Part shown: positions 1 to 30,757 of the stretch, in pieces
Layout: every line of letters starts with the position of its first letter
Position numbering within the stretch: position 1 is the first letter of the stretch
Source of the DNA: a virus
Virus record (IMG/VR): IMGVR_UViG_3300025769_000531
Location: 1-30,757 of that record
Length of the DNA stretch: 30,757 bases
Reading direction: 5' to 3' (one strand)
The notes under the pieces: model-generated
The model's input: only the letters and a program-made list of their open reading frames with translations
Told to the model about the DNA's origin: nothing
The model's database searches: none
Made by a program: the position numbers and the translations under genes

Positions 1-1
1 A

Positions 2-703
2 AGGCTGTCAGCCGCAGGAGAAGTGCAAGGAACTGTAAGCGGTTCTGCTGTTGCGGCTTTTAATAGACTTAGCAGTGACGGAGAAATTGCATCTTTTTGG
101 AAGGACACAAGCCAAGTCGGTAGTATTGCAAGCAACAACGGAAATAGACTTGCTATAGGCTCTTCAGATACGGGCTTGTTGTTTGTTCAAGACGCTGATG
201 ACATTATTCCTTTTAGCATGTCTGGCGGTTCAGGACGTGATGCCGCTATTGACTTAGGGCAATCTGGCAACCGCTTCAAAGACGGTCACTTTAGCGGAAA
301 CATCAATGCTAATACCTTTACGGCAATTGACGGTGTATACATCGGCGGCACAGGCTTTGCCAATAAGCTAGACGACTACGAAGAAGGGACGTTTACTCCT
401 GCGCTTGGAGGAACGTGGACAACTAACCCTACAAATTTATCTGGTCGGTATATAAAAGTTGGCAATTTCGTTTGGATAGAAGCAAAAATGACTGGAGGAG
501 CTAAAGCATCTTCTGTGTCAGGTTATTTAACTGGCCTTCCTTTCTCTACTAATAACAGCTTTGGGGGTACTGGCTCTGTTGTAGATTCAGCCGTTATTGG
601 ACATGGCTCTTGTCTTTTTCAAAATACAGATAGAATCTGGCTTACAGATACAGCTTTTGGGACAGGCACTGTTTATATAAGTGGAGGCTATGAAGTAGCC
701 TAA
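2..703 (+). CDS. Tail fibre / receptor-binding-like protein, C-terminal part (cut by left edge)
   Basis: The reading frame is open to the left edge, reading RLSAAGE before the first GTG at base 23. That GTG is therefore probably internal and the gene starts outside the window. The visible 233 residues are rich in Gly, Ser, Thr and Asn. They contain DLGQSGNRFKDGHFSG, the 'xLGxxxxRwkdxxxsg' segment common near the C-terminal ends of phage tail fibres and tail-associated structural proteins. EEGTFTPALGGTW then begins a beta-rich C-terminal domain ending in GGYEVA. The likely role is host recognition at the virion tail. No chaperone or autoproteolysis motif was recognised. The fibre-like assignment rests on segment style and position, not on a recognised catalytic motif. 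Confidence 0.7.
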   Translation, partial: RLSAAGEVQGTVSGSAVAAFNRLSSDGEIASFWKDTSQVGSIASNNGNRLAIGSSDTGLLFVQDADDIIPFSMSGGSGRDAAIDLGQSGNRFKDGHFSGNINANTFTAIDGVYIGGTGFANKLDDYEEGTFTPALGGTWTTNPTNLSGRYIKVGNFVWIEAKMTGGAKASSVSGYLTGLPFSTNNSFGGTGSVVDSAVIGHGSCLFQNTDRIWLTDTAFGTGTVYISGGYEVA

Positions 704-706
704 TTA

Positions 707-726
707 TCTCAAGTGGACTCTTGAGA
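707..726. other. Perfect 7-bp hairpin after the fibre gene
   Basis: TCTCAAG and CTTGAGA form a perfect 7-bp stem around the 6-base loop TGGACT, three bases after the fibre stop codon. No T-run follows, so it is not a classical intrinsic terminator. A processing site or mRNA 3'-end stabiliser is possible. It lies 20 bases before the next start codon, just upstream of its AAAGGAG ribosome-binding site. Confidence 0.45.
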
Positions 727-746
727 CGGACTAAAGGAGAAAGACA

Positions 747-974
747 ATGGCATTAACTAAAAGCGTAACAGCAGACAAAGTAGAAGTAGTTACTACTCAG
801 GACGAGGACGGCAACGACGTAACCTCTGTTCAAGTACGGACTGCTACTAAGGTACTCGAAGACGGCGCTGTAATTTCACAGTCGTATCACCGTCATGTAA
901 TTCAATCAGGTGACGACTACTCATCTGAACCCGCTAACGTACAGGCTATTTGTGTAGCCGCATTTGGAGACTAA
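747..974 (+). CDS. Small conserved-type phage protein next to the tail fibre
   Basis: A 75-residue protein with a clear ribosome-binding site (AAAGGAG, 7 bases before ATG). It starts MALTKSVTADKVEVV and contains VQVRTATKVLEDG and SYHRHVIQSGDD. Small proteins of this style commonly follow tail-fibre genes in marine phages, but I know no assigned function. It is acidic and probably beta-rich, with no signal peptide or membrane segment. It is followed three bases later by the next gene, suggesting co-translation of a fibre-associated pair. A fibre cap, chaperone or minor tail protein would be guesses from position only. Confidence 0.75.
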   Translation: MALTKSVTADKVEVVTTQDEDGNDVTSVQVRTATKVLEDGAVISQSYHRHVIQSGDDYSSEPANVQAICVAAFGD

Positions 975-977
975 GAC

Positions 978-1283
978 ATGGCTACATGGACTATCGCAAA
1001 CCTTGAGCGTAACTTGGCAGACGGCGGTGTAACCGTTGCACACTGGCGTGTTACTGAATCTGAAACTGTTGGTGACGACACATTTACTGCCTCTGCATAC
1101 GGCACTGTAGGCTTTACACCTGACGCTGATGCTTCTGACTTTGTTGCTTACGACAGCCTGACAGAAGAAGTTGTTATGGGCTGGGTACACGCAGAGGTAG
1201 ATCAAGATGCTACTGAAGCGGCACTGACGGCTAACATTGCGGCTCAGAAGAACCCTGTGTCTGCTGATGGCATGCCTTGGTAA
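978..1283 (+). CDS. Small tail-region protein of unknown function
   Basis: A 101-residue acidic protein starting MATWTIANLERNLADGGV and containing TVAHWRVTESETVGDD and MGWVHAEVD. It ends in NPVSADGMPW; a short C-terminal 'P-x-x-P-W'-like end is typical of this small marine-phage family, which usually lies beside tail-fibre genes. No catalytic motif is visible. The ATG follows the previous stop codon by three bases and has no strong Shine-Dalgarno of its own, so translation probably depends on the upstream gene. Function unknown; a virion or fibre accessory role is inferred from the neighbourhood. Confidence 0.75.
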   Translation: MATWTIANLERNLADGGVTVAHWRVTESETVGDDTFTASAYGTVGFTPDADASDFVAYDSLTEEVVMGWVHAEVDQDATEAALTANIAAQKNPVSADGMPW

Positions 1284-1286
1284 ATT

Positions 1287-1964
1287 ATGCGTTATTGGCT
1301 GTTGTTTGCGTTGATGACTTTATCGCTGTCAGGGTTTGCCCAGACTAGAGAGCAAGTTGAAGTCGAAGGTGAGGTAGAAATAGAAGGAGTGCCTTCTGAA
1401 CTACCAGATAACAGCCAAGAAGGTGATTTAAATACTAACACGCAAGTAGGTGGCAACAATACTTCTGGAAGCTACAACACCAACAAAACTTATAACGGTG
1501 CAGGCTCAAGCGGTATGCCAGTAAACACAGCAATCAGTCCTAGTCTTATGTCTAATGGATCTGAAAGCTGTCTCCAAAGCACTACAGGAGGCCTACAGCT
1601 TTTAAGTGTTGGTGTGTCTTCAGGTAAATACACACAAGATGTTGAGTGTAATCGCCGTAGAGACGCAATAACTTTGAGCAACATGGGTATGAAAGTAGCA
1701 GCTGTATCGCTAATGTGTCAAAACCCAAACGTATGGAGGGCTATGTTTATGTCTGCTACGCCTTGTCCGATTGTTCGGTCAGGCAAGTTAGTAGTTGGCA
1801 AGAATGCATTACTTGAAATAAAACAGAATCCTGAGTTGCATATTACTGATTACTTAGACAACAAAAATCTTTACGATAGCTTACTAGGAGTAGGTACGAA
1901 TGAATCAACTGAGGTTGAAAGCACTATTAGCGTCTCTGATCGTTTCCGCACCAGCGTACAGTAA
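1287..1964 (+). CDS. Secreted protein with signal peptide, unknown function
   Basis: A 225-residue protein with a classical signal peptide: MRYW, a hydrophobic core LLFALMTLSLSG, then a likely cleavage after GFA near residue 18. The mature part opens with an acidic Glu/Val segment (residues 22-36). An Asn/Thr/Gly/Ser-rich low-complexity stretch follows (about 46-80). A globular region then has four cysteines (C95, C121, C144, C160) that could form two disulfides in the periplasm. The motif VECNRRRDAITLSNMGMK stands out. No enzyme family was recognised. Its last 65 bases overlap the next gene in another frame. It is the first of five consecutive envelope-directed proteins; candidate roles (lysis aid, superinfection control, adhesion) are inference only. 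Confidence 0.7.
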   Translation: MRYWLLFALMTLSLSGFAQTREQVEVEGEVEIEGVPSELPDNSQEGDLNTNTQVGGNNTSGSYNTNKTYNGAGSSGMPVNTAISPSLMSNGSESCLQSTTGGLQLLSVGVSSGKYTQDVECNRRRDAITLSNMGMKVAAVSLMCQNPNVWRAMFMSATPCPIVRSGKLVVGKNALLEIKQNPELHITDYLDNKNLYDSLLGVGTNESTEVESTISVSDRFRTSVQ

Positions 1965-2739
1965 CGAAATTGATAACCTAGTAAACGCATCTCAGTCTAT
2001 TCGAGATAGTTTTAAGTATGGTATTCAAGCCGTTGGTGGTATGCAGTCTTTTGCGCCTCAAGGAAAAATAGCTCCTACAGGCACAGTAGAAGGCGGTAAG
2101 ATTAGTTACGATCAATCTGATGCATACAATCAAGCTCTAACAGCAGTACAAAACACAGTTTATACATACAATCCGGGCGCACAAGAATACTTCGACAATC
2201 AAGCCGACCAAGCTATGAACGAAGTAAATACAGCAGTAGATGCGTTTGTACAAGCCAGCCAAGCTGTAATTGAAGTCGTTGTTGTAAATCAAATGGCTCA
2301 AGATGCTCAAAATGCTGGTGATGAGCGTGGTGCTATGGCACTTCAAGAGTACATAGAAGCAAATGACGTTGTATTATCAAATGCAGAAGTAGATTTTTAC
2401 AATGAGTCTTTAGAAAATGTTGAGTCATCTGCACAGGTTGCAGCAGCTTATTTTGCTGTAGCCAACGATGAAGAGCTAGTAGCCACAGCAGATGAAATGG
2501 CCTACGAAATAAACGTAACCTATCAAGAAGCTGCTTCGTCATTTTTTGATGCTGCTACACAAGCCGTATGGATTTCGTTTGATGGTGGTACAACTATACA
2601 GGGTTTAGCGCTTGATGGATACTTTGTAACTGTTGAGTCTATTCTTGTTGAGGGCGAACAAACAGACTTCTTCAGGACTTCCCCCGAAGGTGGTTGTTGG
2701 TTTGCTTCAGACTATGAGGCTTGTATTAATGGCGCTTGA
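1900..2739 (+). CDS. Secreted Ala-rich helical protein with signal peptide, unknown
   Basis: A 279-residue protein whose start has an AGGAG site nine bases upstream (1886-1890), even though the start lies 65 bases inside the preceding gene. MNQLRLKALLASLIVSAPAYS is a signal peptide with cleavage near residue 21. The mature protein is acidic, Ala/Gln/Asn/Val-rich and mostly helical in character (for example NQADQAMNEVNTAVDAF and AMALQEYIEANDVVLSNAE). A short C-terminal domain carries two cysteines (EGGCWFASDYEACING). No family was recognised. The sequence looks like an exported helical-bundle protein. It overlaps the next start by 11 bases, so the three genes are probably translationally coupled. 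Confidence 0.7.
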   Translation: MNQLRLKALLASLIVSAPAYSNEIDNLVNASQSIRDSFKYGIQAVGGMQSFAPQGKIAPTGTVEGGKISYDQSDAYNQALTAVQNTVYTYNPGAQEYFDNQADQAMNEVNTAVDAFVQASQAVIEVVVVNQMAQDAQNAGDERGAMALQEYIEANDVVLSNAEVDFYNESLENVESSAQVAAAYFAVANDEELVATADEMAYEINVTYQEAASSFFDAATQAVWISFDGGTTIQGLALDGYFVTVESILVEGEQTDFFRTSPEGGCWFASDYEACINGA

Positions 2740-3259
2740 TGATTTAGAACTAAACATAGGCGGTCAGTCGTTTAAGGGTGTTTACGTCGCAGTAGTTGTT
2801 TCTTTTGCATCAACTATTGCTGGAGGAATCTGGGCAACCAGTGAGTTCTTTAGTCGCTTAGAAGCCCAAGAAGCCGCTGTACAAGACGCTGGAGTTACTG
2901 CTAAAACTTTAGAGGCTAGGTTCGAAGATTTGCGTGAGAGTCAGTCTACAGCCTTACAAGGCTACGAAGTAATTATATCTAATATGCAACAAAGCCTTGA
3001 AGACAATGATGTAGCAAGTTTACAAGGAAAGTTAGCTGAATTAGGTACTAACCTCGAAGCCATTATGAAAGCACAACAGGACTTACTAGACTTACGAGAC
3101 CGTGTAGCTGCTGTAGAAAAAAGTAATTCAGAATCTGTGCTTAAAGTAGAGAACAGAGTTGAGTCGCTAAAAGACACAAATGAGCGTCTAAAGCGTATAC
3201 AAAAAGAAATAGACGATCTATGGCTTGGCCTAGATTCTTTAGCGAACCCACTAGGATAA
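2729..3259 (+). CDS. Membrane-anchored coiled-coil protein (spanin- or sheath-like position)
   Basis: I place the start at ATG 2729 (MALDDLELNIGG), with GAGG nine bases upstream and an 11-base overlap with the preceding stop. Earlier in-frame ATGs at 2633 and 2714 lie deeper in the upstream gene. The 176-residue product has one hydrophobic segment at about residues 18-40 (VYVAVVVSFASTIAGGIW). The rest is a long charged coiled coil (LEARFEDLRESQ, LGTNLEAIMKAQQDLLDL, VENRVESLKDTNERLKRI). An N-in, single-span, coiled-coil ectodomain protein beside a holin is reminiscent of inner-membrane spanins. No partner outer-membrane lipoprotein is adjacent, so the spanin idea is weak. Confidence 0.7.
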   Translation: MALDDLELNIGGQSFKGVYVAVVVSFASTIAGGIWATSEFFSRLEAQEAAVQDAGVTAKTLEARFEDLRESQSTALQGYEVIISNMQQSLEDNDVASLQGKLAELGTNLEAIMKAQQDLLDLRDRVAAVEKSNSESVLKVENRVESLKDTNERLKRIQKEIDDLWLGLDSLANPLG

Positions 3260-3265
3260 AACAGC

Positions 3266-3451
3266 ATGTCAAAGACTGAAGAACTCTTAGCACGTATCGA
3301 AGGCCATGAAAAAGAATGTGCTGTTCGTTATGAAATGATTCAACGACAGTTAGATTCTGGTGTAAAGCGCTTTGATAAGCTAGAAAGAATGGTCATGTCT
3401 ATTTATCCATTTATTATAGCAAGTATTGTTTTTGCGGAGTATTTTCGATGA
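3266..3451 (+). CDS. Small single-span membrane protein with coiled coil
   Basis: A 61-residue protein. Residues 1-43 form a charged helix (MSKTEELLARIEGHEKEC, QRQLDSGVKRFDKLER). A hydrophobic segment (MSIYPFIIASIVFAEYF) ends the protein at residue 60. This is the shape of many small phage membrane accessory proteins. It sits six bases after the preceding coiled-coil gene, and its stop overlaps the holin ATG by four bases (ATGA-type coupling), so it is likely made with the holin. A holin regulator or antiholin is possible from position but no motif proves it. Confidence 0.7.
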   Translation: MSKTEELLARIEGHEKECAVRYEMIQRQLDSGVKRFDKLERMVMSIYPFIIASIVFAEYFR

Positions 3452-3924
3452 AGTTTGATGCAATTAAAGGGATATTGGGCGAAATAGCCCCTACGATTGG
3501 AACAGCCCTTGGTGGCCCTGTTGGTGGTGCAGCAGCAAGCATGTTAGCAGATGTGTTGGGATGTGATCCTACGCCACAAAAAATTGAAAAGGCTCTTGCA
3601 CAAGCTACGCCAGAACAACTGGCAGAAATTAAAAAAGCAGAACTAGACTTCGAAGTTCGCATGAAGGAACTAGAAGTAGACGTGTTTGCTTTAGAAACAA
3701 AAGATACGCAACATGCTAGAGATTCATTTAAAGAAGATTGGACTGCACGAGCTATTGCACTTGTTTCTGTTGCGCTTTTTGGTGGATACATTCTTTTAGT
3801 AACAATACAACCGCCAGATGCGAATGACGACGGTATTGTAAATCTTGTATTAGGCTACCTTGGAGGCATCGTGTCTTCTGTAGTTAGCTTTTACTTTGGC
3901 GCTAGTAAGTCAGGGTCTAAGTAA
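3448..3924 (+). CDS. Holin of the 3TM (GTA-type) family
   Basis: A 158-residue protein matching the pattern of the 'holin of 3TMs, for gene-transfer release' family. A Gly/Ala-rich amphipathic N-terminus (ILGEIAPTIGTALGGPVGG, residues 10-28) comes first. The segment ATPEQLAEIKKAELDFEVRM (53-72) and a charged helix follow. DSFKEDWTARAIA leads into two membrane segments (about 101-120 and 129-152) split by a short acidic turn QPPDANDDG. These proteins permeabilise the inner membrane late in infection so that endolysin reaches the wall. Here it lies about 12.9 kb upstream of the lysozyme gene, an unusual separation. The start is fixed by the ATGA overlap with the preceding gene. Confidence 0.8.
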   Translation: MKFDAIKGILGEIAPTIGTALGGPVGGAAASMLADVLGCDPTPQKIEKALAQATPEQLAEIKKAELDFEVRMKELEVDVFALETKDTQHARDSFKEDWTARAIALVSVALFGGYILLVTIQPPDANDDGIVNLVLGYLGGIVSSVVSFYFGASKSGSK

Positions 3925-3949
3925 AAGACCTATAAGGGAGAAGTAAGAA

Positions 3950-6900
3950 ATGTCGAAGAAAAGACAGACACGAAATTCTAAAAAGTTTAAAAAGGCTGCT
4001 GCGTCTAAAAGAGCTAGAGCGCCGATGCAGAAAGGCGGACGTACTCCAAAATATGGTGACGTTGTAGAAAGAGATGGAAAGTTTTTTGAGTTTACTCCTG
4101 TTGGATATAGGGCTACTAATAAAGCCCCATCTACTAAAAGCAGTGCGCCTGCCAAACAAGCGCCTATTAAACAAGCACCAAGGCGTCCTGCTGGTCAAAC
4201 TGACGGAATTAATCCTAATCCTGTGGCTGATATTAAAATGGTAACTCAGCCAGTAAAGCCTACGCTTTCAGGGCCGATGCCAGCGCCTGCTGGTCAAACA
4301 ACTGGAATTAATCCTAATCCTATGGCAGGCATTCCTACAAAACAACCGCCTACTCGAACTACTGCTGGTCCTAAGCGTCCTCCTGATATAGGAACGCCTC
4401 GTCCTGAGCCAAGACCTACTGGAGTGTCAACACGCCCAGACAACACAGAAGGTCAGTTGCCAGAGTTTACAGGTACTGTTCCAAACCTAGCAGAAACAGG
4501 TCGAGTTTTTCAACCTACTACAACTACAAGAACTCCTACTGGTGATGACGGCGCTCAACTTCCTCCCGGCGACGATACTACACAAGCTAGGCCTGCAAAT
4601 GTTGCAGAGGCTAGGGCGCAACAACAAGGCGCTACTGCTGAAACTTTTCCAGATAGAGCAAACTATACTACAGATGATGAATATCAATCTGCCGTTCAAG
4701 AATATTTTGCAAATAATCCAATAGATTATTCAAACATTGGTGGCGGTAACATTGTTTCAGGCGGTGGACTTCAATCTGGACTCCCTTCACAAGCCCCAAT
4801 AGATCTTGAAATTAATCTTCCTGATCGTCCAGACTTGCCACAGATTACTCCTGAAGATGTGGCTTATGGTCCAGACTCTATGGTCTATGAGATGGCTGAT
4901 ACAGGTGATGCAAGAGCTACTTCAGCACGGGCAACTACAGCACGAGCACAAGCAGATGCAACTGCTGCACAAGCTGCTACGCCTCAACAAGTTCAAGCAG
5001 CACAAATGGAAGCTGCTATAGCTGAAGGCATTGCGCCCGGAGAAGGCGTAACAGGTCGAGTAAGTGAAGAGGCTATTGCAAGAGTTGATGAAGGTACTAT
5101 TACTCAACCGGCTGTTGCGGCTCAAAGAGATGCGGCTGCAGAACAAGCTGCAAGAGCAGTGGCTGCACAAAGGCCTGAGGCTCGTGATTATGCGGAAGCT
5201 GCTACAAGTGGAACTACTATTGAAGTAGAAGACATCGAAGGTCCAGCAGTTGTTACACGCGAAGGCGCTACAGTCTCAAAATCTGAAGTAGAGCGATTAG
5301 GTCAAATAGCGCAAGGACGTGGTGTAGATCTTCAAGATCTTCCAGAATACAAAGATGTAATTCAAAAGCGTATAGCTCAACAAGGTGAAGCAGCTACTGC
5401 TGAGTATCGATCACGTCTTGAAGAGGCTCCACAGGCTGAAGCAGCACAGGCAAGATTTGAAGGTGTTGATGTTACACCGCAAGGAAGGGCAGCAAGAATC
5501 GCTGATGTTCCAGAGCTAACAGCAGCTCAAAGAACTGCGGCACAAGCTGAAGAAGTTATGGCTCCTGATGCAGCGCAGATGGGCGATGTGGCTGAAGCAG
5601 TAACACAAGAGCGACAAGCCATTACTGCAGAAAAGCTAGAAGAAATGGCTGCATCTCAAACAGATCTTTCACAACTTGGAGACTTTAGTTTAGCTCAAAG
5701 ACGAACAGCACAGTCTGCTGAAGCTGCTACAGGCGTAGCCGCACAGTTAGGTGTTGCGCCAGAGTCTATCGCGGCTCAAGCTGCATATGTTGCTGCAGGT
5801 CAAATTCCTATTGAAGAAGCAGCAAACATTGATGACATTCCAGAGTTTCAAGTAGCTGCTCAACGAACTGCACCAGTAGGTGAGGCTGCTCAAGCTATTG
5901 CATCTCAATTAGGTGAAGCGCCTGCTGTAGATCTTGAAGGCCGTGAAGCTATTCTTGGAGAAGCGCCAAAGGGTAATGCATCTCAAATTGGTGGTATTCC
6001 AACAGCACAAGCTGCACAAATGCAGGCAGTTACTGGTAAAGCCCGTAAGATGGCTGCTGCAGATATGGCGCGAGTTACTGTGGGACTTCCCGAAGAAGTA
6101 ACCGCTGTTGTTATGGAAGACCCTGCAACCGTTGAAGCACAGTTAGATAATGCACCTCAAGAAGTTACAGCAGCTGTTGCAGCACTACCAGAAGAAGCGC
6201 TTGTATCTACACAGATGGAAGGCCTTCTCGCTGGTATGGAAGATGGCGAAGTTCCAATGTGGGCACGACCAGCTGTAGACGCAATCAACGCACAGATGGC
6301 TTCAAGAGGCCTTAGTACGTCCACTGTTGGACGAGATGCGTTATTCAATGCAATCATCCAGAGTGCGCTTCCAATGGCTCAGAGCAACGCTCAAGCCCTT
6401 CAGCAACGTGCTACTCAAAACCTTAACAATCAACAGCAAGCAAATCTTCAGCAGTCTAAGCAGATTGCTCAACAGCGTTTGGCAAATCTTTCAAACAAGC
6501 AAACAGCTGCGTCTCAGACAGCACAAATGGCACAGCAAGTTAACATCAAACAGTCTGAGTTTCAACAACAGGCTGAGATGGCAACTGCCCAACAGCGCGA
6601 ACAAGCACGTTTAACTGAAGCTCAGTTTGCACAGCAAAGGGCACAGCAGACTTCACAGCAACAGCAACAAGCAGCTTTACAGAACTTGTCTGCTGGTCAG
6701 CAAATGGATCTTGCTAACCTTCAAGCTATTAATGCTTCTGCGACTCAAAATCTTAACGCAGAGCAACAGGCTCGTCTTGCGTCTTATCAGGCTCAAGTCA
6801 ATCGTACTATGCGTCAAGCGGACCTTCAACAAGACATGGACAAGGCGAACTTAAGTGCTTCGCTTCAGGTTGAGATGTCTAACCTAAACAATCAGAATCT

Positions 6901-9247
6901 TGCAGCTAGAGATTCTATGTCTGCTGAACAACAAGAGAGACTGACTAATCTTCAGACTCTTGTAGACTTCCGCAAAACAAACGCTACGTTAGCACAGCAA
7001 ATGGATCTTGCAAATCTTAGCAACGATCAGCAAATGCGTTTGGCTAATTTACAGCAGAAGGCTGAAGCAGACCAAGCAAACTTTACAGCACAAAATCAGT
7101 TTGAACTTACAGAGCTAAATGCAAAAGTTCAACGAGCTACACGTCAGGCTGAACTCAAGCAAGACATGACTAAAGCTAATTTGAATACTTCTCTTCAGGT
7201 TGAGTTGTCTGAGTTGTCTGAAAAGAACGCTACTGCCCGTGCAAACATGACAGCAGAGCAGCAGACTAGGCTTCAAAATCTCCAAACACTTGTAGACTTT
7301 AAGAAGACTGATGCACAGCTTGCTCAACAAATGGACATGGCTAACATGTCTAATGAGCAACAAATAGAGCTTGCGAACCTTGCTGAAAGAGCTTCTGCTG
7401 ATGCGGCTAACTTTACTGAAGCAAATCGTTTTAGATTGACAGAGCTTCAAACAGCAGCACAGGTGTTGTCGGAAAATACTCAGCTTCGTCAACAGGCCGA
7501 TATTGCAAACTTAAGTTCAGATGAGAAGATTACTCTAGCAAACTTAACTGCTCAGAATCAAGCGTCAGCCGACAACCTTAACGCATCTCAACAGGCTGAA
7601 CTTGCTAACTTGAATGCCCGAGTTCAGACAGAAACGCAGAATGCTCAGATGCGTCAGCAGGTCATAACGCAGTCGTTTAGTCAGCGTCAACAAACAGAGC
7701 TTGCGAATCTTGAGGCTTTGAATCGTGCAGGCTCTGAAAATCTTAGCGCTGAACAGCAGAGTCGTTTAGCAAGTTTTAACGCTACCATTGATCGCAATGT
7801 ACGTCAAGCAGATCTTACTCAACAAATGGAAGCTGCTAACCTTGACGCTCGACTTAAAGTAGAGTTGTCAGAGCTTACAGAGCGTAATGCAACTTCTCGT
7901 GCAAACATGTCGGCTGAACAGCAAACACGCCTTGCTAATCTTCAAACGCTTACTGAGTTTAGAACAACCAATGCTCAGTTAGCCCAGCAGATGGATATGG
8001 CAAACCTTGCAAACGAACAGCAAATGGAACTTGCAAATCTTCAAGAAAGAGCTTCAGCGGATGCTGCAAACTTTACTGAAGAAAACAGATTCCGTATGCA
8101 AGAGTTGAACAACTATGTTCAGGTAATGTCACAAAATGAACAGCTGTTACAACAAGCAGACCTTGCACGTCTTAGTATGGAAGAGCGTATTTCTCTTGCA
8201 AACCTTGATTCTAAGAATCGTGCAGACTCAGAGTCTATGTCAGCACAGAATGTTGCAGAGCTTCAGCAGTACGAAAAGCGTATGCAGGCAGCACAGGTTA
8301 ACGCACAGCTTGCACAGCAAATGGGCCTTGCAAATCTGTCTAATGAGCAGCAGGCTTCAATGTTTAATGCACAGATTGATGCGAATCTTGACATGGCTCA
8401 GTTTGATGCTAATCAGCAGGCTGCGCTGGCTAACAGTCAGTTTATGCAGTCAATGACCATGAAGGACTTTGATGCTCGACAACAGTCTGTAATGCAAAAC
8501 GCAACAGCTATGGCCTCAATGGATATGGCAAACCTTGATGCTCAAACGCGCTTGGCGGCTCAAAACGCTCAAGCATTTCTTCAGATGGACATGGCTAATC
8601 TTAGCAATGAACAACAGATGGCTGTTATGAATCAACAACAAGCACAGCAAACTATGCTATCGAATCAAGCTGCTGAGAATGCGTCTCGTCAGTTTAATGC
8701 TGCTAACGAACAACAAGCCAATCAGTTTATGGCAAGCCTAGCGTCTCAAACAGAGCAGTTCAACGCTGCTCAATCAAATGCTATGAGTCAGTTTAACATA
8801 TCTGAACAAAACCGCATAGCGGCTCAAAATGCTCAAAATGCTACACAGGTATCTTTGGCTAATGCTCAAATGGAAACAGATGTTTCAAAGTTCAACGAGA
8901 CTATGGATCAACAACGTGAGCAATTTAATGTCTCTAATCGACAGGCTATTGAACAAGCAGACATTGCGTGGCGGCGTCAGTCGAACACAATTAACACTGC
9001 GGCTCGTAATGCCGCTAATCAGCAGAATGTTATGAATGCTTATAACCTTGAAATGGGAGAAATGCAATTTTTATGGCAAGAGCTTCGCGATAATGCAGCA
9101 TACACACGACAGGCATACGAAAACGAACAAACTCGTATGACTCAGCTGTACGCAACAGCTATCGGTAATGAAGCAGCTGCTAGTAAAGAAAGCAGTTCTT
9201 CTATTAGTTCATTAATAAATATTATTAAAACGTCACTAGGAATATAA
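3950..9247 (+). CDS. Giant virion-type protein with an 80-unit 11-residue repeat array
   Basis: A 1765-residue protein with AGGGAG before its ATG. Residues 1-35 are strongly basic. Residues about 60-230 are Pro/Thr-rich and hold two copies of a 16-residue PAGQT-xGINPNP motif. Residues about 230-800 are Ala/Gln/Glu-rich with degenerate IPExxxAAQRTA / QLGxAP repeats. A short globular-looking block (EVPMWARPAVDAINAQM, then SRGLSTSTVGRDALF) follows near residues 765-805. From 862 to 1741 the protein is 80 units of exactly 11 residues (consensus about QQMxLANLSxE), then a 24-residue Ser-rich tail. No catalytic motif was seen. Long helical repeat proteins in this genomic place (between tail genes and probable ejection proteins) are likely structural: an internal core, ejection-tube or tail-length component. 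That role is inference. Ala, Gln, Asn and Met are high and Cys appears absent, fitting an extended helical assembly. Confidence 0.85.
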   Translation: MSKKRQTRNSKKFKKAAASKRARAPMQKGGRTPKYGDVVERDGKFFEFTPVGYRATNKAPSTKSSAPAKQAPIKQAPRRPAGQTDGINPNPVADIKMVTQPVKPTLSGPMPAPAGQTTGINPNPMAGIPTKQPPTRTTAGPKRPPDIGTPRPEPRPTGVSTRPDNTEGQLPEFTGTVPNLAETGRVFQPTTTTRTPTGDDGAQLPPGDDTTQARPANVAEARAQQQGATAETFPDRANYTTDDEYQSAVQEYFANNPIDYSNIGGGNIVSGGGLQSGLPSQAPIDLEINLPDRPDLPQITPEDVAYGPDSMVYEMADTGDARATSARATTARAQADATAAQAATPQQVQAAQMEAAIAEGIAPGEGVTGRVSEEAIARVDEGTITQPAVAAQRDAAAEQAARAVAAQRPEARDYAEAATSGTTIEVEDIEGPAVVTREGATVSKSEVERLGQIAQGRGVDLQDLPEYKDVIQKRIAQQGEAATAEYRSRLEEAPQAEAAQARFEGVDVTPQGRAARIADVPELTAAQRTAAQAEEVMAPDAAQMGDVAEAVTQERQAITAEKLEEMAASQTDLSQLGDFSLAQRRTAQSAEAATGVAAQLGVAPESIAAQAAYVAAGQIPIEEAANIDDIPEFQVAAQRTAPVGEAAQAIASQLGEAPAVDLEGREAILGEAPKGNASQIGGIPTAQAAQMQAVTGKARKMAAADMARVTVGLPEEVTAVVMEDPATVEAQLDNAPQEVTAAVAALPEEALVSTQMEGLLAGMEDGEVPMWARPAVDAINAQMASRGLSTSTVGRDALFNAIIQSALPMAQSNAQALQQRATQNLNNQQQANLQQSKQIAQQRLANLSNKQTAASQTAQMAQQVNIKQSEFQQQAEMATAQQREQARLTEAQFAQQRAQQTSQQQQQAALQNLSAGQQMDLANLQAINASATQNLNAEQQARLASYQAQVNRTMRQADLQQDMDKANLSASLQVEMSNLNNQNLAARDSMSAEQQERLTNLQTLVDFRKTNATLAQQMDLANLSNDQQMRLANLQQKAEADQANFTAQNQFELTELNAKVQRATRQAELKQDMTKANLNTSLQVELSELSEKNATARANMTAEQQTRLQNLQTLVDFKKTDAQLAQQMDMANMSNEQQIELANLAERASADAANFTEANRFRLTELQTAAQVLSENTQLRQQADIANLSSDEKITLANLTAQNQASADNLNASQQAELANLNARVQTETQNAQMRQQVITQSFSQRQQTELANLEALNRAGSENLSAEQQSRLASFNATIDRNVRQADLTQQMEAANLDARLKVELSELTERNATSRANMSAEQQTRLANLQTLTEFRTTNAQLAQQMDMANLANEQQMELANLQERASADAANFTEENRFRMQELNNYVQVMSQNEQLLQQADLARLSMEERISLANLDSKNRADSESMSAQNVAELQQYEKRMQAAQVNAQLAQQMGLANLSNEQQASMFNAQIDANLDMAQFDANQQAALANSQFMQSMTMKDFDARQQSVMQNATAMASMDMANLDAQTRLAAQNAQAFLQMDMANLSNEQQMAVMNQQQAQQTMLSNQAAENASRQFNAANEQQANQFMASLASQTEQFNAAQSNAMSQFNISEQNRIAAQNAQNATQVSLANAQMETDVSKFNETMDQQREQFNVSNRQAIEQADIAWRRQSNTINTAARNAANQQNVMNAYNLEMGEMQFLWQELRDNAAYTRQAYENEQTRMTQLYATAIGNEAAASKESSSSISSLINIIKTSLGI
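4187..4333 (+). repeat. Duplicated 48-bp segment encoding PAGQT-xGINPNP
   Basis: Two in-frame copies at 4187-4234 and 4286-4333 encode PAGQTDGINPNPVADI and PAGQTTGINPNPMAGI, starting 33 residues (99 bp) apart. Most bases are identical. They lie in the Pro/Thr-rich N-terminal part of the giant protein. The 33-residue spacing is three times the 11-residue period seen later, which may be coincidence. Confidence 0.8.
6533..9172 (+). repeat. 33-bp-period coding repeat: 80 consecutive hendecads
   Basis: Starting at residue 862 (QQVNIKQSEFQ) the translation divides into 80 successive 11-mers with no phase slip, ending at residue 1741 (TQLYATAIGNE). Typical units are QQMDLANLSND, QQMRLANLQQK, NQFELTELNAK, NATARANMTAE and QQTRLANLQTL. 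Position 8 is nearly always Leu, Phe or Met. Positions 3 and 5 are usually apolar, position 6 is often Ala, 7 often Asn, and 1-2 often Gln-Gln. The arithmetic closes: 861 + 880 + 24 tail residues = 1765. A coarser 10-unit period (110 residues, 330 bp) is also visible, for example QQERLTNLQTL, QQTRLQNLQTL and QQTRLANLQTL at multiples of ten units. DNA identity between units is low, so this is an old, selected protein repeat rather than a recent DNA expansion. Confidence 0.93.
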
Positions 9248-9249
9248 CT

Positions 9250-10374
9250 ATGGGTTTTTTCTCTAAAGTATTTAAAGGCGTAAAAAAAGTCTTTAAAAAA
9301 GTTGGCAAAGCAATTAAAAGTGGTTTAAAATCTGTCGGTAAGTTTATGGACAAGATTGGTATTGTAGGTCAAATAGGGTTGTCGCTTTTGTTGCCGGGGA
9401 TAGGATCACTAATGAGTGGAATGTGGGGCAGTTTAGTAGGGGGCATGCAAGCCTACTCTGGTCTTGGCTCCACTATTGTTAACGGTGCTGGTAATTTTTT
9501 GAATGCAGCGACAAAAGTAGCTTCACGGGCTGGTAGAGCGTTTTCAAGCATTACTGAAGGCGTTAAAAATGTTGTGGGTGAAACACTCAAACTAGGCGCG
9601 AAAAAGCTAGGTCTTGGTCAAGTTGCTTCTAACATAGGTACAAAATTTGGATCAAAATATTTTACTAAACTAGGCAATAGTATTAGCAATGCAAGTTTTG
9701 ATAATATTGGAAATGCTTTTGGTATGAGCAAAGAAAAATTTCTTAGTAGTTTTTCAGGCGATGCTTTTTTACCTGATAGTGCGTATGAAGCAGCTAGGCA
9801 GTCTGCTGCAAACATTAGCCCTGAAAAGATTTTAGATATTACTCCACCTACACCACAGTTTGCTGATCCAGATTTGGCTACTCCTGACATGCCTGCTTCA
9901 ATGACTGAAGTTAAAGTAACTGCGCCTCAACCGCCGCTTACTGAAGGAGACAAAGCTTTTATGGCTGCACGAGAACAAGCGCTGGCAGACCTTCCTGCAG
10001 TAGGAGAAAAACAAAGTCTTTTAGGAAAAGCTTACGATGAAACAATTGCAAGAGGTCGTCAATTAATTTCTGATGCACCTCAACTAGCTACTAGGGCTGT
10101 TGAAAAAGGAATTGAAAGTTCTGTTGTTACAGGCGTAAGGCGTCTCACAGGTGTTGAGCAAGCCCCTGAGTATGAAACAACGTATTATGGTACTTACGTG
10201 CCTCAACTAGACTTTAGCGACACAGCAATTGCTACGCCTAGTGCACAATTTAATCCTGTTCAGTTTGCAGCGGCTAACACGGAACTTATGAATATGTATC
10301 CGTTTGGCGCTACAGCCCAGTTGTATAATGACGCTACTTATGGAACACAAATGCGTCAATATGGTTACGCATAA
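9250..10374 (+). CDS. Probable virion protein with cationic amphipathic N-terminus
   Basis: A 374-residue protein. Residues 1-34 (MGFFSKVFKGVKKVFKKV, then GKAIKSGLKSVGKFMDK) are Lys-rich with Phe/Val/Leu on a regular 3-4 residue spacing, an amphipathic cationic helix resembling membrane-active peptides. A hydrophobic Gly-rich region follows (about 37-75: IGLSLLLPGIGSLMSGMW), then SRAGRAFSSITEGVKNVVG. The C-terminal half is Pro/Ala-rich and extended (TPPTPQFADPDLATPDM), ending in YGTQMRQYGYA. No enzyme motif was seen. It follows the giant repeat protein by two bases and precedes other virion-type genes. A role in membrane interaction during genome ejection is an inference from the N-terminus. 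Confidence 0.75.
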   Translation: MGFFSKVFKGVKKVFKKVGKAIKSGLKSVGKFMDKIGIVGQIGLSLLLPGIGSLMSGMWGSLVGGMQAYSGLGSTIVNGAGNFLNAATKVASRAGRAFSSITEGVKNVVGETLKLGAKKLGLGQVASNIGTKFGSKYFTKLGNSISNASFDNIGNAFGMSKEKFLSSFSGDAFLPDSAYEAARQSAANISPEKILDITPPTPQFADPDLATPDMPASMTEVKVTAPQPPLTEGDKAFMAAREQALADLPAVGEKQSLLGKAYDETIARGRQLISDAPQLATRAVEKGIESSVVTGVRRLTGVEQAPEYETTYYGTYVPQLDFSDTAIATPSAQFNPVQFAAANTELMNMYPFGATAQLYNDATYGTQMRQYGYA

Positions 10375-10386
10375 AGGACAATAAAC

Positions 10387-10983
10387 ATGAATGAAGAATA
10401 TATGAAAGTTGTAGCAGGTGGTGGTAGGGCTGTTCCCGGCCAAAGCCTGACTATGAATCCAGATGATCCACAGCCTTATGAAAGGCCTCCGCAATATACT
10501 TCAGTTCATGAGGCGTCCGAAGAAATATTTTCTAAGCTTATCGAAGAAGAAACCTATAAACAACTATTAATAGTTTTAGGCGACGGAATGCCTGTAATGG
10601 ATGTTGTGCAAACAATGTTATTCGCAGGTTTTAGTGAGGGTAAGTGGAATCCAGACCTGATGTTAATGCTTGTCGAGCCTATAGCATATATGATACTTGC
10701 GTTAGCAGAACGTGCGGGCCTTGATCCTGTAATCTATCGTGAAGAAGATGAAGACGAGGCAGAAGATCGTCAAGTTCTTGGCGCTAGTATGGAAAGAGAG
10801 CGTCTTGACAGCGTTCGTAAGCTTGCAGAAATGGGCAAGGCTCCTGCTAGTGGCGTTACACCGCAGATGGTACAAACAATTCAAGAACTGCCCGTACCAC
10901 AAGTTGATAGCTTAATGTCTAGACCAGAAACGCCAGAAGCCCCTGATAGCTTACTGGCACCACAACCAGAGGAAGAAGTATAA
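10387..10983 (+). CDS. Acidic phage protein of unknown function
   Basis: A 198-residue acidic protein with AAAGGAC nine bases before its ATG. The N-terminus is Pro/Gly-rich (VAGGGRAVPGQSLTMNPDD). The centre is helical and hydrophobic (LLIVLGDGMPVMDVVQTMLF, DLMLMLVEPIAYMILALAER). A Glu/Asp run (YREEDEDEAEDRQ) and a Pro/Glu-rich tail follow. Proteins of this look accompany virion genes in many marine phages; no function is known to me. Its stop TAA shares one base with the next ATG (TAATG), indicating coupled translation. It is probably a minor virion or assembly protein. Confidence 0.75.
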   Translation: MNEEYMKVVAGGGRAVPGQSLTMNPDDPQPYERPPQYTSVHEASEEIFSKLIEEETYKQLLIVLGDGMPVMDVVQTMLFAGFSEGKWNPDLMLMLVEPIAYMILALAERAGLDPVIYREEDEDEAEDRQVLGASMERERLDSVRKLAEMGKAPASGVTPQMVQTIQELPVPQVDSLMSRPETPEAPDSLLAPQPEEEV

Positions 10984-12320
10984 TGTCTATTCAGCCTTTT
11001 GCACAATCGCTTCTTTCAGATGTTCGTAAACGTCGTGAAGAAGAAGAAAGAAGATTACGCAAACAACGCGAGCGTCAAGATCTTATGGGTCTTGGGCTTG
11101 GTCTTGCAGTTAAAATTGGTAACGAAGCGCTTGCAAATAAAACGTCTAATTTTTTACAGAACGAGCAAGTTTGGAATGCTAATCAAACTCAAAAGCTTGC
11201 GCGTAAAAATGCAGCTAGTTTTTACAACATTCAATCATCTGTTGATGCTTCAGGGGGTGATGCTCGCTCGTGGGCAGCTAAAAACATGATGCCTGAGTTC
11301 CAAGCCCGTGCTGAAGAAATACTTGCTGACGAGTATACAGGGGCTGCTGGACCTTATCAAGAGCTTGTGCGTAAAAAGGTAGATGAGCTTGCAGACCAAT
11401 GGGCAACAGACTACGAAGAAGCTTTACAGCTTTCAAGCAACATTGCAAGTAAAGATGATTACAACTCAATGGTTGCACTGAATGCTAAAAAAGCTAGACC
11501 AAACGATATTGCTTCGTATGTTTCTCGTGGCATTATAAATTTGTTTGGTGGGCGCTCTCAAGATGATATTCGTCAGGAAGCCGTTACAGCTATTACAGAA
11601 GGTCGTATGGCTGACAACGCTGAAAAGCTTAATGACTTTATGACTCAGTATAAAAAAACTGGAGACCTTGTAAGGGCTTTTGATTATGCAAATTTAATTC
11701 ATCCTGATACAGTTATTTCTGATGATGAAAAATATAAAATTCTATCTGAAACAGATAAGATTGATAGGGTTGGCGATCAAACCTTTATTTATACTGAAAC
11801 AAAAAGACGAGAAATTAATACTGGATTTGAAGATACCGACATTAGTATTAAAACTACTAAAGATGGTAAGCCAGAAGTTTTATTCCAAGTAACAGACTCA
11901 CCTGAAAAGATTGCACTTGATACTGCTAAGGCGCTTAACTCTGTGTTTAACTTTAGTAAAGACGCTAGGGGTATTTTAACGGGAGCGGCTTACAGAGCTT
12001 TTGTTGATGAAACACAAACAGCTAATTTAAATATTATAGCTCCTACCACCCTTGACGAATATAATAAAATATCTACTATTTATAGAACTTATCTTACTAC
12101 TACATCTAATTTAGAAGATGAATTTAGAAATCAAAAAACTTTGCGAGCCTATGATTTAATTACTGGTGACCCAGAAGAAATACAAGCGCTTGTTGCTAGT
12201 TTTGAAAATAATCCAGACAAGCAAAGAGAAGCAATAGATCGACTAGAACGATCTATTTTTTCAAGATTCCAAGCAGCAGAAGCACTACAGCTAGGACCAC
12301 GAGACTATAGGACACTTTAA
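10983..12320 (+). CDS. Probable internal virion protein, 445 residues
   Basis: Begins MSIQPFAQSLLSDVRKRR, then a highly charged helix (EEEERRLRKQRERQD, about residues 18-33) and a Gly/Leu helix MGLGLGLAVKIGNEAL. The remainder is mostly helical, mixed charge, with few aromatic residues and no recognisable catalytic motif. Examples are SWAAKNMMPEFQARAEEIL and YQELVRKKVDELADQWATDY. Length, helical nature and position between the giant repeat protein and the 1486-residue protein fit one of the two or three internal or ejection proteins of podoviruses. That is positional inference. The start is fixed by the one-base overlap with the preceding stop. Confidence 0.7.
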   Translation: MSIQPFAQSLLSDVRKRREEEERRLRKQRERQDLMGLGLGLAVKIGNEALANKTSNFLQNEQVWNANQTQKLARKNAASFYNIQSSVDASGGDARSWAAKNMMPEFQARAEEILADEYTGAAGPYQELVRKKVDELADQWATDYEEALQLSSNIASKDDYNSMVALNAKKARPNDIASYVSRGIINLFGGRSQDDIRQEAVTAITEGRMADNAEKLNDFMTQYKKTGDLVRAFDYANLIHPDTVISDDEKYKILSETDKIDRVGDQTFIYTETKRREINTGFEDTDISIKTTKDGKPEVLFQVTDSPEKIALDTAKALNSVFNFSKDARGILTGAAYRAFVDETQTANLNIIAPTTLDEYNKISTIYRTYLTTTSNLEDEFRNQKTLRAYDLITGDPEEIQALVASFENNPDKQREAIDRLERSIFSRFQAAEALQLGPRDYRTL

Positions 12321-12322
12321 TA

Positions 12323-15300
12323 ATGCCTAGAACAGTTACTCTTCTAGATGGTACACAATACTCTAACGTGCCTGATGATGTTACAGACGATGAAGTTCTT
12401 CAAAAACATGTGTCACGTCAAGTAAAAGAACCTGAAGAAGAAATACAAATAAAACCCCAAGAAGAAGTAGATCAAAATATTGACAGATCTACTGATCTTG
12501 GCGACTTTGCACAAGACGCTGCTCGTGTGCTTGTTAAAACTGGTGTTGCTTCAAACAAAGCTATTGCCGATGTTGCTAATACAGTCGGTCGTTTTTTAGG
12601 TAAAGAAGATAAAGTAATTACAGATGACCTTAGACGTGCTGCAACAAAACAATTTGTAGGTGCTTTTGCGCCACTTATTCCGGGCCTTGATGTAGAAGAT
12701 GTTATTGATGCTCAAGGTAACGTACAGCCTATGGAAACTATGGCGGGTACTGGACTTGAAATAGCTCCATATGTTGTAGGCGGCACAGCAATTGCTGGAA
12801 GCAAACTACTTGCTAATACCCCTAGAATTGTTCAAGGCGTTTTAAGCGGTGTTGCAGTTGATCAATTATTATACACGGGTGAAAATGCTTTAGCAAATAC
12901 TTTGTCTGAGTCAGAGTTATTTGAAGCTGAAAGCATGGCTCAAAGTTTAGTAGAATATCTTTCTGTAGATGAAGACGACACAGCACTTGAAGAGCGCACT
13001 AAGCTTTTAGCTGAAGGTGTTGCATTAGGTGTAGGTGCTGAGGCTATCATGGGTACAGCAAAGCTAGTATCTAAAGCACGTCAACTATTTAACAAGTCTC
13101 CTAATCAGCTATCACGCTCAGAAGAAGCAGAAGTTGTCGCAGGTTATTTAAAAGACGCTAAACAAACAACGCAGCTTAGAGCGCAAGCTCCTGATATAGT
13201 GTACTCAGAAACCGCTGAAGGTGCTGCGCAGGTTGCTCAACAAAATAGCAGCAAGCTTCGACGCTTCACACAACAAGTCTTTACTTCTCGTGGCTACTGG
13301 ACTCCACAAGCCTTTAATGCTTTTAACGACGCTCAGTACGCACAACGCCAAGTAGTCAAAGAAGCTGAAAACATTTCTAACAGGCTTCAACAATCTTTAC
13401 GTGCGCTAGGGGATGAAACAAAAACAGCTGCGGCTACACAAAACGTACAAAAGGCGTTGCGCGAAGATTTAGGTTTTCATCCACAAGTAGCGCAGGAAGC
13501 TCGTATACGTTATGTTGTAGATAATTATGACGTGTCTGAAGACGTAGCAAAAGAAATTTTAAATGCGCGACAATTAATTGATAATCTTTCTGGCCGTCTT
13601 GCTAATTCTAATATTCCTAACGGAGAGTTTCGAGAGTCTATTCTTGAAAACTCTGGTGAATATATTCGCAGATCTTATCGTTTGTTTGAAGACAGCGGCT
13701 ACAAACCTTCTGAGTCTGTTGTACGTCAAGCCGAAGATTATCTTGTAGGTCAACAGCTAAAGCGTGGTCTTGATCACGACGAAGCCTATGAAGTCGCTCG
13801 TGGTAAAATTGATGAAATCTTAGCTCAAGGCGACAGGACGGCTGCTGAAGACTATTATTCCAAAGTTCGTAGAGTTAACACAGAAATTTTAAAAGAACGT
13901 AAAGAAATACCTGCAGAAATTCGTGCATTGATGGGCGAAATAGAAGAGCCTGCAGAAAACATCGTTTTAACTGTATCTAAACTTGCTAAACTTACAGAAA
14001 ATAACCAGTTTTTTAACAACTTAAATCAGCTGGGCAATAACAAATATATATTTACTAAGCCTGTTGAGCGTGAAGGCGTGTCATACTCAGTAAAAATAAC
14101 TGGTACTAATTCTGTGCTTGACGGTAAGTATACAACTCCTGAAATGCTTACTGCAATAAAAGAAAAAGAATCGCACATAGGTTCTTTTGATTCTGGATTC
14201 TTTAGAAATCTTGCTGCGATTAAAGGCTCTTCACAAAAAATGAAGACTATTTACAGCCATGTAACGCATCTTCGAAATGCTTCGGGTGGTGCGCAATTTG
14301 GTATTGCTAATGGAATTAATCCTTTTAATAGTGGAAAAACTACGGGGCGAGCATTAAAAAATAGCATTGCTCGTGGAGGCGATGAAGAGTTAGATGCAAT
14401 GTATGAAAAGTATTTGCGTCTTGGAATTATCAATACTAACGTAAGAGTTAACGAATTCCGTGCGCTTCTTGAAACAGGCTTTGAGTCTGGACCAGATACT
14501 CTTGTAGATAAGCTAGGTCAGAAAGTTAAAGGCTATGGTTTTTTGCAGAAGGGCGATAAACTAGCTACAGACATGTATATGGCTGTGGATGATTTTTATA
14601 AAGTAAACGCCTTTGAGCATGAGCTTGATTATTTAAGACGTGCGCTGCCTAACGAAAGTCAAGAAGTCCTTGAATCAGAAGCTGCTCGTATTGTTCAAAA
14701 TACTTTTCCTAACTACGACAGAGTGCCAAAAGGAATTAAATCTTTACGCTATTTGCCTGTAGGTAACTTTGTAGCGTTCCCAACAGAAATCTGGAGAACA
14801 AGCACAAACATTATAAAACAAGCTTCTAAAGAAATGAACTCAGGAAATGCAGAGCTTGTGCGAAGAGGTCAGCAAAGACTTGCTGGATTTACTACAATGT
14901 TAGCAGCACCTAGCTTTGTTGCTACTCAAACAGCACAGTTTGCAGGCTTTAACGAAGAAGAATCAGAAGCTATTCAAACGCTTTCAAAAACTCCTTGGTC
15001 TGATGCACCTAAGAATGTTGTGCGTGTAGGCGATAAAATATACACCAACGATACTCAGTTTATTGATTCTTACTCGCCTTTAAAAGAGCCTGTTATGGCG
15101 GCACTGGACCGAATTCAATCTGGTCAGCTTCGTGGTAAAGAGCTAGACGCTTATCTTGGTGATGCAATTTTAGATGCGACGGGTAAATTGCTTACGCCTT
15201 ATTTAGGCGAGTCAATGGTGACTGAATCTTTGCGCGAGTTGTACGTAGCTGGGACAGGGGATGGGCGCACATCAAAAGGATTGCCTGTATTTGTAAGGGG

Positions 15301-16783
15301 CATGGACAATACAGAAAAAGCTATTGCTGCTTTTACTTTAATTGTAGAGCCGTTTGTTCCCGGAAGCGTGTCTAGCGGTAAAGGTCTTTATGATGCATAT
15401 TTTGAAACTCCCAACAGGACAACGGGTAAGCCTAAAAGCTTGCAGGCAGAGCTTGTTACTAACCTAACAGGAGCAAGATTTTCAGAGTTTGATGCTTCCA
15501 GCGCTTTAATGTATAAAATAAAGGAGTATAACAGGCTAAAAAGAGAAGTTATTTCTTCGACACCTACTTATGTTATGAAGGCTGAAGCCGCATACGAAAA
15601 TCAAATTAAACGACAAGAGTCCTTGTATGAGTTACAACAAGACATGTATGAAAATACAATGGCTGCTGAAACTTTATTAGGCACTTCGACAACTATTCAG
15701 GTAATGAAAGACAACGGGCTTTCTAATAAAGACATAGGCTTTTTGCTTTCGGGCAAATTCAAACCAGAAAAATATTCTTTTGGCAAGACTCTTAACTTTA
15801 TTGAAAAGGTAGGCGTAGAAGGCTCAGTGCTTAACGATATATTTAGATCGTATGGTAATATGATAGGCACTCCACTTATGCCCGTAACGCCTGAAGAGCG
15901 CGAAGAGTCTTTTGACAGAGAGCGTGAAGGCTTTGCTAAGGGCGGTCGTGTGACAGTTCCTAATGCCCCCTTAGAGCCTGACGAGCGCATTGACAAGATG
16001 ACAGGACAACCCTACAACATCCAAGCTGGGTCAGCCTTTGTAGATGAAGAAGACCCTGAGAAGCGCATGTTGTTTAATGAGGGTGGCTTTGTTGACAAAA
16101 TTACAAAAGCCCTTGGGGTTTCTAAGCAAGATCTTGATTGGGCTAAAAGCCTCGACAAAAAATTTCCAGAGTCTGAACAACTTGATGGACGAGGAGATGC
16201 TGCAAGGCACTTGGCTCTTGGTTGGTTAGCTAAAAAATCTAACTATCCTAAAGCTTCTCAGTTTGCTATTAACGCACGAGAGTTTGTAGAGTTTGATTTT
16301 AAAGGTGGTCCAATGGACATCGAAAATAATAACAAAGGATTCAATCTTGATGCTAGTACCCGTGAAGAAGCTGAAAGAAAAATCATGAGGATGATTAATA
16401 ACAAGGAAGTTATGTACTACACGCCTCAAGAAAGCAAAGCAAGACGTGGCTATCAAGCTGGTGGAAGCGTTGAAGATCCTAGTATGTACAGGTCAGACGG
16501 AAGCAAAAAGTCTGCACAAGGTTTTTTAGGGCCAGTAAAAAATAATGTTGAAGGCGGAACAATGACAGAGGTTTCTGTCGGTATGGAAATAAACGGGCAA
16601 GAAATGGAAGTTCCTACAATGGTTCCATCTTTAACTAAAGAGGAAATAGAAACTTTAGCAAACATGCAGCTTGAAGGAAACGCTAAGAATATTCCTGAGT
16701 CTATTATTATAAAAGCAAAGCAACACGCTTTACAAAGAATAGATCAAGGCCTTAGCCCGTTCTATCAAGACGGAGAAAAATAA
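12323..16783 (+). CDS. Large multi-domain virion protein (probable ejection protein)
   Basis: A 1486-residue protein. The N-terminus VTLLDGTQYSNVPDDVTDDE is a short motif seen at the start of many large phage internal proteins. Residues about 140-200 are hydrophobic (YVVGGTAIAGSKLL), possibly membrane-inserting. A long helical centre includes NYDRVPKGIKSLRYLPVGNF and VAFPTEIWRTSTNIIKQA (about 805-840). Residues about 1206-1257 hold the linker-like VPNAPLEPDERIDKMTGQPY. At about 1290-1345, GDAARHLALGWLAKKS with MDIENNNKGF resembles the 'DAxxHA ... NxxE ... MDxxNN' pattern of DUF6973-type domains. The last 99 residues (from MYRSDGSKKSAQGFLGPV) match a small domain common at the ends of marine phage proteins (EVPTMVPSLTKEEIETL, SPFYQDGEK). 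It lies two bases after the previous gene and just before the lysozyme gene. Confidence 0.75.
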   Translation: MPRTVTLLDGTQYSNVPDDVTDDEVLQKHVSRQVKEPEEEIQIKPQEEVDQNIDRSTDLGDFAQDAARVLVKTGVASNKAIADVANTVGRFLGKEDKVITDDLRRAATKQFVGAFAPLIPGLDVEDVIDAQGNVQPMETMAGTGLEIAPYVVGGTAIAGSKLLANTPRIVQGVLSGVAVDQLLYTGENALANTLSESELFEAESMAQSLVEYLSVDEDDTALEERTKLLAEGVALGVGAEAIMGTAKLVSKARQLFNKSPNQLSRSEEAEVVAGYLKDAKQTTQLRAQAPDIVYSETAEGAAQVAQQNSSKLRRFTQQVFTSRGYWTPQAFNAFNDAQYAQRQVVKEAENISNRLQQSLRALGDETKTAAATQNVQKALREDLGFHPQVAQEARIRYVVDNYDVSEDVAKEILNARQLIDNLSGRLANSNIPNGEFRESILENSGEYIRRSYRLFEDSGYKPSESVVRQAEDYLVGQQLKRGLDHDEAYEVARGKIDEILAQGDRTAAEDYYSKVRRVNTEILKERKEIPAEIRALMGEIEEPAENIVLTVSKLAKLTENNQFFNNLNQLGNNKYIFTKPVEREGVSYSVKITGTNSVLDGKYTTPEMLTAIKEKESHIGSFDSGFFRNLAAIKGSSQKMKTIYSHVTHLRNASGGAQFGIANGINPFNSGKTTGRALKNSIARGGDEELDAMYEKYLRLGIINTNVRVNEFRALLETGFESGPDTLVDKLGQKVKGYGFLQKGDKLATDMYMAVDDFYKVNAFEHELDYLRRALPNESQEVLESEAARIVQNTFPNYDRVPKGIKSLRYLPVGNFVAFPTEIWRTSTNIIKQASKEMNSGNAELVRRGQQRLAGFTTMLAAPSFVATQTAQFAGFNEEESEAIQTLSKTPWSDAPKNVVRVGDKIYTNDTQFIDSYSPLKEPVMAALDRIQSGQLRGKELDAYLGDAILDATGKLLTPYLGESMVTESLRELYVAGTGDGRTSKGLPVFVRGMDNTEKAIAAFTLIVEPFVPGSVSSGKGLYDAYFETPNRTTGKPKSLQAELVTNLTGARFSEFDASSALMYKIKEYNRLKREVISSTPTYVMKAEAAYENQIKRQESLYELQQDMYENTMAAETLLGTSTTIQVMKDNGLSNKDIGFLLSGKFKPEKYSFGKTLNFIEKVGVEGSVLNDIFRSYGNMIGTPLMPVTPEEREESFDREREGFAKGGRVTVPNAPLEPDERIDKMTGQPYNIQAGSAFVDEEDPEKRMLFNEGGFVDKITKALGVSKQDLDWAKSLDKKFPESEQLDGRGDAARHLALGWLAKKSNYPKASQFAINAREFVEFDFKGGPMDIENNNKGFNLDASTREEAERKIMRMINNKEVMYYTPQESKARRGYQAGGSVEDPSMYRSDGSKKSAQGFLGPVKNNVEGGTMTEVSVGMEINGQEMEVPTMVPSLTKEEIETLANMQLEGNAKNIPESIIIKAKQHALQRIDQGLSPFYQDGEK

Positions 16784-16785
16784 TA

Positions 16786-17211
16786 ATGCAAAGACTTATT
16801 GATACTTTAAAGCGTCATGAAGGCGTTAAATATTATGTCTACAAAGACCATCTAGGCTATGAAACTATTGGCGTAGGGCGTTGTATTAAACAAAACGTAG
16901 GTCTAGGGCTAACACACGACGAAGTAGACTATCTTTTGATGAATGACATTAAGCGTTGTATTGAAGAGCTTGATGCAGCCTTTTCGTGGTTCAAAGATCT
17001 TACTCAAGTTCGACGCGAAGCAATGGTAAATTTATGTTTTAACTTAGGCCTCACACGCCTTCGAAAGTTTGAAAATGCACTTGCGGCTATGGCAATCCAT
17101 AACTACGAAGAAGCAGCAGATGAATTTTTGGATAGCCGCTGGGCTGTTCAGGTTGGTCAACGTGCAATAGAAGTAACTGAAATGATTCGCACCGGAGAAA
17201 CCTATGACTAA
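16786..17211 (+). CDS. Endolysin: GH24 (T4-type) lysozyme
   Basis: A 141-residue protein of normal size for phage lysozymes that cut the N-acetylmuramic acid-N-acetylglucosamine bond of peptidoglycan. The catalytic pattern is intact: E12 in LKRHEGVKYYVYKD, D21, and T27 in YETIGVGRCI (the E-8-D-5-T arrangement of T4 lysozyme). Downstream, RREAMVNLCFNLG and SRWAVQVGQRA are family segments. No signal peptide is present, so export depends on a holin. GGAG precedes the ATG at a suitable distance, and the stop overlaps the next gene by eight bases. It could also be virion-associated, but its single-domain form favours a true endolysin. Confidence 0.93.
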   Translation: MQRLIDTLKRHEGVKYYVYKDHLGYETIGVGRCIKQNVGLGLTHDEVDYLLMNDIKRCIEELDAAFSWFKDLTQVRREAMVNLCFNLGLTRLRKFENALAAMAIHNYEEAADEFLDSRWAVQVGQRAIEVTEMIRTGETYD

Positions 17212-17494
17212 GAAAAAAGATCCAAGGCTAGAAAGAGCAGGAGTAAGTGGCTACAACAAACCGAAACGTACACCCAATCACAAAACAAAGTCACACGTCG
17301 TGGTGGCAAAAGAAGGAGACAAAGTTAAAACAATACGCTTTGGTCAGAAGGGCGCGAAAACTGCAGGCAAGCCAAAAGCAGGAGAGTCAGCACGTATGAA
17401 AGCAAAGCGGAAGTCGTTTAAGGCAAGACACGCTAAGAATATTAAGCGAGGAAAGATGTCAGCGGCTTACTGGGCTGATAAAGTCAAATGGTAG
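17204..17494 (+). CDS. Small Lys/Arg-rich phage protein (DUF6321-like)
   Basis: A 96-residue very basic protein with GGAG before ATG. Its C-terminal half, KTIRFGQKGAKTAGKPKAGE then RKSFKARHAKNIKRGKMSAA and YWADKVKW, is a strongly conserved pattern in marine phages that I associate with DUF6321. The family name is from memory and should be checked. No enzyme motif was seen. The charge suggests nucleic-acid binding, for example in packaging or the virion. It starts eight bases inside the lysozyme gene, and its stop overlaps the next start. Confidence 0.8.
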   Translation: MTKKKDPRLERAGVSGYNKPKRTPNHKTKSHVVVAKEGDKVKTIRFGQKGAKTAGKPKAGESARMKAKRKSFKARHAKNIKRGKMSAAYWADKVKW

Positions 17495-17679
17495 TAGATC
17501 TATTTACCAAGCATCCAAAGTCTGCTAATGAAACATATTGGCAGCATCTAAAGCGAGCAGCTATGCTTTCTGGATGGTTGTTCTTGGGAGGTCTTGTATG
17601 TGCAGTTCATGCGGTCTTTCCTTTTTTATTCACTCAAACTGCAAGTAAGATAGTATGTAAATTATATACTAAATACTAA
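17488..17679 (+). CDS. Small membrane protein, DUF6356-like
   Basis: A 63-residue protein reading LFTKHPKSANETYWQHL, then a hydrophobic stretch (about 28-50, MLSGWLFLGGLVCAVHAVFP, continuing FLFTQTASKIV). The pattern 'LFTKHPxSxxETYxxHL ... HAxFPFLFxxTxS' is that of DUF6356, a family of short membrane proteins also found in bacterial genomes. It begins seven bases inside the preceding gene. Located between lysozyme and a second holin-like gene, it may take part in lysis or membrane modification, but the function is unknown. Confidence 0.75.
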   Translation: MVVDLFTKHPKSANETYWQHLKRAAMLSGWLFLGGLVCAVHAVFPFLFTQTASKIVCKLYTKY

Positions 17680-17695
17680 GCCGTGAGGCTACAGC

Positions 17696-17710
17696 ACGTC
17701 GTGATGACGT
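17696..17710. other. Small hairpin upstream of the ribosome-binding site of the next gene
   Basis: ACGTC-GTGAT-GACGT forms a perfect 5-bp stem with a 5-base loop one base before the TAGGAG site (17711-17716) of the gene at 17724. It is too short and lacks a T-run to be a terminator. It could influence translation of the secreted protein that follows. Confidence 0.25.
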
Positions 17711-17723
17711 TAGGAGATACACA

Positions 17724-17954
17724 ATGCATAAATATATATTGGCAGCAATGGTGCTGTCTACTCCAGCATTTGGAGCTAATAGTATTCTCATACAAAAAGG
17801 AAATCAACAGTACGTGGTCATACCAGACTGTCAGATATCCGAAGATGTGAAAGACATAAGGATAAGACACCTACACGTAGGCGCACCAGTTCACATGAAA
17901 CACAAAGGGCGACGAGTTCGCTGTAGAATAGAAGAAATAGAGGAACGATCATGA
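17724..17954 (+). CDS. Small secreted protein, unknown function
   Basis: A 76-residue protein with AGGAG seven bases before ATG. MHKYILAAMVLSTPAFG is a signal peptide with cleavage near residue 17. The mature part of about 59 residues reads ANSILIQKGNQQYVVIPD and then RIRHLHVGAPVHMKHKGRRV. It has two cysteines (VIPDCQ and VRCRIE) that could pair in the periplasm. The sequence is beta-rich and basic at the end. No family was recognised. It overlaps the next holin-like gene by four bases (ATGA), so the two are probably made together. A lysis-accessory role is possible by context. Confidence 0.7.
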   Translation: MHKYILAAMVLSTPAFGANSILIQKGNQQYVVIPDCQISEDVKDIRIRHLHVGAPVHMKHKGRRVRCRIEEIEERS

Positions 17955-18142
17955 CAATTAAACAAGCACTTAAATCACGAACAGTACAGTATGGCGTAGC
18001 TCTTGCTGTTCTTTCAGTTCTCCAAGGCTTTGTAGGTTTTCTTCCTGCTAATCCAGCTGTTCAGGCTATGGTAGGCTGTGCGATTGCAAGCGGTATTGTT
18101 GTTCTTCGATTCATGACAACTCAACCCGTGAGTCAAAAATGA
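17951..18142 (+). CDS. Small two-segment membrane protein, holin-like
   Basis: A 63-residue protein: a short basic N-terminus (MTIKQALKSRTVQYG), a hydrophobic helix (VALAVLSVLQGFVGFLP, about 16-32), a short turn (ANPAVQ), and a second helix (AMVGCAIASGIVVLRF, about 39-54). The polar tail is MTTQPVSQK. Size and topology fit a class II-type small holin, and similar proteins in marine phages are often labelled holin. With the 3TM holin at 3448-3924 this would make two holin candidates. ATGA overlaps link it to both neighbours. Confidence 0.65.
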   Translation: MTIKQALKSRTVQYGVALAVLSVLQGFVGFLPANPAVQAMVGCAIASGIVVLRFMTTQPVSQK

Positions 18143-18345
18143 CAACAAAAAGAAAAACAACACCAAAAAAAAAGTCTAAGTCTCGCGTCAATGAAGCTGG
18201 TAACTATACCAAGCCTACTATGCGTAAGCGACTCTTTAACAAGATAAAGGCTGGTTCAAAGGGTGGTAAGCCCGGCCAGTGGTCTGCGCGAAAAGCTCAG
18301 ATGCTTGCTAAAGAGTACAAGGCTGCAGGTGGAGGTTACAAATAA
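18139..18345 (+). CDS. Very basic small protein
   Basis: A 68-residue protein opening MTTKRKTTPKKKSKSR, then RVNEAGNYTKPTMRKRLFNK, IKAGSKGGKPGQWSARKAQM and ending KAAGGGYK. The 'KPTMRKRLFxxIKAGSKGGxPGQWSARKAQ' pattern recurs in marine phages and some cellular genomes. No function is known to me. The high Lys/Arg/Gly content and lack of acidic patches suggest DNA or RNA binding. Four-base and one-base overlaps (ATGA, TAATG) tie it to its neighbours. Confidence 0.8.
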   Translation: MTTKRKTTPKKKSKSRVNEAGNYTKPTMRKRLFNKIKAGSKGGKPGQWSARKAQMLAKEYKAAGGGYK

Positions 18346-18596
18346 TGGCTCTCAAGAAGTCTCAGAAGTCTCTTAAGGCTTGGACAAAACAAAAATGGCG
18401 TACTAAGTCGGGCAAGAAATCCAGTAAGACTGGAGAGAGATATTTACCTGAGAAGGCTATCAAGGCTTTGTCCGCCAAAGAGTACGCCGCTACTAGCCGC
18501 AAAAAGCGCGAAGATACAAAAAAGGGCAAACAACACAGCAAGCAGCCGAAGAAGATTGCCCAAAAAACTCGAAGGTATAGATCTAAAAAGTCCTAG
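18345..18596 (+). CDS. Very basic small protein, DUF5872-like; last gene of the plus-strand block
   Basis: An 83-residue protein with about 24 Lys and 7 Arg (about 37 percent basic). Recognisable segments are LKAWTKQKWRTKSGKKSS, GERYLPEKAIKALSAKEYA and KQPKKIAQKTRRYRS. I link the pattern 'WTKQKWRTxSGKxS ... YLPxKAxKALxxxEYAAT' with DUF5872 from memory. It is known from marine phages and scattered cellular genomes, function unknown. Nucleic-acid binding is likely from charge. Its ATG shares one base with the preceding stop. Its last 14 bases overlap, tail to tail, the last gene of the opposite-strand block. Confidence 0.8.
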   Translation: MALKKSQKSLKAWTKQKWRTKSGKKSSKTGERYLPEKAIKALSAKEYAATSRKKREDTKKGKQHSKQPKKIAQKTRRYRSKKS

Positions 18597-18819
18597 TGTT
18601 CAACGCATCTAGTTCTCTTTCGATCTTTTCATGTAATCCTTCGAGATGATAAAGAGCCTGCTCAAGAACTGTTGTAATTATTTTTTGCTCTTCAGGCTCT
18701 TTAAATATTCTACCTACCTCATTCTTTGGAATCTTATTAAACTCAGTCATCAAGTTTCCAGAAGCATCAAAGAAAATCCTAAAACCTACAAGGTTTCCTT
18801 CCTGTTTATTACTAGCCAT
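18583..18819 (-). CDS. Small acidic/helical protein, last gene of the minus-strand block
   Basis: I use the ATG at 18819 (MASNKQEGNLVGFRIFFDAS), which overlaps the upstream gene's stop by eight bases, rather than the earlier in-frame ATG at 18846 buried in that gene. This gives a 78-residue product. It starts with a probable beta segment (VGFRIFFDASGNLMTEFN), followed by a long charged helix (EPEEQKIITTVLEQALYHLE, HEKIERELDALNTRTF). No family was recognised. The coding sequence contains a perfect 11-bp inverted repeat (18650-18703), and its end overlaps the convergent plus-strand gene. Confidence 0.65.
   Translation of the reverse strand: MASNKQEGNLVGFRIFFDASGNLMTEFNKIPKNEVGRIFKEPEEQKIITTVLEQALYHLEGLHEKIERELDALNTRTF
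18650..18703. terminator. 11-bp inverted repeat at the convergent junction (possible bidirectional terminator)
   Basis: TAAAGAGCCTG (18650-18660) and CAGGCTCTTTA (18693-18703) are perfect reverse complements. A further AAGA/TCTT pairing (18664-18667 with 18689-18692) follows after a 3-base bulge, closing a 21-base loop that holds a T6 run. It lies 53 bases past the last plus-strand stop codon and inside the last minus-strand gene. A second 8-bp inverted pair CTCGAAGG / CCTTCGAG (18568-18575 and 18638-18645) lies just before it. There is no proper U-tract on either strand, so terminator function is a positional inference. Confidence 0.35.
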
Positions 18820-19039
18820 TTCGAGTTTCCATTTCAATACGAACAATGTCTAGCCCGTCAAGATAATCTTTAGACTCTATCAAAAGCTTTAGCTGAGACT
18901 CGATTGCCTCGTAAAAAGCGTCGTGGTCGTGGAAGGCCATAGGGTTACTAATAATAACCTCAACTGCCATTGCGTGTTTTTTTATGTCTGCTTCGTAATA
19001 GCTTCTCATTGTCTTCAGTATTTGGTTTGGATTCAACAT
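18812..19039 (-). CDS. Small protein of unknown function
   Basis: A 75-residue product (MLNPNQILKTMRSYYEADIK) if started at 19039, where AAGGAT lies seven bases upstream. An ATG at 19009 (MRSYYEADIKKHAMAVEVII) is the alternative. The sequence is helical and acidic: VEVIISNPMAFHDHDAFYEA, ESQLKLLIESKDYLDGL. Small proteins with 'YxEADIxKHxxxVEVYxxNPxxxxxHxDxxEAIExxL' style occur in phages; the function is unknown. It overlaps the preceding 58-residue gene by 80 bases in another frame and the following gene by eight bases. Confidence 0.65.
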   Translation of the reverse strand: MLNPNQILKTMRSYYEADIKKHAMAVEVIISNPMAFHDHDAFYEAIESQLKLLIESKDYLDGLDIVRIEMETRNG

Positions 19040-19136
19040 CTTTTTTATCCTTAAAAATTCTATCCCAGTTAGAGTCAAATTTATTTTTGTTTACTTGGCG
19101 GGGGGACGAACCCTTCCCGCCGTGCCATGAACTCAT
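18960..19136 (-). CDS. 58-residue phage protein directly after RNR (MSSWHGGKGSSPR...)
   Basis: Found by reading the RNR downstream region. ATG 19136 lies one base after the RNR stop, and the frame runs to TGA at 18960. The product reads MSSWHGGKGSSPRQVNKNKF, DSNWDRIFKDKKDVESKPNT, EDNEKLLRSRHKKTRNGS. The N-terminal 'WxGGKGSxxR ... KFDxNWDRIF' pattern is one I recognise from small proteins of marine and T7-like phages, which supports it being real. It has no independent strong ribosome-binding site, so it probably depends on translation of RNR. A strong GC-rich hairpin covers its codons 6-14. It overlaps the next gene by 80 bases in a different frame. Confidence 0.72.
   Translation of the reverse strand: MSSWHGGKGSSPRQVNKNKFDSNWDRIFKDKKDVESKPNTEDNEKLLRSRHKKTRNGS
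19097..19121. other. GC-rich hairpin just downstream of the RNR stop
   Basis: On the minus-strand transcript GGCGGG pairs with CCCGCC, then after an AA bulge GGG pairs with CCC around the loop TTCGT. It starts 17 bases after the RNR stop and lies in the first codons of the 58-residue gene. No U-tract follows, so it is not an obvious terminator. It could attenuate or stabilise the mRNA between RNR and the last genes. Confidence 0.45.
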
Positions 19137-19137
19137 A

Positions 19138-21009
19138 CTATATCTCGCAGTTGTTACCAGTGCAAGCTAAAGTTTGTGAGCCTTCAGTCATATCACTTTC
19201 TTCTGTAATGTCCCAAGACATTTCAGTTGGGAAGTTAGCAGACATTTCTGCATATTCTTCTGCGCTAATAGGCTCATACGGTGCTTGTTGGTAAGTATGC
19301 TCAGAGTAAGGCAGAAATGACACACCACTAATTTTGTCAAACTTATTATAGAGCCACTGGCCTACTTCAAGAAACTCTTCATCACGATAGTAACACGTCA
19401 TTGAAGGTTTGTGTTCACACCAAAAATCTTGATAGATTTCCCAAAGCTCTAGCTGCTCCATAGCACCCATATCAGAGGCTAGTACAGCCCCGTCAGGAGA
19501 CTTAATAGGAAAGCTAAATACCTTGGTACTAGGCGACATAACGTCGTCTTCTACAGGGATTCCTGAGGCTTCAAGGACGGCGCAGAGGGGGTCTCTAGAG
19601 TCTGCTCGAACTCGTCTAATGTATTGAGATGAATATCGAGGATGGATTCCACTCGCACTATCAACAAGCTGGCTAACAGTACCGCTAGGCTTAACAGCAG
19701 TAATAGCGGTAGAAGGATTGATGCTAAGTTTTTTAGCCCACTCAGCATTAATTTTAATCGCTTCTTCGCGTAGCTCTGTGAGCCATGTCTTAAGTACACC
19801 TTTATCTCTCCGTCCTGATAGCGTTGGGTGATCCATAATACCTGTAAGACTAACGCCTAGCAAGGCCTCTTCTTGTGTGTTGTTTTGCCAGACTTTCCTT
19901 AAATACCTAAAGTCTGTGAGGGTAGCCTGTAAAGTTCCAAGGATAGTCGCAACACGAACTTTTCGTTTGAGGTCTGAAAGCGTATCGGTTGACCTGACAA
20001 CAACTTCTGACAGGTTGCAGAACTGATAAGGCCTGAGGATAATCTCGGAGCATGGATTAGTTCCAAAATCATAGGTAGCGTCTCGTCTGTCGTTTTTTGC
20101 AGCTTGCTTTTGACTTGCGACTCTAGAGAACATTCCTCGTTCTCCTGAGCGAGACTCGTATAAACTTTTCCACTCATTTAAAAATGCCTCAAAGTCTGGC
20201 TTCTCTGTATAACATGCGCTGTTGTTGGCTAATCCTCGCTGGGGATTGTCTTGCCACCATTGGCCTGACTTGCATCGTCGGAGTCTATCGTCAGTGAGAT
20301 TAGAGAGACTGATGAGAGCACTTCGCCTAACTCCGCCGACGACAACGATTTGTGCAATCTTACAGCAGATATCGTGACACTCGATGGAGGAAAGCTTACG
20401 TCCAGCAGCCTCCCTAAAGACCTCTGTGGTAAATTTAAAGAGGTCAACAAGAGGCTCCGCACCAGACGCTCTACCTCCAAAAGTTTTAAGGGCTGCCCCT
20501 GCAGGTCGTACTCCAGATACGTCCCACTTTGGAAGCTGACCCGAATAGAGCAAGCTAATAAGTTCTCTGTAGGCTTTAGCCCATCCAATTTTGCTATCAG
20601 CGACGTGTATAACGGTATCGGTGTCATGAAATTCCTCCGCAACTTCAGGTAGTTTAGATACATACTGTCGTTCAACAGAAAAACCTACGCCTGTACCGCA
20701 CATTAGGACGTACATCATCTCGTCAAACGCTTTAGGGTGATCAATGGGCAGATAGCTACAGTTGAATCCTGCTACATTATCACGGTCAAGAGCCTCTCCT
20801 GCAGTCATTAGCGCTCTCATGCTGGGCATTACATCTAGATCGTGGATGTCTTTGAACATACCATTAGCTTCTTCTAGTGTTAGCTTATTTTTTTCAACCC
20901 AAAAGTTTAGGTATCTGTCTATTGTTTCTTCCCAAGTTTCACGCCGCTGTTCCTCTGGTAGGTAACGAGCGTACCGTGACTTATGGATGTACTGTTGATA
21001 TAAGTCCAT
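19138..21009 (-). CDS. nrdJ: Adenosylcobalamin-dependent (class II) ribonucleoside-triphosphate reductase, monomeric type
   Basis: A 623-residue enzyme that reduces ribonucleotides to deoxyribonucleotides for phage DNA synthesis, using a coenzyme B12-generated thiyl radical. Visible family signatures: AGFNCSYLPID with redox Cys84; MCGTGVGFSVER (about 103-114), typical of the Lactobacillus leichmannii RTPR type; GVRPAGAALKTFGGRASG (166-183); and FGTNPCSEIILRPYQFCNLS. The last holds radical Cys320, catalytic Asn318/Glu322 and redox partner Cys331. The C-terminal shuttle pair CTGNNC (C616, C621) matches the CxxxxC tail of RTPR. All key residues are present. It is somewhat shorter than the 739-residue model enzyme. 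AAGGAAG precedes the ATG, whose first base is shared with the stop of the 38-residue gene upstream. It needs no second subunit or oxygen but needs B12 from the host. Confidence 0.96.
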   Translation of the reverse strand: MDLYQQYIHKSRYARYLPEEQRRETWEETIDRYLNFWVEKNKLTLEEANGMFKDIHDLDVMPSMRALMTAGEALDRDNVAGFNCSYLPIDHPKAFDEMMYVLMCGTGVGFSVERQYVSKLPEVAEEFHDTDTVIHVADSKIGWAKAYRELISLLYSGQLPKWDVSGVRPAGAALKTFGGRASGAEPLVDLFKFTTEVFREAAGRKLSSIECHDICCKIAQIVVVGGVRRSALISLSNLTDDRLRRCKSGQWWQDNPQRGLANNSACYTEKPDFEAFLNEWKSLYESRSGERGMFSRVASQKQAAKNDRRDATYDFGTNPCSEIILRPYQFCNLSEVVVRSTDTLSDLKRKVRVATILGTLQATLTDFRYLRKVWQNNTQEEALLGVSLTGIMDHPTLSGRRDKGVLKTWLTELREEAIKINAEWAKKLSINPSTAITAVKPSGTVSQLVDSASGIHPRYSSQYIRRVRADSRDPLCAVLEASGIPVEDDVMSPSTKVFSFPIKSPDGAVLASDMGAMEQLELWEIYQDFWCEHKPSMTCYYRDEEFLEVGQWLYNKFDKISGVSFLPYSEHTYQQAPYEPISAEEYAEMSANFPTEMSWDITEESDMTEGSQTLACTGNNCEI

Positions 21010-21125
21010 TACTCTTCCTTAAAGTTAATGTTTCGTTTCTTTCGTTTTTGGGGTGTTGCTCCTTTTTGCTTAAACTTTTTCTTGCGAAGAAATTTATTAG
21101 AGCGTTCTTGTTTCCTGTCGATCAT
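21009..21125 (-). CDS. 38-residue highly basic peptide between endonuclease I and RNR
   Basis: ATG 21125 overlaps the endonuclease I stop (ATGA), and its TAA shares one base with the RNR ATG (TAATG). The product is MIDRKQERSNKFLRKKKFKQ, KGATPQKRKKRNINFKEE, about 42 percent Lys/Arg. The exact double overlap on both sides fills what would otherwise be the only gap of more than 100 bases in this block, which argues that it is a gene. No family was recognised. It may bind nucleic acid, or mainly serve to couple translation into RNR, whose AAGGAAG site lies in its last codons. Confidence 0.7.
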   Translation of the reverse strand: MIDRKQERSNKFLRKKKFKQKGATPQKRKKRNINFKEE

Positions 21126-21598
21126 AGTCCTTCTTCTTTATAGTCCTTATTGATCCATCCATCTGGTAGCGACTCTTCACTGAACCATCTGAATCCTTTT
21201 GAGCTTGCCCACTCTGCGTGAGACCTTTTAGTTCCGTCTGTGCGTCTCTTTGCCTGAGGCATTGGCGCATTAGGGTCAGAAAACAAAAAGACTAGCTCGT
21301 AGTTTTCGGGCAGCGACTTGTTTATCCAAACGTATTTGGTATATTCAGGCGCATCCCAGAAGCGTCCTTTGGCTTCAAGAAGTATTGTCTTACCGTCTAT
21401 CTTTTTAACAAAGTCTGCATGATAGGTGTGTTCTACAACGTAGTCAACCTTTTTTGTGTGGATGTCCCACTCAGACAGTGGGCCAGAATGTAGTTTATAT
21501 TCCCAATGCGAGTCGTAGCCAACCGCTACGTCCTTTTCTCTGGGTCTAACAACTCTCTTTTTACGGTATCCTTTTCGAATGTTTGGCGCTTTACTCAA
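21122..21598 (-). CDS. T7-type endonuclease I (Holliday junction resolvase)
   Basis: A 158-residue protein close in length to T7 gp3 (149), the PD-(D/E)XK nuclease that cuts branched DNA and helps degrade host DNA. The four catalytic positions are visible: E33 in YDSHWEYKL, D62 in TYHADFVKKIDG, and E75/K77 in ILLEAKGRFWD. These correspond to T7 E20, D55, E65 and K67. Later segments (YELVFLFSDPNAPM, SHAEWASSKGFRWF, PDGWINKDYKEE) align in order with the C-terminal half of gp3. The start is TTG at 21598, overlapping the stop of the preceding 56-residue gene (TTGA) with AGGAG ten bases upstream. The rare start may limit expression. The N-terminus is strongly basic. Confidence 0.93.
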   Translation of the reverse strand: MSKAPNIRKGYRKKRVVRPREKDVAVGYDSHWEYKLHSGPLSEWDIHTKKVDYVVEHTYHADFVKKIDGKTILLEAKGRFWDAPEYTKYVWINKSLPENYELVFLFSDPNAPMPQAKRRTDGTKRSHAEWASSKGFRWFSEESLPDGWINKDYKEEGL

Positions 21599-21765
21599 TG
21601 TACTATTGCTCCTCTGCGTTCTATTTCTAACTCTAGAGCAGCATGAAGGTCATATAGCGCTTCATCTTCTACGGTATTAACGTCATTACCGCTTGTAAAG
21701 TGTGCAGCAAAACCAAGGATAATTATTTCAAGCGGGATTAGAACTCCCTGTTGATCATCTTCCAT
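21595..21765 (-). CDS. 56-residue acidic/hydrophobic small protein
   Basis: Read from ATG 21765 to TGA 21595: MEDDQQGVLIPLEIIILGFA, AHFTSGNDVNTVEDEALYDL, HAALELEIERRGAIVH. The frame starts 28 bases inside the preceding 102-residue gene and runs exactly into the TTG start of endonuclease I, so it fills the gap in a block where genes abut or overlap. No family was recognised. The acidic N-terminus and short hydrophobic part do not make a clear membrane segment. It carries the AGGAG used by endonuclease I near its 3' end. Confidence 0.65.
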   Translation of the reverse strand: MEDDQQGVLIPLEIIILGFAAHFTSGNDVNTVEDEALYDLHAALELEIERRGAIVH

Positions 21766-22046
21766 GTCTGCATCTCAGCTTTAATATCTTCTAGAGTGTA
21801 TGTATTAATAGGTCTTTCAGGCTGTCGAGCCACCAAACCCTTTAGTTTTTTGCGCACCCAGCGTGGAGAAAAGGTGCTAAGAAAAAACTTGTTGTTGGCA
21901 AAAACATGCGTCTGATCAGGGAGAAGTTCTTTGTAATTATCTAAAGTGATCTTCTTGGCTTCTTCTTCAGAGACTAATGTCTTTAACCAATCAACAAGAA
22001 TAGGTCCAACTTGTTTGTTGATTTGCTTTATTTTCTTTCTGTTCAT
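21738..22046 (-). CDS. Basic 102-residue protein of unknown function
   Basis: Starts MNRKKIKQINKQVGPILVDW at ATG 22046, overlapping the exonuclease stop by four bases (ATGA). Basic N-terminus, then helical LKTLVSEEEAKKITLDNYKE, FLSTFSPRWVRKKLKGLVAR and an acidic end ending in NREF. No known motif. It lies between two DNA nucleases and is translationally coupled to the first, suggesting a DNA-metabolism accessory. That is context only. Its last 28 bases overlap the following 56-residue gene. Confidence 0.72.
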   Translation of the reverse strand: MNRKKIKQINKQVGPILVDWLKTLVSEEEAKKITLDNYKELLPDQTHVFANNKFFLSTFSPRWVRKKLKGLVARQPERPINTYTLEDIKAEMQTWKMINREF

Positions 22047-22903
22047 AAAAGAATCTCTTCAACTCTTGGCTCTACCGCAACTTCAGTAAAATATACGGGG
22101 CCGTTAGAATATCTAAATGCTCTAAGTCCTTCGCCTTCGTTCGCGTCTGAGTAGCATTCAAACTTATAAGGACAGTATGCACAACCAGAAGGTAGTTTCA
22201 TGTTTCCTTTTTTACCTTCAGGTATAGGAGCATAACACCTGTCAGGAGGCGTGTCAACGGCAATTGCTGCCTTGACCTTTTTGATTTTTTCTTTTACGTT
22301 TGGCTTCTCTAGGTCGTCGGGCCGAAACAAACACAACTCACCGCTCTCTTTGTTGATAACAAGAAAGCCGCCGTTTTTTGTTTCTTCAGCAGTCTCGTAT
22401 CCAGACAGCTGTGCAAGATATCCAAAAGGATCGTTGTTGACTAGTGAGCCATCTTTAAATTTATTAAAAGAAAACCTTGAGGCTGTCTTAACGTCTACGA
22501 CTTGACCGTCTATCTTGCAGTCCATGTGTCCTAGTATGCCGTCTACGTTTACTTCTTTCTGTTCTGAAGTAACTTCATGGCCTGCCATTCGGACTAACAT
22601 CAAAACTATTTCTTCTAGGACGTGCCCATAAAGAAATTTAATTTGTGTTGAGCCGCTAACGGCGTGAGGGCTTGAGGCGTTTTTGCTTTCATACCATAGC
22701 TGCCGTAAAGGTCTTCCGATGTTAGACATTCGAAGCCTAAAGCTGTTATCAACTTCTCGTGGTTTAGACCAAGCAAGTATGCTTTCTTTCATACGTGAAA
22801 GGGTTAGGTCTAGTTCTTCTTCAGAGATATTTAATGCCTCTCCAGATGAAAGACCTTCTAGATTAGAATAAATATCTTGAATAAGTGTATCTAAATTTTT
22901 CAT
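22043..22903 (-). CDS. PD-(D/E)XK exonuclease, Cas4/RecB-like, with four-cysteine cluster
   Basis: A 286-residue protein. The nuclease core shows E97/E98 (YGHVLEEIVLML), D128 in ILGHMDCKIDG, D137 and K139 in QVVDVKTAS, and the RecB-type Q165...Y169 (YLAQLSGY). A C-terminal cysteine set C223, C241, C244 and C250 (CYAPIPEGKK, then SGCAYCPYKFEC) could hold an Fe-S cluster or zinc as in Cas4/AddB-type enzymes. All four visible ligands are near the C-terminus, unlike the usual Cas4 arrangement with one N-terminal cysteine. Its likely role is the 5'-3' exonuclease function (T7 gp6) for host DNA breakdown and phage recombination. It overlaps both neighbours by four bases. Confidence 0.88.
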   Translation of the reverse strand: MKNLDTLIQDIYSNLEGLSSGEALNISEEELDLTLSRMKESILAWSKPREVDNSFRLRMSNIGRPLRQLWYESKNASSPHAVSGSTQIKFLYGHVLEEIVLMLVRMAGHEVTSEQKEVNVDGILGHMDCKIDGQVVDVKTASRFSFNKFKDGSLVNNDPFGYLAQLSGYETAEETKNGGFLVINKESGELCLFRPDDLEKPNVKEKIKKVKAAIAVDTPPDRCYAPIPEGKKGNMKLPSGCAYCPYKFECYSDANEGEGLRAFRYSNGPVYFTEVAVEPRVEEILL

Positions 22904-23442
22904 TCTGATTCCAATTTGACTTGGTTAAGGATTTGACGGGCCTCTTCAATAGAACACTGAAACCATTCGCCTTGTTGATTAAACTTAGCAGCAAGTAGTT
23001 GATGAGCTTGAGACTCTGATGCTCGACGATCATTTACTCTACAAAAGAATTGTAACTCATAATCACGGAAAGGGCTAGAGGTTTGATAACCTTTTAGTCT
23101 GTCCATTGCATCTACAGCCATCCCAACTTTTACCCATCCTTCAAACGCAGGGTTAGTAATGATATATACTTCACCTTGCTTGGAAGACTTGTAGTTTTGT
23201 AAGGAACTAAATGCAGCTTCTTCAAATCCTTTATATCGTCCGGGCTTGTGTAGGGGGTGTGAAGCAGGAATATATTTTCCGTCTACATACATACGTTTTT
23301 TGTTTTTCTTAATGTATGGTCCTAATCGTCGCCTACCGCCGTCGCAACCAAGATAAAACTTTTCTCCGTTTTCCTCAAAAATATTTGTCTTGTAGTTTTT
23401 AGCTTCTTCCTCAGTGTGTCTCTGCCCAGTTGTTTCCAACAT
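22900..23442 (-). CDS. GIY-YIG nuclease-domain protein (T5orf172/MUG113-like) with N-terminal basic domain
   Basis: A 180-residue protein. Residues about 91-165 form a GIY-YIG fold of the T5orf172/MUG113 type: VYIITNPAFEGWVKVGMA (Y93, K106, G108), DRLKGYQTSSPF (R115), SESQAHQLLAAKF (E143, H147) and GEWFQCS. Residues 25-70 (KFYLGCDGGRRRLGPYIKKN, RMYVDGKYIPASHPLHKPGR) are basic and look like a separate DNA-binding module. The role is unknown. Such proteins occur in phages, sometimes as homing-type or host-DNA nucleases. The start ATG 23442 has GGAGAG six bases upstream and lies 32 bases inside the DNA polymerase gene. Confidence 0.85.
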   Translation of the reverse strand: MLETTGQRHTEEEAKNYKTNIFEENGEKFYLGCDGGRRRLGPYIKKNKKRMYVDGKYIPASHPLHKPGRYKGFEEAAFSSLQNYKSSKQGEVYIITNPAFEGWVKVGMAVDAMDRLKGYQTSSPFRDYELQFFCRVNDRRASESQAHQLLAAKFNQQGEWFQCSIEEARQILNQVKLESE

Positions 23443-25171
23443 TGTACTCTCCTGTTAGCTCACATTTTAAGTTAAAGTCTCTACCGGCTTGTTCGATTGC
23501 GGCAACGCCTAGCTCACCTACCTTATCCGCTACGTCTTTGTGTGCTTCAATCTGCCACTCATCGTGGACGTTAGCAACAAAGTGTGCGTCTAAGTCTTTC
23601 ATAGTTTCTTGTAGGTTGACCACTGCTTGTTTCATAACAATAGCACCAGCGCCCTGTAATAAGGTGTTTAGCGCTGCATGTTCTGACCGAACAAATAACT
23701 TACGTTTGTCCAGTCCTTTGAGGTATCCCCTTTTAGCTGCTCCCGCAACTCTGTCTTTAAGATGTTTAAATGCAGGGAGATTATCGAAGAAAGATTGTCT
23801 AAGTCTTCCACCATCTTTTGCGTCTCCTCCAACCACTGAACCAAGTTTAGCGTCTCCTGCTCCGTATAAGAGTGCATAGATGAAAGTTTTTGCCTGAGGT
23901 CTTGATTCAAGTCCCGCAGCAATTTGATTTGCTGTGTGTATGTCTCCGTTGAGAAGTTCATAAGTAAATCCCTCGTCGTTCATGTAGTGTGCTAACATTC
24001 GTAGCTCTAAGCCGCTGGCATCAATGCCTACTAATTTATAATTATCTTCAACTGTCCAACATTCTCGACACTCTTTGCCGTAAGGACTGCTTGCGCTTGG
24101 AACCTGTGCCATGTTGGGTCCGCTGTGTGTCATTCGGCCTGTAACTGCGCCATTAGTATTTACATAACCATGAATACGTCCATCGTCTTCCATCTCTTTA
24201 AACCAAGAGTTTATCTGAGCAATGCGCTTTTGCAACATTAAATACTCAGCGATGACAGCAGCTTCAGGTATATGTTTTATCTGCGATAATACTTTTTCAT
24301 CAACAATTGGCTGTCCCGTGGGCGTAAATTTTGCAGGCTTCCAACCAAACTCCACGAGATATTCTCCAATCTGTTTGCGAGAGCCAAGGTTAAAAGGTTC
24401 AGAATCACGACGAACAAGATTATCATTCGGATTCTCACATGCTTTTTGGTACTCTTCATCAGACAGTCTGACCTTCTTGGTTTCACCTTTGACTTGGGCC
24501 ATCTTAGAAACCTTACCAGCCTTTGTCATTGTTGGAACCAAAGTAATAAATGTTTCGCGTGGCTTGAATGTTTTATGCACACGCTTTTCGGCCTTATCAA
24601 TCTTTTGATTTAGCTCTGCCAAAAGACTCATCGCATGTTGTTGATCTAGCTTAAATCCTCTATCACGTTGTGCGTTAAGAATACGGTACACATCGTGTTC
24701 TAGTTTTATTGCTTGTGGACTAAACCCGACAGACTCTGTACGAGAAAGGTGCCGATAAACTTTATAATTAAGAGATACGTCCTGCGCACAATACTTTAAC
24801 ATTTCAGGTGTGTAATACTCAAAGTTATCATACTCAATCTTTCGATGGCGTAGCCTGTAGCCCCAGCCCTCAAGACCGTGACCTCCTTCTCGTGTTGGAT
24901 TAAACAGTCGAGAAAGTACAAGAGTATCTACAATCTTTATGCTGCCGTCGTCAAGATCAACGCCCATAAGATTCTTTATCACGGGTATATCGTACCCTAA
25001 GATATTATGTCCGATTAGTTTGTCTGCGCTTTGTAATAGTTTAATCCCTTTATCTATACATTCGGGACCGTACTCATAGGCCTTTCCGGTTTCTGTATCC
25101 ATTGCAACTAAACAAAAAATCTTTGTTGGCTGCAATCCATCTGCTTCAATGTCAAAGACATAAGCTGTCAT
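23411..25171 (-). CDS. Family A DNA polymerase with 3'-5' exonuclease (T7-type)
   Basis: A 586-residue replicative polymerase. The exonuclease domain has D7/E9 (FDIEADGL), LIGHNILGYD with D61, and YCAQD with D131, so proofreading is probably active. Polymerase motif A: GIDASGLELR (D384). Motif B / O-helix: RPQAKTFIYALLYG with R424, K428, Y432 and Y436. Motif C: VHDEW (D537, E538). Y432 is at the position equivalent to E. coli F762 and T7 Y526. The order and spacing follow T7 gp5 but the protein is about 118 residues shorter. This suggests that the thioredoxin-binding insertion is absent, so processivity may come by another route. GGAGAT precedes the ATG. It overlaps the primase-helicase stop by four bases. 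Confidence 0.97.
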   Translation of the reverse strand: MTAYVFDIEADGLQPTKIFCLVAMDTETGKAYEYGPECIDKGIKLLQSADKLIGHNILGYDIPVIKNLMGVDLDDGSIKIVDTLVLSRLFNPTREGGHGLEGWGYRLRHRKIEYDNFEYYTPEMLKYCAQDVSLNYKVYRHLSRTESVGFSPQAIKLEHDVYRILNAQRDRGFKLDQQHAMSLLAELNQKIDKAEKRVHKTFKPRETFITLVPTMTKAGKVSKMAQVKGETKKVRLSDEEYQKACENPNDNLVRRDSEPFNLGSRKQIGEYLVEFGWKPAKFTPTGQPIVDEKVLSQIKHIPEAAVIAEYLMLQKRIAQINSWFKEMEDDGRIHGYVNTNGAVTGRMTHSGPNMAQVPSASSPYGKECRECWTVEDNYKLVGIDASGLELRMLAHYMNDEGFTYELLNGDIHTANQIAAGLESRPQAKTFIYALLYGAGDAKLGSVVGGDAKDGGRLRQSFFDNLPAFKHLKDRVAGAAKRGYLKGLDKRKLFVRSEHAALNTLLQGAGAIVMKQAVVNLQETMKDLDAHFVANVHDEWQIEAHKDVADKVGELGVAAIEQAGRDFNLKCELTGEYNVGNNWAETH

Positions 25172-26811
25172 ATTTCATCTCCAAACTCATCAATCATAGT
25201 ATCTATATCTACTTCTGATAAGCGTCCGGTTTCTTTGTCGTAAAACAAGTGTGTTGCAAGTCCGACATCGCCTGTGTATCTAGACTTTAGTACACGTACT
25301 TTAGTTGTACATGCAACCATAGGGTCGTCAGACTGTTGGTTACGCTCTAAGCTTATCACACAGTCGCTTAGTTGCGCAATAGATTGAGACCCACGTAAAT
25401 GATTTAGTGCTGTCTCAATACCATTCTCGTGACCTCGATCACCCTGTGTACGTCGCAAGTGTGAAACAAGAATCATTCCACAGCCTGTCTCTTCTACGAG
25501 AGTTCGAAGTCTGTGCATAATCATGTCAATAGCTTTACGCTCATCGGGGTCATCGGATAAAAGAACTAGCATGTGGAGGTGGTCAAGAACTATCCACTTG
25601 CAGTCACAACCAATGATCATGTACCGCAGTTTGCTAAATACACTTTCGAGGTCGTTCATGCCGAGGTGACCATAGACCCACACACGATCTTTATTGTCGC
25701 CGTCAAACATTTGGTGGTGTATCTGGCGAAGGTCGTCTTGATCAAAAAGATTACGAACACTGTCGAGGTGCAGTCGGGCATCAGCTTCAATAGAAAGTAT
25801 GCCGTCGATTGTACGCTGCCAGTTTTCTTCGAGGGCCATAACGCCTACGTTGTCTCTAGTCTTTTTGATCAGCCAGTGTTCCAGTTCTCGTGTGACGCTA
25901 GACTTGCCAAGGCCAGTGCCACCCGTCAAAGTAACTAACTCGCCTGCACGTAAGCCTTCAAGCTTTTCATTGAGACCCTTCCACGGAAAAGGAATAGAGT
26001 CTTTGCGTGTACGGTGCAAATAGTTTTCGACGTTTTCTGAAACATTGAGGACACCCGAAGGCGTGTAAAGCTTGGCGTTCCACCAGTGATGTACAAAAGA
26101 CTTGTGTTGTCCAGCACGCAACATGTCGTTAGCGTCTTTGAAGTCTACCGGAAGCTCCATAATTTTAGCTTTGCCCGGCCTCAAAAGCTTTGCGACTTTC
26201 TTTGCAGCGTCACGACCATGCTTGTCGTTGTCAAAACAAATGATAATATTATCGAAAGATTCTAGAAACTCTAGGCTGTCTTTCACATCACGATCTGCTG
26301 ACTGTGCGCCATTGCGAATAGACACTACAGGCCATTGCGACCCCATCAATTCGTAGGCTGACATGGCATCTACTTCACCCTCGACAAGGGTAATGTATTT
26401 ACCACCAGATTGAAAAAGCTGTTGACCAAAAAGGCCAGCACCTTTGTTGGTTCCTGTCCACAAAAAATTCTTATCGGGCTTGCGAATCTTAGAACCAATT
26501 TGCTCGTTGCCAGAATAGTAAGGATATACATGCTCAACAATCTGGCCTGTTGAGTCTTTGACAGAGCGAACTCTGTATTTCTTTGCGGTTTGTAGGCTGA
26601 TATTTCTATCAGATAATGGGTAAAACTCTCCGTGATTTGTATTCATGGGTGCCTTCTGGAAGTTAGTAATAGAAGTCACATTGTTTTCCTGTTTAGGTTT
26701 TGGAGTAAAAACTCCGCAGCTAAAACATTTGACAGATCCGTCATCGTTCATAGCTGCGCAGTCAGAACCCCCACACTCAGTGCAGGGGATATGAGTTTGA
26801 ACAAAAGACAT
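25168..26811 (-). CDS. Bifunctional DNA primase-helicase (T7 gp4-like)
   Basis: A 547-residue protein. The N-terminal zinc ribbon has C10, C13, C29 and C32 (PCTECGG ... KCFSCG). The TOPRIM primase core has E144 and D148 in LVEGEVDA and D194/D196 in CFDNDKHG. The RecA/DnaB-type helicase has Walker A GGTGLGKSS (K303), catalytic Glu near MALEEN (E328), Walker B IVLDHLHML (D410), and motifs H3/H4 around ILVSHLRR and HLRGSQSIAQLSD. It unwinds the fork and lays primers for the polymerase encoded directly downstream. Length and domain order match T7 gp4 (566). GAGG precedes the ATG. There is no sign of an internal second start as in T7 gp4B, but this cannot be excluded by eye. Confidence 0.97.
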   Translation of the reverse strand: MSFVQTHIPCTECGGSDCAAMNDDGSVKCFSCGVFTPKPKQENNVTSITNFQKAPMNTNHGEFYPLSDRNISLQTAKKYRVRSVKDSTGQIVEHVYPYYSGNEQIGSKIRKPDKNFLWTGTNKGAGLFGQQLFQSGGKYITLVEGEVDAMSAYELMGSQWPVVSIRNGAQSADRDVKDSLEFLESFDNIIICFDNDKHGRDAAKKVAKLLRPGKAKIMELPVDFKDANDMLRAGQHKSFVHHWWNAKLYTPSGVLNVSENVENYLHRTRKDSIPFPWKGLNEKLEGLRAGELVTLTGGTGLGKSSVTRELEHWLIKKTRDNVGVMALEENWQRTIDGILSIEADARLHLDSVRNLFDQDDLRQIHHQMFDGDNKDRVWVYGHLGMNDLESVFSKLRYMIIGCDCKWIVLDHLHMLVLLSDDPDERKAIDMIMHRLRTLVEETGCGMILVSHLRRTQGDRGHENGIETALNHLRGSQSIAQLSDCVISLERNQQSDDPMVACTTKVRVLKSRYTGDVGLATHLFYDKETGRLSEVDIDTMIDEFGDEI

Positions 26812-26812
26812 A

Positions 26813-27043
26813 TTAGTCCTCTACTGGTTCAGATTCCTCTTCTGTGACAATAGCTTCTTCAGTTAGAAACTCTTGTACTTTTGCGTGTAGTGCAACAGCC
26901 GCAGCTTGTGCGATAACCATGCGGTCTTCAAGACCTCGCACATCCTGTTCTGCCGTAACTAAAAGCTGGAAGGCCTTTTGGCCCTCCGGTACTAAAGATT
27001 CTACATCGTATGCAGTGCCTTCATGAACATAAGTAACGCTCAT
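26813..27043 (-). CDS. Small acidic protein between SSB and primase-helicase (DUF6447-like?)
   Basis: A 76-residue acidic protein, MSVTYVHEGTAYDVESLVPE then GQKAFQLLVTAEQDVRGLED, IAQAAAVALHAKVQEFLTEE and an acidic tail. The layout is a short 'xxxxYDxxxL' beta start followed by a long helix with LEDxxxIAQAA. This resembles a family of small phage proteins that I loosely link to DUF6447. The link is uncertain. It overlaps the SSB stop by one base. It is likely a minor replication-module protein. Confidence 0.7.
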   Translation of the reverse strand: MSVTYVHEGTAYDVESLVPEGQKAFQLLVTAEQDVRGLEDRMVIAQAAAVALHAKVQEFLTEEAIVTEEESEPVED

Positions 27044-27465
27044 TATATTTCATCCTCCTCTTCTTCAACATCAAACTCAGCACCATCGGGTGCATCATAC
27101 TCTACAAGATCTAGAACTTGCATAGCTTGAAAGTCCAAGCCACGGAAGTCTTGACCATTCCATTGTGTTTCCCATTCTTTGTACTGCACTTTTACATGGG
27201 AACCATTACCAACTGTTACGTTGATTTCTCGCTTGCTCTTATCGTAAAGCTTTGGTGCCTCACGAATCATACCACGAGGACCATCAACTTTACGCTTGAT
27301 GATAAGCGCTGGACCTTCGTCCATATCTTTTACAGTAAAACCACGGTTGCGGAAACTGTCGGCTACCTCGTCATCGACTACGAGATTAACAGAATACGCT
27401 GGTGTGTATTTAGTGTTTGGCGTAGTGACAAACGACCAGTACGCTCTGCCTTCAAGAACTGCCAT
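27043..27465 (-). CDS. Single-stranded DNA-binding protein, T7 gp2.5-like
   Basis: A 140-residue protein with an OB-fold-like core: MAVLEGRAYWSFVTTPNTKY, YSVNLVVDDEVADSFRNRGF, ALIIKRKVDG and SHVKVQYKEWETQWNG. It ends in a strongly acidic tail (EFDVEEEEDEI), as in T7 gp2.5 and bacterial SSB, where the tail contacts polymerase and helicase. It is shorter than gp2.5 (232). Gene order SSB, primase-helicase, polymerase supports the call. GGAG stands seven bases before the ATG. Assignment rests on tail, core pattern and position, with no unique motif. Confidence 0.82.
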   Translation of the reverse strand: MAVLEGRAYWSFVTTPNTKYTPAYSVNLVVDDEVADSFRNRGFTVKDMDEGPALIIKRKVDGPRGMIREAPKLYDKSKREINVTVGNGSHVKVQYKEWETQWNGQDFRGLDFQAMQVLDLVEYDAPDGAEFDVEEEEDEI

Positions 27466-27468
27466 ATT

Positions 27469-27687
27469 TTATCTCCTGTATAGATAATTAATAAAGTTTG
27501 GTATTTGCTTGAGGATAAAATCCTCGTTTAGTTCGACACCTTGATCGACTGCCTCCATCTTAATCCATGTCTGCATCAATGTCAAGGCCTCTTCTGCTGG
27601 TAAATGTACGCCCAGCATCATAGCGAATGCACGGGCAAGCACGTCTTCTATTAGTTCATCGTGTGTTAAATCGTTGTATTCATACAC
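27469..27687 (-). CDS. Small helical acidic protein, unknown
   Basis: A 72-residue protein (MYEYNDLTHDELIEDVLARA, HLPAEEALTLMQTWIKMEAV, IPNFINYLYRR) with GAGG two bases plus a short spacer before ATG. It is mostly helical and acidic with no cysteine. No family was recognised. It precedes SSB by three bases. It may be an early regulatory or host-takeover peptide; this is positional inference. Confidence 0.7.
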   Translation of the reverse strand: MYEYNDLTHDELIEDVLARAFAMMLGVHLPAEEALTLMQTWIKMEAVDQGVELNEDFILKQIPNFINYLYRR

Positions 27688-27694
27688 CTCGCTC

Positions 27695-27940
27695 TCACTC
27701 TGTTAAGGTTGCTGTTAAGAGAGTGTTAAGTTTAACAGTATCTAAAAGATAGTTGAACTCTTCTGCTCCCAAGTCTGAAGACATTGTAATAGCACCGTCT
27801 GTTTCTGTCAAGAGTATGAACGTACCATGTGCATTATTACCAACCTCCTCACTAATCTTATCTACAGCCCTTTCAATCTTTTCAGCAAGACTTAGCTCTG
27901 TAGTTTTAGATTTTCCGAAGTCCCCTGTTACAACCTTCAT
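27695..27940 (-). CDS. Small protein of unknown function
   Basis: An 81-residue protein: MKVVTGDFGKSKTTELSLAE, then KIERAVDKISEEVGNNAHGT and FILLTETDGAITMSSDLG. Mixed alpha/beta in appearance. No known motif; the GKSKTT segment resembles but does not match a P-loop. Its ATG overlaps the DUF3310 stop by four bases (ATGA), so it is probably made together with it. Confidence 0.7.
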   Translation of the reverse strand: MKVVTGDFGKSKTTELSLAEKIERAVDKISEEVGNNAHGTFILLTETDGAITMSSDLGAEEFNYLLDTVKLNTLLTATLTE

Positions 27941-28227
27941 GAGTTTGCTTCTTCTATCAAACGGTCAATGTACCACCTACATTTTCTAAGGTCTTCAATG
28001 GGCTTACCCTTATAATCATATCGCCACAGGTACTTGAGTGCATTGCCCTTGAGATAACCTCGAAACTCATTCTCAGGCATCGAAGCTTTGATTGCTTCAA
28101 TAGCCTCAATAGCTCCTTTATTGTAGTGGTCTGGTCTTGTCACAGGATCAGCAGACTTTCGAATAGAAAGATCATTTAACTTTCTCATGGCGTCCCAACG
28201 GTCTGGACTTATATCATCTATAGACAT
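27937..28227 (-). CDS. DUF3310 protein
   Basis: A 96-residue protein with the DUF3310 signature: DPVTRPDHYNKGAIEAIEAI, FRGYLKGNALKYLWRYDYKG and DLRKCRWYIDRLIEE. DUF3310 is a widespread phage family, sometimes annotated as a nucleotide kinase-like protein without strong proof. It lies in the nucleotide/replication block, consistent with a role in nucleotide metabolism or DNA replication. Its ATG shares one base with the stop of the preceding 56-residue gene, and GGAG (eight bases upstream) lies in that gene's last codons. Confidence 0.93.
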   Translation of the reverse strand: MSIDDISPDRWDAMRKLNDLSIRKSADPVTRPDHYNKGAIEAIEAIKASMPENEFRGYLKGNALKYLWRYDYKGKPIEDLRKCRWYIDRLIEEANS

Positions 28228-28397
28228 TAATATTCTCCTTCACGAATTTTCTGCAGTATATCATAGGTCTGTTGGTAACTCAAGTTTAAAGCTTCAAGAC
28301 CCTTGAGTATTGCAGCATAGTTTGGGCTATCGCTACAATAAATATTCATAAACACAAGGTCTGAGATGATTGCTTCAACATCGGTTGCTTCAAGCAT
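28227..28397 (-). CDS. 56-residue small protein upstream of DUF3310
   Basis: ATG 28397 has an excellent AGGAGG site four bases upstream. The frame reads MLEATDVEAIISDLVFMNIY, CSDSPNYAAILKGLEALNLS, YQQTYDILQKIREGEY and ends at TAA 28227, sharing one base with the DUF3310 start. It is helical and acidic, and no family was recognised. The strong ribosome-binding site and the tight fit between neighbours make it a confident gene. Confidence 0.8.
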   Translation of the reverse strand: MLEATDVEAIISDLVFMNIYCSDSPNYAAILKGLEALNLSYQQTYDILQKIREGEY

Positions 28398-28405
28398 AAT
28401 GCCTC

Positions 28406-28684
28406 CTAAATTATATTTACATAATCATCGTTAATAATTGTCTGTATATGAATATAACCTTCAGGCCAATACGTATAAGACTCCTTGAGGGCTTTTGCTG
28501 CTCTATGAACTGCTGCCTCAAAATGTTCAAACATTCCTATTTCTTCTTTGTAATACCAGAAGGGTATGCGCAACACTGGTTCTGCTGGACCGTTATATTC
28601 ATAATAAACAATTATCTCTGCATCATTAGCAGTGGGTTCATCATTACCAAACATTTTTGTATGGTCGTTCTCTGGTTGCTTCAT
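28406..28684 (-). CDS. Small acidic protein, unknown
   Basis: Start placed at ATG 28684 (MKQPENDHTKMFGNDEPTAN), five bases after AGGAG, rather than the GTG two codons upstream. 92 residues. A possible beta-rich core (AEIIVYYEYNGPAEPVLRIP, FWYYKEEIGMFEHFEAAVHR) is followed by a helix and YWPEGYIHIQTIINDDYVNI. It is aromatic-rich with no known motif. It sits among other small early-type genes and may be a host-interaction protein. Confidence 0.72.
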   Translation of the reverse strand: MKQPENDHTKMFGNDEPTANDAEIIVYYEYNGPAEPVLRIPFWYYKEEIGMFEHFEAAVHRAAKALKESYTYWPEGYIHIQTIINDDYVNII

Positions 28685-28692
28685 ATACACTC

Positions 28693-28794
28693 CTAATTAA
28701 CCACATAACCAGCAAACGCCGCTACAAACAAGGGCATTAAAAACAAAGACGCCATAAAACAAGAACGTAACACAGTTGAAATTTCATTGTTCAT
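28693..28794 (-). CDS. 33-residue membrane peptide
   Basis: ATG 28794 is preceded by AAAGGAG at a good distance, and the frame reads MNNEISTVLRSCFMASLFLM, PLFVAAFAGYVVN. One hydrophobic segment (about residues 12-32) spans nearly the whole peptide. Upstream in-frame ATG 28896 would lie inside the preceding gene and lacks support. Very small membrane peptides of this type are common in early phage regions; the function is unknown. Confidence 0.65.
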   Translation of the reverse strand: MNNEISTVLRSCFMASLFLMPLFVAAFAGYVVN

Positions 28795-28796
28795 TT

Positions 28797-29096
28797 TTAA
28801 ATCTCCTTTAGTATTGCTACACTTAACATAAAAAACGATATACCGTTTAACATTATCAATGCTCTGTCTCTCCAAATGACAGACACCCAAGTCCATAAGG
28901 CTATACCTACTGTACCAAACATAAGATCATATAGCCTATACTCTGGACCAGCAGACCTTAAGGCCAAACTACAAAGAACTACAATAGATGCAACCCATTT
29001 TAAGTACCAATCAAAGTTATCAGGATACCAGTTTCTGTCTGGTTTGTTGCGACCCAGAGCGCGAACTGCTGGGTCTCCTTTTCCTTCATTTCCCAT
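28797..29096 (-). CDS. Membrane protein with three hydrophobic segments
   Basis: A 99-residue protein: a polar N-terminus (MGNEGKGDPAVRALGRNKPD, then NWYPDNFDWYLKW), followed by hydrophobic segments at about 34-49, 56-76 and 79-96 separated by short polar loops (SAGPEYRLYD, RDRA). The 'NWYPDxFDWYLKW ... IWRDRALIMLN' pattern is one I have seen in small membrane proteins of marine phages; the function is unknown. AAAGGAA is upstream. Its ATG lies 11 bases inside the lipoprotein gene. Possible roles are superinfection exclusion or membrane alteration (inference). Confidence 0.75.
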   Translation of the reverse strand: MGNEGKGDPAVRALGRNKPDRNWYPDNFDWYLKWVASIVVLCSLALRSAGPEYRLYDLMFGTVGIALWTWVSVIWRDRALIMLNGISFFMLSVAILKEI

Positions 29097-29301
29097 TTAA
29101 CTTTTCCTTTCGAGTGCAAATAAGCCTAACAGATTTTTGCTCCATACAAATTAAAGTGCCGTAGAATGGCCTGCACTTTTCTTCTATGGTCGGAATAGGC
29201 TTGTACTCTAAGCAAATAAATTCTTCTTTTTCCTGTGAACTGGCACAGCTACCCAGCCCCACAACGAGGCTGAGTGCTGTAAATATTTTACCGTAGTTCA
29301 T
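29086..29301 (-). CDS. Small lipoprotein with cysteine-rich mature part
   Basis: A 71-residue protein with a lipobox: MNYGKIFTALSLVVGLGSC, lipid-attachment Cys19, followed by ASSQEKEEF. Four further cysteines (C30, C43, C52, C62) could form two disulfides in the periplasm. The residues after Cys19 are Ala-Ser-Ser, not Asp, so outer-membrane sorting is likely in a Gram-negative host. It overlaps its neighbours by 14 and 11 bases. Phage lipoproteins made early often block superinfection, and late ones act as outer spanins. Its place in the replication-side block favours the former, by inference. Confidence 0.78.
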   Translation of the reverse strand: MNYGKIFTALSLVVGLGSCASSQEKEEFICLEYKPIPTIEEKCRPFYGTLICMEQKSVRLICTRKEKLNGK

Positions 29302-29626
29302 TGGGCAACTGCAAAGTTAAATCAGATCTATAATAACTAATAATTGAATCTGTAATCATCGACAAAAACTCCCGCTGTTCTGTCGTCTCCATTTTTTTAA
29401 AGATATGTAAAAGTCCTGCACCTGTTGTAGTGAAAGGGATATACTCAATATCTAACTGTCGTGCGGCCTCCTGAAAATCAGGAAGCTCCCAGTTTAAAAG
29501 GGCTAAAACTTCAACGACATCAATAGAATTTTTTTTCATAAGATCTACTATGTCTTCTTCTCCTCCGTCTAGTTCAATGTTTGATTCATGAACATAAACA
29601 CTTTCTGGAATATAAACATTAGCCAT
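29288..29626 (-). CDS. Acidic 112-residue protein, unknown
   Basis: Starts MANVYIPESVYVHESNIELD at ATG 29626, one base after the DUF932 gene stop, with AGGCGG six bases upstream. A short beta-type start is followed by an acidic stretch (GGEEDIVDLMKKNSIDVVEV), LALLNWELPDFQEAARQLDI and a helical end. No family was recognised. No signal peptide or membrane segment. Its final codons overlap the lipoprotein start by 14 bases. Confidence 0.7.
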   Translation of the reverse strand: MANVYIPESVYVHESNIELDGGEEDIVDLMKKNSIDVVEVLALLNWELPDFQEAARQLDIEYIPFTTTGAGLLHIFKKMETTEQREFLSMITDSIISYYRSDLTLQLPNELR

Positions 29627-29627
29627 G

Positions 29628-30572
29628 TCATGCCGCCTTTAAAAAGTTACGAAGAATTGAAATAGAATCTTGCTGTCGTTTGAACTGAACCGAAGCAAGG
29701 GTGTCTCTGTTACGAACATTGTCAGCGTGGGTCGTATAATCTGTTACTGCGTTGTATGCAGCCCACTCTGTGTTACCCAATCGAGGTACATAAGTATTAC
29801 AATAAACATTCCACAAATAATTGTAGCCTGTATTAGTTCTTTTAAGCGAGCGTCCAATTTCATTAGGGCTTATCCTTTCTTCAAAAATAAGATCATGTAC
29901 TTGATCACCAACCCCAACAATTTCAGCAAACATCAAACAAGCATTGATAGGTTCCATTGAAGTTGTATACATACGCTTCCAAACTTCACGTTCAGACTCA
30001 AAGAAATCCAAAGATTTTACAATGGTTCTTGAAGCTTTATCAAGATCCAAGTTAAGAGTATGGTTGCCCTTAAAGACCGCAACCTCTCCAGAAATAAATA
30101 CTTGAAGATTCGTACACGCTTGTTGGATTGCCGCCGCACTGATGACAAACGGAAAGCTACTGTCAATAGATGTTGTAGCCAGCAAGCCCAGCGAGGCAGT
30201 ATCACCATCTGGAGTCTCATAAGTATGGGCAGGCAGCCTATACTTTACAAAAGATCTTGCGCCGTCGTGACTCACTGCGATCTGTTCGGTGATGCCCTCA
30301 GTGTTCAGGCCACTACGCAAAATAATTTCTCGTGCTGTTTTGATAACATCTTTAGGTGCTACGGCCTTGTGTCGAGACGAGTGAATACCTAAACAAGTGC
30401 CCGTATCTGTGCGATAGGTTACATACTTATCTGCCTCACGCAATTGAAAAATACCTTCTTCTTGTTCAACATCAAACAAAACGGGCGTTGTTTTGATATT
30501 GAAATCTGCGTCACCAAAGCCCCCGAAAGTATCGGAGGCGCTAGAGTTAAACATATTTACTATATTATTCAT
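29628..30572 (-). CDS. DUF932 (phage/plasmid-like) protein
   Basis: Start placed at ATG 30572 (MNNIVNMFNSSASDTFGG), seven bases after AGGAG (30580-30584), 11 codons downstream of the first in-frame ATG at 30605. 314 residues. The sequence follows the DUF932 pattern: KYVTYRTDTGTCLGIHSSRH in the N-terminal third, a central domain (SFPFVISAAAIQQACTNLQV), and the C-terminal signature YLWNVYCNTYVPRLGNTEWA then AYNAVTDYTTHADN. DUF932 proteins are common in phages and plasmids, and their biochemical role is not established. Its position upstream of the replication genes suggests an early protein. It is the first complete gene at the right of the window. Confidence 0.85.
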   Translation of the reverse strand: MNNIVNMFNSSASDTFGGFGDADFNIKTTPVLFDVEQEEGIFQLREADKYVTYRTDTGTCLGIHSSRHKAVAPKDVIKTAREIILRSGLNTEGITEQIAVSHDGARSFVKYRLPAHTYETPDGDTASLGLLATTSIDSSFPFVISAAAIQQACTNLQVFISGEVAVFKGNHTLNLDLDKASRTIVKSLDFFESEREVWKRMYTTSMEPINACLMFAEIVGVGDQVHDLIFEERISPNEIGRSLKRTNTGYNYLWNVYCNTYVPRLGNTEWAAYNAVTDYTTHADNVRNRDTLASVQFKRQQDSISILRNFLKAA

Positions 30573-30585
30573 GTGCATTCTCCTG

Positions 30586-30757
30586 TTATGCTGCACGTTC
30601 AACAATTAATTGGCGCGGAATATCCACAAGCTTTCGGAAGCCGACTGGACGCGACTTAGAATGCTGAAGATAAAAACCATACTTGCCAATCTGAAAACTG
30701 TAAAAACATTCGCCTTTTGAAATCTCAAAGCGGTTTTGAATCTTACGCTTACGAATC
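30586..30757 (-). CDS. Partial gene at right edge, C-terminal 56 codons
   Basis: A frame open from the right edge to TAA at 30586: IRKRKIQNRFEISKGECFYS, FQIGKYGFYLQHSKSRPVGF, RKLVDIPRQLIVERAA. It ends 13 bases before the DUF932 start, and its stop lies just upstream of that gene's AGGAG, which is the spacing seen throughout this block. Strongly basic. Only the end is visible, so no function is assigned. Confidence 0.6.
   Translation of the reverse strand, partial: IRKRKIQNRFEISKGECFYSFQIGKYGFYLQHSKSRPVGFRKLVDIPRQLIVERAA

Follow-up and report, generated by a model that had tools for sequence, protein, structure and literature searches.

The two gene blocks of the marine bacterial virus analysed here converge without a gap, and we consider it fairly probable from the sequence that the signals ending their transcripts are embedded in the opposing coding sequence, with a hairpin that lacks a U-tract working like a polymerase-collision terminator. 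The window, by which we mean the whole stretch of DNA under analysis, is a virus record of 30,757 bases. Its left part carries structural and lysis genes on the plus strand, up to an 83-aa basic protein. Its right part carries the replication genes on the minus strand, for a DNA polymerase, a primase/helicase, an endonuclease and a class II ribonucleotide reductase, the last gene encoding an 87-aa protein. Throughout, "early" (minus block) and "late" (plus block) are labels inferred from gene content, and clade letters are labels taken from the alignment. Because the stop codons of both blocks overlap, the end signal of each transcript lies inside the opposing gene. The features of the junction are as follows.

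18345-18596, plus strand: late gene, the last of the plus-strand block; 83 aa, phrog_14910, no assigned function.
18583-18846, minus strand: early gene, the last of the minus-strand block; 87 aa from a TTG start, phrog_27180, no assigned function.
18583-18596, both strands: the stop regions of the two genes overlap tail to tail by 14 nt (plus gene 18345-18596, minus gene 18583-18846).
18650-18703, plus strand: hairpin H1, with arms 18650-18660/18693-18703 and inner arms 18664-18669/18687-18692.
18562-18645, minus strand: hairpin H2, an 8-bp pair (18568-18575/18638-18645) followed by T6 (18567-18562) and spanning both stop codons.
18518-18561, minus strand: hairpin H3, a predicted intrinsic terminator with stem 18556-18561/18524-18529 and T6 at 18523-18518.

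The early gene could alternatively start at an ATG at 18820. Homologues of the late gene were found in 15 named phage records, including that of Puniceispirillum phage HMO-2011, with SAR11, roseobacter and SAR116 bacteria as hosts. A search of named phages with the early-gene product gave no match at E 0.01, and no relatives of the early protein were confirmed in cellular genomes. The window had no gathering-threshold match in Rfam 15 and thus no known RNA family. Elsewhere in the late block, positions 3950-9247 of the plus strand hold an ORF of 1765 aa with many repeated Q/A/N heptad-like motifs, which is probably a large structural or internal virion protein.

The 14-base overlap of the stop regions, reported in the first-pass annotation of this DNA, was confirmed from the gene coordinates. 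A relative of the early protein was present in 36 viral contigs; 34 of these, together with the window, gave 35 loci in which both genes were complete at the junction. The stops overlap in 34 of the 35, by 14 nt in 21 loci and by 29 nt in 13. At the remaining locus, L107, 162 nt separate the late gene from the early-gene relative, and this gap holds a 54-codon ORF on the early strand; its stop and the late stop share 4 nt. Among six further loci, five show the 29-nt overlap, and the 226 nt flanking L158 contain no late homologue. The tail-to-tail overlap is a kept feature of these loci.

H1 begins 53 nt beyond the late stop codon, within the early gene, and has no U-tract. The perfect 11-bp inverted repeat described at first pass was found at 18650-18660/18693-18703, as were its inner AAGA/TCTT pairing, the T6 run in its loop and the neighbouring 8-bp pair at 18568-18575/18638-18645. 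The two hairpins are adjacent, not nested as had been proposed. The window has no other perfect repeat of at least 11 bp whose arms are up to 60 nt apart; dinucleotide shuffling (n = 60) produced a mean of 0.65 such repeats per shuffled window, and the bare repeat is therefore not significant. Folding of 18560-18720 on both strands, suggested earlier as a check, gave significant z values of -4.8 (plus) and -4.2 (minus), with 0/200 shuffles on each strand reaching the native value. No U-tract terminator scored above zero on the plus strand at the junction, and none did on the late strand at H1 in any of the 35 loci scanned; in L003 and L004 a late-strand terminator match lies about 290 nt beyond H1. 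As H1 has no U-tract, we do not class it as an intrinsic (Rho-independent) terminator.

The contribution of the RNA structure was separated from that of the protein by permuting synonymous codons within the early gene and refolding both strands of a 90-nt window whose position was fixed only after the alignments had been seen. As test loci we used 22 representatives of the 35 (sequences of >97% identity removed); loci within one clade are related and so not independent, and Fisher values computed from them are too optimistic. On the late strand, z fell below -2 at H1 in 21 of the 22 distinct loci. Such a z occurred in 0/52 antisense windows of the window's other genes, and in 8/178 antisense windows of the other early-strand ORFs of these loci. 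The lone exception was again L107, with a late-strand z of -1.66 in the early gene. There the hairpin sits in the substitute ORF, where it starts 47 nt past the late stop and has a late-strand z of -2.98 (0/400). Of the added loci, L155 passed the threshold (late z -3.28), and L153 (-1.34) and L158 (-1.52) missed it; the 12-bp stem of L153 is intact despite its value in the fixed window. On the early strand, z was below -2 in 15 of the 22 loci, compared with 5/52 coding-strand controls. The lower z belonged to the late strand in 14 loci and to the early strand in eight, which makes the strand assignment of H1 weak. The H1 hairpin is nevertheless stronger than its codons require.

The pairing that forms the hairpin differs between clades. 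In clade A, to which the window belongs, TAAAGAGCCTG pairs with CAGGCTCTTTA over 11 bp. This form is broken in 6 of the 12 clade-A sequences and absent from clades B and C; in L011 and L096-L099 the pairing is down to 7-9 pairs, and L010, in which the clade-A stem is broken, uses those 5'-side codons for a shifted stem of 10 bp. In clade B, AGGCCGCTCA pairs with TGGGTGGCCT, and two of these pairs are G-U, on the late strand alone; in clade C a stem of about 14 bp forms between other codons. Hairpins at the H1 place start 31-64 nt past the late stop in all clades. The early proposal had named loss of the repeat from relatives that keep the proteins as an argument against a role; the 11-bp form is indeed lost, but other pairings keep a hairpin there. 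Synonymous third positions in clade A are invariant at 7/12 sites in the H1 arms, compared with 4/53 elsewhere in the early gene. Compensatory changes on both sides of a pair, another of the proposed checks, were not found within clade A or clade C, and within-clade covariation provided no proof of either hairpin, H1 or H3. Since variation is absent from most pairs, the comparison is silent rather than contrary.

The sequence had been said to contain no classical terminator. This holds for the plus strand at the junction, where no U-tract match scored above zero, but not for the minus strand, where H3 (18518-18561) lies inside the late gene, 21 nt past the early stop codon. H3 has a GC-rich stem-loop (GGGCAA/TTGCCC, a 38-nt hairpin of -14.6 kcal/mol) with the T6 at 18523-18518 directly after the stem. 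Terminators were scored with our own implementation of the d'Aubenton Carafa formula (d), and H3 was the only minus-strand match above zero in the window. The count of matches with d > 0 is not itself unusual: the window holds three (H3 and two on the plus strand elsewhere), shuffles average 1.1 over both strands, and at least three were present in 5/40 shuffles. A generic promoter and terminator scan was likewise not above shuffles (7 terminator-like sites, compared with 5.9); it omits H3 because the loop of H3 is longer than the scan allows.

The H3 stem is perfect and followed by a T5-T6 tail in all 12 distinct clade-A sequences. A comparable hairpin site anywhere in the late gene was present in 4/75 homologues from other loci, a set classed by search origin and not individually, in which the next ORF is co-directional in 55 of the 71 with enough flank. 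The d score is above zero in 10/12 clade-A sequences (it is below zero in L010 and L099) compared with 2/75 of the other late genes. H3 is absent from clades B and C; another weak site occurs in 4/6 clade-B sequences and in the window itself, and none in clade C (10 sequences) or L107. When the codons of the late genes were permuted, 74-325 of 2000 permutations per gene yielded a site of this kind. Synonymous third positions are invariant at 5/5 sites in the H3 stem and tail, compared with 12/64 outside 18513-18560; in the loop, 4/11 are invariant. Counting against H3, the last 90 nt of the late gene lacked a general folding excess in all 22 loci, on the plus as on the minus strand.

H2 and its T6 were also considered as a minus-strand terminator and rejected, given that H2 spans both stops and is lost in half of clade A: all 8 pairs are present in 6/12 sequences, and 4-6 of the 8 in the other six. 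The 8-bp pair is probably incidental.

Distance from the stop codon is relevant to all three hairpins. In the system of PMC4824070, ribosomes are reported to suppress a terminator that lies shortly after a stop codon, and full efficiency is attained beyond 27 nt. Where stops overlap, such a distance necessarily falls within the opposing gene. H1, at 53 nt, lies beyond 27 nt, H3, at 21 nt, falls slightly short, and H2, which spans both stops, fails entirely. For H3 this short distance predicts reduced efficiency, not absence of function.

Junctions in named phages show what the more usual arrangement looks like. HMO-2011 has a convergence gap of 157 nt with GGGGGC/GCCCCC and T8, scoring d 56.9 on the early and 10.1 on the late strand; across 50000 scanned bases, the plus strand has no other match and the minus strand one more. 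CRP-13 has a 47-nt gap with terminators on both strands (d 6.0 and 6.8), and CRP-1 a 40-nt gap with a classical terminator on the early strand (d 50). The classical terminators in these gaps indicate that intrinsic termination is used in this phage group. The three phages belong to the same group as the window and their terminators (on both strands in HMO-2011 and CRP-13, on the early strand in CRP-1) do the same job where early and late blocks meet; they differ in having a GC-rich hairpin with T-tails in a gap (157, 47 and 40 nt), whereas the window has separate elements embedded in genes, no gap and no late-strand U-tract match. Judged from these comparisons, the window's lineage would so carry out intrinsic termination without a gap. 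In HTVC034P, HTVC035P and Lederberg EXVC029P (junctions at L162:8076-8799, L163:2001-2771 and L164:2001-2766), the convergent partner of the same late gene is a DnaA-like early gene, and the two overlap by 8, 0 and 8 nt. No late-strand folding excess was detected at these junctions (z -0.42, -1.43 and -1.15) and no U-tract terminator near them, showing that not every overlap has embedded hairpins.

These three pelagiphages count against our reading and in favour of its main rival, namely that termination is by Rho and the transcript is then trimmed to H1. The early/late boundary would be Rho-dependent, H1 would be an exonuclease barrier at the 3' end of the late mRNA, and H3 would have a similar role or none. 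Since the pelagiphages overlap or abut and manage without a hairpin, hairpin-free termination must exist at such junctions; the lack of a U-tract at H1 in every clade and the late-strand folding excess in 21/22 loci also speak for such a barrier. The classical junction terminators of HMO-2011, CRP-1 and CRP-13, together with H3 in clade A, point instead to hairpin termination in this group, and we regard the Rho scheme as unlikely. A further alternative, which we judge less likely again, is that H1 acts on the early mRNA, as a structure affecting translation or decay of the early gene, or in the DNA as a binding palindrome. It would account for the early-strand z below -2 in 15/22 loci, lower than the late-strand z in 8/22, and for the fact that the window's single inner-stem G-U pairs on the early strand. 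However, clade B and part of clade C show an excess on the late strand only (L100, L101, L104, L113 and L115, with early z from -1.88 to -0.73 and late z from -2.77 to -3.55), the two G-U pairs of clade B are possible on the late strand only, and three clade-C cells have late-strand G-U pairs. Translating ribosomes would also open H1 on the early mRNA, and a single binding site is disfavoured because the H1 arms of different clades are unrelated. Least of all do we credit an absence of function, in which chance repeats and coding constraint give the observed pattern and read-through transcripts form excludon-like antisense RNA: the 0.65 repeats expected per window, the lack of compensatory changes, the loss of H2 in 6/12 clade-A sequences and the hairpin-free pelagiphages all agree with it, but 21/22 loci compared with 8/178 controls, several non-homologous pairings and the case of L107 are hard to obtain that way, although within-clade loci are not independent.

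We therefore return to embedded termination signals as the preferred reading. From the computed overlap, hairpins, persistence, folding excess beyond codon choice and synonymous constraint, we infer that the hairpins end transcription, which strand H1 serves and that collision is involved. The late transcript would end at H1, a selected RNA structure without a U-tract in the early gene. Most likely, H1 would pause or stabilise RNA polymerase and so position head-on collisions and with them the 3' ends; alternatively, it might protect 3' ends left by Rho. In the window's clade, the early transcript would be ended by H3 in the late gene, and H1 might contribute as a second element. The first-pass annotation had offered two options, a bidirectional terminator built into the coding sequence or colliding transcripts that form antisense RNA. 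The signals do appear to be embedded in coding sequence, but as H1 and, in clade A, a separate H3, not as one symmetric terminator; the other option, collision with antisense RNA, may belong to the same mechanism.

Convergent terminators, overlapping 3' ends and termination by collision are already known. An 8-bp-stem hairpin lies between the convergent Escherichia coli genes ynaJ and uspE (PMC13082048, a preprint citing Ju 2019 and Wang 2023), and according to that preprint it prolongs the life of head-on collided polymerases, positions the collisions and sets both 3' ends. The window likewise has convergent genes with a hairpin-forming sequence at the junction, and by analogy H1 would fit the role described there. 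The ynaJ-uspE hairpin, as described there, is located between the genes; H1 lies in phage coding sequence past overlapping stops. Overlapping transcription and the excludon, according to a review (PMC7154746), similarly involve convergent genes without a terminator between them and overlapping 3' regions. The excludon differs in being a matter of reciprocal regulation, whereas the window has an overlap of coding ends with embedded signals that would limit transcript overlap. In a published phage with two convergent transcription units, the terminator lies between the genes, unlike in the window. Full-text searches of an open-access library yielded no description of a phage early/late boundary with signals embedded in the opposing genes, which is not proof that none exists.

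A broader version of this account, which we put forward tentatively, is that an intergenic bidirectional terminator of the HMO-2011 type has been replaced by overlapping stops and reciprocally hidden signals, a late hairpin in the early gene and an early terminator in the late gene, which would constrain codon choice. New pairings may have arisen for the hairpin in several clades, and in one case it may have been rebuilt in another gene, with its spacing from the late stop preserved so that it escapes melting by terminating ribosomes. Searches for termination signals usually look between genes. Should compact phages embed them in opposing coding sequence, terminator prediction based on gaps will miss them, and mutations that seem silent close to the ends of convergent genes can face strong selection at the RNA level. 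Junctions with a gap and a classical terminator, with an overlap and an embedded hairpin, and with an overlap but no hairpin form a natural comparison set for asking how marine phages stop convergent polymerases, and whether hairpins without a U-tract position polymerase collisions.

Several other terminator-like sites were noted. At another gene pair, in HTVC033P, the annotated 57-aa gp34 (L166:3286-3456) covers strong classical terminators, one for each strand (d 40.0 and 37.1); the ORF may not be a real gene but a miscall across a region of bidirectional termination. CRP-13 has, in addition to the bidirectional terminator in its gap, a strong late-strand terminator of d 21.5 (L161:3726, record position ~16725), which falls within an annotated early gene at about 250 nt from the late stop and is possibly another embedded signal. 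In the window, a plus-strand hairpin with T6 at 17586-17636 (d 1.1) lies inside a DUF6356 ORF (17488-17679), and related hairpins with T6 score d 2.1-19.4 in L001, L003, L004, L011, L103 and L106; it may be a product of the protein motif, or it may attenuate late-strand transcription ahead of the block's last genes. Finally, a plus-strand terminator-like hairpin with T6 at 22242-22284 (d 13.0) lies antisense within the early gene at 22043-22903.
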